Origin: Armatimonadota bacterium
GTDB taxonomy: Bacteria > Armatimonadota > Fimbriimonadia > Fimbriimonadales > ATM1
Assembly (NCBI GenBank): GCA_003577165.1
Contig: QEUM01000006.1
Span: 1-64,000, forward strand
Direction: 5' to 3'
DNA: 64,000 bases
Positions within the stretch are counted from its first letter, which is position 1; each line of letters opens with the position of its first letter. The position numbers were made by a program, and so were the translations under genes. Below the pieces are notes generated by a model. It was not told the origin of the DNA. It saw only the letters and a program-made list of their open reading frames with translations, and did not search any database. This document shows, in pieces, positions 1-64,000 of the stretch.

Positions 1-1
1 C

Positions 2-745
2 GACATCGCGTCCGAAGCGCTTGACTTCGACGCAGGCCTCGAACTGCTTGAGGAGGCGAAGCGCATCTTCGAATCTGTAGGCAGGCCGTCGGGAGTTGCA
101 CACTGTAACCTCTATCTCGGATCCGCGCTTCTAGATGTGGGTGACACTCGAGCTGCGCGGAAGTGCCTCGAGTCGAGTCAGGCCACCTTCCAACTCTTAG
201 GGATGGTGGGATTCGCCGCTCAATGCAGGCAGTACCAGACTGGTGTCGAGATCGCCGAAGGGAAGTTTTCCGCGGGCCGGGAAGCAGCACTCGAAGGCCT
301 GCGCCTTGCGGAAGCATTTGGAGAACCGTGGACTCTCGCCAATGCACACGAAGTTCTTGCGCAGGTCCACTTGCACATCGGAGATCCGTCATCGGGGGAT
401 CCGGCGTCAGCTCGGTCTCACCTGGCGACAGCCTACTCGTTACTCATGGACTTGGACTATCCTCTGTACAGCCTGGTCCGGACACTCCTCACGATTGGTG
501 TGTACGCTGCGAAAACAGGACGGACCATGGAAGCCGCCCGACTTTGGGCGGCGGCCGAGGCGTGTATGGCGAGGCTGTCGCTGAAGTTCGCACCAGTTAG
601 AACGAAGTTAATCGGACTCGAAATTGACTCGGCAAGGCTGGCAGCGGGATCTAAGGCAACGTTTGAACGCGCCTGGCGGCAGGGCGCAGAGTTGACGTTC
701 GCTGAAGCATCCGCCCTGGGACTATCCGTGCTCGCTGAAGGCTGA
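2..745 (+). CDS. C-terminal part of a large TPR-type regulator (5' end outside window)
   Basis: The frame is open from base 2, so the gene starts upstream; about 247 residues are visible. They form repeated helical hairpins of the tetratricopeptide type, with alanine- and leucine-rich spacing. The final 75 residues (an AARLWAAAEA segment followed by a helix ending in GLSVLAEG) match in layout the C-terminus of the cyclase/ATPase/TPR protein at 6837-9659. This suggests a paralogue of that signalling ATPase or a MalT/LuxR-like ATPase. No catalytic or DNA-binding domain is in view, so the head of the protein is inferred. A gap of about 150 bases separates it from the next gene. Confidence 0.7.
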   Translation, partial: DIASEALDFDAGLELLEEAKRIFESVGRPSGVAHCNLYLGSALLDVGDTRAARKCLESSQATFQLLGMVGFAAQCRQYQTGVEIAEGKFSAGREAALEGLRLAEAFGEPWTLANAHEVLAQVHLHIGDPSSGDPASARSHLATAYSLLMDLDYPLYSLVRTLLTIGVYAAKTGRTMEAARLWAAAEACMARLSLKFAPVRTKLIGLEIDSARLAAGSKATFERAWRQGAELTFAEASALGLSVLAEG

Positions 746-892
746 GGTGTCGTCCTCAGGCATTCCCCTTTCGCCCGAAAGCGACTCATCACGGGCCTGC
801 GGGAACCGCTCTCGATGCCCCTCCCATCACGGTTCCATCACGCTCAGGGAAGTACGGTGGCCTCATCGCCGCAAGGCAGAAGGAGCAATTAC

Positions 893-1843
893 ATGATTCG
901 GAGTCCATTCAGCATCGCACGCGTCGGCTGCGTCGCTGCCGCCGCCGTGCTCGCCGCATTCACCTCCCCAGCGGATGCCCAGTACACGATCGAGAGTTGG
1001 GGGAGCAACCTGTCCGGGCAGCAGAACCTGCCTTCGCCCAACGCCGGTTTCACTGCCATCGCAGGCGGTGGGGGGCACTCGATGGCCCTGCTCTCCGGAG
1101 GCACCATCGCCGCATGGGGACTCAACACTTCGGGACAATGCAATGTGCCCGCTGGGCTCACAGGAGTCACGCGAATCGAAGCCGGCAACCTGCATAGCCT
1201 GGTTCTCAAGTCCAACGGCTCCGCCGTGGCATGGGGGTGGAACGCGTTCGGCCAGTGCAACGTGCCCTCCCCGAACAAGAACTTCATCGGCGTGTCCGCA
1301 GGCCGCGAGCACAGCGTACTCCTCAAGTCCGGCGGAACGGTCGTCACTTTCGGTAGGAACAACTTTGGTCAGTGCTCGCCTCCGCGCGGGCTGAAGAACG
1401 TCGTCGCAGTTTCCTCTAACTTCGACCACAACCTGGCCCTTCGTTCGGACGGTTCAATCGCTGCGTGGGGAAGGAACGATTTCGGCCAGTGCGTCATTCC
1501 GGTTCCCAACTCCGACTTTGTCGCCGTCGCAACGGGCGGATTCCACGAAGGGTTCAGCATGGGACTGAAGGCCGACGGCTCGATCGTCGTCTGGGGTTCG
1601 AACAACTACGGTCAACACAGCGTTCCTCTGCCGAACGCGGGCTTCGTCGCGATCGCCGCGGGCAGCACGCACTGCATGGCGCTTCGCATTGACGGAACAG
1701 TCGTCTGCTGGGGAGCCGGCACAACACCGCCGTCGGATCCACCTGTGTTTCCTGAATTTGGCCAGAGCATCGTGCCGACGTCGCTCGCGGGAGTCGTCGC
1801 AATCGCAGCGGGAAACAACCACAGCCTGGTTCTTCGCCCGTAA
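893..1843 (+). CDS. Secreted RCC1-repeat beta-propeller protein
   Basis: 316 residues. A signal peptide (IARVGCVAAAAVLAAF, cleavage near ADAQ) is followed by about six repeats of roughly 45-50 residues, each carrying an AWG or VWG strand, an N-FGQC- or NYGQ-type turn, and a conserved GxxHSxxL strand. This is the RCC1/BLIP-II seven-bladed propeller signature. Bacterial members are exported scaffolds with no fixed enzymatic role. The start at 893 is chosen over an upstream start in the same frame (815) because AGAAGGAG lies 7 bases before it and the signal peptide begins there. It stands alone and is followed by a hairpin terminator. Confidence 0.88.
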   Translation: MIRSPFSIARVGCVAAAAVLAAFTSPADAQYTIESWGSNLSGQQNLPSPNAGFTAIAGGGGHSMALLSGGTIAAWGLNTSGQCNVPAGLTGVTRIEAGNLHSLVLKSNGSAVAWGWNAFGQCNVPSPNKNFIGVSAGREHSVLLKSGGTVVTFGRNNFGQCSPPRGLKNVVAVSSNFDHNLALRSDGSIAAWGRNDFGQCVIPVPNSDFVAVATGGFHEGFSMGLKADGSIVVWGSNNYGQHSVPLPNAGFVAIAAGSTHCMALRIDGTVVCWGAGTTPPSDPPVFPEFGQSIVPTSLAGVVAIAAGNNHSLVLRP

Positions 1844-1865
1844 TTCCTCTTGGGGGCGCGGGGTT

Positions 1866-1883
1866 GCCCGGCGAAAGCCGGGC
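1866..1883 (+). terminator. Hairpin after the RCC1 gene
   Basis: A perfect 7-base stem GCCCGGC / GCCGGGC closes on a GAAA tetraloop 22 bases after the RCC1 stop codon and is followed by tattcct. The U-tract is weak, but position and stability fit a terminator or 3' end stabiliser. Confidence 0.6.
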
Positions 1884-1943
1884 TATTCCTCTGTGGGCTT
1901 CGCGGGAGAGGGAATCTGCAGACCGCCGAGCCCACAATAGAAC

Positions 1944-2432
1944 ATGCAGAAGATCACGCCGCACCTGTGGTTCGACTCGCAGGCGGAAGAGGCTGCCCAG
2001 TTCTACGTGTCCATATTCGAGAACTCCAGAATCGTCGGACGCACGCGCTATGATGCGACAGCCGCGCCGATCGCGAACAAGCCTATCGGATCCGTCATGA
2101 CCGTCACATTCGAATTGAGCGGTCAGGAGTTCATCGCTCTCAATGGCGGACCGATTTTTCAATTCTCCGAGGCCGTGTCGTTCTTGGTGCGATGCGACTC
2201 GCAGCAGGAAGTAGACAGGCTATGGGCGCGCTTGACGGAGGGGGGGCATGAGATGCCCTGCGGTTGGCTCAAGGACAAGTTCGGTGTCTCTTGGCAGATC
2301 GTGCCGACCGCGCTCGAAGAGATGCTGGGCGATGAAGACGAGGAGCGTCGCGCGCGCGTCTTTCAGGCGCTTCTGCAGATGACCAGGATTGACATCGCCG
2401 CTTTGCGCCGCGCTTTCGACGGGGATTCGTAG
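1944..2432 (+). CDS. VOC-family (PhnB/glyoxalase-like) protein
   Basis: 162 residues, the usual length for the PhnB / '3-demethylubiquinone-9 3-methyltransferase' branch of the vicinal oxygen chelate superfamily. The N-terminal strand ITPHLWFDSQAEEAAQFY, the FxLxGQEFIALNGGP strand and the WL-DKFGVSWQIVP strand are the family hallmarks. The C-terminal helix (RVFQALLQMTRIDIAAL) is also typical. Cytoplasmic; substrate cannot be read from the sequence. There is no clear Shine-Dalgarno site: the start ATG follows a cacaatagaac stretch, in keeping with the leaderless starts seen elsewhere in the window. Confidence 0.88.
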   Translation: MQKITPHLWFDSQAEEAAQFYVSIFENSRIVGRTRYDATAAPIANKPIGSVMTVTFELSGQEFIALNGGPIFQFSEAVSFLVRCDSQQEVDRLWARLTEGGHEMPCGWLKDKFGVSWQIVPTALEEMLGDEDEERRARVFQALLQMTRIDIAALRRAFDGDS

Positions 2433-2485
2433 CGCCGTTTCCTTAGCACGGCTACGAAGGCGGAGCATCGCGCGCATCAACGGTG

Positions 2486-2491
2486 TAACAT
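2486..2491 (+). promoter_or_regulatory. -10-like box, leaderless layout, for the lipoprotein at 2498
   Basis: TAACAT ends exactly 6 bases before the ATG at 2498, which would place the transcript start at the start codon. No ribosome binding site is present. Confidence 0.45.
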
Positions 2492-2497
2492 CGAGCG

Positions 2498-3037
2498 ATG
2501 AGTCGTTCGATCCTCTGCGCTTTCGCCGCGCTGCTGCTCGCTCTTGCTTTCGGATGCGGGTCGAAAGGAGAGCCCGGAGCCCCGGATTCGTCTTCCGCGA
2601 AGCCCCCAACTGCCGATCCCGCGCAGCAAGGCGATGCGGACCTCACCGCCTTCGACCCGCATGACGCCCTCACCGACGAAGAAGCATCCGAGATCTTCAA
2701 ACAAAAAGTCCACTTGACGGATACCGAACAGGTCGGACAATTCCGCTCCACGCGAATCGAAAACGAGTCGAATTCGATCTGCGCCATGTTCCAAATCAGT
2801 TCGATTCCTTACACCGAAGAACAATTCGTAAGCGACGTCACGGAGCAGGCGAAGATTCTCGAGGCTCCAGTGACGGAGGTCTCCGGCTTAGGAGGCAAGG
2901 CGTACTTCATGGGGGACATGCTCATGCTTCACGTCGCGAATCGGTGGGTTCAGTTCGCGATCACGAAGCGGCCGGGCCTGGACACGAAGGCCGCCGCAAT
3001 CCGCCTCGCCAACACAACCGCGCCTCGGATCAAGTAG
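2498..3037 (+). CDS. Predicted lipoprotein, unknown function
   Basis: 179 residues. The N-terminus is a lipoprotein signal (hydrophobic core FAALLLALAF, lipobox LAFGC, Cys20), followed by a flexible Ser/Pro/Asp-rich linker to about residue 50 and a compact alpha/beta domain. I do not recognise the domain. Within it lie a DALTDEEASEIF helix and the end motif RPGLDTKAAAIRLANTT. The layout resembles outer-membrane-anchored sensor or binding lipoproteins. It has its own probable leaderless promoter and no obvious operon partner. Confidence 0.7.
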   Translation: MSRSILCAFAALLLALAFGCGSKGEPGAPDSSSAKPPTADPAQQGDADLTAFDPHDALTDEEASEIFKQKVHLTDTEQVGQFRSTRIENESNSICAMFQISSIPYTEEQFVSDVTEQAKILEAPVTEVSGLGGKAYFMGDMLMLHVANRWVQFAITKRPGLDTKAAAIRLANTTAPRIK

Positions 3038-3087
3038 GGCCACAGCCGAACTCCGAAAAATCTCTGGCACGGCGTCGATTTCCCGTG

Positions 3088-3093
3088 TATACT
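3088..3093 (+). promoter_or_regulatory. -10-like box, leaderless layout, for the redoxin-like gene at 3100
   Basis: TATACT ends 6 bases before the ATG at 3100, so transcription would begin at or next to the start codon. A convincing -35 element is not obvious (TGGCAC lies 17 bases upstream). Confidence 0.5.
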
Positions 3094-3099
3094 GAGCGT

Positions 3100-3702
3100 A
3101 TGGGTATGGAGGGCTCATCCTTCAATGCCAGCCCTGGGCCAGGAACAGGCTCTGCTCTGCTCTGCTCTGCTCTGCTCTGCTCTGCCTCCCTGCTCGTCCT
3201 TAGTCATCAGTTGGGGCTCGTGACGCCAGGACGTGACCCGCGGCAACGCGCCTCGCCGCCGGCATACGCCGAAGCGCAAGATCCCGAAGTCGGAACTGTG
3301 CCGCCGCTCCCCAGCACCGATGTGTTTGGGCGCTCCTTGCACGGGACGGGCCCAATTCATCAGAGAGTCATCGTGGCCGCCGGATCATGTAGCGACTGCT
3401 CGGCCAAGACCGCCGAGGAACTGATCCCAAAAGGCAGGCGCCTCCGTGAGACAATCGTCATCTACTTCGATTCTCTTGACAAGGTCAAGACTCATGCCGC
3501 GGGGATTCGAAATCAGGCCCTCATCGTCGCTGACCCTAATTTGACTCTCTATCGGTACCTCAACGCGGTGTGGACTCCACGCTACTATCTCGTCGATTCG
3601 CGACATCGTCTCGTACGCTTCGACACGACATTCGGCGGAACGCAGATCCCAGAGTGGGCATCCAAGCCGGTCGCGCCGAGCGCAGAACACAATGGAGGCT
3701 GA
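3100..3702 (+). CDS. Exported thioredoxin-fold-like protein with a CxxC motif
   Basis: 200 residues. The first 40 form a hydrophobic export signal whose core is encoded by a run of TCTGC repeats (ALLCSALLCSASLLVL). A proline-rich linker leads to a short redoxin-like domain: strand VIVAAGS then CSDC (Cys97, Cys100), strand ETIVIYFDS, and VWTPRYYLVDSRHRLVRF, which has the shape of the TlpA/AhpC strand plus cis-Pro region. It is shorter than usual, so assignment to the fold is inference. It directly precedes a pseudopilin gene (8 bases apart) and a cysteine-rich secreted peptide, so a disulfide or thiol role for neighbours is plausible. An alternative ATG lies at 3106. Confidence 0.6.
   Translation: MGMEGSSFNASPGPGTGSALLCSALLCSASLLVLSHQLGLVTPGRDPRQRASPPAYAEAQDPEVGTVPPLPSTDVFGRSLHGTGPIHQRVIVAAGSCSDCSAKTAEELIPKGRRLRETIVIYFDSLDKVKTHAAGIRNQALIVADPNLTLYRYLNAVWTPRYYLVDSRHRLVRFDTTFGGTQIPEWASKPVAPSAEHNGG
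3149..3185 (+). repeat. Pentanucleotide microsatellite inside a signal peptide
   Basis: Seven perfect tandem copies of TCTGC (3151-3185) preceded by GC, giving 37 bases of exact period 5 inside the coding region of the redoxin-like gene. Gain or loss of one unit shifts the frame; three units keep it. Confidence 0.97.
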
Positions 3703-3709
3703 CTTTCAA

Positions 3710-4297
3710 ATGAATGCTCGTCGCTCTAAAGCGCTAACTCTTGTGGAGTTGCTGATCTCCATCACTATCATTGGTGTAATCGCGGCTGTCGTTTTTCCGG
3801 TGGCTTCAAAGACGATCGCAGCAAGCAAGAGGTCGCAATGCGCAAGCAACCTCAGACAAATAGGCATCGGAATTGCCCTGTACCGATCTGATTACGACGG
3901 TGACGGCAAGTACGGGTACTGGGCGAACATGGGTTTGCCACCCAATCCGTACGGGCTCATCAAACTCAAGTACTTGACGAAAGAGGTGTTCGACTGCGGA
4001 GGGATCCCCTACCCCAACGGCGCGCCTCCGGAGTATCTTGCGATGAGTTACACCTCCGAAGATTGGGAATGGGCCAGAGATCGCGGAATGAAGTTCGAAC
4101 TGTGGGTCCCGTACGTACGAGTGTGGAAGGAAGAGTCCATTCTCGTCGCGGATTTCCACCACCCGCTCGGTGAGAACTGGGACAACGCTAACTCCATGAT
4201 TCACCCTCACCGTGCCATTGGTTTGTACCTCAACGGCTCGGTTATGACAAAGGTAAAGGCGGGAGATCCCGCAAGGCGTGCTTGGTGGCACGACTGA
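3710..4297 (+). CDS. Type II/IV pseudopilin (prepilin N-methylation domain)
   Basis: 195 residues. The N-terminus carries the prepilin leader and methylation motif, KALTLVELLISITIIGVI, with Glu at +5 of the mature chain and Ala rather than the usual Gly at the cleavage site. A long hydrophobic helix follows, then the SQCASNLRQIGIGIALYRSDYDGDGKYG region typical of the pilin-like proteins abundant in Armatimonadota and Planctomycetes. The rest is a globular domain with WxW and HPH motifs. It would be processed by a prepilin peptidase and assembled in the periplasm. GGAGG at 3694-3698 favours the start at 3710 over the in-frame ATG at 3692 that overlaps the upstream stop. Confidence 0.88.
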   Translation: MNARRSKALTLVELLISITIIGVIAAVVFPVASKTIAASKRSQCASNLRQIGIGIALYRSDYDGDGKYGYWANMGLPPNPYGLIKLKYLTKEVFDCGGIPYPNGAPPEYLAMSYTSEDWEWARDRGMKFELWVPYVRVWKEESILVADFHHPLGENWDNANSMIHPHRAIGLYLNGSVMTKVKAGDPARRAWWHD

Positions 4298-4307
4298 GAA
4301 CATCTCT

Positions 4308-4318
4308 AAAGGAGGAGG
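4308..4318 (+). promoter_or_regulatory. Strong Shine-Dalgarno site for the cysteine-rich peptide
   Basis: AAAGGAGGAGG ends 6 bases before the ATG at 4325 (9 before the next ATG at 4328). It is one of the best ribosome binding sites in the window and marks the following short frame as translated. Confidence 0.75.
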
Positions 4319-4324
4319 AAGAAG

Positions 4325-4660
4325 ATGATGAGCATAAGCTTCAGGTTAGGATTAGTTAGTATCGTGGGCGTGGCAGTCGGCATCGTGGCGGCCCAGGTGT
4401 ACGCTCACAGCTGAACTGGTTCCGGGTGTCCGCCCATATCTTGTTCGCTCGATTGCTCTCCGTCGCCGATAGGTTCCGGAACGCAGTGGTTCTGTGTGAT
4501 GCAATTCAATCATTGCTGCGAATGTCTGTATACGGTGAAAACATGCCTGAAAGACGGACAGTCATGCTTGGCACCACCGCAGAACCTTGCGCCCGCCGGG
4601 AGTTGGCGTGACCACAACGGCCCAGGGATCTGCAGCGGCGCGGAGTGCACGGCGTATTAG
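4325..4660 (+). CDS. Secreted cysteine-rich peptide with one in-frame TGA at 4412-4414
   Basis: Translation from 4325 gives a 29-residue export signal (two Met, Arg, then LGLVSIVGVAVGIVAAQVYA, likely cut before HS) and then a TGA. The same frame stays open for 81 further codons to a TAG at 4658. The downstream part is strikingly cysteine-rich, with 11 Cys (CPPISC, SLDC, HCCEC, SCLAPP, GICSGAEC among them), and looks like a mature disulfide-knotted secreted peptide. Reading the TGA as Cys or selenocysteine would give 12 thiols, an even number. Options are a recoded Sec codon, a recent nonsense mutation, or a sequence error. A 4-base stem GGGT/GCCC with loop GTCC starts 9 bases after the TGA, too weak to call a SECIS. 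It sits between the pseudopilin (27 bases) and the next gene (4 bases). No family is recognised. Confidence 0.6.
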
Positions 4661-4664
4661 TACC

Positions 4665-5297
4665 ATGCGCAGATTGACTTCAAAACCGGCCGTGATCGGA
4701 GCCATCGCAGTTTTCGTCCTGGCGGCTGCTTATGTGTTCTGGCCACGAGCCACGTTGGCAGACCACGCTAAGTCCGTCCTTCTGCAATTCGTAAACGGCC
4801 AATCGTCTGACCTACATACCTACTCGCCTCCGCACGAAATCGAAGCGGCTGGACTAAGTAAAGAAGCCTGGACGCAACTCTGCACAAAACTGATCGATCC
4901 CCGTACCGCTGCGTTTAGACAGAAATTCAGCCTCGTCAATGTCGAAACCTGGGAAGACAGAGGGGTCGCCGGTGCAGACGCACTGTTCGAGGGTCCAGCA
5001 GGCCTGCGCTACACGTTCTCTTGTCAAGTCTCGGCGTCCGACAGCGGCCCCAAGTGCCTCCTGCTGCAACTCTATAGCCAGACCTGGCTGATGGAAGCCG
5101 CGATGGACGGCATCGATGTATCGCAAACTGCAGAGATGCTTCAAGCGGGCCTGAAGGGGCAGGATAAGGACATCGCGGTCCTAAAGGCGCTGGGGATCAA
5201 GGGGAGAGTTGAGGAAGACCCGGATGAACCTCTGCTCACCTGGGAAGAGAGGAAGGAGAAACACCAGAAGATTCTTGACCAATACAAGGCCCAGTGA
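4665..5297 (+). CDS. Single-pass membrane-anchored protein, unknown function
   Basis: 210 residues. A basic N-terminus (RRLTSKPAV) leads into one transmembrane helix (IGAIAVFVLAAAYVFWP, about residues 12-28), then a soluble domain outside the membrane. That domain has the pattern of a small alpha+beta fold (LLQFVNGQSSDLHTYSP, AAFRQKFSLVNVETWED) and a charged C-terminal helix (LTWEERKEKHQKILDQYKAQ). I do not recognise the family. The start at 4665 lies 4 bases after the stop of the cysteine-rich frame, so the two are very likely cotranscribed. It is the last gene of the redoxin/pseudopilin/Cys-rich cluster. The same frame is open further upstream, but the membrane anchor fits the start at 4665. 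Confidence 0.65.
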   Translation: MRRLTSKPAVIGAIAVFVLAAAYVFWPRATLADHAKSVLLQFVNGQSSDLHTYSPPHEIEAAGLSKEAWTQLCTKLIDPRTAAFRQKFSLVNVETWEDRGVAGADALFEGPAGLRYTFSCQVSASDSGPKCLLLQLYSQTWLMEAAMDGIDVSQTAEMLQAGLKGQDKDIAVLKALGIKGRVEEDPDEPLLTWEERKEKHQKILDQYKAQ

Positions 5298-5313
5298 CAG
5301 TCATCTGTGCGTC

Positions 5314-5637
5314 GGGTGGCCGGCGTGACATCTAAATCGACAATCGTGTTGCACAGATGAGCGACCAGCGCTGTTCGTGGTGGGCGAGATTTCATACCGC
5401 TCGTCCGAACTTCGTGCGCGACTACGAAGCGATTCCAATAACACAATCTCACGAGGATCAAGTTTGAAAGCGCTCTCCATGCCCGCGTGGACCCTCGCGC
5501 TCGACCACGGCCAAGTTCAGTCGCCTATGGGACCCACGGACGAGCACCGTTCTATCAGGCGTCGATCGCAGCGAGTGGCGCGCTCATCCGTGCCACTTGA
5601 GGCACCCTTCACCCATGCTCCCACCCGCCCACCGGCC
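5314..5637 (+). repeat. Dispersed palindromic repeat, copy 1 (arms split by about 190 bases)
   Basis: Left block 5314-5366 (GGGTGGCCGGCGTGAC ... AAATCG ... CAGATGAGCGACC) and right block 5553-5637 (AGGCGTCGATCGCAGCGAG ... CGCTCATCCGTGCCAC ... CACCCTTCACCCATGCTC). The arms are reverse complements over about 19 bases with a few mismatches. Other copies have the blocks adjacent; here 5367-5552 separates them and shows nothing recognisable. The whole gap 5298-5697 contains no supported gene. Confidence 0.75.
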
Positions 5638-5697
5638 AAGAAGATCGTGGGTCGTCTTCGTGCCATGGTTCGGAGTGGTTTCTCCATCGGTTCCTCT

Positions 5698-6624
5698 TCA
5701 CGCCCTATGTAGTTGCTTGTACCAGACTAACAGGAGTTTGGCAGCCCATAGGCCTTCCCTCACGGCGATCTCCGACTCCTCGAAGGGAACGGTGACGTCG
5801 ATCTTAGGCACCTCGATTCGCACGACGGCCGATTGTGCCGCTCGATCTATGCGCATACCTGGCTCGATGCGAGGTCGCAGTTCATCTCGGAGCCGATCGA
5901 TGTCTTTTGCCATGCCGGAAAACTGAAGATCAACGAAGCCGTGAGTCACTTTGTGAATGAGCCTGATGGAACTCGGCAAGTATTCGGGCTTGAAGAAGAT
6001 GAAGGTCGACTTTGCTGGCCGCGAGTCTGGCCTCGCCATCCGCAAGTCTGGCGCAATGATACTGGCAAGCTCCCAATACTTCATCCAGAACTCGCTTACT
6101 AGCCTGTCTGGGGTTTTTACGTAGCCTCGAGAGGATCTTTCAATTGCTCGGTCAAGCACTGCACGCTTGAACCTCTTCCTCAAGCCAGCTCCAGCCTGTT
6201 CGGAAAACCATAGCTGCACATCTCCGTACTCGATCACGAAGTCGAATCCGAGCATAGAGCCATCATGCGGCAGGTAGGTCGCTGGAGCTAAGAGCCCTGT
6301 AAGGCACTTCCGACACTCCCCGCTGCGAACATACGCATCCGCGCGCTCACGATAGCGAGCGCTCTGGCCCGGGCGGAAGGGGGAATCCAGTTTGTTCTCC
6401 AGCAACACGAAGACTTTGGAATTCCCATTTTCAAGTTCTACGTGGAGGTCAGTTTCACCCGATGCCGTGATGATCGATCGCGATATTGCTGACAAGTGGA
6501 AACTATCCTCTACACCGGCCTTTAGCAGGAACCACCGGAAAAACGCGTCGGATGAGAACAACTCCTCCGCGAAGAGGAGGTCGATGTCCTTCTCATTGAC
6601 CCCTTTCAGGGAGATCGTGGCCAT
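5698..6624 (-). CDS. PD-(D/E)XK nuclease-superfamily protein
   Basis: 308 residues. The N-terminal third has the nuclease core: SGETDLHVELE (Asp59) followed by VFVLLENKLD (Glu76, Lys78), the D...ExK arrangement, then a QSARYRERAD helix that often follows in this superfamily. The C-terminal half (FIFFKPEYLPSSIRLIHKVTHGFVDLQF and later IDVTVPFEESEIAVREGLWAAK) may bind partners or DNA. Cytoplasmic. Such genes occur as orphan restriction-like or defence-associated nucleases, but no methylase or other partner is adjacent. A TATAGG-like box lies 8 bases before the start. Confidence 0.7.
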   Translation of the reverse strand: MATISLKGVNEKDIDLLFAEELFSSDAFFRWFLLKAGVEDSFHLSAISRSIITASGETDLHVELENGNSKVFVLLENKLDSPFRPGQSARYRERADAYVRSGECRKCLTGLLAPATYLPHDGSMLGFDFVIEYGDVQLWFSEQAGAGLRKRFKRAVLDRAIERSSRGYVKTPDRLVSEFWMKYWELASIIAPDLRMARPDSRPAKSTFIFFKPEYLPSSIRLIHKVTHGFVDLQFSGMAKDIDRLRDELRPRIEPGMRIDRAAQSAVVRIEVPKIDVTVPFEESEIAVREGLWAAKLLLVWYKQLHRA

Positions 6625-6836
6625 GAATCAAACCTATACCTCAGGCTCTCGGGCGGCGAGTTCGCCTCACCAGCTGTTTGTGGACTGCATTCTAGGCCAT
6701 TGCCTCGCACCCGACGCGTCGCAGCAGAGGGCTCCACTCCGGCGGTCCATTCGATCGAGGCACCCACCCCCCGACCCTCCGCCACAAAGTCCCGCCCCAG
6801 CGAAGGCGTGGCGCCTGCGTCGGATAACATCCAGCC

Positions 6837-9659
6837 CTGAGTTCGCAACGCCCTCACGAATACATCCACTCCGAAGTCGTCACCTTCCTCTTCACCGACA
6901 TCGAAGGGAGCACGCGGCTTTGGGAGGCCGACCCGCAGGCGATGAGTGTCGCCCTCGCGCGGCACGATGAACTCGTCCGGTCCGCGGTCGAAGCGCGCGG
7001 CGGAAGAGTTTTCAAGACCATCGGCGACGCCTTTTGCGCCGCCTTCCCGACCGTCTCCGGCGCCGTGTCGGCGGCCCTCGACTCGCAGCTTGCCCTGCAC
7101 GCCGAGCCCTGGCCAAACTCAGCCCCCATCAAAGTTCGAATGGCCGTCCACACCGGCGCCGCCGAATTCCGAGATGACGACTACTTCGGTACGCCCCTCA
7201 ACCTCGTCTCGAGGCTGCTCTCGGCAGCGCACGGCGGTCAGGTCCTCCTATCGTCCGCGGCCGCTCAGTTGGGGCGCGACGATATGCCGTCCGACTCGGC
7301 GCTTCGGGACCTCGGTGAGCAGAGACTCAAGGGATTCGTGCGAACGGAAAACGTCTATCAACTTCTGCATCCGCGCTTGCCCAAAGACTTCCCCCCCCTC
7401 CGCGCGCAGAAGGGCTCCGGGAAAGGCACGAATCTCCCCAAGCCGATCACGAGTTTCATCGGGCGCGAGAAGGAGTTGGACGAAGTGCGCGGTCTGCTCG
7501 CTCGAACCAGATTGCTCACCCTTACAGGAGCCGCAGGCTGCGGAAAGACCAGGCTCGCGCTCGAGGCTGCCCTCGAAGTAGATCGTTCATCAGGGGGGGG
7601 AACCGGCGGAGAGCGCTGTTGGCTCGTCGACCTCGCCCCTCTGTCCAATCCGTCACTCGTGCCGCACGCGGTGGCCGGCGTTCTAAGCGTTCGCGAAGAA
7701 CCGGACAGGCAGCTGATCGAATCCATTGCCGACAACCTCGAATCGAAGCGGCTCATCCTTCTCCTCGACAACTGCGAGCATGTCCTCGATGCCTGCGCGA
7801 GCCTGTGCGACACCCTCCTCCGCAGATGCCCGGGCATCCGCGTGCTCGCAACGAGTCGCGAGGCGCTCGGCATCGACGGCGAACTCACGTATCGGGTCCC
7901 GTCGCTTTCGTCTCCTGGGCCCCGCACCAAAGCGACCCTCGAAAGCCTCTTGCAATACGAGTCCGTTCGCCTGCTCCTCGATCGCGCGAAGCTGCACCGA
8001 CCGAACTTCGCCCCAACGGACGAAGACGCAACGGCCCTCGCTTCCATCTGCAGCCGCCTCGACGGCATTCCCCTCGCAATCGAACTCGCGGCGGCGAGAC
8101 TGCGAACTCTCTCGCTCAGCGAAATCAACGAGCGCCTCGACCAGAGGTTCCGCCTGCTTACAGGAGGGCCGAGAACCGCGCTCCCACGCCAACAAACGCT
8201 TCGGTCTCTCATTGACTGGAGTTACGACCTCCTCGATGAAGACGAGAGGGCGATGATGCGCCGGCTGGCCGTGTTCGTAGGAGGCTGCACACTGAGCGCT
8301 GCGGAGTTCGTGTTCGCGGACGACGCCCAGGGGGGGGCTGACGTCCTGGATCTGATCTCGCGCCTTGTAGACAAGTCGCTCGTCCAAGTTGACGACTCCC
8401 ACATGACGACGCGCTACAGAATGCTTGAGACCGTTCGACAATACGCGCGGGAGAAGCTGCTCGAATCCGGCGAAGGCGAACACCTTCGCAACAGGCACGC
8501 CAAGTGGTTCTGCCTCGAATCACAGAGCATTCGCCGCCGCCATCATGAAGCACGGTGGAATTCCGAAGTGCGCCGGGAGTTCGCGGAAATGGACAACCTG
8601 CGATCGGCGCTGGATTGGGCGATCTGCTGCCCCGAAGAGGGGGCCGACGCTCTGTGGCTCGCCATCGGCCTTTGCACCGTTTGCCTGTCCTCCGACCGAC
8701 TGATGGAAGGCCGGGAGCGCGCTGCCGAGGTGCTGGCTGCAGTGGACGCGGAGCGGCACGAACCCCTCGTCGGAAAACTCCTGACCGTCGCCTCGATGCT
8801 CGCCTGGATGTGCGGCGATTTCAATCAATGCCGCGAGATGTCCGATCGCGCCGCGGAAATCCTCGAAAGACACGAAGACGACTGCGAACTGGTTTATCTG
8901 TATGGCGTGATGACCATGGTGCGGCGCGCGCAAAACGATCGAAGCGGAATGGAGTCGGTCGCTCTCAAGAGGATCGCAGCAGCCGAGCGAACCGCACACC
9001 CGGTCATGCTCGCCGAAGCATTGCGCGGCAAAGGAATCTGGTTGGACTTCGTCGGAAGACACAAAGAAGCCCACACCGCGCTAATGGAAAGCCTTGCCTA
9101 TTCTCGCAAGTCGGGTTACGAACTCGGTGAAGCGCAGGTGTGGAACTGCCTGGGCGAAATCGCGCGGGAAATGGGTGATTACGAAGAGGCGGCGAGGTAC
9201 TACGAAAAGGGGCTCGCCATATTCGAGCATTCCGACGTCAGTTGGGCCATCCAAATGGTCGAGTTGAATCTCGCGTACTGCTGTCTCGAGTTGGGCTGGC
9301 TGGAGCGCGCGGCCACCCTCCTGTTTCAGGGCATCCAACGCAACCTCGAATTCGTCAACCGAGCCGGGCTGCAACTCGGCCTCGCCGGAGTCGCGAGCCT
9401 CCTCGCGCGCCGAGGGGAGCACGCGAACGCCGCCCGCCTCTTTGGCGCATCGATGGAGGTCGAGAAGGCGATGGGTGGGGGACCGGTCGGCGCGGACCGC
9501 AGGGACTATGACCGTATTCGGGACTTCATCCGTTCGACCTCGGGTGACCGCTTCGAATCGCTGCTCTCCGAAGGCCGCGCGCTTGGACAGGACGCAGCCT
9601 GCCGCCTCGCCATCTCGGAACTTCGCAAGGCCGTGGTTTCCGTGCAGCACGACGCTTAG
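6837..9659 (+). CDS. Class III adenylate/guanylate cyclase fused to AAA/NB-ARC ATPase and TPR repeats
   Basis: About 940 residues. Domains in order: class III cyclase (about 1-170) with FTDIEGS carrying the first metal Asp, KTIGDAF carrying the second, and YFGTPLNLVSRL; a P-loop ATPase of the STAND type (GAAGCGKTRLALEAA, LLLDNCEHVLDA, LATSREALG); a winged-helix segment (LLDEDERAMMRRLAVFVGGCTL); then TPR helices to the end. It should sense an input through the TPR and ATPase parts and make cyclic nucleotide. The first ATG in frame is at 6942, but the conserved VVTFLFTDIEGSTRLWE strand is encoded upstream of it. The frame is open back to a TAA at 6825 with no ATG, GTG or TTG, so a CTG at 6837 or another rare start is implied. 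Two G/C runs of 8 lie inside. Confidence 0.85.
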   Translation: MSSQRPHEYIHSEVVTFLFTDIEGSTRLWEADPQAMSVALARHDELVRSAVEARGGRVFKTIGDAFCAAFPTVSGAVSAALDSQLALHAEPWPNSAPIKVRMAVHTGAAEFRDDDYFGTPLNLVSRLLSAAHGGQVLLSSAAAQLGRDDMPSDSALRDLGEQRLKGFVRTENVYQLLHPRLPKDFPPLRAQKGSGKGTNLPKPITSFIGREKELDEVRGLLARTRLLTLTGAAGCGKTRLALEAALEVDRSSGGGTGGERCWLVDLAPLSNPSLVPHAVAGVLSVREEPDRQLIESIADNLESKRLILLLDNCEHVLDACASLCDTLLRRCPGIRVLATSREALGIDGELTYRVPSLSSPGPRTKATLESLLQYESVRLLLDRAKLHRPNFAPTDEDATALASICSRLDGIPLAIELAAARLRTLSLSEINERLDQRFRLLTGGPRTALPRQQTLRSLIDWSYDLLDEDERAMMRRLAVFVGGCTLSAAEFVFADDAQGGADVLDLISRLVDKSLVQVDDSHMTTRYRMLETVRQYAREKLLESGEGEHLRNRHAKWFCLESQSIRRRHHEARWNSEVRREFAEMDNLRSALDWAICCPEEGADALWLAIGLCTVCLSSDRLMEGRERAAEVLAAVDAERHEPLVGKLLTVASMLAWMCGDFNQCREMSDRAAEILERHEDDCELVYLYGVMTMVRRAQNDRSGMESVALKRIAAAERTAHPVMLAEALRGKGIWLDFVGRHKEAHTALMESLAYSRKSGYELGEAQVWNCLGEIAREMGDYEEAARYYEKGLAIFEHSDVSWAIQMVELNLAYCCLELGWLERAATLLFQGIQRNLEFVNRAGLQLGLAGVASLLARRGEHANAARLFGASMEVEKAMGGGPVGADRRDYDRIRDFIRSTSGDRFESLLSEGRALGQDAACRLAISELRKAVVSVQHDA

Positions 9660-9733
9660 CGCGCCCTGGACTTCCGCGCGCGGATTCGACCAAAATTGAC
9701 TCGGATCGGGAAATCTTGCGACAAGGAGCAGGC

Positions 9734-10168
9734 ATGTTGCGAGTCTGGATTCGACACCTTTGTGCGGTAGGCGGCGTGTGTGCGGCGATTGCGATTTCTG
9801 CGTGCAGTTCGGGCGAGACTTCCGAAGCGGACCCGACGGGCGGCTACGTCTTTCTGAGTCAAACACGGAAGATTCCAGCGCGCGCCGAGTGGACGCGCGA
9901 AGTCATGGCCCGCAAGGGAGGCACGATCCGCTTCCGCGTGACGTCTCAGGCGCCGTTCGGCATTATCGTCCTGACCTCGCAGGCGTTCCAGGCTGTGAAG
10001 TCAGGCAATCGTGCTGCCTTCAAACCCTCCGACGTTCTGCTCGTAGCGGATTCGCCCACCACGACTTACGAAGGCGAAGTCACCCTCCCAGCCGGATCTT
10101 CCTGGTTCATCATCGAGAATCGCTCCGACACCGAAGTCGAATTCCATTTGCAGTGCACTGCGCCCTGA
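9734..10168 (+). CDS. Small predicted lipoprotein
   Basis: 144 residues with a lipoprotein signal (HLCAVGGVCAAIAISAC, lipobox ISAC). The remainder is a beta-rich domain: GGYVFLSQTRKIPARAEW, GGTIRFRVTSQAPFGIIVLTSQ, and a TTYEGEVTLPAGSSWFIIENRSDTEVEFHLQC tail. That pattern (a strand with 'pAGsWyliveN.sd..vevh') resembles small beta-sandwich domains used for surface display, but no function is known to me. AAGGAG 5 bases before the ATG at 9734 decides the start against an upstream in-frame GTG-like start. Confidence 0.7.
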   Translation: MLRVWIRHLCAVGGVCAAIAISACSSGETSEADPTGGYVFLSQTRKIPARAEWTREVMARKGGTIRFRVTSQAPFGIIVLTSQAFQAVKSGNRAAFKPSDVLLVADSPTTTYEGEVTLPAGSSWFIIENRSDTEVEFHLQCTAP

Positions 10169-10501
10169 CGGTTCCCGGGGGGGCGATCGAATTCGATTGA
10201 GGACCGCCGACCGAATTGCGAGTCATTGACTCGGAAGTTCATCGTCCCTTATTGTCGGGACAAAACTTCGTTTGGATAAGGAAGCGCAGTGAACCGCGGA
10301 TGATCTCCGCCAATCGCATGCTCCTCCGAATCGAAGAGTATGACGGAGATCATGCTCCTCCAAAATCAGATGATTTTCATCTTTGAAGCGGTTCGCGTCT
10401 GCGCGAACCGCTGTATCATGTCAATGGAGAAATCGCTCCTTGTATTTATTGAAACCGCTCTGCCTGAGCGCCGCCTTGGGCATCAATCCGGGAGTTGAAA
10501 C
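10169..10501 (+). other. Structured intergenic region upstream of the propeller gene
   Basis: No supported gene. It contains an inverted repeat ATGATCTCCG (10300-10309) / CGGAGATCAT (10344-10353), a direct repeat of CATGCTCCTCC (10317-10327 and 10351-10361, 34 bases apart) and a perfect hairpin at 10387-10412. Read on the minus strand, both direct repeats spell GGAGGAGCATG, that is, a ribosome site next to an ATG. The frames they open are only tens of codons long and unconvincing. Confidence 0.6.
10387..10412 (+). terminator. Perfect 11-base hairpin (terminator or operator)
   Basis: AGCGGTTCGCG / CGCGAACCGCT with a TCTG loop, 219 bases after one gene and 90 before the next. No T-run follows, so it may be a regulatory leader structure or an operator rather than an intrinsic terminator. 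Confidence 0.5.
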
Positions 10502-12595
10502 ATGAAAACCTGCTCCTTCTCGGTGACAGCGATTCTGCTGACTTGCGCCGCGAGCGCGCTCGCACAAACCACGCTTCCGAGAGCCTCCTGGCGGTATTAC
10601 CGGGTCGGGAACACGGGCATCCAGGGTGACTACTGCGAAGCGATCTGGATCGCGCCCGACGGAAATCCGTACATCGCCGGCTTCGACCCCATCTTCGAGG
10701 AGGGGGGGTTCTCGAAGTTCCTGCACAACGAAAACCGGTGGATCAACTTTTCGAACGTGGACTACCCAATCATCGGCCACCCGGACTTGACCGGCGTCGT
10801 GCGCGTGATGGACATCATCTCGGACGCTTCCGGCAAACTATGGATGGGCACCTGGCGGGGAGGCCTTTCCTTCAATCCGGCAGTCGGTGGGAGTTCGATC
10901 ATTCGGCTCACGCAGGCGAATTCAGGGCTGATCGACGAGCGAACGACGGACATCGATCTCGCACCCGACGGAACGCTTTGGTTCTCCAACGGAGGAACGG
11001 CTCGATATAACCCTGCGAGCAACTCTTGGACACGCTGGCAATTCGGAAACGAGTTCCTTTCGGTCCAGCCGAAGTCCACGGGCGGGTACCTCGTGTGGTG
11101 CTCGACGCGCCCCCCCTATCAGGATTACACCTTCGTGTACGACAGCACGACGCAGCAGTGGACGATGATCGACGTCACTTATCCCAACGGCAGGCCGGGC
11201 GACGTCGCCGGAATGCCCGGGACGGACTGCGTTGACGACGTCGGCAACTTCTGGGCGCTACGCCTCCGCAATCCCGGAGACTACGACGCGCTCGACTACC
11301 GCCGTCCCGACGGCACATGGGTGTCTCCTCCGGAACCCTACTACGGAGTCACGTTCAATATCTGGGCCTTCAAGGCGTACGGAAACGGCCGCGCTCTGCT
11401 CGCGGACGGAGCAGGAAGGGTGTATCAGTTCAACGGCGCAAGTTGGTCGAATCTCGGTGTGTGGCGACAAGGAGGTTACACCTACGCCGTGGACATCGAC
11501 GCGGCGGGAAACGTCTGGGTGAGCGGCATCGGAGGCGCGGCGCGGCGGGACGTGCTCACAGGCGTATGGCAAAGATACAGAGTCACGAACACGTCGAACT
11601 TCGACAACTTCAACAGCGATCTGACGCTCGGCCCAGCCGGAACGATTTTCGCCGGCGCCAACGCAGGCTCCGGGGTGGGGGGGATGGTGAGATTCGACGG
11701 AACGCGATGGACCGGGTGGAATCAGGCTCACTACGGCCTCGGTTACGACTGGCCGTTTCCCAATGACAACTGTCACGCGCTCACATTCCGACCCTCGAAC
11801 GGCCGCGTCGCAGTTTCGCCATTGAACTGGTTGTACGGCGTCTTCGAATGGACTGGCTCTGCTTTCGTGCAGCTGCCACCTCTGACCGGCGCGGAGAAAA
11901 TGGTCGAAGATTCGCTCGGAAGGCTCTGGGCGCTCGGCGAGTACTTCAATCTCAATGTTCACAACGGCACTTCCTGGTCGTCGGTCCCGATCATCGGGTG
12001 GGGGCAAACCATCCGCAAGGATCCGGATAGACCCGGAACCGTTTGGGCGCTTACCGGCCATGAGGTCCTGAGGACCGACGGCGTCTATCGGTTCTCGCGC
12101 ACCATCGACGACTTTCCAGAACTGACGACTCAAAGCGACACGTTCTCCGGCATTGCGGTTGGAGGAAACGGAATCGCTTGGATCGGATGCACGGTGCAGT
12201 TGGGAGCAGGCGGCTCGGGTGGGGGGCTGATTCGATTAGATGCGAACACCGGCTCGTACACGATGCTTCGGTACGACCTGGGCTGGCCGATGCCCGGAAA
12301 GTACGTCGCGCCGCACGCAGTCTCGCCGGACGGAAGAGTCTGGATGACCTATATCAGCACCTACCAATACTTCGACGGCGGCCTCTGTTGGTACGACGGC
12401 AGGCGCGTCGGCGTGTTTCCCGGGCCGGAAGGCGGCGCGCCGCAGTGGGGTGGACTTCCTCACACCCAGATCGCAGACTTGGAGGTGCGCGTCGTGCCGG
12501 GCGGATACGAACTCTGGATGATCTGCCTGAGCCGAGGCATCGCCGTCCTCTCGGTCGGCCAACCCATTACCGTCCCCGCAACCCGCTGGCCGTAG
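10502..12595 (+). CDS. Secreted beta-propeller protein (two-component-regulator-propeller-like repeats)
   Basis: 697 residues. A signal peptide (KTCSFSVTAILLTCAASALAQ) is followed by many repeats with the pattern 'dxxGnvWvgxxggaarrd', for instance DASGKLWMGTWRGGLSF, APDGTLWFSNGGTARYN, DAAGNVWVSGIGGAARRD and SPDGRVWMTYISTYQYF. These are the Reg_prop/ligand-binding propeller repeats found in periplasmic sensor domains, but here there is no membrane helix or kinase, so it is a stand-alone exported propeller. Its ligand is unknown. The start is the ATG preceded by GGGAG. A run of seven G lies at 10702-10708. Confidence 0.75.
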   Translation: MKTCSFSVTAILLTCAASALAQTTLPRASWRYYRVGNTGIQGDYCEAIWIAPDGNPYIAGFDPIFEEGGFSKFLHNENRWINFSNVDYPIIGHPDLTGVVRVMDIISDASGKLWMGTWRGGLSFNPAVGGSSIIRLTQANSGLIDERTTDIDLAPDGTLWFSNGGTARYNPASNSWTRWQFGNEFLSVQPKSTGGYLVWCSTRPPYQDYTFVYDSTTQQWTMIDVTYPNGRPGDVAGMPGTDCVDDVGNFWALRLRNPGDYDALDYRRPDGTWVSPPEPYYGVTFNIWAFKAYGNGRALLADGAGRVYQFNGASWSNLGVWRQGGYTYAVDIDAAGNVWVSGIGGAARRDVLTGVWQRYRVTNTSNFDNFNSDLTLGPAGTIFAGANAGSGVGGMVRFDGTRWTGWNQAHYGLGYDWPFPNDNCHALTFRPSNGRVAVSPLNWLYGVFEWTGSAFVQLPPLTGAEKMVEDSLGRLWALGEYFNLNVHNGTSWSSVPIIGWGQTIRKDPDRPGTVWALTGHEVLRTDGVYRFSRTIDDFPELTTQSDTFSGIAVGGNGIAWIGCTVQLGAGGSGGGLIRLDANTGSYTMLRYDLGWPMPGKYVAPHAVSPDGRVWMTYISTYQYFDGGLCWYDGRRVGVFPGPEGGAPQWGGLPHTQIADLEVRVVPGGYELWMICLSRGIAVLSVGQPITVPATRWP

Positions 12596-12741
12596 GAGAT
12601 CTCGACTGCACGTCCCGCCGAAGGTCCGTCCCCTCGCGGAGCGGACTTCATCTGGACAGGGTGCCGCCTAAATAGGGAACCAGGATCCAGAGACCATCGT
12701 CTGGAAATACAGGCTTTGCAGCCGCAGAAAAGGAGGCTGAA

Positions 12742-13407
12742 ATGGGTTGGAAACTCATCGGCTTGGTGGGTCTTTCTCTAGTGGCGTGGAGTGGGCGCGC
12801 TCTCACTCTGGGGCCATTCGTCTTCGACGACACGAAGTTCGGCGACACGCTCCTCGAGTCCGACGGAGGCGCGTGGTCCGCGGTCCACTGGCTGAACGTC
12901 TTCAACATGGACCCCGGCAACCCCGCGTACCTGACCGGCGCACACGTCCGCACTGGGATCGCGAACATCGGTCACGGGGGGCCTGTCAACTACCGCATCG
13001 GTTACAACACCGGCATCGTCAACCAATCCGGCGACGACCTCGGCGTCATCGTCGCGAGAGACAGTTCCGACCCGGTGCGCATCGCGGTGTCGCTCGACGG
13101 CACGAACTACACTTCCTTCATGGTCCTTCCGGCGAGTCAAGCGGTCGGAACCGGCGTGCAGATGGCGTGGTACTACGGGGCGTCCGGCGGCAATCCGTTC
13201 GACGCGGAACTGTTCGTGCATCCGGTCAATCTCGACTCCTTCGGAGTCGGCGCTGGTCAGATGATCCGAGGCGTGGCGATCGAAGGATACACGGGCCTCG
13301 ACCTCATCCGGGTCGCAGGCCTCGTCCCCGAACCGAGCGCGCTCCTCGCTCTCGCGTCCTTCGCTCTGCTCGCCGCGAGGCGGAGAGGGAATCGCAAGAC
13401 CCCCTGA
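12742..13407 (+). CDS. PEP-CTERM sorting-domain secreted protein
   Basis: 221 residues. The N-terminus is a signal peptide (LIGLVGLSLVAWSGRAL). The C-terminus is a textbook PEP-CTERM tail: VPEPSALLALASFALLAARRRGN, that is, the PEP motif, a hydrophobic helix and an Arg cluster. Such proteins are processed by an exosortase and attached to extracellular polysaccharide. The central 170 residues are a beta-rich domain (GPFVFDDTKFGDTLLESDGG, DPVRIAVSLDGTNYTSF) without a known name. AAGGAGG lies 7 bases before the ATG. No exosortase gene is in the window. Confidence 0.88.
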   Translation: MGWKLIGLVGLSLVAWSGRALTLGPFVFDDTKFGDTLLESDGGAWSAVHWLNVFNMDPGNPAYLTGAHVRTGIANIGHGGPVNYRIGYNTGIVNQSGDDLGVIVARDSSDPVRIAVSLDGTNYTSFMVLPASQAVGTGVQMAWYYGASGGNPFDAELFVHPVNLDSFGVGAGQMIRGVAIEGYTGLDLIRVAGLVPEPSALLALASFALLAARRRGNRKTP

Positions 13408-13595
13408 CCGCGCACTGTCGTGGGCAGGTGCTTTGCTGCCCCGTGGGGATCAGGTTGATCACCCGGTCGGCCTGCCGCGTCCTCGCGCCGGCTGATCGCC
13501 TCGCCACGGGAAAGGGGGAGGACGTCGCCGCGACAGGTTGAAGGCGGCTAAACCGTGCGTTTCTTGAGGGGGCGTTGCTGGAATTACAATAGGCT

Positions 13596-14270
13596 GTGTT
13601 GCTGACGCTTCCGTTCCTTTCCCTCGTGGGGCTGGTCCTGCCATTCCTCGCCTGGATCAACTCGCGTCAGGCGAAAGCCCATCCGGTTGATGACGAGCAA
13701 TTGCCGTCGCTGGGAGCGATGGCCCTCCAGGCGATCGTCCTGCAGGGCATCATCTTCGGACTGGCGTGGCTCGCAGCTTCCGCCGCAGGTATTCCGATCT
13801 CATGGCCCTCGCGGCTCGGGCCGGTTCCCATTCTCGCCGCAATAGGGATCGTGGTGGTCGGAATGGCTGTGGCTTGGGCGGAGTCCAGGCGTCCTCCCGA
13901 TCCGACCAACATCATCGGACGGGTCCTTGCGCGTTCGTCCGCATTTGCTCCTCAGTGGCTGGCCCTGATGCTCGCCGCCGGCATCACGGAAGAGTTCGCA
14001 TATAGGGGAGTGCTCACGGGGATGTTGGCGCTTTGGCTGGAGCCATGGGCGGCCTGGGTCGTGAGCGCGCTTGCGTTCGGCTTCTCGCATTGCTCGCAGG
14101 GCTGGCGCGGGTTCCTTGGGGGTGTCGCCTTCGCGATTGCCCTGCAAGGCGTCGTGTTCCTGAGCGGCGGGCTCCTTCTAGCCATCGTCGCTCACATGGC
14201 GTACGACTTCGGCGCAGTCTGGATCAGTGGGTGGACGGAGCGGCAGCTGGGAAGCCAATCGAAGACGTGA
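13596..14270 (+). CDS. CPBP-family intramembrane glutamic endopeptidase
   Basis: 224 residues with about six transmembrane helices. The three CPBP (Abi/CAAX protease-like) motifs are present: EEFAYRG (paired catalytic glutamates and the Arg), FGFSH, and HMAYD near the C-terminus. Members cleave substrates within the membrane and include prenyl-protein proteases and bacteriocin self-immunity proteins; the substrate here is unknown. The start is a GTG 5 bases after a TACAAT box, a near-leaderless layout. The last few codons overlap uvrA-like remnant sequence, so the natural C-terminus may have been altered by that junction. Confidence 0.85.
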   Translation: MLLTLPFLSLVGLVLPFLAWINSRQAKAHPVDDEQLPSLGAMALQAIVLQGIIFGLAWLAASAAGIPISWPSRLGPVPILAAIGIVVVGMAVAWAESRRPPDPTNIIGRVLARSSAFAPQWLALMLAAGITEEFAYRGVLTGMLALWLEPWAAWVVSALAFGFSHCSQGWRGFLGGVAFAIALQGVVFLSGGLLLAIVAHMAYDFGAVWISGWTERQLGSQSKT

Positions 14271-14412
14271 AGAACCTGCTTGCGGTCCTGGAGCCCCTAG
14301 CCGACCATGGATGCACGATTGTTGTGATGAACACACGTGCACCCGCCGCCTGGTAGACCTAGGCAAGACGATGATCGTGATCGAACACAACCTAGGCGCT
14401 AATCGAGACGGC
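14250..14412 (+). pseudogene. uvrA-like C-terminal fragments in two frames
   Basis: One frame reads GKPIEDVKNLLAVLEPL then DHGCTIVV; a second frame further on reads RRLVDLGKTMIVIEHNLGA. Both resemble the conserved UvrA segment after the Walker B aspartate ('dv.kLl.vl..LvdlGnTvivIEHNLdvi'). The two pieces overlap in homology but sit in different frames with stops between, so this is debris of one or two uvrA-type ATPase genes rather than a gene. It overlaps the last 21 bases of the CPBP gene and fills the gap up to 14482. Confidence 0.6.
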
Positions 14413-14482
14413 AGACGGTACGTTTTGCTTCAACGAAGCCAGCGGAGGAACGAGTGCTGCCGCTTCCAAAGTATCCCTCGGT

Positions 14483-15022
14483 ATGATCCCGATCGTTGCC
14501 CTCGTTGCCTTGGTGCAAGACAGGCCATCGCCCGAGTGGACGCCGCTGCTCGAGGCGCCGAATAACCTCACCCACGTCCTGACGATTCCTCCCCCGGCCT
14601 CCCCCGGCCAGCGCATGGAAATCCGTGGAAAGGTGCTAAAGGCCGATGGCAAGACGCCGTTTGCTGGCGTGATCGTCTACATTCACCACACGGATGGCAA
14701 GGGCATCTATCCCCGGCCATCAGGATCACGTCCGAGCGAGTGGATTTATTGGCACGGAAGCGTGCGTGGTTGGCTCAAGAGCGACACGAGTGGAAACTAC
14801 ATGCTGAAGTCCACCCGCCCAGCCCCCTATCCGAACCGCAGGCAGGCCGCCCATATCCACGTCTACGGTCTGGCGCCGGGTTCAAAAAGAGGCGTCACGT
14901 TCCCCGGCATCGTGTTCCACGGTGACCCGTTCCTAACCCGACAAGACACGGGGCGGGTACGTCTTTCGGAAGACCCCAACGGCGTGCTTCAGGGGCACTT
15001 CAACCTCGTCTTCCCACGCTAG
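14483..15022 (+). CDS. Intradiol ring-cleavage dioxygenase-like protein
   Basis: 179 residues. The core follows protocatechuate 3,4-dioxygenase/catechol dioxygenases: KVLKADGKTPFAGVIVYIHHTDGKGIY, RGWLKSDTSGNYMLKSTRP, then PYPNRRQAAHIHVY, which holds the second-Tyr and His-x-His iron ligands. An N-terminal hydrophobic stretch (IPIVALVALVQ) suggests export, as in the secreted 'dioxygenase' group of unknown substrate. The natural substrate is uncertain, since exported members may not act on catechols. Followed at once by a dispersed repeat and a convergent gene. Confidence 0.8.
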   Translation: MIPIVALVALVQDRPSPEWTPLLEAPNNLTHVLTIPPPASPGQRMEIRGKVLKADGKTPFAGVIVYIHHTDGKGIYPRPSGSRPSEWIYWHGSVRGWLKSDTSGNYMLKSTRPAPYPNRRQAAHIHVYGLAPGSKRGVTFPGIVFHGDPFLTRQDTGRVRLSEDPNGVLQGHFNLVFPR

Positions 15023-15028
15023 AGCAGC

Positions 15029-15108
15029 GGATGGCCGGGGTGATGTCTGAATCAAAAGAAGTGGGTGCCAAGCGAGGTACCCATCACCCATGCTCAGGCC
15101 GCCCGTCC
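15029..15108 (+). repeat. Dispersed palindromic repeat, copy 2 (internally deleted)
   Basis: Left block (GGATGGCCGGGGTGATGTC, then AATC) is fused directly to the end of the right block (GCGAGGTACCCATCACCCATG, CTCAGGCCGCC). The stop codon and last few residues (GRPEHG) of the convergent HEAT protein lie within it. Confidence 0.6.
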
Positions 15109-16139
15109 GACGAGGGTGAGCCCTCAATGAGTCTTAGTGCCTGCTCGGCCTCCTCTCTCACTTCTCTGGTGTTGTCACCCAGCGCCCGCAGGAGGTAGGG
15201 AATCGCCGCCCTGTCCCGAGCCTGCCCGAGGGCCATGGCAGCCCACTTCCGCACGCCGTGATATCGGTTCCTGTTAACTGATTGTTCCCTGAGGTAGGCG
15301 AGCGACAACTTATCTCCCCTCTTGGCGAGGATTGGAGACAAGTAGCGCGCTTCGCCATCAAGAGAGTCAAACAACTCGTCAAGTTCGGATTTCGTCGTGC
15401 CGAATCCGATATTGAGGAGGGCTTCTGCAAATCTTCTGCGCACGCGTCTGTCTAGTTGAGGCGTCAGAAACACGCCTTCCCGTAGCGTGGACATACCGTG
15501 CTTCTCGCCGCGCTGTGCAAGCAGGTACGCTGCGGTGAGGCGTACGTATATGTCTTGGTGTTCGACGAGTTGTCTCAAAACATCGAGTGCTTCGCTCGTT
15601 CCGATCCTTCCGATTGCCGAGACAATTGTGGTTCGACGCGAATAAAGGCCATGCGGCGGGGCCTTCATCTCTTTGGAGATCACGACGACTATTCGGTTGA
15701 GTGATTCGACGAGAGGGGGTAAGAGTCTCTTATCGGCGCGAAGCGCCGCTTCGAAGGCCGCTTCGTCTGCGAGAACCTCATCGTGCGACAGTAAGTACTC
15801 AGACAGTTTCTTTACGCTTGCGGTCATCACAAGTCTTAGTTCTTGGTAGTGTCTTGGAACGTACAGCGCGCTGTAGCGCACATCACGAAGTCTCTGTATG
15901 TAACTTTCGGCTTCCTGGGGAGCCAACGGCCCCACCGGTCGCGAGCCAAGCATGGTGAACCGAATGGTTGGAAACGGTAAGTAAGGTTCTATTTCGTCCT
16001 TCGTCACGACGACAGGCGCTCTCTTGGTGTGGGAGGAGCGCTCCGAGAGGTCGTCTTGATGTGCGCACGCGGGGAGAAATGTCACTGTGACGAACGCTGC
16101 GACTAGGCTGGCGGCGGCTTCGGTACGAACAGGAGTCAT
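15084..16139 (-). CDS. HEAT-repeat lipoprotein
   Basis: 351 residues. The N-terminus is a lipoprotein signal (TEAAASLVAAFVTVTFLPAC, lipobox LPAC). The second half carries HEAT/PBS-lyase-type helical repeats, for example AIGRIGTSEALDVLRQLVEH, LLAQRGEKHGMSTLREGV and WAAMALGQARDRAAIPYLLRALGDN. Such repeats serve as protein-binding solenoids. No enzymatic motif is present. The last residues are encoded by a dispersed repeat, so the C-terminus has been remodelled by it. A TTG start 9 bases upstream is possible, but the ATG at 16139 fits the signal better. Confidence 0.75.
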   Translation of the reverse strand: MTPVRTEAAASLVAAFVTVTFLPACAHQDDLSERSSHTKRAPVVVTKDEIEPYLPFPTIRFTMLGSRPVGPLAPQEAESYIQRLRDVRYSALYVPRHYQELRLVMTASVKKLSEYLLSHDEVLADEAAFEAALRADKRLLPPLVESLNRIVVVISKEMKAPPHGLYSRRTTIVSAIGRIGTSEALDVLRQLVEHQDIYVRLTAAYLLAQRGEKHGMSTLREGVFLTPQLDRRVRRRFAEALLNIGFGTTKSELDELFDSLDGEARYLSPILAKRGDKLSLAYLREQSVNRNRYHGVRKWAAMALGQARDRAAIPYLLRALGDNTREVREEAEQALRLIEGSPSSDGRPEHG

Positions 16140-16231
16140 GCTCTTCAATTAAGACGTCTCTGACCTGGCGGGCGTGACGTGGCGTTAACACAATCGGGGA
16201 ACTGGGGCAAACCGTAGCCGCTCGGCGCATG

Positions 16232-16365
16232 CCTGGGGTGAAGTCAAAATCGAAAATCGGCCGGCGCGGCCGAGCGATGCGCTACCAGGCGTCAATCGCA
16301 GCGAGTGGGTCGCTCATCCGTCCCACCCGAGGTACCCTTCACGCACGCTGAGGCCACACGCCCGG
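16232..16365 (+). repeat. Dispersed palindromic repeat, copy 3
   Basis: Contains GGGGTGAAG, AAAATCGAAAATCG, then ACCAGGCGTCAATCGCAGCG, AGTGGGTCGCTCATCCGTCC and CACCCGAGGTACCCTTCACG. The left arm is degenerate. Translating the right block gives the false N-terminal peptide VPPEVPFTHAEAT in front of the next gene. It sits between divergent genes. Confidence 0.75.
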
Positions 16366-16376
16366 AAGCTCTGAAG

Positions 16377-17774
16377 ATGTCACCTTTGCTCTGCCTTCTG
16401 TGCCTTGCCCATCCCGGCCAGGGGGCTGCCGCCGCGAAGCCCATCGACCTCATCCAGGGCCCCCGCCTCGAAGGTTGGGTCAGGCGCGGCGGCGAGGCAA
16501 AGTACGAGGCCGAAGGAGGAGAGATCGTCGGCACTTGCGTGCTGAACACGCCCAACAGCTTCCTCTGCACCGAGAAGTCCTACGGAGATTTCGTCCTAGA
16601 GTTCGAATTCAAGGTTGATCCTCGATTGAATTCCGGAGTTCAGATTCGAAGCGATTGTTTCGATGCGGCAACGAAAGTGGAATGGCAGGGCAAGAGCATT
16701 GACATCCCTGCCGGGCGATTGCACGGCTATCAAATCGAAATCGATCCTGAACCCGCGCGCGACCGTTGGTGGTCGGCAGGCATCTACGACGAGGGCCGGC
16801 GCGGATGGCTCTATCCGGGCGCGCTCGGCGGCGACGAAAAGGCCTTCACCGAGCAGGGCCGCAAACTCTTCAAGCAGGGCGACTGGAACCATGTCCGCGT
16901 CGAAGCGATTGGCGACTCGATCAAGACCTGGCTCAACGGCACGCCGTGCGCCCAGATCAAGGACTCGATGACAACTCGAGGGTTCATCGCCCTCCAGGTC
17001 CACGGCATCGGCAATGACACCTCGAAGGCTGGAGCGCAGGTGCGCTGGCGAAATCTGCGCTTGACGAGCTTAGACAAGCCCCAGAACACGCTGTCCGAAA
17101 AAGAAAAGGCGGAGGGCTGGCGACTGCTTTGGGACGGCAAGTCCACGAACGGCTGGCGCGGCGCGAAGCTCGAAGACTTTCCGCCAAATGGCTGGGTCAT
17201 CGAGAACGGAGAACTGACGGTACTCAAGGGCAACGGCGGCGAGTCTGCTGGGGGGGGCGACATCGTCACCCGGGAGCGCTTCAGCCAGTTCGAGTTGGTC
17301 CTCGAATTCAAAATTACTCCTGGCGCAAACAGCGGCATCAAATACTTCTGCCAGCCCAACCTGGACCCCATTACCGGCACGGGCGCGAAGTCGGCGACCG
17401 GATCAGCGATCGGGCTCGAGTTCCAAATCCTGGACGACGCGCTGCACCCCGACGCCAAGCTGGGCCGAAATGGAAACCGCACCGTCGGATCGCTTTACGA
17501 TCTGATCCCGCCGGCTGCTTCCAAGAAACCAAGTCTCATCGGCGATTGGAACATCGCCAGAATTCTCGTGAAAGGAAAGCACGTCGAGCACTGGCTCAAC
17601 GGTCAAAAGGTGCTCGAGTACGAGCGAGGGTCGGAGTCCTTCCGCAGGCTTGTCGCCGAGAGCAAATACAAGAACATCCCCGGCTTTGGCGAATGGAAAG
17701 ACGGCCACATCCTACTGCAGGACCACGGAGACCGAGTTTCGTTTCGGAACATCAAGATTCGGAAGCCACGATGA
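16377..17774 (+). CDS. Tandem DUF1080 (3-keto-disaccharide hydrolase) protein
   Basis: 465 residues. Signal peptide (SPLLCLLCLAHPGQG), then two DUF1080 beta-sandwich domains of about 200 residues each. First: GPRLEGWVRRGGEAKYEAEGG, then SYGDFVLEFEFKVDPRLNSGVQIRS, GYQIEIDP and WNHVRVEAIGDSIKTWLNG. Second: GWRLLWDGKSTNGWRG then a parallel set ending HILLQDHGDRVSFRNIKIR. DUF1080 proteins hydrolyse 3-keto-glucosides outside the cytoplasm. The start is the ATG at 16377; the open frame upstream is repeat-derived. Its stop overlaps the next gene's start by 4 bases, so the two are coupled. Confidence 0.9.
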   Translation: MSPLLCLLCLAHPGQGAAAAKPIDLIQGPRLEGWVRRGGEAKYEAEGGEIVGTCVLNTPNSFLCTEKSYGDFVLEFEFKVDPRLNSGVQIRSDCFDAATKVEWQGKSIDIPAGRLHGYQIEIDPEPARDRWWSAGIYDEGRRGWLYPGALGGDEKAFTEQGRKLFKQGDWNHVRVEAIGDSIKTWLNGTPCAQIKDSMTTRGFIALQVHGIGNDTSKAGAQVRWRNLRLTSLDKPQNTLSEKEKAEGWRLLWDGKSTNGWRGAKLEDFPPNGWVIENGELTVLKGNGGESAGGGDIVTRERFSQFELVLEFKITPGANSGIKYFCQPNLDPITGTGAKSATGSAIGLEFQILDDALHPDAKLGRNGNRTVGSLYDLIPPAASKKPSLIGDWNIARILVKGKHVEHWLNGQKVLEYERGSESFRRLVAESKYKNIPGFGEWKDGHILLQDHGDRVSFRNIKIRKPR

Positions 17775-19192
17775 AGAACTTCAGCGAGCCCATCGACCGG
17801 CGCGATTTCCTCAAAGGCGCCCTGACTGCCGGAAGCTTCGCCTTTCTCCCCTCGGGCGTCTTTGGGGCTCTTGAGTCGCAGAGACGAAGAATCGGGCCCA
17901 ACGAAAAAGTGAACGTTGCCATCGTCGGCATCGGCAACCGTGGAGTGGACGTCTCCAAAGCTCTCCACGCAACCGGAATCGCAAACATCGTCGCCCTCTG
18001 CGACACCGAGATCGGAGCGCCGCGCACCGAGGCAACCCTCAAAGCCTTCCCCGGCCTGCCGCAGTTCCGAGACTTCCGCGCGATGTTCGACAAGATGGGC
18101 AGCCAGTTCGACGCGGTCGGCGTCGTCACGCCCGACCATTCCCACTTCCCCGTGGCGATGCTCGCGATGGCGCAGGGCAAAGGCGTCTACGTCGAGAAGC
18201 CCCTCGCCCACAGCTTCCGGCAGATCGAGCTGCTCATGGCAGCCGAAAAGAGGCACCGCGTCGCCTGCCAGATGGGCAACCAGGGCCACTCGGAGGCCAA
18301 CTACTTCCAGTTCAAAGCCTGGGTGGATGCTGGCATCATCCGAAACGTCACCAAGATCACCGCCTTCATGAACAGCCCCCGCCGCTGGCATGGGATGGAC
18401 GTCTCGGGCTACATGCCCGGCGAGCCGACCCCCGACTGGATCGACTGGAACGCCTGGATCGCCACCGCCACCGAGCACCCCTTCCACCCCAAGTACCTCA
18501 ACGGCGACTGGCGCGGTTGGTACGACTTCGGCAACGGCGCGCTCGGCGACTGGGGCGCGCACATCTTCGACACCGCCCACGAGTTCCTACGGCTCGGCCT
18601 TCCAATCGAGGTGGACCCGATCTTCATCGAGGGCCACAGCCCCTTCATCTTCCCACAGGCCTCGACGCTCGCCTTCAAGTTCCCCCGCCGAGGCTCGCTG
18701 CCGCCGGTGGAGCTAACCTGGTACGACGGCGTCCGCAACCGCCCGACCCTTCCCAGCAACTTCGGCGACGGAGTCGTGGACCCCAACATCCCGCCGCCCT
18801 CGACCGGATCCATAGACACCAAGACCCTCGCGCCCGGCAAGGTGATCTACGGCGAGTACCTCACCTTCAAGGGCGGCTCGCACGCCTCGACGCTCGAGAT
18901 CCTCCCGAACTCCAGGGCCAAGGACCTGCGGCTCCCCGAGGTTCCGAGGTCCCCGTCCAACCACTTCCTGAACTTCCTCAAAGCCTGCCGAGGGGAGGAG
19001 GCGTGCCGTTCGAACTTCGCCGTCGCGGGCCCGCTCTGTCAGGCGATGGCGATCGGGGTCATCGCCCAGCGCGTCAATGCGAAGGTCGAGTTCGATCCGA
19101 AGTCCAAGCGGATCACGAACCACAGCGTCGCCGATGCGCTCTTGGATGGCGCCCCGCCTCGCAAAGAGTGGGAGCAGTTCTACAGGCTCTAG
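17771..19192 (+). CDS. TAT-exported Gfo/Idh/MocA oxidoreductase
   Basis: 473 residues. A twin-arginine signal (RRDFLKGALTAGSFAFLPSG) precedes an NAD(P)-binding Rossmann domain (VNVAIVGIGNRGVDVSKAL) with the family's VTPDHSHFPVAMLAMAQGKGVYVEKPLAH stretch, including the EKP motif, and a C-terminal alpha/beta domain (GDWRGWYDFGNGALGDWGAHIFDTAHEFL). Exported members oxidise or rearrange glycosides at C3. Paired by ATGA overlap with the DUF1080 hydrolase, it suggests a periplasmic 3-keto-glycoside route: oxidation at C3 followed by hydrolysis. The substrate is not known. Confidence 0.9.
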   Translation: MKNFSEPIDRRDFLKGALTAGSFAFLPSGVFGALESQRRRIGPNEKVNVAIVGIGNRGVDVSKALHATGIANIVALCDTEIGAPRTEATLKAFPGLPQFRDFRAMFDKMGSQFDAVGVVTPDHSHFPVAMLAMAQGKGVYVEKPLAHSFRQIELLMAAEKRHRVACQMGNQGHSEANYFQFKAWVDAGIIRNVTKITAFMNSPRRWHGMDVSGYMPGEPTPDWIDWNAWIATATEHPFHPKYLNGDWRGWYDFGNGALGDWGAHIFDTAHEFLRLGLPIEVDPIFIEGHSPFIFPQASTLAFKFPRRGSLPPVELTWYDGVRNRPTLPSNFGDGVVDPNIPPPSTGSIDTKTLAPGKVIYGEYLTFKGGSHASTLEILPNSRAKDLRLPEVPRSPSNHFLNFLKACRGEEACRSNFAVAGPLCQAMAIGVIAQRVNAKVEFDPKSKRITNHSVADALLDGAPPRKEWEQFYRL

Positions 19193-19235
19193 GCGGCGCT
19201 GGAGGCTGAAATCGGAACTCGGGCGCGGGCGCGAC

Positions 19236-19328
19236 GGGCGGCCGGCGTACGTGATATCGAAATCGAAAATCGAGTGTCACGGATGATCGGCGCAGCACCA
19301 GGCGTCAATCGTAGCGAGTGGGTCGCAC
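19236..19328 (+). repeat. Dispersed palindromic repeat, copy 4
   Basis: GGGCGGCCGGCGTACGTGA, ATCGAAATCGAAAATCG, CACGGATGATCGGC, then CAGGCGTCAATCGTAGCGAG and TGGGTCGCACC. The right end is truncated where the minus-strand gene stops. It lies between two convergent genes. Confidence 0.7.
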
Positions 19329-20447
19329 CTACCGGGACCCGATGTAAAACTTCGACGTGTACCGGCCGCCTCTCAACGTGTTCGTTCCATAGTAGTTCCT
19401 GACATTTGCTGCCGTCACGGACGCCGCTACCGCATAGGTTCCCGGAGGTAGTGTGATGCTGCGCGTCGCTCCAATTGGAATTATCAGCTTTTCGGAATCT
19501 GGGCCGCTGAACCGGACGGTGAGTTCATACCCCGTTTGGTTTTCGACCTCCATGTACGCGGAACTGCCGCCTAAGCTCAGGGGTTCCGCACGGGGCATCT
19601 CAGCGTATTCACCGGCGGCAATTTCGCGGACCTCAAGGTCAATAATGCGCTTCTTGATCCACTCGATCTCGGGGTGGTCCGGAAATCGAGTAGCGAAACG
19701 TCTGTAATGGTCGAGCGAATCCTGCTCACGGACCCAGTCCAAATCATCGTAGAGTTGTTGAATGCGCGCTTCGGCCGCTGCCGCCTTGGTTGTCTCTGGA
19801 TACCGACTGAGAAACTCCCTGATTTCGGCCTCAGAACGTGAACTGGAAACGTGTTCCCATTGAGCATCAGCTATCTTCGTGATTCTCTCTTTCGCCTCGT
19901 TTGCGTGCTGGCCACCTGGGTAGTCGCGGACATAGGCTCGAAGCGCTTCGATTTGGTCAGAGGCGTCAGCTTGGGCCCATACCTCAGGCTCGCGAAGAAC
20001 GTGGATCCTCTGCCTAGCCGAGTAAGTGTAATCGGAGGATGGGAAGCGATTCACAAAACCCTCGTACGCTGGAATAGTGTCCAGAAGTGAGGCCCACTGA
20101 TAGTGAGGCCAAGGGTTGAAGATCAGTAAGAGTATCGCGGCAAGACCGAGAAAAATGCCCCATGTAGCTCGACTCGAGACTTGCTTGCCTCGTGTTGTCG
20201 TGCCCTCCGCTCGTGCCTTTGCGATGGCGCTGAGAACGGCTAGCCTGATTTCTGGCGGGACATCAACTCGTTGGCCGTTTTTGATGAGGCGAGATGCCCT
20301 CGTTAGCTCGCTTTTAGACAATAGGCGATCGGTTAGCGCAAACGAGAGGACGAGTTCCTCCTCGTTGACGGGAGCGCTACCACAAGTACTGCAGCGCTCG
20401 ATGGGTGCCGCCTTCGGGGCTCCGCATCGGTGGCATATGGCGATCAC
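19329..20447 (-). CDS. Zinc-ribbon, single-pass membrane protein with TPR-like region
   Basis: 372 residues. The N-terminus has a zinc ribbon (CHRCGAP, CSTCGSA: two CxxC pairs), then a helical linker, one membrane helix (WGIFLGLAAILLLIFNPWP, about residues 96-114), a helical region with TPR/tetratricopeptide-like spacing (ALRAYVRDYPGGQHANEAKERI, FLSRYPETTKAAAAEARI, FATRFPDHPEIEWIKKR) and a C-terminal beta domain (MEVENQTGYELTVRFSGPDSEKLIIP, RSITLPPGTYAVAASV). I do not recognise a named family. The layout suggests a cytoplasmic zinc domain anchored to an extracytoplasmic sensor. The start is a GTG with AGGAGG about 12 bases upstream. Confidence 0.75.
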   Translation of the reverse strand: MIAICHRCGAPKAAPIERCSTCGSAPVNEEELVLSFALTDRLLSKSELTRASRLIKNGQRVDVPPEIRLAVLSAIAKARAEGTTTRGKQVSSRATWGIFLGLAAILLLIFNPWPHYQWASLLDTIPAYEGFVNRFPSSDYTYSARQRIHVLREPEVWAQADASDQIEALRAYVRDYPGGQHANEAKERITKIADAQWEHVSSSRSEAEIREFLSRYPETTKAAAAEARIQQLYDDLDWVREQDSLDHYRRFATRFPDHPEIEWIKKRIIDLEVREIAAGEYAEMPRAEPLSLGGSSAYMEVENQTGYELTVRFSGPDSEKLIIPIGATRSITLPPGTYAVAASVTAANVRNYYGTNTLRGGRYTSKFYIGSR

Positions 20448-20538
20448 TTCTCAACTGACCTCCTGTTCCTGCCCTTCTTCCGAACCGGTGAGTCTTCACA
20501 ATTGTACACGAGCGGACGCCGCCCTGCGACGCGCGGGG

Positions 20539-20582
20539 AGCGGGTCGCTGCCACCCGATGCACCCTCGACCCATGCTCAGGC
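20539..20582 (+). repeat. Dispersed palindromic repeat, copy 5 (right block only, divergent)
   Basis: GAGCGGGTCGCTG, CCACCCGATGCACCCTCG and CCCATGCTCAGGC match the right block of the other copies with small deletions. It lies between divergent genes. Confidence 0.5.
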
Positions 20583-20709
20583 AATCCGGAGCGTCAGCGC
20601 GGCGCTGGAGGTAGTGACCACTGGCACGGAGGATGACGTCCCGGCGGTGTACGGAAGCCCGCTGGGGGGTATGAGGAGCCCGGGACGCCTGCTTCGAAGT
20701 CGGCTGCGT

Positions 20710-20715
20710 TACAAT
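20710..20715 (+). promoter_or_regulatory. -10-like box, leaderless layout, for the MntA-like gene
   Basis: TACAAT ends 6 bases before the ATG at 20722; no ribosome binding site is present. Confidence 0.5.
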
Positions 20716-20721
20716 CGCCCC

Positions 20722-21036
20722 ATGCAAGTCGAAGGGCTTCTGGCAGCCAAACGTGAAGGCCTTGAAGCGCTTTGCCGCAAGTCCGCTGTGAAACGGCTGC
20801 GGCTGTTCGGCTCCGCCCTTCGTGAGGATTGGAACCCAGAGACGAGCGACCTCGACTTTCTCGCCGAGTTCGGGCCGCCGGTTGGCATGAACGCTTTCGA
20901 CCGCTTTATGGGCTTCGTGCTCGACCTCGAAGCGCTGTTCGGGCGGCACGCGGATGTCGTCGACTGGAACGCCGCGAAGAACCCCTTTTTCAGACGCCAC
21001 GCGGAGCGATCGGCCAAGGAGCTCTATGCGGCCTGA
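20722..21036 (+). CDS. MntA-type minimal nucleotidyltransferase
   Basis: 104 residues, normal for the family. The motif LFGSALREDWNPETSDLDFLAEF is the GSx(n)DxD polymerase-beta nucleotidyltransferase signature. MntA proteins are antitoxins that AMPylate or otherwise nucleotidylate the HEPN ribonuclease toxin HepT. The frame is open for 200 codons upstream, but homology and the TACAAT box place the start at 20722. Its partner, which normally overlaps the 3' end, is present only as a short fragment at 21026, so the pair is probably no longer functional as a toxin-antitoxin system. Confidence 0.85.
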   Translation: MQVEGLLAAKREGLEALCRKSAVKRLRLFGSALREDWNPETSDLDFLAEFGPPVGMNAFDRFMGFVLDLEALFGRHADVVDWNAAKNPFFRRHAERSAKELYAA

Positions 21037-21076
21037 GACCGCCGCCGCTCTCTACGACATGAGCATGGCGGCGTCG
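21026..21076 (+). pseudogene. Truncated HepT-like (HEPN) gene start
   Basis: An ATG overlapping the MntA stop opens MRPETAAALYDMSMAAS, which matches the typical HepT N-terminus ('M.pe..a.L.Dm..Aa..i'). Homology then ends exactly where a dispersed repeat begins (GGGTGGCACG at 21076). The frame continues through repeat sequence and is not HEPN-like: the Rx4-6H catalytic motif is absent. Confidence 0.6.
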
Positions 21077-21180
21077 GGTGGCACGCACGATCGACGCGCT
21101 GCCAGTCGTCACTGGCAGCGAGTGGATCGCTCGTCCGTTCTGCCCGAGGTACCCTTCACTCTCACTCAGGCCACCTGCCG
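21076..21180 (+). repeat. Dispersed palindromic repeat, copy 6 (at the HepT breakpoint)
   Basis: Left arm GGGTGGCACGCACGATCGAC; an internal perfect hairpin CTGCCAGT/ACTGGCAG (21099-21118); right block AGCGAGTGGATCGCTCGTCC, TGCCCGAGGTACCCTTCACT, CTCAGGCCACC. Confidence 0.75.
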
Positions 21181-21252
21181 GAGTGGGGATGGGGGCAAAG
21201 TGCTTAGTCCCCTCATGCTGAAGCAACCGCCTAGGCTAAACTATGAAATGAA

Positions 21253-21993
21253 GTGAGGCTTGATTTTTCAAACCTGCCACTCATTGAGGCTGCCATCCGT
21301 TTTACCTTTGCTGAGTCCCTTGCACTGGGGTTCGAGACGATGTTCAAGTTGGCGGAGCGAGTACGCCCCGATTATGCGGCCAGCGACTTACCGGCAAGGG
21401 AACTACCGCCGGGGCAGAATGTTGTCAATCTGATGCCCGTCGGTTCCGGCATGCTGTTTCAGAAGGATGCCATCCGCGTGACTCTCCAGTCAGACATGCT
21501 CGCAAGTCGTTGGATTCGGTCACGCATTCCCGGCGGCCAGGACTACGTCCGGTATCCCACCTTGAAGGTGACCGCGGAAGAGTTCTTCAAGCACCTCGCC
21601 GCCGTCTGTGGCGCCCGTCCCTCGGTTTCGGTGGTAAACATGGTCTACGTAAACTTCATTCGCCCTGAAGAAGGCGACATATCCATTCACGACTATTTCG
21701 AAGCGAACGTGTTTCCGCGGCGCATCAGTGCCGCCGCCCGCGTCTACAACGTACAGGAGTCATGGCAGGAACCAGATTCTGTCGATCTAACGTTGGACTT
21801 GCAAGAGGCCACAATCAAGCAAGGTGAACAGGAACTCCAGGGATACCGATTCGCGACGGCAGGCGGGTTCCGCCCTAGGCCGGGTGAAGAGATGGCTGCC
21901 ATTGATCTAGTCCACGATAGACTACAAGTATTCTTTAACGAGCTGCTCACAGCCAGGGCAAAGTCCTGGTGGGCATTGCAGGTAAACGAATGA
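21253..21993 (+). CDS. TIGR04255-like family protein
   Basis: 246 residues, matching the family's usual 240-270. The opening LDFSNLPLIEAAIRFTF resembles the 'nPPlvEa.v.irf' start of TIGR04255 proteins, and the later TVDLTLDLQEA-like strands (SVDLTLDLQEATIKQGEQELQGYRF) and terminal IDLVHDRLQVFFNELLTARAKSWW helix fit the same family. The function of TIGR04255 is unknown; members occur in mobile and defence-rich regions. A GTG is the only start that fits. The stop overlaps the next ATG (ATGA), so the next gene is translationally coupled. Confidence 0.6.
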   Translation: MRLDFSNLPLIEAAIRFTFAESLALGFETMFKLAERVRPDYAASDLPARELPPGQNVVNLMPVGSGMLFQKDAIRVTLQSDMLASRWIRSRIPGGQDYVRYPTLKVTAEEFFKHLAAVCGARPSVSVVNMVYVNFIRPEEGDISIHDYFEANVFPRRISAAARVYNVQESWQEPDSVDLTLDLQEATIKQGEQELQGYRFATAGGFRPRPGEEMAAIDLVHDRLQVFFNELLTARAKSWWALQVNE

Positions 21994-22373
21994 CGCCAAC
22001 CACCGCAGATATTCCTCCGAACGTCGCTGAAACCATTTTAAGCCTGGTGGGCGGCGATAATGCGGCCTACGTTCAGCCGCAGGTGCGCGATGATCGTCCG
22101 CTGTCACTCGCACTAAGTGACTGTGCCGCGCAGGTTCAAAGCCTTAGCGAAGCCCCGATTGCGGAGGTAGAGGGCCCCCTCGCTGCCGTCCTGTCGCAAA
22201 TCTCTGAGATAAGCGACGCGCCCTTGCCCGCTTATCATTCTCTTGACTGGGAGGACGATGACGCTCCGCTAATCAAACCCCATGCGCAGTATTTTGTGGC
22301 CATTCCATATGCTCTGGGCGGCCGGGGCAAGATTTCGAGGCCGGACGAGTCAGAACGGCTCTGTGAAGAGTGA
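21990..22373 (+). CDS. Small acidic protein of unknown function, middle gene of a three-gene module
   Basis: 127 residues. Acidic and largely helical, with stretches DIPPNVAETILSLVGGDNAAY, SLALSDCAAQVQSLSEAPIAEV and LDWEDDDAPLIKPHAQYFVAIPY. No motif or family is recognised. The ATG overlaps the preceding stop by 4 bases and the end overlaps the likely start of the following gene by 11 bases, so it is a coupled linker or adaptor within the module. Confidence 0.55.
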   Translation: MTPTTADIPPNVAETILSLVGGDNAAYVQPQVRDDRPLSLALSDCAAQVQSLSEAPIAEVEGPLAAVLSQISEISDAPLPAYHSLDWEDDDAPLIKPHAQYFVAIPYALGGRGKISRPDESERLCEE

Positions 22374-22905
22374 CCCTGCGGCCGCCTCCGGCTGGTACGA
22401 GGTCGGCAAGTTTCCGGATATTCAACAAGGAGACATCTTTTTTAACGTTCCAATTCCCCTTGTGCCGACTGGGCTGTACAGTGAGCTAAAGCCACACACG
22501 ACCGCAACCACCCTGACACGCGTGAACGTTTTTGACGTGGTCGTGTTGACGCAAAGTTGCGACCTTGCGCGCTCAGAAGACCCGGACCGACAAATTATCT
22601 TGTGCGCTCTTGATGACGCGAGCAAACTATACCCGAAAAAGAGTGACCGTGAGGACGTGGCCAAGGGGCGAAGGCCCGCTCTGCATCTTCTAGACAAGTG
22701 CTCTGCCGCGGAGCTCACCTTCGCTCAGAAGATTGTGAGCTTCCAGACGATATATACTGTTCCAAAAGCATACTTGGAAGAGCTTTGCTTGCGAAGCAAA
22801 ATTCGTGTACGATTGAGATCTCCGTATCGTGAACACTTGTCCCAAGCATTTGCGCGCTACTTCATGCGTGTTGGTTTGCCAGAGCCGGATCTCACAGTCG
22901 ACTGA
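22363..22905 (+). CDS. Conserved unknown protein with QGDIF and QSCDL motifs
   Basis: About 180 residues from the GTG at 22363 (an ATG at 22282 is an alternative). Key elements are FPDIQQGDIFFNVPI near the start, a central VNVFDVVVLTQSCDLARSED strand-turn, and the C-terminal SPYREHLSQAFARYFMRVGLP helix. I recall this motif set from scattered bacterial genomes with no assigned function. The invariant Cys/Asp turn hints at a catalytic or metal site, but that is inference. Third gene of the TIGR04255-like operon; a dispersed repeat follows. Confidence 0.6.
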   Translation: MKSDPAAASGWYEVGKFPDIQQGDIFFNVPIPLVPTGLYSELKPHTTATTLTRVNVFDVVVLTQSCDLARSEDPDRQIILCALDDASKLYPKKSDREDVAKGRRPALHLLDKCSAAELTFAQKIVSFQTIYTVPKAYLEELCLRSKIRVRLRSPYREHLSQAFARYFMRVGLPEPDLTVD

Positions 22906-23034
22906 CCGGCGACTGCCTTTAGCATTTCTGGATGTCCACATACACCAAAACCTAAGGACAGTGCGGATGACCGCTTCCCTACTCATGACGCACGTCATTC
23001 CTGCCGCGTCGGGCGAGTTTCGGGGATGGCCTGC

Positions 23035-23139
23035 GGGTGGCCGGGGTGAAGCCTAAATCGAAAATCGGGTGGCACGGATGAGCGGCCGCCGAAGTCCGAG
23101 TCGGCGCCAGGGTTCTGTGCCGCTCGTCCGTGCTCGGCT
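23035..23139 (+). repeat. Dispersed palindromic repeat, copy 7 (best-preserved hairpin)
   Basis: GGGTGGCCGGGGTGAAGCC, AAATCGAAAATCGGG, then the arms GCACGGATGAGCGGC (23072-23086) and GCCGCTCGTCCGTGC (23119-23133), which pair at 14 of 15 positions. The rest of the gap 22906-23373 shows no gene or other signal. Confidence 0.8.
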
Positions 23140-23373
23140 GTCCACGGGAACCGATTTCACCATGGCCGCATCACATGGGTTCGCATCGACACTTCAATCC
23201 GAATCTGCATAGAGTCCTGCGCTCGGTCGTGACCATCCGGCAGCGGATCGCACATCCGCGAATTCACGGGACCCGAGTGGAAGTGCGCGACTCCGGCATC
23301 AACAGCCGGAGGACCAGACAGGTTGCAATCGCCCCGCGCTGCTGCGGATACACTCCGTGATTAGGCGCGGACG

Positions 23374-23874
23374 ATGGAAGTTGGCAAGATTCGCAAGCAG
23401 GTGTATGATCTCATACTCGAAGACTTAGACCGTCACCCTGTCTGGGAATTTGCGCTCGACGAAGAGGGCGAAGAGGGTCAGGACGAAGCGACCGTTCGTC
23501 CGTACGAAGTCGCTGGATCCCTGGATGCGAGGGATGGCATCTTCGTAGTGCGCGCTTCCTTTGCGTTGGCGGACGGCACTTTCATGCGCGGGTATCTGAC
23601 TCCTCCCACTCCCGAAGATTTGGACCTCGGAACGATTCAGCCGGCGATCGTGACCGACGGCGGTCCGGTGTCCTTTTGGTATGGTGTGGTTGCGCCAGAC
23701 CAAGCCGAGATCGCGGCAGCCTACGCCTGCCTCGGCAAGTCCAGCCCCTTGGAGGTTTTTCCCCTGACTTATCAGTCCGAAGTCGAACTCGTCGGTGGCC
23801 CGGTCAGTGGCGTGGTACCGGGGTTCCTCGTTATGGAAGACTCCGAGACGCGGCGCACAAGGGTCATCCAGTGA
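23374..23874 (+). CDS. Unknown acidic cytoplasmic protein (immunity-protein-like)
   Basis: 166 residues, no signal or membrane helix. The protein is acidic (DEEGEEGQDEAT) with repeated beta strands: DARDGIFVVRASFALADGTFMRGYL, IQPAIVTDGGPVSFWYGV, SPLEVFPLTYQSEVEL. Size, acidity and location in an accessory stretch recall bacterial immunity proteins, but no toxin is adjacent and I recognise no family. The ATG at 23374 has no strong ribosome site. Confidence 0.55.
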   Translation: MEVGKIRKQVYDLILEDLDRHPVWEFALDEEGEEGQDEATVRPYEVAGSLDARDGIFVVRASFALADGTFMRGYLTPPTPEDLDLGTIQPAIVTDGGPVSFWYGVVAPDQAEIAAAYACLGKSSPLEVFPLTYQSEVELVGGPVSGVVPGFLVMEDSETRRTRVIQ

Positions 23875-23929
23875 CACCGTTGCTGCTCGCCGCGCCGAGT
23901 GCACTCGTATGACTCGCCGCAGAATCGTC

Positions 23930-23935
23930 TAAGAT
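23930..23935 (+). promoter_or_regulatory. -10-like box, leaderless layout, for the WD40 gene
   Basis: TAAGAT ends 6 bases before the GTG at 23942; no ribosome binding site is present. Confidence 0.5.
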
Positions 23936-23941
23936 GCGCCC

Positions 23942-24841
23942 GTGAAGTATCTGTTCCTTGCGCTCGTGGCGCTCGTCTCGCAGGACACTGCGACCCTCAC
24001 GGGCCACACGCGAGAGGTCTCCTGCGTCGCGATCTCCGCGAACGGAAAGGCCCTCGCGTCCGGAAGCGTGGATCGCACCGTGCGACTCTGGGATCCGGCC
24101 TCGAAGCAGTCGGTCGCTGCGCTCGAAGGCCACGATGGTGAAGTCCACTGCGTCGCCTTCAGTCCCGACGGAAAACTTCTCGCATCCGGCGAGATGTACA
24201 AAAAACTCAAGATATGGGACGTCGCCTCGCACAAGGAACTCCAGATGTTTACCGACTCCGAGGGCGCGATCCTCGGCGTCGCGTTCGCTCCCGACGGCAA
24301 ACGAATATTCGCGGCATGCAAAGACAACGCGGCCCGAGTTTGGAACGTGGGCTCCGGGGGGGAGGCGAAGAAACTCCCACACAACTGGATGGTCAACGGC
24401 ATCGCAGTGTCACCGGACGGCAAACTCGTCGCGACGATAGACGGCGGCGGCTCGATCAACCTGTGGGATGCGGCCACTCTAAAGGCGACGAAATCGTGGC
24501 AGCATTCTTCGACGGGCAGAGCCATCGCGTTCTCCGCCGACGGAAAGACTCTCGTCTCGGGTGGGGGCGGAGCGGTCAAATCGTGGGACCTCGCGTCGGG
24601 AACGGAGAAAGCCTCAGCGGAGTTCGAAGCGAACGCGGTCGCCATCACCCCCGACGGCACGCTGGTGATCGTCGGAACTCAGGACAACCTCGTCGTTGCG
24701 TTGAACGCGTCGGACTTCAGCGTCAAGTGGAAAGCCGAAAAGCATGAGCGTCCCGTCACCGGCGTCGCCATCTCTCCGGACGGCAAGACGGCGTACACCT
24801 CCAGCATGGACTACACCCTCCGCACCTGGTCGCTGAAGTAA
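23942..24841 (+). CDS. Secreted WD40-repeat protein
   Basis: 299 residues. A short signal peptide (KYLFLALVALVSQ) is followed by seven WD40-type repeats of about 40 residues. They include LTGHTREVSCVAISANGKALASGSVDRTVRLWD, LEGHDGEVHCVAFSPDGKLLASGE and a last repeat PVTGVAISPDGKTAYTSSMDYTLRTWSL, so the propeller is probably complete. Such exported propellers are interaction scaffolds; the partner is unknown. The start is a GTG. A G7 run lies at 24356-24362. Confidence 0.85.
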   Translation: MKYLFLALVALVSQDTATLTGHTREVSCVAISANGKALASGSVDRTVRLWDPASKQSVAALEGHDGEVHCVAFSPDGKLLASGEMYKKLKIWDVASHKELQMFTDSEGAILGVAFAPDGKRIFAACKDNAARVWNVGSGGEAKKLPHNWMVNGIAVSPDGKLVATIDGGGSINLWDAATLKATKSWQHSSTGRAIAFSADGKTLVSGGGGAVKSWDLASGTEKASAEFEANAVAITPDGTLVIVGTQDNLVVALNASDFSVKWKAEKHERPVTGVAISPDGKTAYTSSMDYTLRTWSLK

Positions 24842-24965
24842 CGTCACGCGGTTGGCCGAGGTTGTCCACGGGCTCGTGGGTCGGAAGGCACTCCATTTTT
24901 CGCCCCCATCCGGGCTCTGCACTCAGGTAATTAAATGAGATCAAGGAGCTTGGAGGCACGTTAGC

Positions 24966-25223
24966 ATGAGCAGCTCTTGGCACAACTTTCGGACAGGTCA
25001 GCATTACTCTCTCGAAGATGTCGTCGCCACTTGTGAACGTCGCATCAAAGAGGGAAAGGTGAAGGACGTACGCGACAAGCGGGACCTCCTGGCTCAAATG
25101 CGGCTTTCCGCTCCGCGGACCGTCGTTTGGTCTCCGTTCAGTACCGGGTGGGGAGCCTCGCCGTTCAACCCAAATTGCTGGCGTACCGTACAGGGGACGC
25201 CGATCCTGCCTGACGAAGCGTAA
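24966..25223 (+). CDS. Small unknown protein
   Basis: 85 residues, no signal or membrane segment. A basic helical N-terminal half (SLEDVVATCERRIKEGKVKDVRDKRDLLAQM) is followed by a Trp/Pro-rich tail (VVWSPFSTGWGASPFNPNCW). GGAG occurs 13-20 bases upstream of the ATG. No family is recognised; the composition is protein-like rather than random, but support is moderate. Confidence 0.4.
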   Translation: MSSSWHNFRTGQHYSLEDVVATCERRIKEGKVKDVRDKRDLLAQMRLSAPRTVVWSPFSTGWGASPFNPNCWRTVQGTPILPDEA

Positions 25224-25709
25224 AGGCGGGAGGGGCGGGACGGGGAAGCCCTACCTCGATCTGCACCGGACGGACGCTGTCGCTGCCTAGCCCCGCCGAG
25301 CAGCTTGCAGCGAATCGTGATCCAAGCGGGACCCATTCGGCACCCCAATTGGAAAGTCGGACGGGCGCGTTGATCTGAGCAGTCCAGGACTGTATTGCGA
25401 ACTGGTCCGCCTAACCTACGTTGGACGTTCAGAAGTGATTAGAATGACACCAGATGCCATCGCCTCATCCGGCGCCCCCCGCCCGGGTGGTTCCTGCGGC
25501 CACGCTTCCTCCTCGATTCGGAAGGAGGCTTCCGCCTCGTCCCGGCCCGGTGCTGCGGAACGGAGTTGAGAAAACGAGGCGGTGCTGAGCCGTCATGCGA
25601 TCCACGTCCCGCGTCGTCGCCTGCCTCTAAGCGGACCTCTCTAACACAGAGGCACTCGCGATGAAAGCAGCAGCCAAGCTTGATATCATAATGGCCAGGA
25701 AGAACTGAA
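25224..25709 (+). other. Intergenic region with no supported gene
   Basis: 486 bases. Open frames here are short or shadows. GC-rich imperfect palindromes occur around 25480-25560. No dispersed-repeat copy was seen. Confidence 0.5.
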
Positions 25710-26417
25710 ATGGAATCTCCGAACCGGGGAGGCTTCCTGGAAAAATTGCCGTGTGTGATCTGCGGCATGCCGGCATTTCGCGCAGCTCGCACGGCCAGCC
25801 AACCTATCTGCGAGTCATGTCGATCTGCCCAAGCGGTCACTCGCCGGGAACGTAGACCGAAGCATCAGTTGAACAGTTGCCCTGCATGCGATGGGTCGAC
25901 CCGATGTGCGGTTTGTGATGGAACCGGGCGAATGGGCCAGCATCCTTGCCATAGCTGCATGGGTGACGGAACATGTGCTTCCTGCGCGAACCATGTTGCG
26001 TTCATGGTCCAGTTCCTGGGGGAGTTCGAAGAGGGCGAACTCGGTTCTGCAGAGGCAACCCTGAAGCGGGCCCTAATCGATGCCGAAACCGACCAGGCGA
26101 AGGCGAGACTTAAGTGGGGATTCCTCGGGAAGGGAGGGGGCGCTGTCGCCGGCACGGCAATCTACCCAGGGATCGGTACAATCCTCGGCCTCATTTTCGG
26201 GGACATGACAGCAGAGGCCTACGCGATAAGTGAGTCCGGCCGCCTCACCGCCTGGAGGAAGGCTGATCTCCTATTCTGCTTGAGTGCGGTATATTCGAAA
26301 CGGCAACGACATGACGAGGCGCGAGAGTTACTAGTACAAGCGCTTGTCCTCAACGAGCACCATGAAATGGCTCGTGAGGCCTTGAGGAGGATTGATCATG
26401 GAGCTTACGGGATTTGA
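25710..26417 (+). CDS. Six-CxxC zinc protein with glycine-zipper segment and TPR tail
   Basis: 235 residues. The first 95 hold twelve cysteines in six CxxC pairs (15/18, 34/37, 57/60, 66/69, 80/83, 89/92); the middle, CAVCDGTGR and CHSCMGDGTC, resembles the DnaJ/HSP40 zinc finger. Then follow a helix (GELGSAEATLKRALIDAETDQ), a glycine-zipper hydrophobic stretch (GGGAVAGTAIYPGIGTILGLIFGD, about 135-158) that could insert into membranes, and a TPR-like C-terminus (SAVYSKRQRHDEARELLVQALVL). No named family matches the full architecture. It converges on the dynamin-like operon and overlaps the next small gene. Confidence 0.65.
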   Translation: MESPNRGGFLEKLPCVICGMPAFRAARTASQPICESCRSAQAVTRRERRPKHQLNSCPACDGSTRCAVCDGTGRMGQHPCHSCMGDGTCASCANHVAFMVQFLGEFEEGELGSAEATLKRALIDAETDQAKARLKWGFLGKGGGAVAGTAIYPGIGTILGLIFGDMTAEAYAISESGRLTAWRKADLLFCLSAVYSKRQRHDEARELLVQALVLNEHHEMAREALRRIDHGAYGI

Positions 26418-26613
26418 GAACGGTTGGTGGAAGCCGACAGTCGAAAGCAAAGCGATCAATGTCGGGCACTGGGCGAACGGGGGCGAACTGCATCAGCACA
26501 CGCCAGGGTTCTTCCATGACCACTCTGCGGGCACGTTTCATTACCTCGGAGATCCGGCACACGCCGTCAAGCTGGCCTCGGAGGGGATCAAGCCGCTCAC
26601 GTTCAAGTTCTAA
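26398..26613 (+). CDS. Small His/Trp-rich protein coupled to the six-CxxC gene
   Basis: 71 residues. Sequence features include NGWWKPTVESKAINVGHW and HQHTPGFFHDHSAGTFHYLGD, rich in His, Trp and Phe, with no membrane segment. GAGGAGG sits 8 bases before the ATG, and the start overlaps the preceding gene's last 20 bases, so the two are coupled. Its 3' end overlaps the convergent GTPase gene by 11 bases. The histidine cluster could bind metal. No family is recognised. Confidence 0.55.
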   Translation: MELTGFENGWWKPTVESKAINVGHWANGGELHQHTPGFFHDHSAGTFHYLGDPAHAVKLASEGIKPLTFKF

Positions 26614-28330
26614 CGGGCAAGGCTCCGCCGTCTGTAAGGCGACCCCTTAACTCTAGGAGCACCGTGCGAGTTTGCTCGATTTCGTCCGGCCCCCTGCCGT
26701 ACCGGTTCATAGATATCTCCTCAAGCGCCACCGCCTTAATCCCATTGAGAAACTCAACTAGTGGATCGCTGATTCGATCTTTCGCCGCCTCGGCCAGTAC
26801 CGCGCTAAATCGCTCTTCAATCTCGGCCTCCCTCTTTACGTCCTCCACACTGGGAGAGTTGGCCGACTGATCGGCCCGCCGGGGCGTTCGGCCAAGTCCC
26901 AGGCCGAACGCAATTACTGCCCCAACTAGGAGCGGCACCATGCTCGCTGCCGCAATCGCTGCCACTGCCCCACCACCGAGGACGGCCAACTGCATCTGCT
27001 TGAGACGGTCGTCAGTGCTCTGAGAATCGAACGCCCGGACCACCGCGACTTGTCGTGCTCGCGTCGCTCTGAGTTGGTCGGCCAAGAACTCCTTAGTGAT
27101 AGGATCTTCCAGGCCTTGCTCCATCAGTGCTTCGATTTGCCGTCTAAGTTCTGCCTCGCGCTCCGCAAAGTGGCGATTCCACATTGCCTTGGCTTCCTCA
27201 TGTACCGACTTGACAAATTCTGAAATCAGCCGTTGTTCCTCGCCAGTCCTGAAGTTCGCTATTAAATTCTCAACGAGGTCGCCAGGATTCTCTGCAACGC
27301 GAGTGCCCAATTGTCGGAACAGGTGTCTCTGGAGATGCTTTCTAAGCGCAGTTCGGAACCGATGTTCAAAGTCACTTAGGAGTCCACTCATGACGGCTTG
27401 AGCTTGCTTTTCAATCAGATCTCGCTCCGCGCTAAGCCACTCGCACTCTGAACCATTCCGTTCAAGCAGGGAATCAATGATGCGCACGCACTCTGTGACG
27501 ACTTCGATCGTTTTTGCCGCGTGTGCGGCCGCCTTTGTAGCGGATGATTCCTCAGCAAGCAGGCCGAGTTCCGTGATCAGTGCGTCGATTCCAGGATCGG
27601 GCGAAGAAGGGGTATGCGTCAATGCTGAAACGACCATCAGATCCGTCTCCGAGTATCCTAATCTGCTTTCGACTTCCTTCCCAACCTCCGAAATCTCATG
27701 ACTGGTCAAGGTGTCCGACTTGCTGAGGATCAACCGAATCGGAATGCCGCTTCGTTTCGCCGCTATAAGGAACGCACCTTCCTTTGCTGATAGAATGTCG
27801 TTCGGGTCGATGATCCAGAGCAACACGTCGGCGGCCTTGACGGCCCACTCAGCCCAGTATTCGTGTCGCTCGTTGAGGGACGACAATCCAGGAGTGTCGT
27901 ACAGCAAATACTCGCCTGCAAATTGCACGTGAATCTCAGCCAATTCCACGTCAGCCAGGGATCGAGCTGAACACAAGTTGACGAATTCTGGAAGCGATAG
28001 CCTCTGGTTGGTGCCCCCTCTTTTGAGTATGGCGTACTCTTCCGAATCAGGCTTGTAGACGGCAACGCACATCGTTGCCTCAAACGGATCTACAAATGCC
28101 ACTTCCTTTCCGAGAAGCGCATTGACAACTGTAGACTTGCCGGCGTTGAACTCGCCGATCAGCACAACCCTCAAGCGATCGGAATGTTCTGCCAGCTGAC
28201 TCAGCCATTCTGCGAGCAGATCGGCGGCTTCCGCCAGGGCTTTATCCTCTCTATACACGTGGCAAAGCCCGCGTTCCTCCTGCAACAGCCTCAGCAACGT
28301 CGTACACTCTTCGATAGTGCCACTATTCAC
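26603..28330 (-). CDS. Dynamin-like GTPase (distal gene of three-gene operon)
   Basis: 575 residues. G domain with G1 GEFNAGKST (59-67), G3 DTPG (145-148) and G4 SKSD (203-206); the GxFNAGKS P-loop is the bacterial dynamin-like signature. A long helical stalk follows, then a paddle-like hydrophobic segment (LGGGAVAAIAAASMVPLLVGAVIAFGLGLG, about 450-480) and a final helical part. Bacterial dynamins remodel or fuse membranes and some protect against phage or membrane stress. The start overlaps the stop of the upstream gene by 4 bases, so it is coupled to it. Confidence 0.85.
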   Translation of the reverse strand: MNSGTIEECTTLLRLLQEERGLCHVYREDKALAEAADLLAEWLSQLAEHSDRLRVVLIGEFNAGKSTVVNALLGKEVAFVDPFEATMCVAVYKPDSEEYAILKRGGTNQRLSLPEFVNLCSARSLADVELAEIHVQFAGEYLLYDTPGLSSLNERHEYWAEWAVKAADVLLWIIDPNDILSAKEGAFLIAAKRSGIPIRLILSKSDTLTSHEISEVGKEVESRLGYSETDLMVVSALTHTPSSPDPGIDALITELGLLAEESSATKAAAHAAKTIEVVTECVRIIDSLLERNGSECEWLSAERDLIEKQAQAVMSGLLSDFEHRFRTALRKHLQRHLFRQLGTRVAENPGDLVENLIANFRTGEEQRLISEFVKSVHEEAKAMWNRHFAEREAELRRQIEALMEQGLEDPITKEFLADQLRATRARQVAVVRAFDSQSTDDRLKQMQLAVLGGGAVAAIAAASMVPLLVGAVIAFGLGLGRTPRRADQSANSPSVEDVKREAEIEERFSAVLAEAAKDRISDPLVEFLNGIKAVALEEISMNRYGRGPDEIEQTRTVLLELRGRLTDGGALPVRT

Positions 28331-29529
28331 TCTAGTTCCCCCCTGAGTGCCCGCTGGAGAGGCCGCGGACTCAGCTGCACCCCGACATTTGCGACGACTG
28401 AAGCCATCATGTCATCGTCTACCTGGTCTGCGACCTGATGTGCCCACTGAATCGCCGCGTCACTCAGCTGCTGCCCTCCCGTCCTGATCAGTGCATTCGC
28501 CAGCTCAGTACGGAGCATAAGTGAGCTCATCTTGGCCATCAGTAGGCCAATTAGCACCCATGCCGTCGGCCCGCTTGTCCACCCCGAGCCCAGACCGGTC
28601 GATCGGTACGCCAAAACCGAGGCGACTGCCGTGCTGACTGCGGCGATCAGCGCAGGTGGCATGCGGCGAGAAAGAGAGATCCAACCGTTTGAAATGCATG
28701 AGACTCTCGCCTCAACCGCCGGGAACGAGGTGCGATACAGGGCCCGGATGCGCTCCTCCACAGCATTCGCGAAGTGTCGGGCAATGCCCGAAAAAACAGC
28801 GTTTGGAACGTGTTCCGTGGCTATTACATCAGCGGCCTCCATTATTGGATCCTTCGCTGCGAACTGTGAGAACTCTCTGGCAAAGTCGACCTCAAGTGGA
28901 ATCAGTTTCCGAATCGTTCTCTTCGAACCACTTTGCACCACCGAGTGCACTTCCTCCCGCTGGAGCATACTCGCAAACGCTTCGCCGCCCAGACTGCCTA
29001 CGAACTCCGCCTTGCGAAAACCCAGGCATATGAGCCGAACAACGGTCCGCATCAGGGAACGAAAACGGCCCTGCCGCTCCGGCATGGTGAACGCGGGCCC
29101 TTCGACTCGGAACCTCAGTTTGCGGGGTGTTACGTAGCGATAGACCTGCTTGGAAGTACGAAACTCAACCAGCCGACTTCGAACTCGTGCTAGTTGTGGC
29201 GTCAGAATCTCCCGAACAAGCTGCCGTACCACGCCGATCTGCGGAGACGCTGTGATCCAGTAGCGTGTCCAGTTCTCGTAATGCCCGGGTGCTGGCTCTG
29301 TATGACGGGCAAGCCTCCTCAGCTCTTCAAGGTCCTTGTCCAACTTGCCGAGAACTCGGAGCAGATCCCAGTGGTCAGCGCCGGTCGCCTCCTTGATCGC
29401 GCGGAGTACCTCCACATCGAGTGGTTCTGCCAAGCCGTCGCGCACGAATTCCTCTCCTGATTTCCGGAAGGCCTCTACGTACTGGCGAAGCGCCGTTGTT
29501 AGCGATTCGAAATAGTCATCTATGGTCAT
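28327..29529 (-). CDS. Membrane protein between two dynamin-like GTPases
   Basis: 400 residues, no P-loop. The first 280 residues are helical and charged (DKDLEELRRLARHTEPAPGHYENW, RFRSLMRTVVRLICLGFRKAEFVGSLGGEAF); two membrane helices follow (PPALIAAVSTAVASVLAYRS and TAWVLIGLLMAKMSSLML), then a C-terminal helical tail. I recognise no named family. Its position, 28 bases after one GTPase and overlapping the next, makes it a likely partner that anchors or couples the two dynamin-like proteins. Confidence 0.7.
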   Translation of the reverse strand: MTIDDYFESLTTALRQYVEAFRKSGEEFVRDGLAEPLDVEVLRAIKEATGADHWDLLRVLGKLDKDLEELRRLARHTEPAPGHYENWTRYWITASPQIGVVRQLVREILTPQLARVRSRLVEFRTSKQVYRYVTPRKLRFRVEGPAFTMPERQGRFRSLMRTVVRLICLGFRKAEFVGSLGGEAFASMLQREEVHSVVQSGSKRTIRKLIPLEVDFAREFSQFAAKDPIMEAADVIATEHVPNAVFSGIARHFANAVEERIRALYRTSFPAVEARVSCISNGWISLSRRMPPALIAAVSTAVASVLAYRSTGLGSGWTSGPTAWVLIGLLMAKMSSLMLRTELANALIRTGGQQLSDAAIQWAHQVADQVDDDMMASVVANVGVQLSPRPLQRALRGELE

Positions 29530-29557
29530 GCTAGAATTCTGGACCTGCAGGACAGTC

Positions 29558-31093
29558 TTATCCCGTCAGAGAGAGATAGAACAACGCAACTGATACTGCC
29601 GCACCCGCAACGGGGAGTAAGCAGCCGGGATTTGGCAGCTCAAGTCTGGGCAGACTGATGCGATCAGGCACACGAACGTGTGGAACCTGCATCTTCATCC
29701 TGAATGAATCCTTGGCTGGAATGCCGAATGCACCGACATCCACGCTCCCGAGTTGCTTGGAGTGACAAATCGCCTCTGCCATGGAGGTAACCGCTTGCCC
29801 TGCCCTGGTAAGGTTGTCATTTAGGATGCGCTCCAACTTCGGCACATCCAATAAACTCAGTACTTCCCTCTCAGCGATGGACTTGGCCTCCGCTCTGCTA
29901 TATCGTCCGGCTTGGAATTTCCTGTAGAGCGCGGCCAGCAGAGATCGCAGCCCAGGAATCCTCTGCTGAACGTATTCATGCCCTTGTTTGATCGCACGAT
30001 CAACGGCTCGTCGCACCTCTGCCATAGCTCGCAACGCTATCTCATCTGCCGTATCCGCAATTGTTCGGAGGTTCTGTAGCAGTTGGTTTGCGCTTTTTGT
30101 CAGGAGCACCTCCATACTTGATGCAGCGTCTTGGATGAAGGCTTCATCAGCCTCGCTCTTTCGCTCTGCGCTCTCCGTCGCAACCCTCCGCAAGAACGAT
30201 GTAAGCTCAGCGATGCCAGTGCCACAGACGCTTCTTCCCTTTCCCCCGCTAATAGTCAAGCACAGCGACTGCTCGATCTGCTGTCCCAGTATCGGCTCGT
30301 AGATTGATCTGAATCGACCAACGACCTCATTCCACCTCTCTCTTGGTATCAGGTCTGCTTTTGTGGCGACTGGTACGATGCGCTTGTGGAAAGTGCGAGT
30401 GAGCTTCTGCAACGTGTCCCTTGTTTCCCTGGACTCCATCTTGTCTGCTTGGAAAGCCCACAGCACGAGGTCGGAACGGTGGTACCAATGAGCCCACACT
30501 TCATCGATGGTATAAGGTGTGCCAAGGCCTTTGACGAGTGATTTGACTTCCACGTCGGAGGAAATGCTAAATTGAGCGAGCCCGGGCGTGTCTATTAGGC
30601 AAATTTCCGGCCCAAACTGAAGCCCGCAGTAATTCCAGATCACTTCGACAATCGTCGATTCGCGATCGACTCCCTGTTGCGCAGCGTCGGACAGTCTCGC
30701 CTCCTCGGCTTCGCACATGCTGATTGCCTCGGCGATTGACATTTGAGTCCCGGTAGCCTCGCCGACTCTTCGGACTACCGCATACTCCGACCCGTCTCGA
30801 CTCTCGCGGTAAACATCCACCTTGTACGTCTTCGGGATGATGGAAACGGGGGCGATTTCCCGACCCGCCAGGGAGTTGATGAGGCTGCTTTTGCCGAAGT
30901 TCCCCTCCCCAACTACCATCACCATCAGCCCAAGAGGGATGTCGCGCACACGGTCGGAGATGTTCTCTGGGTAAGGCTCCAGCTGATACCGTAGAGCAAT
31001 CGCCCGCAATTCCTCCAGGCGACGTAACTGCGAGTTCCCTCCCCCGGGACCACACCCTGCTCCGAAAAACGAGGGGTCCATTCGGGTGCCCAT
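29558..31093 (-). CDS. Dynamin-like GTPase (first gene of operon)
   Basis: 511 residues. G1 GEGNFGKSS (62-70), G3 DTPG (168-171), G4 TKAD (244-247). A helical region of about 200 residues follows, and the chain ends in one hydrophobic helix (CLLPVAGAAVSVALFYLSLTG), a tail anchor. It differs clearly in sequence from the GTPase at 26603-28330, so the operon encodes two distinct dynamin-like proteins, as in mitofusin-like or LeoA/LeoC-like pairs. A TAATTT box lies 7 bases before the ATG, giving a leaderless start; a second in-frame ATG is 12 bases in. Confidence 0.85.
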   Translation of the reverse strand: MGTRMDPSFFGAGCGPGGGNSQLRRLEELRAIALRYQLEPYPENISDRVRDIPLGLMVMVVGEGNFGKSSLINSLAGREIAPVSIIPKTYKVDVYRESRDGSEYAVVRRVGEATGTQMSIAEAISMCEAEEARLSDAAQQGVDRESTIVEVIWNYCGLQFGPEICLIDTPGLAQFSISSDVEVKSLVKGLGTPYTIDEVWAHWYHRSDLVLWAFQADKMESRETRDTLQKLTRTFHKRIVPVATKADLIPRERWNEVVGRFRSIYEPILGQQIEQSLCLTISGGKGRSVCGTGIAELTSFLRRVATESAERKSEADEAFIQDAASSMEVLLTKSANQLLQNLRTIADTADEIALRAMAEVRRAVDRAIKQGHEYVQQRIPGLRSLLAALYRKFQAGRYSRAEAKSIAEREVLSLLDVPKLERILNDNLTRAGQAVTSMAEAICHSKQLGSVDVGAFGIPAKDSFRMKMQVPHVRVPDRISLPRLELPNPGCLLPVAGAAVSVALFYLSLTG

Positions 31094-31100
31094 TATGGCG

Positions 31101-31106
31101 AAATTA
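31101..31106 (-). promoter_or_regulatory. -10-like box, leaderless layout, for the dynamin-like operon
   Basis: On the minus strand TAATTT ends 7 bases before the ATG at 31093. It is the only promoter-like signal for the three GTPase-operon genes. Confidence 0.45.
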
Positions 31107-31281
31107 ACCCCAGTCGGCTAGTTTGCGCCTCTGATTCGCCAGTCTGCCAGTCTCCTTTGGCCTTGCACAAGAGAACTGAGCGCACACTCCACACGTTCGC
31201 CCGCGCCGATTCCTTCGCATAGCGAACGAAGCCGACAAGGGGAACTCAGGCAGACCAAACCAGCGTTGAAACTCCCAGACC

Positions 31282-31701
31282 ATGCGTGCCCGCACGCCAC
31301 GGCTGATCGCCTCGAGTCTCTTGTCACTCGCGATCTTCGCGGGCGCGACGGCGAGGTACCAAGCCCAGGCGTGCCCCGCGGAAACGGCCGCGTCCCACGA
31401 GCCCGCAACCGGCGTTCATCGATGCGACATGGGCCCGGACTGTGACTGCGGCGTCCAATGCGAGTCGGGAGCCCAGGGCCCCGATTCCTGCCAGGTGCAG
31501 CCCGCGAGCCCCGAGCCGGAAGTCGCCGCGATGGCCACTCCGCTCTCGCCACTGAATCTCGACGTGGCGCCTCCGCCGCACGCCCAACCCGTACTGTTCG
31601 ACACGCAGTGGATTTGCGGCATCAAGTTCTATGAGTCGGACGGATTGCCGCACGGCCCGCCGCCATCCTCGGAACACGAACGCGCGCCTCCCAGCCGCTG
31701 A
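31282..31701 (+). CDS. Secreted Cys/Pro-rich small protein
   Basis: 139 residues. A signal peptide (RLIASSLLSLAIFAGATA) is followed by a cysteine cluster (ACPAE, HRCDMGPDCDCGVQCES, DSCQ) and a proline-rich tail. The Cys/His/Met content suggests metal binding, which would fit the DUF5676/DUF2933/cupredoxin cluster downstream, but this is inference. No family is recognised, and no strong ribosome site precedes the ATG. Confidence 0.5.
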   Translation: MRARTPRLIASSLLSLAIFAGATARYQAQACPAETAASHEPATGVHRCDMGPDCDCGVQCESGAQGPDSCQVQPASPEPEVAAMATPLSPLNLDVAPPPHAQPVLFDTQWICGIKFYESDGLPHGPPPSSEHERAPPSR

Positions 31702-31828
31702 CCTTGCGGCTGTCGGCACTTGCGTCAGAAGCCGGCAAGGGTTCTCATCGACACGCAAGCACCTCGTGCATAGCGGCTAACTGCACCCGGTTCTCCTTGA
31801 GCCATCTACCGCGCTGGAGACGCACCTC

Positions 31829-32107
31829 ATGGAACGCAAATTGGACTCTGCTCGCTTGGCCCTCGCGGCCTTGCTGACGTACATCATCACCTTCGTGATC
31901 TGCTCGGCGTTCGTCGCAATCGCACCGAAGTTTGCGTCGCGCATCGCAACCGACATCACGCACATCCAAATCTCCGGCGATATGCGCGCCGTCGACTGGC
32001 CCGGCCTGTTCGTCGGCCTCATCGCGGGCGCGATCGTCGTGTACCTGATCATCTGGCTCGCCTCCGCCCTCTACAACGGCCTGCCCGGAAAGAAGGAGGC
32101 GAGATGA
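31829..32107 (+). CDS. DUF5676-like membrane protein
   Basis: 92 residues with two transmembrane helices (LALAALLTYIITFVICSAFVAIA and GLFVGLIAGAIVVYLIIWLASALYNGL), matching the size and topology of the DUF5676 family. Members are found beside copper/mercury-type heavy-metal resistance genes, with unknown biochemical role. Start of a tightly packed operon: its stop overlaps the next ATG (ATGA). Confidence 0.7.
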   Translation: MERKLDSARLALAALLTYIITFVICSAFVAIAPKFASRIATDITHIQISGDMRAVDWPGLFVGLIAGAIVVYLIIWLASALYNGLPGKKEAR

Positions 32108-32742
32108 GGATCCAGGTTGGCATCGTGGGCGGCTTCGCCCACACGTCGTCGCCGCAATCACTAATCTCTCTCTGGACTCTCGGGGCGGAGATCGGCAGAT
32201 GCAGGCTGGCGCTCGTTTACGAGGCGCTGTCGGCCCTGGCTCTCGATGTGGCGGAGGTGGCGCGCGAGTTCGGGGCGAGAACTGTCGCGATATCTCCTGC
32301 CACAAGCGCACGTGAGCACGAACTGGTGGTCGGACCGCTCGGGGAGAATGAGTTGGTTCTCTTCATCGGCAGCAAGCCCAGCGAGTGCCAACGAATGGTC
32401 GTCGACAGCAGCGACATCCTCGTCTTCGCGGGAGGCGAGTCTGATCTCTTGCAGTTGTTCGACTACGCGCAAGAGCAGGGCAAGACTATAGGCATTCTGG
32501 TAGGCACCGGCGGAATCTGCGACGATGTCGAGACCGTAAAGGTCCACTTCGTCGGAGGGCATGGCGGTGTTGTAGTCTGCGAGTCCGACCCGGCTCGCCT
32601 GCTCGACAACGTCCTGGCGCTTACGCGAACGCCCGATGGAGAAGGCTACTCTCGACGAAAGCCAGCCGCCACCTCCCCAAACCGTCGTCGTCGGAAGATG
32701 TTCGGTGGCTCTCGTTCGCGCGCCCATCTCCGTAACGCCTGA
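32104..32742 (+). CDS. LOG/SLOG-type Rossmann protein (TIGR00725-like)
   Basis: 212 residues. The first 180 have the SLOG pattern: IQVGIVGGFAHT at the start, a GRCRLALVYEALSALALDVAEVAREFGART segment, ADSSDILVFAGGESDLLQLFDYA-like strand (the 'GG.GT' region) and IGILVGTGGICDDVE. SLOG proteins bind nucleotides or nucleotide-derived signals and include LOG phosphoribohydrolases. The C-terminal 30 residues are basic and low-complexity. The typical PGGxGTxxE catalytic loop is not evident, so it may be a binding rather than catalytic member. Coupled to the upstream membrane gene. Confidence 0.6.
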   Translation: MRIQVGIVGGFAHTSSPQSLISLWTLGAEIGRCRLALVYEALSALALDVAEVAREFGARTVAISPATSAREHELVVGPLGENELVLFIGSKPSECQRMVVDSSDILVFAGGESDLLQLFDYAQEQGKTIGILVGTGGICDDVETVKVHFVGGHGGVVVCESDPARLLDNVLALTRTPDGEGYSRRKPAATSPNRRRRKMFGGSRSRAHLRNA

Positions 32743-32752
32743 CGCGAGGACG

Positions 32753-32992
32753 ATGGCAAGAATGGAGCCTATGAAAGAAGACTCGAAGTCGAAGTTCTGG
32801 AGCTCGTGGCAGGGCATGTTTCTCGTGTTGCTCCTTGCGGCTTTGCTCTTCTTTCTCATCACGGAGCACACCGCCCACTTCCTTGGTGTGCTCCCTTATG
32901 CGATCTTCCTCGTCTGTCCGCTTCTGCACATCTTCATGCACAGACATGGCAGCAAGACGAACTCGCGGGAGAAGGGAGGACATCGGCACTGA
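32753..32992 (+). CDS. DUF2933-family small membrane protein
   Basis: 79 residues. Two membrane helices (WQGMFLVLLLAALLFFLITEHTAHFLG and LPYAIFLVCPLLHIFMHRHG) with the family's conserved H-x-x-H and 'LLCPLMHxFMHxxHG'-like end, and a histidine-ending tail (GGHRH). DUF2933 proteins accompany heavy-metal (copper, mercury) resistance genes and probably bind metal at the membrane. An alternative start is the ATG at 32771. Its stop overlaps the next start codon. Confidence 0.8.
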   Translation: MARMEPMKEDSKSKFWSSWQGMFLVLLLAALLFFLITEHTAHFLGVLPYAIFLVCPLLHIFMHRHGSKTNSREKGGHRH

Positions 32993-33654
32993 TGGAGCAC
33001 GCAGAGATGCCTGCCTACGGGCTTTGGACCCTTGTCGTGATCAACAGCGCGCTATTCATCATGTTCGCGTTCAGTTTCGCGAAGCCGCGAACGAAGCACG
33101 ATTGGAAATCGTTGGGAGCGTTCTCCGCGTTCATCGTCGCTCTCTTCACCGAGATGTATGGCGTGCCGCTGACCATCTACCTCATCACGCCCTGGCTGCA
33201 ATCTCGCTTCCCGGGCATGGATCCCCTGTCACATGATGCGGGTCACCTCTGGTCCACGCTGCTCGGCTGGAAAGGGGACCCGCACTTCAGCCCATTCCAT
33301 CTCGCAAGCTACGGACTCATCGTTGGTGGATTCTGGCTCGTCTCCGCGGCTTGGCCGATCCTGCATCGCGCGATCCGCAACCGCACCCTGGCGCAAGGCG
33401 GCCCTTATGCTGTCGTGCGGCACCCGCAGTACGTAGGCTTCGTGCTCGTGATGTTCGGCTTCCTGCTTCAGTGGCCGACGCTGATTACACTCATCATGTT
33501 CCCTATTCTGCTCCTCGTCTACCTGAGGCTTTCTCTCTCGGAGGAGCGGCAATTGCGGGCAGAGTTTGGTCAGCGCTACGAACGATATGCGGAGCGGACA
33601 CCGCGCTTCATCCCGCGAATTTCCTGGGCGAGGAGTAGAGATTCCCATGTCTGA
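32992..33654 (+). CDS. ICMT-family isoprenylcysteine carboxyl methyltransferase-like membrane protein
   Basis: 220 residues and five to six membrane helices. The C-terminal half has the family motif GGPYAVVRHPQYVGFVL (RHPxYxG, SAM/substrate site) followed by EERQLRAEFGQRYERYAERTPRFIP, the ER-rich end seen in ICMT and phospholipid methyltransferases. Bacterial members in metal islands are of unknown substrate. It starts on the base where the DUF2933 gene stops, so it is part of the same operon. Confidence 0.85.
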   Translation: MEHAEMPAYGLWTLVVINSALFIMFAFSFAKPRTKHDWKSLGAFSAFIVALFTEMYGVPLTIYLITPWLQSRFPGMDPLSHDAGHLWSTLLGWKGDPHFSPFHLASYGLIVGGFWLVSAAWPILHRAIRNRTLAQGGPYAVVRHPQYVGFVLVMFGFLLQWPTLITLIMFPILLLVYLRLSLSEERQLRAEFGQRYERYAERTPRFIPRISWARSRDSHV

Positions 33655-33668
33655 AACGGCCGTAGAGG

Positions 33669-34394
33669 ATGCGGGTTCGAAATGACGAGAGTTGTGCTCG
33701 CTCGAACTACCTTTGGTCGTCTTCCGACTCGCCGGCTGCTCTTCGGTCTCGTGACCTCCAGCAGACGGCGAACGAGGGAGGTGCGAAGATAGAACCGGCA
33801 GTCGGACTCGTTCAGGCATACCTGCGGCTCAACGGGTTCTTCACGGTGACCGAATACCCTGTAATGGGGATCGGGCAGCACGGGGCCTACTCCTTGACTG
33901 ACGTGGACCTGCTCGCGGTGCGCTTCCCAAACGCGCAGCAGTGGATAGGCGGGAAGGGGCATCGTGGCTTCGGACTCGAGAACGATCCCATCCTCGAAAT
34001 CGAGCCCCACTGCATCCAGATGGTCATCGGAGAAGTGAAAGAGGGCAAGCCGAGGCTAAATGAGAACGCTATTACGCCTCGTGTGATCGAAACGGTGATC
34101 CGACGTTTCGGATGCTGCGAGGAGAACCCGCGAGACGTTGCGCAGCGCGTGGTTTCGCACGGCCGAGCAAACACCCACGTGGGCGTTCAAGAGTGCAGGA
34201 TTCGCATGGTTGTGTTCGCAGGCGGCGACCCGGAGCCGGCGCCTGCAACCTACGACGTGATCGGACTAAGGCACATCGTCGAATATCTGAACGATTTCGT
34301 GCATCGCCATTCGGACGTCTTTCTTTCGTCCCAGATCAAAGACGAAAGTTTCGACATGATGGCGTTGCTCGTGAAGTTAGGGGTGCGGATATAG
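33669..34394 (+). CDS. PD-(D/E)XK nuclease-like protein
   Basis: 241 residues at most. The conserved part begins near residue 40 (KIEPAVGLVQAYLRLNGFFTVTEYPV), then TDVDLLAVRF and IQMVIGEVKEGK, giving the D...ExK restriction-endonuclease-fold arrangement, and a terminal helical part. No canonical start lies next to the conserved segment, so the first 35 residues (MRVRNDESCARSNYLW...) may not be real. Function is unknown, perhaps a defence nuclease. It interrupts an otherwise metal-related gene run, 14 bases after the ICMT gene. Confidence 0.6.
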   Translation: MRVRNDESCARSNYLWSSSDSPAALRSRDLQQTANEGGAKIEPAVGLVQAYLRLNGFFTVTEYPVMGIGQHGAYSLTDVDLLAVRFPNAQQWIGGKGHRGFGLENDPILEIEPHCIQMVIGEVKEGKPRLNENAITPRVIETVIRRFGCCEENPRDVAQRVVSHGRANTHVGVQECRIRMVVFAGGDPEPAPATYDVIGLRHIVEYLNDFVHRHSDVFLSSQIKDESFDMMALLVKLGVRI

Positions 34395-34419
34395 CGCCGC
34401 GCCAAGGAGAAAATAGAAC

Positions 34420-34863
34420 ATGAAAATCAGCATCACACTCGTCCTTCTCATTGGCCTTGCAACCGTCATCGCCTTGGCGATGGCTCCGAGGCCAAACGCC
34501 GACGGCTGCTGCGGTGGAAAGTCAATGCAGCACGACGAACACAACCAGAAGGCTACAACGGAAGACAAACCTGTTCCTGCGAAGATCGTGGAAGGAGTCC
34601 AGCGGGCGACTGTCGTGATCGACCGCGGCTACAAGCCCTCGAGCATCTCGGTCAGGCCAGGTCTGCCGGTCGAGTTGACCTTCAAACTCGGCGCGAATCC
34701 CGGCTGCGGCGACGTGCTCGTGATCAAAGACCTGAAGTATAAGAAGAAACTTCAGGCGGGCAAACCGGAGGTCGTCAAGTTCACGCCCAAAAAGGTCGGA
34801 GAGATGATCTTCGAATGTGGAATGGGCATGCTCAAGGGCAAAGTCGTGATCACGAATGAGTAA
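34420..34863 (+). CDS. Exported cupredoxin-domain protein
   Basis: 147 residues. A signal or membrane anchor (ISITLVLLIGLATVIALAM) precedes a Cys/His segment (DGCCGGKSMQHDEHN), then a cupredoxin-like domain: TVVIDRGYKPSSISVRPGLPVELTFKLG, a Cys ligand in NPGCGDVLVI, and FECGMGMLKGKVVI. CGMGM has the Cys-...-Met arrangement of a type I copper site. It fits copper handling or resistance with the DUF2933/DUF5676 genes upstream. AAGGAG precedes the ATG by 9 bases. Confidence 0.85.
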   Translation: MKISITLVLLIGLATVIALAMAPRPNADGCCGGKSMQHDEHNQKATTEDKPVPAKIVEGVQRATVVIDRGYKPSSISVRPGLPVELTFKLGANPGCGDVLVIKDLKYKKKLQAGKPEVVKFTPKKVGEMIFECGMGMLKGKVVITNE

Positions 34864-34875
34864 GAGGTAACGAAC

Positions 34876-34897
34876 GGGGCGGCCCCCACTCCGCCCC
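34876..34897 (+). terminator. Hairpin after the cupredoxin gene
   Basis: GGGGCGG / CCGCCCC with an 8-base loop, 13 bases after the stop. No strong T-run follows. Confidence 0.5.
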
Positions 34898-34944
34898 ACA
34901 ATCAGTTCGGCGAAGGAACCAGCCTCTCACCGCGACGCCCTTAC

Positions 34945-34963
34945 GCCCCTGCGAAACAGGGGC
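34945..34963 (+). terminator. Second hairpin after the cupredoxin gene
   Basis: GCCCCTG / CAGGGGC with a CGAAA loop, 82 bases after the stop; probably a secondary transcript-end structure. Confidence 0.4.
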
Positions 34964-35382
34964 CACATGCGCCTACGTTCTCACGGCGCACGCTCGAGGC
35001 CGCGGACTATGGAGTTCGCGGCCGCCGCTCTCGCCAATGTCTCCCGAATGCGGACAGCGCGCGCACGGATTTTCGAGTCCGTAGGTTGACTTTCTCCGTC
35101 AGCCTGACCCGATAGGTGGGACACCGAATGTCGTATGTCGAAGCGCGCCACGAACTCACGCCTACCGCGGTTCAAGATCGCCTCCCTTGCCTTGCACGGT
35201 TCTCTACGCGCGGAGGCGTGCACGTGCACCCGTGCAACCCCGGCAATTAGGTACGAATCGAAGGTCGCCGGTCTGCACGGGCCGGCCGCCGCCAGGGCAG
35301 CCGGGCGATCGGATAGCGGGTTGCGAGCGATGTCTCGAACGGCGTTACAAAGCCGTCACGCGAGGACGAGAGACTGGAGAAT

Positions 35383-35458
35383 TGGTGGAGATAACGGGAT
35401 TCGAACCCGTGACCTCTTCAATGCCATTGAAGCGCTCTCCCAGCTGAGCTATATCCCC
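35383..35458 (-). tRNA. tRNA-Ala, anticodon GGC
   Basis: 76 bases including an encoded CCA. Acceptor GGGGATA / TATCTCC, D arm GCTC...GAGC, anticodon stem CTTCA / TGAAG with loop ATGGCAT (GGC), and T arm ACGGG-TTCGAAT-CCCGT all pair correctly. Its 3' end faces the metal cluster and accessory region. Confidence 0.97.
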
Positions 35459-35560
35459 ACGGTTCCTGCGACCGCAGTCAGAACTGGGTCGCGGTCGGTC
35501 CGAAACTATACCCGCCGCCAGTTCGGCCCCTGTCCGGCAGCCCGAAGGACGCCCCGCGGG

Positions 35561-38173
35561 CTAAGCGGCAGGAAACTCGACGAAGCGAGAAACGGCCTGC
35601 TGAAGCGCCGCAAGAGTCACGGGCTTGCTCACGTAGTCGTCCATGCCCGCTTCGATGCACACGTCCCGGTCGCCTTCCATCGCGTTCGCGGTCAGGGCGA
35701 TGATCGGCATCCTCGGCCTTCCCGTCTGAGCCTCGTCTTCGCGAATCAGTTTCGTCGCTGTGATGCCGTCCATCTCCGGCATCTGAACGTCCATCAGAAT
35801 CATGTGGATGTCGCCGCGCATTGCGGCCTCCACCGCTTCGCGCCCGTTCTCTACGATCGCAACGTCGAATCCAAGCCGTTCGAGAAGCCGAGCAGCGACG
35901 CGCTGATTGACCGCGTTGTCTTCCGCGACCAACACGCGGAACCCGTGATCGATCTTCTGAATGTCCTGCCTCTGAGCGCGAACCCGGTTCTCGGATCTGC
36001 CTTCGAGAATTCCGACAGTCGCCTCGTACAGGTCTGCCCTGCGAACCGGCTTCGTGAGCCAGAGCGTGACTGCGTTCTGGTCTCCGCACTCGGCGTTTGC
36101 CGATCCGATGGACGAAAGCAGCACGATGGGCACGGTCTGCGTGGACTTCCGTCGTCGAAGTTCGTTCGCAAGTTGAACGCCGTCCATTCCGCCCATGTGG
36201 AAGTCGGTAAGCACCAGCCGAATGCCATGATCCGGCGTCGTGTCGATGTAGGCGAGCGCTGTTTCCGCAGAAGCGAACAGCATGCTTTCGCATCCGACCG
36301 CTGCGAGGTACTCCTGCAGGATGCGGCGATTGGTTGCGTTGTCGTCCACGACGAGCGCGCGCACGCCTCGCAGAACTTCGCTCGGCGGCCTCGTGCTCGC
36401 GCGTCCCACTTCAAGCGGAAGTCGAACCGTGAAAGTGCTGCCCACCCCCGGTTCGCTGTCCAACGAAATCGTCCCACCCATGAGTTCCGCGAGGCGTCGC
36501 GAAATCGTCAGGCCGAGGCCGGTGCCTCCATACTTTCGAGTCGTGGATCCGTCTGCCTGCGTGAAACTATCCCAGATGTGCTGCTGGCGCTTCGGATGAA
36601 TGCCGATTCCCGTATCCCTGACCTTGATCTGAACCGACTTCGAGCAGTCCGTTTCGACCCAGTCGACTTCGACGACGACTTCGCCCTGCTGGGTGAACTT
36701 CACGGCGTTGCCGACGAGGTTCATCAGAATCTGTCGAATGCGCGTCGAGTCGCCTCGGAATATCTCCGGCATCTGCGGCGAGTAGGAAACCGCGAGTTCG
36801 AGGTTCTTCGCGTGTGCAGCGCCTGCGAGGATTGCTCCAACCTCTTCGACCACACGCGCAAGATCGAACTCGACTGCCTCGATGTGCATCTTGCCGGCCT
36901 CGATCTTGGAAATGTCGAGGATGTCGTTGATGAGCGCAAGCAGGCTTTCGCCGCACCCGCGAATGGTTTCGACGTACTCGCTTTGCGTCCGGTCTAAGGC
37001 CGTTTCCTGAACGAGTTCGGTCATGCCGATGATTCCGTTCAGCGGAGTGCGAATCTCGTGGCTCATGTTAGCCAGGAACTCGGATTTCGCGCGCGCCGAC
37101 GCCTGCGCCGCGTCTCTCGCTTCTTCGAGCGCGGCTTCCGTTCGCCTTCTTTGAGTAATTTCGTGCAGCAGCGCCTCGCGATGCGCGAACGACTCGGCGA
37201 TCGATCGAGCGACGACGCCGAACTCGGACCGATCTTCGTAGAGAGGCGTCAAGGGATCCGGAGTCCCGGCCTTCAGGCTCTGGCCTACTGACTTCAGCGG
37301 GCTGATGACCCACTTCTTCAAATACACCGACAGCGCTGTGACTGTAAGTACGCCGAAGGCGACGAGCAGCGAGAGCGTGATGAGGCTGTTGTTCTCGAGC
37401 GCAGTGAGAAATGGGATGCGCTTTCGAAACCTCAGACTCGCAACGATTGTCCCGTCGAAGTCTTCAAGCGGAATCACGAAATCTTCGGGGCCCTTGCTCT
37501 TGGCGTGCGGACCGGCGATGGAAACTTCACCAAAGTACACATCGCCCATCGCAGACAGAATGCTTTCGTTCCAGTACCCACCCACGAGCCAGTATCCGTA
37601 AGTGGTCTTTCGCTCTTCGTCTGTGCCCGGATTAACTGTCGAGCCGTGAATCAGCGCAAATCCGTTTGGAGTCTTGCGCGTGAAGGCGATCTGCTTCTTC
37701 TCTTCGAAGAACGACTTGATCTCTTCTGGAGTGAGGTCCACGTCCGGTCGATTCCGCTCGCCGCGGAGGTTTTGAGAGTAGACGAGCTTGCCGCTCTTGT
37801 CGAACACCATCGCAAAGTCCGCTTGGTAGGTTTCGAGCGACGTGTCTATGTTCTCTTCCGCCCACTTCAGATCTCGGGTCTGGACGAAGTTCACCATGTC
37901 GTCCCAGATCGAGTAGTCGTAGGCGTAGGTTTCGAGCGACTGGCGCTTGAGGCTGTAAAGGGACTTGGCCGAACGCGCGCGCTCCACGAGGAGATCCGCG
38001 TTCATGTTGTCAAGCGAGCGAACGGTCACCCACTGGTAACCGACCGCGAGTGCCACGAATGCCCCGGTAAGCCAGAGCAAAAGCGTCAAGAACCTGCGCC
38101 TTGTCAAATCCACGCCGTAAGACCCTGCGGCTGCGCCCCGAGAGCCGACCTTCCCCTTCAATTTTCGGCGCAT
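35561..38173 (-). CDS. Hybrid sensor histidine kinase (CHASE4-HAMP-HisKA-HATPase-REC-REC)
   Basis: 870 residues. First membrane helix ([21 protein letters not shown]), a periplasmic CHASE4-like domain ([33 protein letters not shown]), a second helix, HAMP ([14 protein letters not shown]), coiled coil, HisKA with HEIRTPLNG (His372), HATPase ([22 protein letters not shown]), then two receiver domains with acidic pocket/phospho-Asp near 610/658 and near 765/795. No output domain, so it must signal through a separate partner or phosphotransfer protein, none of which is adjacent. The start at 38173 is chosen because longer N-terminal extensions overlap the divergent gene. Confidence 0.92.
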
Positions 38174-38234
38174 CGGAGGCGGTTCTGAACCTAACGCAAC
38201 GGCCGAATGCGGCACGACGTAGCATTGCCAGGAA

Positions 38235-38699
38235 ATGGGCCAGGTGGTTCGATACAAGCCGGCCGACATCGGAAGGTGGCTGGAGATGGGTACAGCCTCG
38301 GTGCGGACTCACCGACAGGCGACGGAGAAGCCCGCGAAAATCCCTGCCCGCATCCTCGAGGCCCTCGGAACCGTGATGAGCGAAGGCAAGAGCGCCGTTG
38401 CCGCCGTGGCTTCTCGCCAACTCGACAAGTTCGAAGTGCTCCTCGGCGACGAGTCCCTCGAGTCGGGAGGGCGCACCCTCGCGTACGGTGAGATCAAGGC
38501 TGTAACCGCCGGACGTGGCCTCCTCTACCGGTTCGAGACTGACGACAGGCCCTTCATCGTCAAGCCGTACGCTTGGCTGGAGATGGCGGGGCACCGAGTG
38601 CCCCTCGGCTGGCTCCGAAACGGAATCGAGGTGCCCTACGAGACGCTTGCCGAGGAGATCGCGGCCCGATCCCGCGTGCCGTTCAGCGACCGTGGCTAA
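38235..38699 (+). CDS. Conserved unknown basic protein
   Basis: 154 residues, no signal. The N-terminal half is basic and helical (VVRYKPADIGRWLEMGTASVRTHRQATEKPAKIP; SAVAAVASRQLDKFEVLLG). The second half is beta-rich with GRTLAYGEIKAVTAGRGLLYRFETDDRPFIVKPYAWLEM and ends in GIEVPYETLAEEIAARSR. The layout resembles a PH/GRAM-like small domain, but I recognise no family. A TAGCAT box lies 9 bases before the ATG. It is divergent from the kinase and overlaps dapF at its 3' end by 4 bases. Confidence 0.6.
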   Translation: MGQVVRYKPADIGRWLEMGTASVRTHRQATEKPAKIPARILEALGTVMSEGKSAVAAVASRQLDKFEVLLGDESLESGGRTLAYGEIKAVTAGRGLLYRFETDDRPFIVKPYAWLEMAGHRVPLGWLRNGIEVPYETLAEEIAARSRVPFSDRG

Positions 38700-39544
38700 G
38701 GCCGTGGCGGCCAGTCGAACGCGCCTTCGTACCGAATCTCGGCCCTCGCGCTCACGATGAGCGACCCCCCGGGTCCGCGCCCGACCGCGGTCTCTCCGCC
38801 GTTCGTCAAGACCGCGATCGCCTTCTCGCCCGCCGAGGGTCCGCCCGTCTCCGTCGCCTTTCGGAACCGCACCGCCGCGATGGCGGCGCTCCCCGTTCCG
38901 CAGCCGTCCGTCTCGCCGACGCCGCGTTCCCAGACCCTCGCCCGGACTCCGCACTTGCCTTCGGGCCACGTCCACAGAACGGACGTGCGCTCAGGAAACC
39001 AGGGGTGAACCTCGATCTTCGGGCTGAGGCGATCGAACAGATCATCAGGAGGCGGAGAGTCCAGTTCCACCACGGTATGCGCGGTTCCGGTTGACAGCGC
39101 GCTCACGGTCAGCGATTCTCCGTCCACGTCGAATTGCCGAAGAAAGACCTCCCCGACTCCGGGTGCCAGAGGGATGTCCTCCGGCGCCCAACTCGCAGGG
39201 GGCAACTGGACGTCGATCCACCCGGCCTTTTCGAATCCGACCGGCACGTCTTTCCCTCCATGCCGGATGACGAACCGATCCGCTCCTCCGCCCCTGCGCA
39301 GAAACAGCGCCGCGCATCGCAAGCCGTTTCCGCAAAAGTCCTCCGTCCCGTCAGGGTTGAACATCCGAAGGCTCGGTCTTTCCGCGTGGGAATCCACCAC
39401 GAGGAGCCCGTCCGATCCGATGCCGAATTTTCTGCGGCATGCCCACCGAGCCAGTTCGACAAGTTCGGAGCCTTCAACGTCTTCGGATCGAACAAGAACG
39501 AAGTCGTTTCCGACGCTGACCGTTTTCCAGAAGGGAACCGTCAC
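38696..39544 (-). CDS. dapF: Diaminopimelate epimerase
   Basis: 282 residues, standard length. Converts LL- to meso-diaminopimelate for lysine and peptidoglycan synthesis in the cytoplasm. The two catalytic cysteines are in DFCGNGLRC (Cys71) and TDGCGTGSAA, with the N-terminal GNDFVLVR substrate motif present. The ATG overlaps the upstream gene's stop (ATGA), linking it to the unknown gene at 39541-41505. No other lysine-pathway gene is in view. Confidence 0.93.
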   Translation of the reverse strand: MTVPFWKTVSVGNDFVLVRSEDVEGSELVELARWACRRKFGIGSDGLLVVDSHAERPSLRMFNPDGTEDFCGNGLRCAALFLRRGGGADRFVIRHGGKDVPVGFEKAGWIDVQLPPASWAPEDIPLAPGVGEVFLRQFDVDGESLTVSALSTGTAHTVVELDSPPPDDLFDRLSPKIEVHPWFPERTSVLWTWPEGKCGVRARVWERGVGETDGCGTGSAAIAAVRFRKATETGGPSAGEKAIAVLTNGGETAVGRGPGGSLIVSARAEIRYEGAFDWPPRP

Positions 39545-41505
39545 GTCGCTTCACCTATTAGGGGTTCGAGTCGAAGTTCCATGCGCTCTTTGATCCCTCG
39601 AATCCAAGAACCATCCGGCGTCACGAGCGGCATCCACCACGCGCTCGGCCGAACGTTGGACTGTTCGAGCGCGCGAATCGTAATCAGGGCGTCGCGCACG
39701 ACGCGCAGCCGCGCCATCTCTGCTTCTCGAACGATCTCGCGCCTGCGCTCGCGCGCCGCGATCGCGCTCTCGCACTGAAACTCGCGCGCGATCTGTGCGC
39801 GCAAATCTGCGAGTCTTGCCCGCGCTGCTTTTCGCTGCAACCGCAATTCGCGAATGCGTTCCGTGAACTCAGCCCGTGCCTTCACGTCGTCGAGCGAAGG
39901 TTGACCGGAGGCGTGGGTCCGTCGGAAGTGATCGCCCTTTTCGCGCTCCAGCTTTTGCCAATCTGCTTTGATGGATCGGAGTTGCTCGTAGACTCCCGCG
40001 ATCTGCTGGCCGATGTCGCGCGTCCGTGTGCGAAGCGCTTGAAGTTGTGCGCTCAACTTCTCATATTCTTCGCCGAGCGGCTCCCATCGCCCCCCCTTGA
40101 TTCGCGCGAGCGTCTGAACCAATTGCCTTGGCCTTCGCGCATCTCTCATGCGATCCAAATTCTGCTGCTGTTGCTCGATGACCGTCTTCCATGAGCGCGC
40201 AATCGTCTTTCCGGACACTTGCTCCGACCCGAACGGGCGTCGCATCTCTTCGGGAAGTTGGAACCACCGGTCCGTCGCTTCGAGCGCATCCCAGGCATGC
40301 AGGTGGATTCGGAGTATTGGGTTCGACTTAACGCGGATGCCGTTTCTTAGGAGAATGTCGTGCAATCGTCTGGTGTGGGAAACGTACATGGAGGCGTGTT
40401 CGTGGAACGCGAACACGAACTCTCTGCTGAGCATGCTGATGAGCGTGATCGCCTTGCCAATGAGGGCGACTTCTCCGAACCTCCTCTCCACAACGGCGGC
40501 AAGTTCTTCGAGTGACTCGATCGGCGATTTGAGCGCGACGAACACGGGCTGCGGCGTCATGACGATCAGGAATTTGGGCGTCAAACGGATCGTTCCGCGC
40601 CCCACGCCTGGGATCACGAGGTCGAACGGAATCGCTCCTGTGCCGAATCTCGCGAGTTGGTAGACCTCCGTGCCCCGCACGGCCTCATCGTACGCGCCCT
40701 TCGCCGCTTCGGCAGTCGCTGGATCGAGAAATATGGAAACGAACTCGAACCTCGGTAAGTGCCAACTGTCGCGCGCGAAGCGAAGCAACTTAAAGGTCCT
40801 TGTGATTTCGGCGACGCATTCCTCTCCAGTGGCGAACTTGTGCATCTGCGGAAGCAGACACTCATAAAACGTCGAAAGCGTTCGCCCGTGACATCCATCG
40901 AGCGTTTCGCAGACGATCTGCTGCAAGCGCGCCGCTTCAGCACGCCCTTCATGCTGCTGGGTTCCGTCACACAAAGACGACACAGTCGTTTCCAGGGCCC
41001 AGCGAAGCGTCTCGTTCAAACAAGGGAAGACCGCTGAAAGCGGTATTTCGCCCGCGACTCGCGGCGTGCTGTCGGTTGCCGCAATGCCCCTCCATCCATA
41101 CGCCTCCGTTGCCCTGTCGACGAATTCAGGATCTCCCTTCGCCAACTTCTCAAGGAAAACTCCTGCATCCGAGTAGGCCTCGCGCGTAACGGGCGTCTCC
41201 CCCCCGAACATCGCGCTGAACTCCGCCGCTGCGCTCCAAAATCCTTTCGTCGAGCCGTCGTTTTTCGGCAACGCGACATATTGCTTGTTCGATGCGAGCC
41301 CGCCAGGGAGTTTCGCGAAATAGTCCGTGTCATGCACGCCTGCGATGAGTCGGATCGGGAAGCCCGCTTCTTCTGCGACGGAGGGCAGGAGCGCTTTGAG
41401 CGGCTCGTCCCAGAAGACGGTCTGTCCGAGCGCGAGGAGGGGCGCTGCGCCCGCTTCTGCGGCGAGCGTCTGGAGCGTGTCGGCAACGGACGGATGCAGC
41501 GGCAA
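39541..41505 (-). CDS. Large conserved unknown protein with C-terminal coiled coil
   Basis: 654 residues, no signal or membrane helix. N-terminal alpha/beta region (LLALGQTVFWDEPLKALL, IRLIAGVHDTDYFAKLPGG), a middle region with FDLVIPGVGRGTIRLTPKFLIVMTPQPVFVALKSP and RIHLHAWDALEATDRWFQLP, then a long coiled coil (EEYEKLSAQLQALRTRTRDIGQQI through ERRREIVREAEMARL) and a short tail. I recognise no named family; bacillithiol ligase BshC was considered but its motifs are absent. Coupled to dapF by ATGA overlap. The start is a TTG 7 bases after TAAACT, a leaderless layout. Confidence 0.65.
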   Translation of the reverse strand: MPLHPSVADTLQTLAAEAGAAPLLALGQTVFWDEPLKALLPSVAEEAGFPIRLIAGVHDTDYFAKLPGGLASNKQYVALPKNDGSTKGFWSAAAEFSAMFGGETPVTREAYSDAGVFLEKLAKGDPEFVDRATEAYGWRGIAATDSTPRVAGEIPLSAVFPCLNETLRWALETTVSSLCDGTQQHEGRAEAARLQQIVCETLDGCHGRTLSTFYECLLPQMHKFATGEECVAEITRTFKLLRFARDSWHLPRFEFVSIFLDPATAEAAKGAYDEAVRGTEVYQLARFGTGAIPFDLVIPGVGRGTIRLTPKFLIVMTPQPVFVALKSPIESLEELAAVVERRFGEVALIGKAITLISMLSREFVFAFHEHASMYVSHTRRLHDILLRNGIRVKSNPILRIHLHAWDALEATDRWFQLPEEMRRPFGSEQVSGKTIARSWKTVIEQQQQNLDRMRDARRPRQLVQTLARIKGGRWEPLGEEYEKLSAQLQALRTRTRDIGQQIAGVYEQLRSIKADWQKLEREKGDHFRRTHASGQPSLDDVKARAEFTERIRELRLQRKAARARLADLRAQIAREFQCESAIAARERRREIVREAEMARLRVVRDALITIRALEQSNVRPSAWWMPLVTPDGSWIRGIKERMELRLEPLIGEAT

Positions 41506-41515
41506 GTTATTCAGT

Positions 41516-41959
41516 TTACGCCCCGTCTGCCGAGTCTCGTTCCGCGGTTGTGGTCATGTGGGCCTGGAGCCAGTCCGGAATGGAGGTCGCCTTGCGGTCT
41601 CGATTCATGAGAACGTGCCAGGTGTACCCTTGTGTCAGCACCCCATTCGTCCCGTCCCTCGTCACCTCGTATTCAAACTTGATGGAAGCGCGCTTGAACT
41701 CCGCCACACGCACCCGAATCGTGATCTCTTGGTCGTAGCGTATTTCCCCTTTGTATCGCACCCATGCCTCGACGACAGGGAGGAACAGCCCCTTCTCTTC
41801 GAGGCTCGTATACGTGAAGCCGTGGGCCCTGCACCAGTCGCCTCTTGCGACCTCAAACCAGAAGAGGTAGTTGGCGTAGTAGGCATGCCCCATCTGATCC
41901 GTCTCGCCGTACCTCACGCGGATGCGAGATTCGACCCAGTCGCCACTCACGATTCCCAT
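41516..41959 (-). CDS. Acyl-CoA thioesterase (4HBT/YbgC-type hotdog fold)
   Basis: 147 residues. The motif RYGETDQMGHAYYANYLFWFEVARGDW carries the catalytic Asp and the Y/F-x-x-Y substrate pocket of 4-hydroxybenzoyl-CoA thioesterase-like enzymes, followed by YDQEITIRVRVAEFKRASIKFEYEV. It hydrolyses acyl-CoA thioesters in the cytoplasm; chain-length preference is unknown. Upstream in-frame codons extend into the divergent GNAT gene and are probably not used; the ATG at 41959 is typical for the family. Confidence 0.87.
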   Translation of the reverse strand: MGIVSGDWVESRIRVRYGETDQMGHAYYANYLFWFEVARGDWCRAHGFTYTSLEEKGLFLPVVEAWVRYKGEIRYDQEITIRVRVAEFKRASIKFEYEVTRDGTNGVLTQGYTWHVLMNRDRKATSIPDWLQAHMTTTAERDSADGA

Positions 41960-41972
41960 CAGCGTATGATTC

Positions 41973-42473
41973 TTGCAGGAAGTGACCGTCTCGAACGCGC
42001 AGATCTCGATCCGCCGGGCCCGATTCCCGGAGGATGCTGAAGTTGTCCGTGCCCTCTTCACCGAGTACGCGGAGGAACTCGGGTTCAGCCTCTGCTTCCA
42101 GGGGTTCGATGACGAACTCGCTCAGCTTCCGGGCGCGTACGCGGAGCCAAGCGGCACCGTGCTCCTTCTCACGGAGAGTGGGAACGCGGTCGGATGCGGC
42201 GCAGTTCGCCCCCTCGGCGACGGCAAGTGCGAGATGAAGCGGCTGTTCGTGAAACCCGAATTCCGCGGCGCTGGCCGCGGGCGGAGGTTGACGACGGCCC
42301 TGCTCGACTTCGCAAGGGCGGCAAACTACACCTCGATGGTGCTCGACACCCTCAAGACGATGACTGCAGCGATCGACCTCTACCGGTCGCTCGGCTTCCG
42401 AGAGACCGAACCGTATTACGACAACCCAATGCCCGAAGCCACTTACTTGGAGTTGAAACTTGAACCTTCGTGA
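41973..42473 (+). CDS. GNAT-family acetyltransferase
   Basis: 166 residues. Contains the acetyl-CoA motif CEMKRLFVKPEFRGAGRGRRLTTALLDFA (R/Q-x-x-G-x-G/A, read RGAGRGRR), the LGFRETEPYYDNPMPEATYLEL ending and an acidic N-terminal region. Acetylates an unknown amine. A TTG at 41973 or a GTG at 41982 may be the start; TATGAT is just upstream. The 3' end overlaps the alkyltransferase-like gene by 14 bases. Confidence 0.85.
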   Translation: MQEVTVSNAQISIRRARFPEDAEVVRALFTEYAEELGFSLCFQGFDDELAQLPGAYAEPSGTVLLLTESGNAVGCGAVRPLGDGKCEMKRLFVKPEFRGAGRGRRLTTALLDFARAANYTSMVLDTLKTMTAAIDLYRSLGFRETEPYYDNPMPEATYLELKLEPS

Positions 42474-42765
42474 CCACGCGTTCGACCTGGTCCGCCAGAT
42501 TCCGAAGGGCAAGGTCACCAGTTACGGCGACATAGCCGACGCCCTACCCGGCCGGATTCCCGCCAGGACTGTCGGCCAGTGGATGGCTTCCTGCCCCGAG
42601 GGCGTCCCGTGGTGGCGCGTCGTCGGGCGGGACGGAGGGCTCCCGATCGCTCGGCGAGGGCCGGGGCTTGCGGAGGAGCAGCGCCGCAGGCTCGCCCGGG
42701 AACGGGTGCATTGGACCGAGGATGATCGGGTCGACATGGCTCGATGCCGCTGGCTTCCGCCCTAA
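42460..42765 (+). CDS. Alkyltransferase-like protein (MGMT family without the active cysteine)
   Basis: 101 residues, the size of ATL proteins. The MGMT core is present: DLVRQIPKGKVTSYGDIADALP, ARTVGQWMAS and VPWWRVVGRDGGLP, where the reactive Cys of PCHRV is replaced by Trp. ATLs bind O6-alkylguanine and recruit nucleotide excision repair rather than transferring the alkyl group. PWWRVV instead of the commoner PWHRVV is a slight departure. Translationally coupled to the GNAT gene. Confidence 0.85.
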   Translation: MNLRDHAFDLVRQIPKGKVTSYGDIADALPGRIPARTVGQWMASCPEGVPWWRVVGRDGGLPIARRGPGLAEEQRRRLARERVHWTEDDRVDMARCRWLPP

Positions 42766-42819
42766 GCCTGCCCCTCCACCCGAAGGCGCCGGGTCGAAAG
42801 CCGTCATAATCCGCACCCG

Positions 42820-43500
42820 GTGATCGAGTTCCAAAACGTCTCCGTGACGTATGGCGAACGCATCCACGCTCTGCAGAACCTGACCCTTGCCATCCCCGAA
42901 GGCCAGTTCGTGTGCTTGGTGGGCCTGACCGGGTCGGGGAAGTCCACCATTCTCAAGTTGCTCCTGAGGGAGATTCGTGCGACGCAGGGGCGTGTCATCG
43001 TTCGCGGCCGCGACTTGGCTGCGATCCCGTGGAAGCACGTGCCGGACGTTCGCCGAAACATCGGCCTCATCCCACAAGACATCGGGTTGTTGCCCAACAA
43101 GAAGGTTTGGGAGAACCTCGCGTACGCGATGCGCGCCGCGGGTCATGCGCGAAGAGAGGTGCGGCAGAAGGTTCCAGAGATGCTCGAACGATTCGGCGTG
43201 CTGCATCGCGCGGACGCGTTCCCGGCGGAACTTTCGGGGGGGGAGCAACAGAGGGTGGCGATTGCCCGGGCGTTGATCAACAACCCCGCGATTCTTCTCG
43301 CGGATGAGCCGACCGCGCATCTCGACCCAGAGACGAGCTTGGAAATCGTGGGCGTTCTGCAGGCGATCAACACGAGAGGAACCACGGTAATCATGGCAAC
43401 TCATGACATGGTGTCGGTCTCCGACCTGCGCAAGCGAACCGTCAGGCTCGATGCCGGAAAGGTCATCGAGGACATTCCCGAGGAGCAGATCGTTGCTTGA
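42820..43500 (+). CDS. ftsE: Cell-division ABC transporter ATPase FtsE
   Basis: 226 residues, typical length. Walker A LTGSGKST, Q-loop in LIPQDIGLL, signature LSGGEQQR, Walker B ILLADEP, and the His switch MATHD are all intact. FtsE with FtsX controls peptidoglycan hydrolase activation at the septum. Start GTG. A G8 run (43236-43243) encodes part of the SGGE signature. Its stop overlaps the ftsX start (TTG at 43493). Followed by ftsX and an EnvC-type gene, the classical order. Confidence 0.93.
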   Translation: MIEFQNVSVTYGERIHALQNLTLAIPEGQFVCLVGLTGSGKSTILKLLLREIRATQGRVIVRGRDLAAIPWKHVPDVRRNIGLIPQDIGLLPNKKVWENLAYAMRAAGHARREVRQKVPEMLERFGVLHRADAFPAELSGGEQQRVAIARALINNPAILLADEPTAHLDPETSLEIVGVLQAINTRGTTVIMATHDMVSVSDLRKRTVRLDAGKVIEDIPEEQIVA

Positions 43501-44395
43501 TCGCATCGAGTTTCTCGTCGAAGAGGCGATCGTCGCCCTTCGACGAAACGGCAGCATGACGATTTCCGCGATCAATACTGCCGCGCTCGCGCTGCTGATT
43601 TTTGGCGGACTCACTTTCGCTTACTTGTCGCTGAGGGCGCACCTCTCCACTCTGTCGGAGGGATTCACCCTCACGTTCTCGATCAAGCCCGAAGCCGGGG
43701 ACGAAGGAAATCAGAAGATCTCGGCGATGGCGAACGAACTTCGCCAGATCGAAGGCGTCGCAGACGTGGTCTTCCTTCCCAGGCAGGCCACCTGGCGAAA
43801 GTTCGCAGCAGAGATGGGCATCGATCCGACGGAACTGCCAAACCCTTTCCACAATCAGTTCGCGCTGTACCTCGACGATTTGTCGAAGGCGGACAGCATC
43901 AAGAACGCGGTCCGAGCGCACCGGTTCTTCCAACCGGAGACCGAGGGCCCCGACATCCGCGATGCCACCGCCGAGCGCAGGTTCACCCTGGCCCTGATGG
44001 GCTTCGTGCGCATTGTCGGAGGCCTCCTGACCCTCCTGAGCTTCGTCACGGCCGGGACGATCATCTACAACACGATCCGCCTGACCATCGTTGCGAGGCG
44101 CCAGGAACTGAGGACGATGATGCTGGTCGGGGCGAGCCACGGCACGATCCGCTGGCCGCTCCTCCTCGAGGGGGCGATCCAGGGAGCCCTCGGGGGGCTC
44201 GTCGCTGGGATCCTCATGTGGGGGATTTACGCCTACATCCGCTCTCAGACCACCGAGTGGTTCGGGCCGCTTTTGAGCGCGAAAGCCGAGTTTCCGGCCT
44301 TCCAGGCCATCCTGATGCTCCTCCTCGCGGGGACGGTACTGGGTATGCTTTCGGCCGGCCTGTCGGCTAGAAAGTATCTGAGGCTGGGGTTATGA
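43493..44395 (+). CDS. ftsX: Cell-division protein FtsX
   Basis: 300 residues with four membrane helices. The N-terminal cytoplasmic start leads to helix 1 ([18 protein letters not shown]), a large extracellular domain ([15 protein letters not shown] ... [16 protein letters not shown]), then three helices ending in [11 protein letters not shown]. The family motif [20 protein letters not shown] is present. FtsX transmits FtsE ATP hydrolysis to an EnvC-like amidase/hydrolase activator. TTG start inside the end of ftsE; the stop overlaps the next gene's ATG. Confidence 0.9.
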
Positions 44396-45531
44396 AGCTC
44401 AAGATTACGCTACTGCTCGCCACCGTTATCTCCCTCCTTCTCGTCCCAGGCATCTACGCGCAAAAGGGCAAGGCGCCCTCCAAGACCTCTCTCCAGAAGA
44501 AGCACCAGCAGATTCAGAAGAAGGCGGAGGCCGTTAAGAAGGAGATCAGTCAGACGAAGCGCGCTGCTTCGTATGTCAAGGCAGATATCGAAAAAGCCGA
44601 CCAGGCTTTGGAAACTGCGAGGGAGAAACTCGCGCAAACGCAGAAGCGGCTCGATGAAGCGAGGGCAAGGCAGGCCGTCGTAGCAGAAGAACTCTCCGAA
44701 GCCGAAAGGGCGCTCGCTACGCAAAAGCGAGCTATGGGCACACGATTGCGCGCAGTGTATCTGCGCGGAAAACCGACTCCTCTTTCCGCGTTCGTAGGAG
44801 CGTCATCGTTCTCAGACATCGCGAACCGCGCCTACGGCGCCCAGAAGATGGCTCACCAAGACAAGCAACTCGTTGGCGAGTATCGTGAAGCCAAGGAGCA
44901 GGTTGCGAAGAAGAAGAAGGAAGTCGACGGAGTCGTCCAAAAGATCGCCGTCCTCAAGCGGCAGCAACTCTTCGAAAAGCAGGAGATCAATCGGCACAAG
45001 GCTCGAAAAGAGGGATTGCTGAGCGAACTTTGGCAAGAGCAGAAGAGCCTGATGAATGAACTTGAGGAACTGCAAGAGGACAGCCGAAGGGTCGAATCGG
45101 AGTTAGCGAAGTATTACGGTACGGCGGCGAGTGGCAGCGTTCCCATCTTCCGAGGGAAGTTCATCCTGCCAGTCAGCGGGCGCATCGGCAGCGGCTTTGG
45201 CATGCGAAAGCATCCGATTCTCAAGTACACGCGAATGCACAACGGCCTTGACATCGGCGCGTCGACCGGAACGCCGATACGCGCAGCAGGCGACGGTCGC
45301 GTCATCATGGCCCGATACAACGGCGGATATGGAAACTGCGTGATCATCGACCACGGCGGCGGAGTTGCGACCTTATACGGACACTGCTCGCGACTCTACG
45401 TGCGCGTTGGCCAAAGCGTCAAGCAGGGCCAGACCATCGCCGCAGTCGGTTCCACGGGCCTGAGCACAGGACCGCACCTGCATTGGGAAGTGCGAATTAA
45501 CGGGCGACCCGTGAATCCTCGCAGTCGCTAA
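44392..45531 (+). CDS. EnvC-like murein hydrolase activator with M23 domain
   Basis: 379 residues. Signal peptide ([20 protein letters not shown]), a long coiled coil ([20 protein letters not shown] onward, about 25-250), then a LytM/M23 domain: [30 protein letters not shown] and [21 protein letters not shown]. Unlike E. coli EnvC, whose LytM zinc ligands are lost, the HxxxD and HxH ligands are intact, so it may be a true endopeptidase. It is the expected partner of FtsEX, and it is coupled by ATGA overlap. Confidence 0.88.
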
Positions 45532-45587
45532 TCCTCAAGGGACGCGCTCCTTATGATAGCCGTCATGGAATGACGACGCCATATTGA

Positions 45588-46994
<1,407 letters not shown>

Positions 46995-47062
46995 GACTTG
47001 CCAGACCTCGACGCGCACTTTTCCGTCCGAAGGGATGCCTCAGCGGTAGAATCGCTTCGGCA

Positions 47063-47782
47063 ATGCCCAAGGACGCAGCGACCGAGCCATGGCTCGCATC
47101 CGGTTCACTGAAGCGGGAACAAGTGAGGCAGATGTTTTCGGACATCTCGTCCACCTACGATTTCATGAATTCCGCGATGAGCCTTCGGTTGCACCACAGG
47201 TGGAGAAGGCAGGCCGCGAAACAACTGCAACTTCGGCCGGGCGATAAGGTCGTGGACGTTTGCACCGGCACGGGGGACTTCGTGCTTCCGCTTCGCGCCC
47301 ACGTGGGAGAGAGCGGCTTCGTTCTCGGAGTCGATTTCTGCAGCCCAATGCTGGAACGGGCCCGAGCCAAGGGCATTCTAGCGAGTTGGTCGATCGGTGA
47401 CGCATGCAGCCTCCCGCTTCGTTCCGGGTTGGTGGACGGTGTGACGGTTGGGTGGGGGCTTCGAAACGTTCCCGACATCGCCGCTGCGCTCCGCGAGATC
47501 GCGCGGGTTCTCAAACCCGGCGGCCGTTTCGTGTGCCTCGACATGGCTGTCCCACAAAACCCCGTGCTTCGCACAATGTCGCGGCTCATCTTCAATCACG
47601 CGATACCCGCTCTCGGCGCGCTGTTCGGGCGGAGGCGGGCGTACACGTATCTTCCAAAGTCCACGGAGAAGTTTGCGACACGCGAAGAACTTGCGGAACT
47701 CATGAGGCAGGCGGGTTTCACGGACGTCAAGTGGTCGAACCTCTTCTTCGGCAACATCTGCATCCATTACGGTAAGAAATGA
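47063..47782 (+). CDS. ubiE: Demethylmenaquinone/ubiquinone methyltransferase UbiE/MenG
   Basis: 239 residues. SAM-binding VVDVCTGTGDFVLPLRA, then SMLERARAKG-type segment (CSPMLERARAKG), VDGVTVGWGLRNVPD (UbiE motif) and the YTYLPKSTEKFATREELAELMRQAGFTD end. Methylates the quinone ring at the last step of menaquinone synthesis. The polyprenyl diphosphate synthase follows with ATGA overlap. A TAGAAT box lies 10 bases before the ATG. Confidence 0.93.
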   Translation: MPKDAATEPWLASGSLKREQVRQMFSDISSTYDFMNSAMSLRLHHRWRRQAAKQLQLRPGDKVVDVCTGTGDFVLPLRAHVGESGFVLGVDFCSPMLERARAKGILASWSIGDACSLPLRSGLVDGVTVGWGLRNVPDIAAALREIARVLKPGGRFVCLDMAVPQNPVLRTMSRLIFNHAIPALGALFGRRRAYTYLPKSTEKFATREELAELMRQAGFTDVKWSNLFFGNICIHYGKK

Positions 47783-48789
47783 ACGCGACATATATCGAGG
47801 CAGCTAAAAGAATCGCCGGCGAGGAGCTGGCATTCGAACTCGCCCAGGACGTGGAGGCCTGCGAAAGTCTACTTTCCGGGATTCTCGCGTCGCCATCAGA
47901 GACCGTCGAGTCGCTCGGCCGTCATGTGAGCGAAGCGGGAGGGAAACGCCTTCGACCGCTCCTCGTATCTCTCTCGGCAAGGGCGACAGGTCGGGATTTC
48001 GACGCAGATCGCGTGAGAAAGATCGGAGCGTGCGTCGAGATGGTGCACATGGCCACCCTCGTGCACGACGATGTCATTGACGAAGCGGAGGTCCGAAGGG
48101 GACGTCCATCGGCGGCTTCGATATGGGGAAATACCGCGGCGATCTTGACAGGCGATGTGCTGCTCGCGAAGGCGATGCAGATTCTCGCAGAAGACGGCGA
48201 CCTGCGAATCATCCGAACCATTGCCGGCGCAGTTGTGGACATGTCCCAAGGCGAAGTGATGGAAGTCGAAGTGCGAGGCCGCTTCGACCTGGCGCTCGAA
48301 GATCACTTAGAGATTTTGCGTCTGAAGACGGCAACGTTCATGGCGGCATGTTGTGAAGCGGGGGGGCTTCTTGCGGATGCGGATGAAGGCACCTGCGTTG
48401 CGCTCAGGACTTTCGGCAATGCGATTGGAATTGCGTTTCAGATTGCGGACGATCTCTTGGACTACCGCGGCGAGGACTCGCGCACCGGAAAACCAAAGGC
48501 CACCGATTTTCGAGAGGCCTGCCCAACGCTCCCACTCATCGCGCTCCGCGAAAAGTTGAGCCACGAAGAGGAGGCCTTTGTCCGATCCAGGTTCGGCGAC
48601 CGCGTTTCCGACGAGGACTTGGACATGGTCACCAGTTGGATGAGCGAACGAGGGGCCTTCGATGCCGCGTCTCGTACTGGAGAGGATTACGGAAACGAGG
48701 CCATTCTCGCCCTGCAGAGGCTGCCAGAGTGCAGCGCGAGGGAGTTGCTGGTGGCGATCACCGGATTCGTCTCGAAGCGGGACTCATGA
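47779..48789 (+). CDS. Trans-polyprenyl diphosphate synthase
   Basis: 336 residues. The two aspartate-rich motifs are present: HDDVIDEAE (from residue 97) and DDLLDYRG (about 226), with GGKRLRPLLV at the N-terminus. It makes the long isoprenoid tail for menaquinone, or C40-type chains. Gene order with ubiE supports the quinone role. Chain length is not deducible with certainty. A G7 run is at 48360-48366. The stop overlaps the next ATG. Confidence 0.9.
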   Translation: MNATYIEAAKRIAGEELAFELAQDVEACESLLSGILASPSETVESLGRHVSEAGGKRLRPLLVSLSARATGRDFDADRVRKIGACVEMVHMATLVHDDVIDEAEVRRGRPSAASIWGNTAAILTGDVLLAKAMQILAEDGDLRIIRTIAGAVVDMSQGEVMEVEVRGRFDLALEDHLEILRLKTATFMAACCEAGGLLADADEGTCVALRTFGNAIGIAFQIADDLLDYRGEDSRTGKPKATDFREACPTLPLIALREKLSHEEEAFVRSRFGDRVSDEDLDMVTSWMSERGAFDAASRTGEDYGNEAILALQRLPECSARELLVAITGFVSKRDS

Positions 48790-49544
48790 AGACTTACAAA
48801 CTCTACGCTTTCGACCTCGACGGCGTCCTGTTTCGAGGATCCGATCCGATTTCGGGAGCAATCGAAGCGATACAGGCTTTGCGCGAAACACGCGCGCACA
48901 TCCGATTTCTCACCAACAACTCGTCGTACACGCGCGTGCAGCATGCCGAGAAGTTGTCTTCTCTCGGATTCCAAGCCGACGCCGCGGAGGTGGTTTCGTC
49001 TGCATCGGTCGCGGCAAACCTGCTTAGCGAGCAGACTGTGTACGTAGTCGGTGAACCTGGTCTGCACGAAGAACTGCGATCGGAAGGATGTCGAATCGTG
49101 ACGCAAGAGGACGCCGGATGGGTGGTCGTCGGCATCAAGTGGAACGTCACATACGATGACATAGACGAAGCGCAGTGGCGCATACGAAGCGGCGCGAAGT
49201 TCTTGGCAACGAATCTCGACGCGACCTATCCCCTCGAGGGGGGGAGGCTCAGGCCCGGCGCGGGGTCCATCGTCGCGGCCGTCGCGACCGCCGCTGGGAA
49301 AACGCCCGACGTCGTTGCAGGCAAGCCGAGCCCGAAGATGATTCTCCCTCTACTTGCGGAGTTGTCCCTCCATCCCGATGAAGCCCTCATCGTCGGCGAT
49401 CGCGTCGACACAGACGTCGCGTGCGCTCGGGCCGCCGGCTGTGACTCCCTGCTCGTGCTTTCCGGCGTGACGACGAATATTTCGGCAGACGCGAGGCCCC
49501 GTCCCACGTACGTTCTGCCCAGCGTCGCCGGCATGCTCGGCTAA
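48786..49544 (+). CDS. HAD-IIA (NagD-like) phosphatase
   Basis: 252 residues. Motif I FDLDGVLFRG (catalytic Asp pair), the IRFLTNNSS motif II, the Lys in AGKPSPKM and GDRVDTDVACARAAG motif IV are intact. A cytoplasmic phosphatase of sugar phosphates, nucleotides or phosphoglycolate; the exact substrate is unknown. Coupled by ATGA overlap to the polyprenyl synthase, perhaps by chance of packing rather than function. Confidence 0.88.
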   Translation: MKTYKLYAFDLDGVLFRGSDPISGAIEAIQALRETRAHIRFLTNNSSYTRVQHAEKLSSLGFQADAAEVVSSASVAANLLSEQTVYVVGEPGLHEELRSEGCRIVTQEDAGWVVVGIKWNVTYDDIDEAQWRIRSGAKFLATNLDATYPLEGGRLRPGAGSIVAAVATAAGKTPDVVAGKPSPKMILPLLAELSLHPDEALIVGDRVDTDVACARAAGCDSLLVLSGVTTNISADARPRPTYVLPSVAGMLG

Positions 49545-49588
49545 GAGACGCAGCCCTTCGAGTCCCAATACCGTAAACTCTTCGGCAG

Positions 49589-50380
49589 ATGAGCGACGGG
49601 CTGTTCGGATTCCTCGAACTGATCTTCGGCAAGCGGGAGCCCGAGTACCCCTTCCTGGAGGCGTACCTCGACCTGGAGCGCCAGCGGCCGGTCAGCCCGG
49701 AGATGGCGAGAGCCGGACTGATCGCAGGCGTGGGCGCGCCCATTGCCGTCGGCCTCAACCTCGCGCTGCTCTTAGGAACAGGGGTGGTCTCACTCGCCCT
49801 CGTGCCGATCATCGCGTTCGCTGCGGTGACGACCGGCGCATTCGTGTGGGCGAGCCAGGCTCAGACCCGGGACGAGAAGGAAGTGAGGCGCCTCGTCGGA
49901 AAGGCGAAAGCGGTGGTTGAGAAGCTGTACCGACTCCGACGCATGCGCCGACTTCGGAGGACGCTCGGAGATGCGGCGGGAGGCCTCCTCGACGCCGGAG
50001 CAAGAGCCTACATCGAATGCAAGCAGGCCCTCGCCTCTGAATCTTGGACCTCGCATCAAGGCGACTCCCTGTGGGGCACCGCGAGAGACCGAGCCATGCT
50101 TGGCATGGACGCAGCGATGGCGAAACTGCTCCTGACGGTCGACGAGAACGTCGTGGAGGGCGCAGACTACTTCACGCCGCGCTTTCACGGCGCCGAAGCC
50201 CTGGTGAGAGAGATGAGAGAGATGGCGAACGAGGCGTCCCGCCTCGCCGCTCGCGCGCAAGCGGAGTTTCCGTCCACCGTGAGCGCAGACCCTGCGGCGG
50301 AATTGCGGACTACCTTGGAGGAGATTCGTAAGTTGGAAGTCGCCGAGGCAGAGGTCGAGAGGCTGAGGCACCAGGGCTGA
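49589..50380 (+). CDS. Unknown two-helix membrane protein with coiled coil
   Basis: 263 residues. Two membrane helices (AGLIAGVGAPIAVGLNLALLL and GTGVVSLALVPIIAFAAVTTGAFVWAS) are followed by a long cytoplasmic helical region (DEKEVRRLVGKAKAVVEKLYRLRRMRRLRRTLG, GADYFTPRFHGAEALVREMREMANEASRLAARA, LRTTLEEIRKLEVAEAEVERL). No family is recognised. A TAAACT box lies 9 bases before the ATG. Length and topology suggest a membrane-tethered scaffold. Confidence 0.6.
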   Translation: MSDGLFGFLELIFGKREPEYPFLEAYLDLERQRPVSPEMARAGLIAGVGAPIAVGLNLALLLGTGVVSLALVPIIAFAAVTTGAFVWASQAQTRDEKEVRRLVGKAKAVVEKLYRLRRMRRLRRTLGDAAGGLLDAGARAYIECKQALASESWTSHQGDSLWGTARDRAMLGMDAAMAKLLLTVDENVVEGADYFTPRFHGAEALVREMREMANEASRLAARAQAEFPSTVSADPAAELRTTLEEIRKLEVAEAEVERLRHQG

Positions 50381-50419
50381 GCGGTTCGCGCATCTGCCCG
50401 TAAGATATGCTCTCCCAAA

Positions 50420-51883
50420 ATGCAGCCGGTTGTTCTCACCGAAGGCGGCCTGACGATCGAAGAGGTCTGCCGTGTCGCCGACGGGGCGGCCGTCGAGATT
50501 CATCCTGACGCGAAGGCGAGCGCGAAGCGGTCCCGTGAAGCCCTCGAGCGCCTCGAAGAATCCGGTCAGAGCATCTATGGCGTCAACACAGGCTTTGGTC
50601 CGCTGAAGTCGGTGGTGATCCCCCCCAATGAGAGAGTTCACCTTCAAGAGAACCTCATTCGCTCCCATGCAATGGGGGTGGGCGTCCCACTGGAAAGCCG
50701 CGACGTGCGCGCGGCGATGCTTCTGACGGCCGCAACGCATCTGCGCGGAAGGAGCGGCGTGGACGGCTCTGCTGCAGAGCGCATAGTACGATCGCTCAAC
50801 GACGGCGACGAGATTCGCGTGCCCAGTAGGGGCTCTCTCGGCGCAAGCGGCGATCTGGCGCCGCTCGCGCACATCGCGCTCCATCTCGCGCAGGGCATCG
50901 ATCCACCGTTGACCCTCACGAGCAAGTTGGGACTCTCGCTCATCAACGGCACGCACGTCCACACGGGCATTGCGGCCCGGCTGATTCCGATGTGCGAGTT
51001 ACTGGCCCGAGCAGCCGACGTCGCGTGTGCCATGAACCTCGAAGCGATGTTATGTTCGCGCCATCCGTTCCGGGAAGACGTGCACAACTTACGCCCCCAC
51101 CCGCATCAGATTCGATCCGCATCGAACATCCGGCGCCTCATCGAAGGAAGCGCGTTGATCGAGAGTCATGCGAACTGCGACGAAATTCAGGATGCGTATT
51201 CCATCCGCTGCGCTCCGCAGGTTCACGGCGCGGCCCGCCAAGCCGTCGCTCACGCGCGAGAGGTAGTGGAAATCGAGTTGCAAAGCGTGACGGACAATCC
51301 ATTGGTCATCGGAGATGAGGTCGTGTCGGCGGGTCACTTTCACGGTGAGCCCGTCGGTCTCGCTCTCGATTATCTAAAGATCGGTGTTTCCGAGTTGGGC
51401 GCGATCAGCGAACGCCGCAGCGAACGAGCGCTGAACAAGGATTACAATCGCGGATTGCCTGCGTTCCTTGTCCATGAGGCGGGCCTCAACAGTGGCATGA
51501 TGATCTGTCAGTACACAGCAGCCGCGCTCGTGAGCGAAAATAAGGTGCTGTGCCATCCCTCCTGCGTCGACTCCATCACGACTGGAGCGAATCAAGAGGA
51601 CCACGTAAGCATGGCGATGAACGCCGCGTTGCACGCAAAGCAAGTCGTTGCAAACGTCCAAGCCATCCTGAGCATCGAGTTGGTCGTGGCGGCGCAAGCG
51701 CTCGAAGCGCGGGCGGAATTGGAGAGCGCAAGTCCGGGAAAGGGAGTCGTCGCCGCATGGAAAGCGGTGCGAGGCCAAGTTGCTCCCCTCAAGAAGGACC
51801 GCTCACTGAGCGAGGAGATTGAGAATCTCGACTTGTCCCTCATTGTGCAGGCCGCGTCTCAAGCGGTGGGGGGTCTTGATTGA
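50420..51883 (+). CDS. hutH: Histidine ammonia-lyase
   Basis: 487 residues. The MIO cofactor tripeptide Ala142-Ser143-Gly144 sits in GSLGASGDLAPLAH; the family's SINGTHVHTG and SVDSITTGANQEDHVSMA segments are intact. It deaminates histidine to urocanate in the cytoplasm. The next gene, a HutG-like hydrolase, overlaps by 4 bases, so the pair forms a partial hut operon; urocanase (hutU) and imidazolonepropionase (hutI) are not in the window. A C7 run is at 50620-50626. Confidence 0.93.
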   Translation: MQPVVLTEGGLTIEEVCRVADGAAVEIHPDAKASAKRSREALERLEESGQSIYGVNTGFGPLKSVVIPPNERVHLQENLIRSHAMGVGVPLESRDVRAAMLLTAATHLRGRSGVDGSAAERIVRSLNDGDEIRVPSRGSLGASGDLAPLAHIALHLAQGIDPPLTLTSKLGLSLINGTHVHTGIAARLIPMCELLARAADVACAMNLEAMLCSRHPFREDVHNLRPHPHQIRSASNIRRLIEGSALIESHANCDEIQDAYSIRCAPQVHGAARQAVAHAREVVEIELQSVTDNPLVIGDEVVSAGHFHGEPVGLALDYLKIGVSELGAISERRSERALNKDYNRGLPAFLVHEAGLNSGMMICQYTAAALVSENKVLCHPSCVDSITTGANQEDHVSMAMNAALHAKQVVANVQAILSIELVVAAQALEARAELESASPGKGVVAAWKAVRGQVAPLKKDRSLSEEIENLDLSLIVQAASQAVGGLD

Positions 51884-52836
51884 GAATCACGCCTCTTACG
51901 GAGACGCCTTACAAGCGTGGCGCATCCGACGACCCGCGGCTCGGCGACATCGTCGCCACTCCCACGTTGAAGGAGTTCGAGAAGTCGGAATTCGACGCGG
52001 CGATTCTGGGTGTCGCGGACGATCGAGGCATCGTGTTGAACGGCGGCCGCGCAGGAGCGGCCTCTGCGCCCGCTGCGATTCGGCGATGGCTGTACCGCCT
52101 GGTCGCGCCGAGCACGTCGTGGAGGATCGCCGACGTCGGCAACCTCGAACTCTCCGCGGAGTTGGAGAAGGACCACAAGAGCGCAATCGAGGCGATGACG
52201 GTATGCCTCGCAAGGGCAAAGCGGGTGATCCTCTTGGGCGGCGGACATGACTGGGGTTTCGCGCCCATAGCCGCGCTGATTCAGGCCGGACGAGCCGGAT
52301 TCGTCAATGTCGATTCGCACCTGGACGTTCGACCGAGCGCGACGTCCCATTCCGGGACTTCTTTTTGGCGGGCGTTGGAGGGGGGGATTCGCGGCGCGGA
52401 CGCTCTGTGGCTCGGCGCGCAGCGCAGCGCTTGCTCACCAATGCATCTGGACTACATTCGAGCGAAGGGGGGCGAGGTGCACTTCGACGACGTCGCAGCC
52501 GATTGGCTTGGCAAGGCGTTGCGGCGCGCTCACGAGATTGGGAAACAGGTTCAGGCGCTCGACGTAAGTTTCGACATGGACGTCGTGAACGCGTCCGAAG
52601 CCCCGGGGGTCAGCGCCCCGCAAGCGGGGGGAATCAGCGCGCGCAACGCCGTGCGCATCGTTCGAACGCTCTCCGCCGTTCCAGCCGTGCGGACGTTTGG
52701 GATTTACGAGGTCTCGCCTCCGAACGACGCTGCCGATGTGACATCACGGTTGGCGGCCCGACTCGTCTGGGAGTTTTTGATGGAGTGGTTGGGCGCGGGC
52801 GAGTCGCAAGGGCGCGGTCTGGAAGTCGGAAACTAA
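51880..52836 (+). CDS. hutG: Arginase/HutG-family ureohydrolase (probable formimidoylglutamase)
   Basis: 318 residues. Binuclear manganese motifs LLGGGHDWG, NVDSHLDVRP and SFDMDVVNAS are intact. The family includes arginase, agmatinase and formimidoylglutamase; position right after hutH favours hydrolysis of formiminoglutamate. It starts with a TTG overlapping the hutH stop. Its 3' end overlaps the convergent fumarylacetoacetase gene by 4 bases. Confidence 0.88.
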   Translation: MRITPLTETPYKRGASDDPRLGDIVATPTLKEFEKSEFDAAILGVADDRGIVLNGGRAGAASAPAAIRRWLYRLVAPSTSWRIADVGNLELSAELEKDHKSAIEAMTVCLARAKRVILLGGGHDWGFAPIAALIQAGRAGFVNVDSHLDVRPSATSHSGTSFWRALEGGIRGADALWLGAQRSACSPMHLDYIRAKGGEVHFDDVAADWLGKALRRAHEIGKQVQALDVSFDMDVVNASEAPGVSAPQAGGISARNAVRIVRTLSAVPAVRTFGIYEVSPPNDAADVTSRLAARLVWEFLMEWLGAGESQGRGLEVGN

Positions 52837-54110
52837 CCGATCGCCGGGAGAATCTGCCCAGTCACCTCGCCGAATCCGACTCTGTAACCCTGTCCCTGAC
52901 ACCAACCGGTCATCGTGACCTCGTCTCCGTCTGCGAGAAACTTCCTCTCCTCTCCAGTCTCTGCGAGGCGGATCGGCTGTTCGCCTCTCCACGTGAGTTC
53001 GAGCATGCACCCTCGCTCGAACTCCGTGGGCCCGCTGACCGTTCCCGACGCATAAAGGTCGCCGATTCGAAGGTTCGTGCCATTCACGGTCTGGTGTGCG
53101 AGTTGCTGCGCCATGGACCAATACATATGCTTGAAGTTCGTTGCTGCGATCTTCAGCGGTTGAGTCATGGAAGCCGACTTCAGCCACACCTCAAGGTTCA
53201 TGTCCACGCCGCGAGGCTCCGATTGCGACAGATACGGCAACACGGCAGGATCTTGGACGGGCCCGTCACAGCGAAACGGCTCGAACGCTTCGAGCATCAC
53301 CACCCACGGACTCACCGAAGTTCCGAAAGACTTGGAAAGAAACGGCCCGAGCGGCTGGTACTCCCACTTCTGAATGTCGCGAGCCGACCAGTCATTGACC
53401 AGGCACACGCCGAAGATCGCGCTCTCTGCTCTTGAAACATCCAGTTGCGATCCAAGCGCAGTTTCGACGCCCACATAAAACCCAACCTCGAGTTCGAAGT
53501 CGAGAAGCCGGGAAGGGCCGTAACTCGGCGCGGGCGCGTCATCGGATTTGGTTTGTCCCATCGGCCTTCTGATTGGGGTTCCTGATACGACCACGCTGGA
53601 ACTGCGTCCGTTATAGCCGACCGGCAAGTGCTTCCAATTCGGCATGAGCGGGTTGTCGGGCCGGAACATCCGGCCGACGTTCGTCGCGTGGTACTCGCTG
53701 GAATAGAAGTCGACGTAGTCCGCGATCTCGATCGGCAGATGGAGGCGTACGTCGGTGCGAGAGATCAAGACTCGATCTCGAAGGCTCGCATCGTCGCGAA
53801 GTTCCCCTGAGCCTTCTCGGAGGAGATTGGAGAGCGTGTTGCGCACGTCTGTCCACACGCTGCGTCCGCACGCGATGAAGGGATTGAGCGACGAAGCAGC
53901 AAAAACGTTCTCTTCCAGTCCCTGAACGCGCAACTTCCCGGATTCGAAAAGAGCGCACAGATCGAGGACGAACTCACCAATCGCAACGCCCACCCTGGGC
54001 TGCTCGCCCCCGACGGAGAACACGCCGAAAGGCAGGTTTTGAATTGGAAAATGCGAGTCTTCAGAAACGGGAATCCAGGAACGCAGGCCCGGATCATTAG
54101 CGGACGACAT
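52833..54110 (-). CDS. fahA: Fumarylacetoacetase
   Basis: About 425 residues. The N-terminal SH3-like domain (FPIQNLPFGVFSV) and the C-terminal hydrolase domain are both present. Metal and catalytic motifs DYVDFYSSEYHATNVGRMFRP, DFELEVGFYVG and NDWSARDIQKWEYQPLGPF match eukaryotic and bacterial FAH. It cleaves fumarylacetoacetate, the last step of tyrosine catabolism. The ATG at 54110 lies 7 bases after a TATCTT box; a TTG 9 bases upstream is possible. An unknown conserved gene lies just upstream. Confidence 0.92.
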   Translation of the reverse strand: MSSANDPGLRSWIPVSEDSHFPIQNLPFGVFSVGGEQPRVGVAIGEFVLDLCALFESGKLRVQGLEENVFAASSLNPFIACGRSVWTDVRNTLSNLLREGSGELRDDASLRDRVLISRTDVRLHLPIEIADYVDFYSSEYHATNVGRMFRPDNPLMPNWKHLPVGYNGRSSSVVVSGTPIRRPMGQTKSDDAPAPSYGPSRLLDFELEVGFYVGVETALGSQLDVSRAESAIFGVCLVNDWSARDIQKWEYQPLGPFLSKSFGTSVSPWVVMLEAFEPFRCDGPVQDPAVLPYLSQSEPRGVDMNLEVWLKSASMTQPLKIAATNFKHMYWSMAQQLAHQTVNGTNLRIGDLYASGTVSGPTEFERGCMLELTWRGEQPIRLAETGEERKFLADGDEVTMTGWCQGQGYRVGFGEVTGQILPAIG

Positions 54111-54117
54111 TGGGGCC

Positions 54118-54123
54118 AAGATA
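54118..54123 (-). promoter_or_regulatory. -10-like box, leaderless layout, for fumarylacetoacetase
   Basis: On the minus strand TATCTT ends 7 bases before the ATG at 54110. Confidence 0.45.
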
Positions 54124-54131
54124 CCCGAGAG

Positions 54132-55067
54132 TTAGACGATGCTCATCGGGAGGTACCCGAGCGCCGTCAAGTCTTCGATGGGCTCCGCAATGGAGCAGGA
54201 TCCGAAGCCAAGAGCGTACTCTCTCGCGGTCGAGATCTCGTCGGCCGTCGCATCGATCCCTCGCCATGCGAGTCGAGTGCCGTCGAATTGGAACGCAGAC
54301 GGGTCCTCTTCTGCGATTACTTCCTTCAACCTCTCGTTTTCGATGCGATTGGAAAACGCGAGAACTGCGGCGACGAACAGGTTGAAGAAGCCGTGCATTT
54401 GAGTCCGCACGCTTTCGTGATAGCTGCGCACAGGATGATGAAGTCCTGCCGTCGCTTTGAATCGGCATCGGGCTTTCGCGCACGCTCCGACAAACGTCGC
54501 AACCGATTCGACGGACGGGAACGCGGCGGCGTTCAGTCCGCCGGTTCTTATTTTGCAGGCGATTCCCGCAGAGGCGGCCGTGGAGACGATCGCTTCCACT
54601 GCGCCCGCGCTCAGATCACCAAACGGCGCTTCGACGAAGAGGTCCATCTTCGCGACGGAGCAAGATAACGCGTCTGCCACCTTTGCCCACTCGGTGCCAA
54701 AGCACGGCTCCGGAAGTCTGACTTCGTAGCACTCGGGTGTCGCGAGCGACTGATACTTGTGGTGAAACTCATCCACCGCTGTCAGGTCCGCTTCTACTGT
54801 TTGAAGGGCAGTAGACGAGGCGTCTGCTGCCGTTCCGACAAGTGCGAGCCGCCACTGAACGTCCTGCCCGTGCTGAGCTGCCTGCGCCGCGAACTCTTCC
54901 AGCCTCGCGACAGGCACTACGAATCGCGAAACCATCCAAGAGTGCGGGCCTTGGCGGATTTCGGAGAATTCCTTCACCGCGCCGGCCATCTCGAGTTGAG
55001 CAGGCGGATAGAGGCCCGCGTAGTCGATCAGGCCTCGGATGAGGCGCGAAAGCGAGTCGGGCATCAT
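54132..55067 (-). CDS. Conserved unknown protein paired with fumarylacetoacetase
   Basis: 311 residues, no signal. Elements: LIRGLIDYAGLYPPAQLEM at the N-terminus, SWMVSRFVVPVARLEEF, a TIM-barrel-like central part (VDEFHHKYQ..., CKIRTGGLNAAAFPSVESVATFVGACAKARCRFKATAGLHHP) and a C-terminal WRGIDATADEISTAREYALGFGSCSIAEP. I recognise the GLHHP-type segment from hypothetical proteins but no function. The ATG at 55067 follows TATGAT by 6 bases. It precedes fahA by 21 bases on the same strand, so a role in tyrosine or aromatic catabolism is plausible. Confidence 0.65.
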   Translation of the reverse strand: MMPDSLSRLIRGLIDYAGLYPPAQLEMAGAVKEFSEIRQGPHSWMVSRFVVPVARLEEFAAQAAQHGQDVQWRLALVGTAADASSTALQTVEADLTAVDEFHHKYQSLATPECYEVRLPEPCFGTEWAKVADALSCSVAKMDLFVEAPFGDLSAGAVEAIVSTAASAGIACKIRTGGLNAAAFPSVESVATFVGACAKARCRFKATAGLHHPVRSYHESVRTQMHGFFNLFVAAVLAFSNRIENERLKEVIAEEDPSAFQFDGTRLAWRGIDATADEISTAREYALGFGSCSIAEPIEDLTALGYLPMSIV

Positions 55068-55073
55068 GCTGAA

Positions 55074-55079
55074 ATCATA
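55074..55079 (-). promoter_or_regulatory. -10-like box, leaderless layout, for the FAH-linked unknown gene
   Basis: On the minus strand TATGAT ends 6 bases before the ATG at 55067. Confidence 0.5.
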
Positions 55080-55114
55080 GCAGACGCCGCCGGAAGCCGG
55101 GCACAATCCCGAAA

Positions 55115-56500
55115 GTGTCGGGAGTCGAGGTCCTCGCAAGCGCAACCCGGAGCACGCCCTGGGAGGGACGACTTTGGCTCGTCGGCGGATATGTTCGCGA
55201 TGCGCTTCTTGGACTGCCGCTTCCCGAAGACGTGGACATCGTCCTGGAAACGGATGCGCTGGAACTCGCGAATTATCTTTATGAGCATCGCATCTCACGA
55301 ATAGCGCCCGTAACCTATCCGAGATTCGGAACTGCGCTGGTCATCATCGGAGGATCGAAGGTGGAACTCGCGACCGCACGACGCGAGAGTTATCCTCGTG
55401 AGAGCAGAAAGCCGTTCGTCGAACCTGCGACGCTCCGCGAAGACGCGCTCCGTCGCGACTTCACCATCAATGCGATCCTCAAAAACCTTCACACAGAAGA
55501 GGTCTGCGACATCCTGGGAATGGGTCTGCAGGACCTGGATCAAAGACTGCTGCGAACTCCACAGGAGCCTGCGAAGACGTTCAGCGAAGATCCGCTGCGC
55601 ATGCTGCGCGCCGTTAGATTTCGACATCGATTTGGTTTGAAACCAGTCAGCGGTTTGTGGGGCGCCATCCGCAGCGAGACCCAGCGCCTTTCGATCATCA
55701 GCATGGAGAGAATTCGTGATGAATTCACGAAGATGCTCTGCCAGGAGTCGGCTGCTGCCGCGATGCAGGATCTCCTGGACCTCGGGCTCTTAGAACTGTT
55801 TGCGCCCGAACTTGCGGCGATGCAGGGAGTGGAGCAAGGCGGCTACCACGAGAAGGACGTCTGGGAACACTCCATGGAAGTCTTGGACAATGCGGCAAGA
55901 CTCGACATCGGCGACGAGCAGGAGAGATTGAGGATTACCCTCGCTGCGCTGCTACACGATGTGGGCAAGCCCGGCACGAAGACGACTGACGAATCAGGAC
56001 GTGCACGATTCTTCGGGCATGAGAGGGTGGGGGCCGAGATCGCAGACACGGTTCTTAGAAGACTGCGGTTCCCGTTGTCCGTCAGCCGAGACGTCGTCGC
56101 CCTCGTGAGAAACCACATGAGGCTCGGTTCCATGCCGGTATTCACACCGGCCGCCGCGCGTCGCCTCAAGCGAGACATGGCGGATGCGACGGACACGCTA
56201 CTGACCTTGTGCGAATGCGATGCAAGGGCTGTCGGGAGGATTGAGAAGGGAATCGACTTCGAGTCCATTCGCGCCCTTCTTGCGCAAGTGGAAGTCGAAA
56301 CGCAGGACCGAGGCTTCCAATCTCCGCTCACGGGCGAGGAGATCATGGAGGTCGCGCAGATCGAATCGGGCCCTGAAGTCGGCCGACTCAAGTCCCTTCT
56401 CGTTGAGGCGGTTCTGGACGGCAGGATCCCGGCTGGCGACAAGGCCGCTGCCAAGTCCCTCTTGTTGGACGTGATGCATAAGAAGCCGCCGAACGGGTGA
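55115..56500 (+). CDS. CCA-adding/poly(A)-type tRNA nucleotidyltransferase with HD domain
   Basis: 461 residues. Head domain LVGGYVRDALLGLPLPEDVDIVLE holds the GGxVRD and DxD catalytic motifs; RRDFTINAI and RTPQEPAKTFSEDPLRMLRAVRF follow. A middle HD phosphohydrolase domain (LLHDVGKPGTKTTDESGRARFFGHERVGAEI) is next. Adds or repairs the CCA end of tRNA, and the HD domain may act as a phosphatase. The tRNA-Ala here has an encoded CCA. GTG start, with CACAAT 7 bases before. Confidence 0.9.
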   Translation: MSGVEVLASATRSTPWEGRLWLVGGYVRDALLGLPLPEDVDIVLETDALELANYLYEHRISRIAPVTYPRFGTALVIIGGSKVELATARRESYPRESRKPFVEPATLREDALRRDFTINAILKNLHTEEVCDILGMGLQDLDQRLLRTPQEPAKTFSEDPLRMLRAVRFRHRFGLKPVSGLWGAIRSETQRLSIISMERIRDEFTKMLCQESAAAAMQDLLDLGLLELFAPELAAMQGVEQGGYHEKDVWEHSMEVLDNAARLDIGDEQERLRITLAALLHDVGKPGTKTTDESGRARFFGHERVGAEIADTVLRRLRFPLSVSRDVVALVRNHMRLGSMPVFTPAAARRLKRDMADATDTLLTLCECDARAVGRIEKGIDFESIRALLAQVEVETQDRGFQSPLTGEEIMEVAQIESGPEVGRLKSLLVEAVLDGRIPAGDKAAAKSLLLDVMHKKPPNG

Positions 56501-56565
56501 ACATCCGGCCCCGCTTCGCGTATCAACGTGCATCTTGCCTTTGAAAGAAGGTGAAGGAGGCACGA

Positions 56566-56916
56566 ATGAATCGAAGTTTTTGGATCGGCGCAGTCGCGTG
56601 CGCAGTCGTTACCGTTCCTTTGAGTTGGGCCATCGCGCAGGGACCGGGTCCGGGCGGACCTCCTCCCGGCGGCCAAGGCGGCCCACCTCCGGGCGGCCAA
56701 GGTCAGCCCCCGTTCCCTGGGCAGGGTCCCAGAGGGCCGATGATGGGTGGCGGCGGCGGAGTCGCGATGCAGATCGAGGGTGCGTACATCTACGTGGTAA
56801 GCGGCAACCAGATCTTCAAGATCGAGAAGAACGACCTGAAGATCGCCGGCAAAGCCGAACTGCCCGGACCGAGGCCGCCGCAGCAGGGCGGACCGCCGCC
56901 TCCCTCCGAAAAGTAG
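56566..56916 (+). CDS. Secreted Gly/Pro-rich protein with one PQQ-like strand set
   Basis: 116 residues. Signal peptide (FWIGAVACAVVTVPLSWAIAQ), a low-complexity region (GPGGPPPGGQGGPPPGGQG), then VAMQIEGAYIYVVSGNQIFKIEKNDLKIAGKAELP, which has the shape of one blade of a quinoprotein propeller. The end is proline-rich. Function unknown. AAGGAGG lies 6 bases before the ATG, a canonical Shine-Dalgarno start. Confidence 0.65.
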   Translation: MNRSFWIGAVACAVVTVPLSWAIAQGPGPGGPPPGGQGGPPPGGQGQPPFPGQGPRGPMMGGGGGVAMQIEGAYIYVVSGNQIFKIEKNDLKIAGKAELPGPRPPQQGGPPPPSEK

Positions 56917-56968
56917 CACGCGTCCAAACTGAGCAGGAAACGGAGCGCGGAAGCGGAACATCCCAAGG

Positions 56969-57718
56969 GTGAACCGCTTCCGCGTCGCTTTGCAACTCTA
57001 TACGATTCGCTCCGAAACCGCGAAAGACTTCTTGGGAGCTTGTCGTGCCGTAAAGAAGATCGGCTATGAATTCGTCGAGTTGGCAGGCTTCGGCGGCTTC
57101 GAGGCGCCAGCGCTCTCCTATCATCTTTCCGAGATCGGACTTCGCGTGTCCGGATCACATGTCGGTTTGGACGCCGTGACGGCGAACGCCACAAAGACCA
57201 TCGAAGATCATCTCGCCATCGGCTGCAAAGATGTAATCGTGCCGTGGATTCCCGACGAGCGACGGAATAGCGCGAAGGCGTGGAAGGAAACGGGCAACCT
57301 ATTGGAAGAAGCAGCGCAAAAGTTCCGTGAGTACGGGCTGCGCGTCGGATTTCACAATCACGCCGTCGAATTCCAGAAGTTCGAAGGAGCGACAGGTTGG
57401 GATCTGCTCTTTGGAGAGGCTCCGAGTTTGTGGGCGCAGGTGGACGTGTTCTGGGTTCAATACGCGGACGCCGATCCCGTCTCAGTGTTGGCAGGAGTCG
57501 CGAACCGCGTTTCCTCCATTCATGCGAAGGACATGGCGGCCGACAAGAAGGACATCGAGTTTGGTCTCGGTGTCATCGATTGGAAGCCTGTGCTCGCCCA
57601 GTGCGAGAAAAGCGGGGTGGAAACGCTCGTCGTTGAGATGGACGACCCGAAAATGGCGCCCTTAGAGAGCGCGAGGGTGTCGTACGAAAACCTCCAGCGT
57701 CTGCTGAAGGGCGGCTAA
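56969..57718 (+). CDS. Sugar phosphate isomerase/epimerase (xylose isomerase-like TIM barrel)
   Basis: 249 residues. Matches the AP_endonuc_2 family: LQLYTIRSETAKDFLGACRAVKKIGYEFVELAGFGG, GLRVGFHNHAVEFQKFEG (His-x-His metal motif) and VSSIHAKDMAADKKDIEFGLGVIDWK. It would interconvert sugars or keto-sugars; homologues sit near DUF1080 and Gfo/Idh/MocA genes such as those at 16-19 kb. GTG start. Its end overlaps the convergent PLP enzyme gene by 4 bases. Confidence 0.87.
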   Translation: MNRFRVALQLYTIRSETAKDFLGACRAVKKIGYEFVELAGFGGFEAPALSYHLSEIGLRVSGSHVGLDAVTANATKTIEDHLAIGCKDVIVPWIPDERRNSAKAWKETGNLLEEAAQKFREYGLRVGFHNHAVEFQKFEGATGWDLLFGEAPSLWAQVDVFWVQYADADPVSVLAGVANRVSSIHAKDMAADKKDIEFGLGVIDWKPVLAQCEKSGVETLVVEMDDPKMAPLESARVSYENLQRLLKGG

Positions 57719-58989
57719 GCGATTCCCTTTGTCGCAGCGATCACCATCGCGTCGGAGAAGCGTCGAATCTCCTCAAGCGTTGTGTACACGTTCGGCGTCA
57801 CCCGAATGCCTGTGAACTGGTCATGGTTGATCGCTGTGACGAAGATGCGGTGCTTTTCCCACAGCCAATTGGCCAAGTCCTCGGTCTTGATTCCTGAAAT
57901 CTCGACCGTCGTCAGCCCGCAGGAATGCTCGGCCGCAAGGTTCGTATGGAATCGCACAGAAGGAATGCCGAGCAGCGGCTCGGTCCAAATCGATCGAAGG
58001 TAGCGCAGTCGAGCGGCCTTCCTCTCCGCGCCGATCATCTCATGAAATGCGAGCGCTTCGGCGATCGCGTTGTGGTTCGCTGCCGGGTGCGTGCCGATCT
58101 CTTCGAACTTGCGGACGTTTGCCGTACTCTCCGCTGGCGCGGCCATCAAGGGCCAGAGCGAAGAGATCTTCTCCTTCTTAACGTAGAGCATTCCCGTTCC
58201 CACCGGCGCCATGAGCCACTTGTGGAGCGACGTGCCGTAGTACTCGCAATCCAGATCATCACGACTGAAGGGAAACTGCGCGAACGCGTGCGCGCCGTCC
58301 ACGATCACGGGTATTCCGCGCGCGCGGCACATCGCGACAATTCGCCGAACCGGGAGAATCTGACCGTTCAGAAAGATCACATGGCAGACGAGGACGAGTT
58401 TCGTCCGCGAAGTGATCGCGCGCTCGATCGCCTCGACGATTTCGATCTGGGAGGTCGGACGATGGGGAATCTTGGCCTGCACCATCTTGATCCCATCTCG
58501 CTTCTCGCGCTGTTGAATCGTCGTGATCATGCGCGGGTAGTCGAGGGTCGTCGTCAGAATCTCGTCGCCGGGTCCCAAGTCGAAACCGAAGAGACAGGTT
58601 TCGAGCGCTTCGCTCGCGTTGCGAGTGATTGCGACTTCCTCGGCGTCACAGGCGAACGCTTTGGCGAGGCCTCGGCGCACCGAGTCAATCTCCGTTTCAA
58701 GATGCCGCCACATGTAGAAACTGGGCGCCTGATTGGAGTACTCGAGCATGCGCCGGAGCGCATCCTGCACCACGCGAGGCGAAGGACAGACTCCGCCGTT
58801 GTTGAGGTTCACCATCGTCCGGTCGAGGGTGAACGCCTGTTGAATTTGTGCCCAGAACGCTTCGTCTTCCGCGATGCCTTTGGGGGAGGACCGCACGTTC
58901 GCCACTAATCTTTCGACGACTCGAAGGGTGTCGTCCTTGAACGCGATCGCTGCACCCAGCCCTGCCAGCATTTCCCTTCGGGTGATCAT
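57715..58989 (-). CDS. Exported class V aminotransferase (isopenicillin-N-epimerase/cysteine desulfurase-like)
   Basis: 424 residues. A TAT-like start (TRREMLAGLGAAIAF) precedes the class V PLP fold: LNNGGVCPSPRVVQDAL, ITRNASEALETCLFGFDL, VIVDGAHAFAQFP and the PLP lysine in GTSLHKWLMAPVGTGML. C-terminal IRVTPNVYTTLEEIRRFSDAM. Export of a PLP enzyme is unusual, and the substrate is not known. The hairpin at 59034-59064 lies upstream. Confidence 0.85.
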   Translation of the reverse strand: MITRREMLAGLGAAIAFKDDTLRVVERLVANVRSSPKGIAEDEAFWAQIQQAFTLDRTMVNLNNGGVCPSPRVVQDALRRMLEYSNQAPSFYMWRHLETEIDSVRRGLAKAFACDAEEVAITRNASEALETCLFGFDLGPGDEILTTTLDYPRMITTIQQREKRDGIKMVQAKIPHRPTSQIEIVEAIERAITSRTKLVLVCHVIFLNGQILPVRRIVAMCRARGIPVIVDGAHAFAQFPFSRDDLDCEYYGTSLHKWLMAPVGTGMLYVKKEKISSLWPLMAAPAESTANVRKFEEIGTHPAANHNAIAEALAFHEMIGAERKAARLRYLRSIWTEPLLGIPSVRFHTNLAAEHSCGLTTVEISGIKTEDLANWLWEKHRIFVTAINHDQFTGIRVTPNVYTTLEEIRRFSDAMVIAATKGIA

Positions 58990-59033
58990 GCGGCGAAGTT
59001 CGGGTCGCTCTCGGAGTTCTCCTTCACAAAGAT

Positions 59034-59064
59034 GATAGGCGGAAGCACGAAGCTCCCGCCTATC
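59034..59064 (+). terminator. Hairpin between two minus-strand genes
   Basis: GATAGGCGG / CCGCCTATC with a 13-base loop. Placed 44 bases downstream of the repeat lipoprotein gene's stop on the minus strand and before the PLP gene start, so it may end the lipoprotein transcript. Confidence 0.5.
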
Positions 59065-59107
59065 TCGTCATGCCGGGTTGCCCCGGCGATTGGGTTAGAC
59101 GAGGTGA

Positions 59108-59431
59108 TTAGCCGCCGCCGGACGCGCCACCCTCAGTGGCTCCGCCCTCAGCGCCGCCCTCGGCTCCGCCCTCGGCGCCGCCTTCGGCTCCGCCTTCGGT
59201 GCCACCCTCGGTTCCGCCTTCGGCGCCGCCTTCGGTGCCGCCCTCAGTGCCGCCCGACATAGCTCCGCCGTCAGTCGCTTCGCCATCGGTCGGGGTCGGC
59301 TGGGCGCCGCCTTCGGTCGTCGAGGCTCCGCCGTCAGTCGGCGCAGGCTCTTCAGCCTTGTTGCACGCCACGAGAGCGTATGAGGCCACGAGAAGAGCAC
59401 CGGCCAACAGTGCAAACAGTTTCTTGCTCAT
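59108..59431 (-). CDS. Lipoprotein with tetrapeptide (A/T)EGG repeats
   Basis: 107 residues. Lipobox LVAC in a signal peptide (LFALLAGALLVASYALVAC), then an Asp/Thr/Pro-rich linker and about ten tandem EGGA/EGGT repeats (12-base DNA unit). Acidic, glycine-rich and disordered, it is likely a surface spacer. The copy number should vary between strains. AGGAGG sits before the ATG on the minus strand, a canonical start. The function is unknown. Confidence 0.75.
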   Translation of the reverse strand: MSKKLFALLAGALLVASYALVACNKAEEPAPTDGGASTTEGGAQPTPTDGEATDGGAMSGGTEGGTEGGAEGGTEGGTEGGAEGGAEGGAEGGAEGGATEGGASGGG

Positions 59432-59577
59432 CTTGAAAAAACACCTCCTGAGTGTTTGACCACTCCCATTCTGGGAGCGGCATATCTGATTACGCCCGCT
59501 GAGCGATGGCCCGTTTCATGGCCAAGTCGGGCACAACCCGGGATTATGGACGAAACACGGGCCCGTGCGGATGCAGG

Positions 59578-59922
59578 CTATCGCTTGACCGCGTACTTGT
59601 CGGGCGTCCGGGCGAACTCGTCCGGGCAGGCTGGGCTGCAGAAGTAGTACCGAAGTCCCTTGTAGTCGGCCCACCCGGCTGCCTTTGACAAGTCCGGGAT
59701 ACGCTTGCCGGTCACAGGGCAAACGACTTCGCCGCTCTCGTTCCTCAGGGTCGGCTGCGCTGGAAGCCGCGGCGTCGTCGGCTCCACCGGAGTCTCAGGC
59801 GCAGACTTTCGTGGCTTCTCGCTGACCTCCTGTTTCGGCGGTTCAGACCCGCCGCAAGAGACCAAGAGGAGAAGGGAGGCAGCAAGGGCGACGCTCAGGG
59901 ATTGAGTTTCTTTCCTAACCAT
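59578..59922 (-). CDS. YHS-domain lipoprotein
   Basis: 114 residues. Lipobox VSC in a signal peptide (LSVALAASLLLLVSC), a proline-rich linker, then the YHS domain: CPVTGK, YKGLRYYFCSPACPDEFARTPDKY, with the conserved Cys ligands. YHS domains occur in metal (copper, heavy-metal) and NosL-like contexts. The start overlaps the end of the GNAT gene by 28 bases. Confidence 0.85.
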   Translation of the reverse strand: MVRKETQSLSVALAASLLLLVSCGGSEPPKQEVSEKPRKSAPETPVEPTTPRLPAQPTLRNESGEVVCPVTGKRIPDLSKAAGWADYKGLRYYFCSPACPDEFARTPDKYAVKR

Positions 59923-60458
59923 AGGACGACGGCCTTATTTTGCACGTCCTGATTCGACCGCGCAGACGTGTTGAGTCCCCAGAACTCATACCCCTGCTTC
60001 CGGAGGAATTGAATCCCTGGATCGTTGCAACTCAACGCCTCAATGAAAACCCCGCGGCTGCGGAAGTGTCGGGCTGCCTGCTCCACCGTCGCGAGAAGTC
60101 GGGCTCCGATGCCGCGACGTCTCTGCTCCCGCTTCACGACGAGGTTCCAGACCCGGACGAGATTGCGATGTTGTTCGAGAGTCGTCTCCGCATACCCAAC
60201 CGGCTCACCGCGAATCATCGCGACGTAGCCCCTTGGGTCCTGGAGCCAGGGCTGGAACGGCCGAAGGATTTCTCCAGACTTCAGCGTCTTGGCCAAGGGG
60301 CGCCGGATGAGGGTCCAGGCGAAGCCGGCGGCCGTTTCTCTTGCCTCCACGTCGTAGACGAATTCCGACTCGAAGTCGGCCCGCAAGAGATCGGGAAGAG
60401 AGGAGACGAGGTCATCGCCGGGCGAAAGCGTACGAATTACGACCTCGTGCGCATCCAC
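59895..60458 (-). CDS. GNAT acetyltransferase
   Basis: 187 residues from a GTG at 60458. The acetyl-CoA motif is LVVKREQRRRGIGARLLATVEQAARHF, then IEALSCNDPGIQFLRKQGYEFWGLNT. Acetylates an unknown amine. A longer N-terminus (to 60587) would run into the divergent tricorn gene start and reads as low-similarity sequence, so the GTG is preferred. Partly overlaps the YHS gene, so the two may be cotranscribed. Confidence 0.8.
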   Translation of the reverse strand: MDAHEVVIRTLSPGDDLVSSLPDLLRADFESEFVYDVEARETAAGFAWTLIRRPLAKTLKSGEILRPFQPWLQDPRGYVAMIRGEPVGYAETTLEQHRNLVRVWNLVVKREQRRRGIGARLLATVEQAARHFRSRGVFIEALSCNDPGIQFLRKQGYEFWGLNTSARSNQDVQNKAVVLWLGKKLNP

Positions 60459-60532
60459 ATTCGGGATGGACGAACGCCGAGCGGGGAACGTGTCGGCCCA
60501 GCCTCGCGGTAATCTCCCATTCGGAGGGTTCA

Positions 60533-63500
60533 ATGAGGTTCTGCTTCGTTTCCATTGCGGCGTTGCTAACGGTGTCAGCCGCAGCACAGATCGGTGTTCC
60601 TGAGTCGAAGAGCATTGTGGGTGTGCGCAGGCCCGCGCTCAGTCCCGACGGATCTTTGGTTGCCTTTCAATACCGCGGAGACATCTTCGTCGTCGATGCT
60701 CAAGGCGGCACAGCGCGCCAAGTGACCAATCACGTCGAACTCGACACGAATCCGATCTGGAGTCCGGATGGCAAGTGGATCGCGTTCTCGAGCGATCGCA
60801 ACGGCAACTACGACGTCTTTGCAATTCCCGTAGATGGCGGGGAAACGAGACAACTGACCTACTCATCCGGAAACGAGATTGCAACCGACTGGTCGCCTGA
60901 CGGGCGGATGATCACCTTCACAGCACGTCGTGACTCACCGTGGACTGGAATCTACGTGCTCGACGTGCAAACCCTGAAGTTCAAGCGCGTCGCCGAAGAC
61001 TACCAAGGCTTTGCAAATCCCAGATTCTCACCCGACGGCAAAATGATCGTTGCTCAGCGGCACGGATTCCCGTGGACGCGGCCTCGCTACAGCGGCTCGG
61101 CCGCCGCTCAAATTTCGTTCATCGACGTCAGCTCAGGAAAGACGACCATCGTCCGCTCCAACGGATTTCAGCATCTCTGGCCGCAGTTTGCTCCGGACGG
61201 CAAGGCGGTCTACGCCGTAACAGTGGGCGAGTTGACGCCGAGTTCGCCGTGGATGAATAAGCCACCGATCACGTTCGAAGACAGCGCGAACAAAACCCCG
61301 AACCTCTGGCTGTTCGGTTTGGACGGCAGGGGAAGGCGTGTGACGAACTCCATAGGAGAGCCGATCCGCACACCGAGCGTCAGCAGGAGCGGAGCGATCG
61401 CTTACGAACTCGGCGGCAAACTGCACATCGTCGCCAATGGAAAGGACTCCGAAATCTCGATTCGAGTTTACGCAGACCCGAAACAGAACGCAAAGACGAC
61501 GACGGTGTTGACGACCGGCGCGACGGAGGCGGTCGTCTCGCCGGACGAGAAGTCTTTCGCTTTCGTCGCAAACTCCGAAATCTGGACCGTCCCAATCGAA
61601 AAGCCTACTGGGCGAAACAAAGATGACGCACAGCGTCTCACCGAGTATCCGGGCATCGATGAGGGAATCCTCTGGTCGGCAGATGGCAAGCAGATCTACT
61701 TCATCAGCGACCGAGACTTCAATCAGAGACTCTACGCGCTGGACGTGGAGTCCAAGAAGGTCACTTCGATCTGGATGGGAAGCGACGACGCCTTCGGCGC
61801 GCAGCTCTCCCCAGACGGCAAGAAGATCGCATTCTGGACGGCAGGCGACACAGGAGGCCTCTACGTCTATGACACGGAAGCTGCCACCCCACCGACCCTC
61901 GTGTACGCCCAGCCCGGCAGTCAGTTCTTCGGGACGAGCGCGGGGGACTTCGCGTGGTCGCCGGACAGCAAGTGGCTGGCGGTAACCGCGCAAAAGACCG
62001 GAAGCGTTTGGTGGCTTGAGATCGTGGACCTTGCAGGAAAAGCGCGCAAGGTCTCGCGGCTCAATGTGGACTACGCCAACCCTGCCTGGTCAGCCGATGG
62101 CAAATTCCTCTACTATTCGCGCGGGGGGGCAGCCGCAGGCTTCTACGCACTGCCGCTCAAACCGGAAGACACCGCGCCAGATGAGAACGAAATGAAGTAC
62201 GAGGAGCCGAAGGATCCTGTGATCGTCGAAATCGACTTCAACGAGATCTGGCGGCGTGAGAGAAGGCTGTTCACAAACCCCGTGAGCGGGAACGTCAAGT
62301 CAGACATCAAGTCAGGCAAGATCTTCTTCCTGAGCGGGAACGCCCTCATGGAGTCGAGTTACGATGGTAAGTCGGTTCGCCAACTCACGGACAGCGTCTC
62401 GGAGTTCACGCTCGGTAAGGACGGTAAGAACATATTCGGCCTGCGCGCCGGACAGCCGTTCCGGATGACGCTCGGCGGGAACAACCCCATCACCACCGTC
62501 ACGTTCCGCGCGGAATACATCCAGAACCTCGACCTTGTACGAAAGGCTGCGTTCGTTCAGTTCTGGCGCACTTACAACCGGGCGTTCTACGATGGGAACT
62601 TCCACGGAAGAGATTGGGCGAACATCCGCACGCGCTATGAGCCGCTGATGGACGGTGTCGGTCACCGACTTGAATTCGCCGAATTGCTCAACATGATGGT
62701 CGGCGAACTCGAAGGCTCACACAGCGAAGTGAGCGCTGCGCCAGGCGGCGTTCAAGGCCCCAGCGACGCGCACCCTGGATTCCTATTCGACTATTCGTAC
62801 ACGGGCCCCGGCATCCGAGTCCTCGGTACTTTTGAGCGCGCGCCCGCGACCTACGCGAAGACCGAGATCAAGCCAGGCGAATACGTCCTCGCGATCAACG
62901 GAGTCGACGTGACCCTCGACGAGCGTCTCTGGGACGTTCTCCGGAATCAGAGCGGACGCGACTTAGTGTTGACGGTCAATTCGACGCCGTCGAAAACCGG
63001 CGCTCGCCAAGTCAAATATGGCGCACTCTCGTCGGGCTCGTTCTCGCAATTGAGATACGAACAATGGGTAGTGCGCAACCGGAAATCCGTCGAAGCGGCT
63101 TCGAACAGCCGGTTTGGTTACGTTCACATCGCCGGCATGGGTGGGGGCGACAGAACTCGCTTCGAAGAGGAGTTCTGGGAAGAAGCCAACGGCAAAGCCG
63201 CAATGGTCATCGACGTCCGGTTCAACGGCGGAGGCAACATCGCGGACTCGCTGGTGGATTGGCTGGAGCGCAAGCCACACGGCTACTACAAGACGCGAGA
63301 TTCGCACATTGAAACTGCGCCGAGCGATCGCGTGTGGGATAAGCCCATCGTGGTCCTCCACAACGAAAACAGCTTCTCGAACGCGGAGATGTTTCCATAC
63401 TCGATGCGGCAGCGTGGGCTCGCGACGCTCATCGGAATGCCGACACCGGGCTACGTCATCTGGACATGGGGAGGCAGCCTCGTAGACGGTACGCGAATCC

Positions 63501-63667
63501 GTCTGCCCATGGGCGCTGTTTGGCGGCTCGACGGCAGTCCGATGGAGAACTTGGGACAGAAACCCGACATCGAGGTCCCGTGGCCGAACGAGGACTACAT
63601 GGCCGGCAAAGATCCGCAGCTCGAACGGGCGATACAGGAACTCCTCAAGAAAATCGGCAGAAACTGA
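60533..63667 (+). CDS. Tricorn-type protease (S41 peptidase with N-terminal beta-propeller and PDZ)
   Basis: 1044 residues. Signal peptide (FCFVSIAALLTVSAAAQ), an N-terminal TolB/WD-like propeller (SPDGKWIAFSSDRNGNYDVFAIP; WSPDGRMITFTARRD; more), a linking C1 domain (YEEPKDPVIVEIDFNEIWRRERRLF), a PDZ domain (IKPGEYVLAINGVDVTL) and an S41 catalytic domain with VIDVRFNGGGNIADS and NSFSNAEMF (Ser949). It degrades peptides in the periplasm, as tricorn homologues in bacteria do. GGAGGG at 60523-60528 decides the start at 60533 against the longer frame upstream. Confidence 0.92.
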   Translation: MRFCFVSIAALLTVSAAAQIGVPESKSIVGVRRPALSPDGSLVAFQYRGDIFVVDAQGGTARQVTNHVELDTNPIWSPDGKWIAFSSDRNGNYDVFAIPVDGGETRQLTYSSGNEIATDWSPDGRMITFTARRDSPWTGIYVLDVQTLKFKRVAEDYQGFANPRFSPDGKMIVAQRHGFPWTRPRYSGSAAAQISFIDVSSGKTTIVRSNGFQHLWPQFAPDGKAVYAVTVGELTPSSPWMNKPPITFEDSANKTPNLWLFGLDGRGRRVTNSIGEPIRTPSVSRSGAIAYELGGKLHIVANGKDSEISIRVYADPKQNAKTTTVLTTGATEAVVSPDEKSFAFVANSEIWTVPIEKPTGRNKDDAQRLTEYPGIDEGILWSADGKQIYFISDRDFNQRLYALDVESKKVTSIWMGSDDAFGAQLSPDGKKIAFWTAGDTGGLYVYDTEAATPPTLVYAQPGSQFFGTSAGDFAWSPDSKWLAVTAQKTGSVWWLEIVDLAGKARKVSRLNVDYANPAWSADGKFLYYSRGGAAAGFYALPLKPEDTAPDENEMKYEEPKDPVIVEIDFNEIWRRERRLFTNPVSGNVKSDIKSGKIFFLSGNALMESSYDGKSVRQLTDSVSEFTLGKDGKNIFGLRAGQPFRMTLGGNNPITTVTFRAEYIQNLDLVRKAAFVQFWRTYNRAFYDGNFHGRDWANIRTRYEPLMDGVGHRLEFAELLNMMVGELEGSHSEVSAAPGGVQGPSDAHPGFLFDYSYTGPGIRVLGTFERAPATYAKTEIKPGEYVLAINGVDVTLDERLWDVLRNQSGRDLVLTVNSTPSKTGARQVKYGALSSGSFSQLRYEQWVVRNRKSVEAASNSRFGYVHIAGMGGGDRTRFEEEFWEEANGKAAMVIDVRFNGGGNIADSLVDWLERKPHGYYKTRDSHIETAPSDRVWDKPIVVLHNENSFSNAEMFPYSMRQRGLATLIGMPTPGYVIWTWGGSLVDGTRIRLPMGAVWRLDGSPMENLGQKPDIEVPWPNEDYMAGKDPQLERAIQELLKKIGRN

Positions 63668-63671
63668 CGCA

Positions 63672-64000
63672 GTGAACGTAATAGCGTTCGATTTGGGCGC
63701 TTCGACGGGCAGAGCCCTCGAAGTGAATCTCTCGACCGCGCTTACCGTGCGAGAACTTCATCGGTTCGACACGCCGGGAACGTTCGAGGAGGGCTTTGAG
63801 CGCTGGAACGTTTCGCAAATCGTCGAGCAACTTCGTCGTTCTCTGCACGAGGGCGCAAACGCGCGGTGCATCGCCGTCGATACCTGGGGGGTGGACTTCG
63901 GGCTCCTCGATGAAGCCGGTTCACTTGTGGCCAATCCGATACGGTACCGAGATGCTTCCCATGCCGCCGGTCTTCAGGAGTTAGAAAGACGCGTTCCGCG
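63672..64000 (+). CDS. rhaB: Rhamnulokinase/FGGY-family sugar kinase (3' end outside window)
   Basis: The visible 109 residues begin with a GTG right after the tricorn gene. They read VIAFDLGASTGRALE (phosphate-1 motif), IAVDTWGVDFGLLD and NPIRYRDASHAAG, which match rhamnulokinase and the FGGY kinases. The enzyme would phosphorylate L-rhamnulose. The frame is open at the window end. Confidence 0.8.
   Translation, partial: MNVIAFDLGASTGRALEVNLSTALTVRELHRFDTPGTFEEGFERWNVSQIVEQLRRSLHEGANARCIAVDTWGVDFGLLDEAGSLVANPIRYRDASHAAGLQELERRVP

Follow-up and report, generated by a model that had tools for sequence, protein, structure and literature searches.

A candidate selenocysteine codon in a secreted cysteine-rich peptide encoded by a multi-copy gene cassette of Fimbriimonadales

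The window, that is, the whole stretch of 64,000 nucleotides analysed here, contains a cassette of four genes on its forward strand. The first gene (3100-3702, within an open reading frame of 2944-3702; the start codon is uncertain) encodes a Trx-like protein with an N-terminal hydrophobic segment and a CSDC (CxxC) motif. The second (3692-4297) encodes a prepilin-like (pseudopilin) protein that scores above cut-off with both Pfam N_methyl (27 bits) and TIGR02532 (19 bits). It is followed by the gene of a Cys-rich secreted peptide (4325-4660), and then by a fourth gene (4665-5297), recognized by an order-wide search, whose product of about 210 amino acids has an N-terminal transmembrane (TM) segment and belongs to a family without a name. 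The prepilin is the sole product of the cassette with a known domain: the Trx-like protein has no match in Pfam or NCBIfam, the peptide has none in NCBIfam, and PDB sequence searches gave nothing useful. Elsewhere in the window, positions 815-1843 encode a secreted-looking RCC1-type repeat protein (Pfam RCC1_2, 172 bits, seven repeats).

The peptide gene starts with ATGATG at 4325, behind a ribosome binding site (AAAGGAGGAGG, 4308-4318). According to hydropathy and a simple cleavage rule, its first 27 codons (4325-4405) specify a hydrophobic signal peptide, MMSISFRLGLVSIVGVAVGIVAAQVYA, which ends at a VYA/HS site. An in-frame TGA is present at 4412-4414; it is followed by 81 sense codons (4415-4657), which include 11 Cys codons, and by a TAG at 4658-4660, so that the product would have 111 residues with the TGA read. 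The first-pass annotation had described all of these elements correctly, as well as a GGGT/GCCC stem with loop GTCC that starts 9 nt past the TGA. That annotation dealt with the peptide alone, which we confirm; the four-gene cassette that provides its context had not been noticed.

The part of the gene downstream of the TGA is coding. Among the 1742 TGAs in all frames and on both strands of the window, no other precedes an open stretch of 81 or more codons whose Cys fraction is 0.134 or higher. In addition, a family HMM built from 67 members, with the window sequence excluded, matches the post-TGA part alone with 20 bits (E 3e-7) and the full read-through frame with 31 bits; the E-value applies to a search set of 8 sequences, and composition bias affects the scores. 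The downstream part also has the Cys spacing of 12 other family members (see below). The earlier argument that this part is open by more than chance is thus borne out, and the gene has an in-frame UGA with coding sequence on either side, which is a criterion of a bacterial selenoprotein.

The gene order of the cassette, namely Trx-like CxxC protein, prepilin, Cys-rich secreted peptide and TM protein, recurs in the order Fimbriimonadales. Most of the weak matches of a first single-sequence search with the peptide were chance matches; the best relative from that search, in genome G060, is flanked by a prepilin gene upstream and by the gene of a TM protein of about 200 amino acids downstream. Of the 113 genomes of the order, 64 match a profile of the TM protein, often at several loci. 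Upstream of it, a Cys-rich, signal-bearing open reading frame without an internal stop is found in 70 of 102 operons, although a few of these frames are short or doubtful. Prepilin-like frames are present in 91 of 99 cassettes, and 56 of the 99 also have a Trx-like frame upstream of the prepilin, nearly always with CxxC. The subfamily to which the window peptide belongs occurs in 25 of the 113 genomes, with two weak matches in the rest of the phylum, and is thus nearly confined to Fimbriimonadales. The window genome itself has further copies of the cassette. Altogether we observed a multi-copy cassette with a hypervariable Cys-rich peptide at about 100 loci (L042-L167), in addition to window positions 3100-5297. 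To our knowledge, no description, name or function is on record for this set of genes; however the TGA is read, the cassette appears to represent a multi-copy system of Fimbriimonadales that is so far undescribed.

Comparison of the cysteines points to the residue that the TGA may replace. In the window peptide, the spacing from the second to the tenth family cysteine (C2 to C10) is C-x4-C-x3-C-x12-C-x6-CC-x-C-x6-C-x6-C, and that of the member G041:C8 is C-x4-C-x3-C-x11-C-x6-CC-x-C-x6-C-x6-C; the C2-C9 spacing is common to 13 members, window included. The other 12 all carry a further cysteine (C1) 3-15 residues before C2. The window peptide lacks this cysteine and has its TGA 4 residues before C2. 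The first cysteine of the relatives is at position 2-8 of the mature peptide, commonly at 3, and by the simple cleavage rule the TGA is at position 3. When the TGA is counted as selenocysteine (Sec, U), 11 Cys and one U give 12, the commonest total among the relatives. Pairwise BLAST pairs HSUTGSGCPP of the window with HSCTDTWCPP of G060, placing Cys against the TGA, and H-S-U-T also resembles H-I-C-T of G081. In MAFFT alignments, where the TGA was written as X so that the aligner could not prefer Cys, three of the four modes put it one column past C1 and the remaining mode four columns past C1, within a stretch of variable length. Because of this offset, the placement of the TGA at C1 is good but not exact. 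On the question raised earlier, whether homologues have Cys, Trp or TGA at this site, the relatives point to Cys, either in the same column or beside it, the exact column being uncertain in MAFFT. The site forms neither a CxxU nor a UxxC motif, which counts against the Sec reading.

The genome is equipped to decode UGA as Sec. A search for the selA, selB, selC and selD genes had been proposed as a check, and SelA, SelB, tRNA-Sec and SelD are all encoded in the window genome, with scores above curated cut-offs; the assembly is a draft of 23 contigs and is 97.5% complete. SelA and SelD together are found in about half of the order. The SelD gene of the window genome (L106, G000:C18:275940-276878) codes for a selenoprotein, with an in-frame TGA at the active site (CAGUASKLG). 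Formate dehydrogenase alpha was considered as the source of a second SECIS and rejected, since its best copies, including that of the window genome (L227, G000:C21:7559-9562) and the best-matching relatives, have no in-frame TGA. It follows that other selenoproteins must keep the Sec system.

Just downstream of the TGA in the peptide gene, a SECIS-like hairpin of two helices is predicted by folding (4413-4446; apical stem-loop 4424-4435). The element can be written as UGA-ACUGGUUCC-GGGU[GUCC]GCCC plus an outer helix (MFE -10.1 kcal/mol), and the SelD element of the same genome as UGA-10 nt-UGGG[GUCAU]CCCA plus an outer helix. The first-pass annotation had called the stem weaker than a real SECIS. 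This view calls for revision, because the SelD apical stem is equally short (4 bp) and the isolated apical hairpins have energies of -4.0 (SelD) versus -3.8 kcal/mol (window). The window loop starts with GU, and its size and spacing are close to those of the SelD hairpin. The bSECIS criteria given in PMC13188914 are a loop of 3-9 nt, a stem of 4-16 bp, a spacing of 16-37 nt, a G in the first two loop bases and an MFE of -7.5 or lower. The window hairpin agrees with them in its loop (GUCC, G first and then U), its stem of 4 bp and its MFE; its spacing is 13 nt (16 with UGA), below the 16-37 nt range, and that of SelD in the same genome is 14.

In a comparison of 19 SelD sequences from across the order, the SelD hairpin is kept at the same place, and at two of its base pairs both partners have changed. 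This covariation is modest, since its score was reached by 20 of 500 shuffles and the Leu-Gly-Pro codons also constrain the sequence. Hairpins as good as that of the window occur at the same place after 1.7% of the Cys codons in family genes and after 4.5% of the TGAs in the window; because the thresholds were set at the observed values, these are upper-tail frequencies and not a formal test.

The TGA has to be seen against the lesions in the rest of the family. In G006:C14 (L082, 1050-3120), a TGA occupies a column where 66 of 69 other members have Cys. This copy is ruled out as clean support for a second Sec member by the decay of its operon: a deletion has joined the Trx-like gene, which also contains a TGA at a non-Cys site, to the prepilin gene, and the latter is interrupted by a TAG. 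The copies G029:C20 and G060:C1:242154 are broken. Two members with lone TGAs were rejected as Sec candidates: that of G042:C12 (L114) is located where one relative has Trp and is not accompanied by a SECIS-like hairpin, and that of G071:C20 (L218) interrupts the signal peptide of a gene whose genome has neither a SelA nor a SelD match. A TGA in G006:C7 was taken as a normal stop adjoining the fourth gene and not as an internal one. The background of lone TGAs is thus about 2 in 80 family copies, and no second clean TGA-bearing Sec homologue was found among the family copies examined in the order.

Because such a homologue was not found and lesions do occur in the family, the main rival of the Sec reading is a recent natural nonsense allele, in which the C1 codon changed from TGC or TGT to TGA, so that only a fragment comprising the signal peptide would be made while the rest of the cassette is intact. 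The decayed, broken and lone-TGA copies described above are its precedents; a single base change turns a Cys codon into TGA, which would make Cys a frequent target of nonsense mutations; and the other cassette copies in the genome could take over. On this explanation, however, the SECIS-like hairpin would have arisen by chance, at a frequency of 2-5%, in a genome that happens to decode Sec. Furthermore, the strong ribosome site is kept, and neither the 81 downstream codons nor the other, intact genes of the operon have a further lesion, unlike G006:C14 and G029:C20. We therefore prefer Sec to the nonsense allele, because four features combine in its favor: the place of the TGA in the Cys pattern, the hairpin, a genome able to decode Sec and an operon that is intact. 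We regard the nonsense allele as rather unlikely, though a serious competitor. The likelihoods that we attach to the readings in this work are judgements and not computed values.

A sequencing or assembly error, with TGC or TGT as the true codon, would need just one wrong base in a draft of 23 contigs. Such an error would have had to fall exactly on the C1 codon and upstream of a SECIS-like hairpin, which is unlikely a priori, and the flanking genes are free of frameshifts; we regard this explanation as very improbable. Slightly less probable still is passage of the TGA without selenium, either by insertion of Cys or Trp or by read-through yielding a minor full-length product. The otherwise open members with TGA at non-Cys sites (G042, G071) would fit such decoding, but a complete Sec system for UGA is already present, and TGA serves as the ordinary stop codon of both neighboring genes, that of the prepilin and the fourth one, so a general change of the genetic code does not apply.

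Judging from the sequence, then, the UGA at 4412-4414 is probably read as Sec in a secreted disulfide-rich peptide. Among the explanations listed by the first-pass annotation, this one is mostly favored by the checks proposed there, through the decoding machinery and the Cys homologues, while the natural nonsense allele, also on that list, keeps the lesser likelihood given above. Under the Sec reading, the hairpin just downstream would recruit SelB with Sec-tRNA-Sec, and translation would continue for 81 codons. The residue replaced by Sec would be C1, the half-cystine that opens the usual set of 12 and immediately follows the signal peptide. Once the peptide is exported, its bonds would probably be oxidized or shuffled by the CxxC protein encoded in the cassette, and it may work with the cassette pseudopilin at the cell surface. 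More tentatively, and with slightly less than even confidence, we suggest that the peptide represents a new kind of secreted selenopeptide, in which Sec is located at a structural N-terminal half-cystine of 12, served by a dedicated Trx-like CxxC partner, and forms a selenenylsulfide bond instead of a catalytic CxxU.

If true, the Sec reading adds to Fimbriimonadales an exported, disulfide-rich selenoprotein family that is not a Trx-fold redox enzyme. Given that the peptide has no NCBIfam match and that we found no counterpart of it in a catalogue of 119 selenoprotein families (PMC13188914), the family would be new. In the literature searched, we found no report on the selenoproteome of Fimbriimonadales. 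Automatic annotation would miss genes of this type because a TGA after the signal peptide leaves a tiny open reading frame.

Among known systems, the Sec form of SelD in the same genome shares with the peptide gene the in-frame TGA, the short GGG/CCC hairpin with an outer helix and the decoding machinery. However, SelD is an enzyme of the cytosol whose Sec belongs to a catalytic loop, whereas the peptide, which lacks an enzyme domain, is predicted to be exported. Selenobacteriocin (TIGR04081) and KCU-star (NF033934) are, like the candidate, small selenoproteins without a Trx fold; compared by their table entries in PMC13188914, they differ in their Sec motifs, SGUG and CU. As for the second gene of the cassette, it has an N-terminal methylation motif like the prepilins and DUF1559-type pseudopilins; 79 PulG-type pseudopilin genes are on record for Fimbriimonas ginsengisoli (PMC4072686). 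Unlike DUF1559-type pseudopilins, the prepilin of the window has a Trx-like protein, a Cys-rich peptide and a TM protein as its cassette partners.
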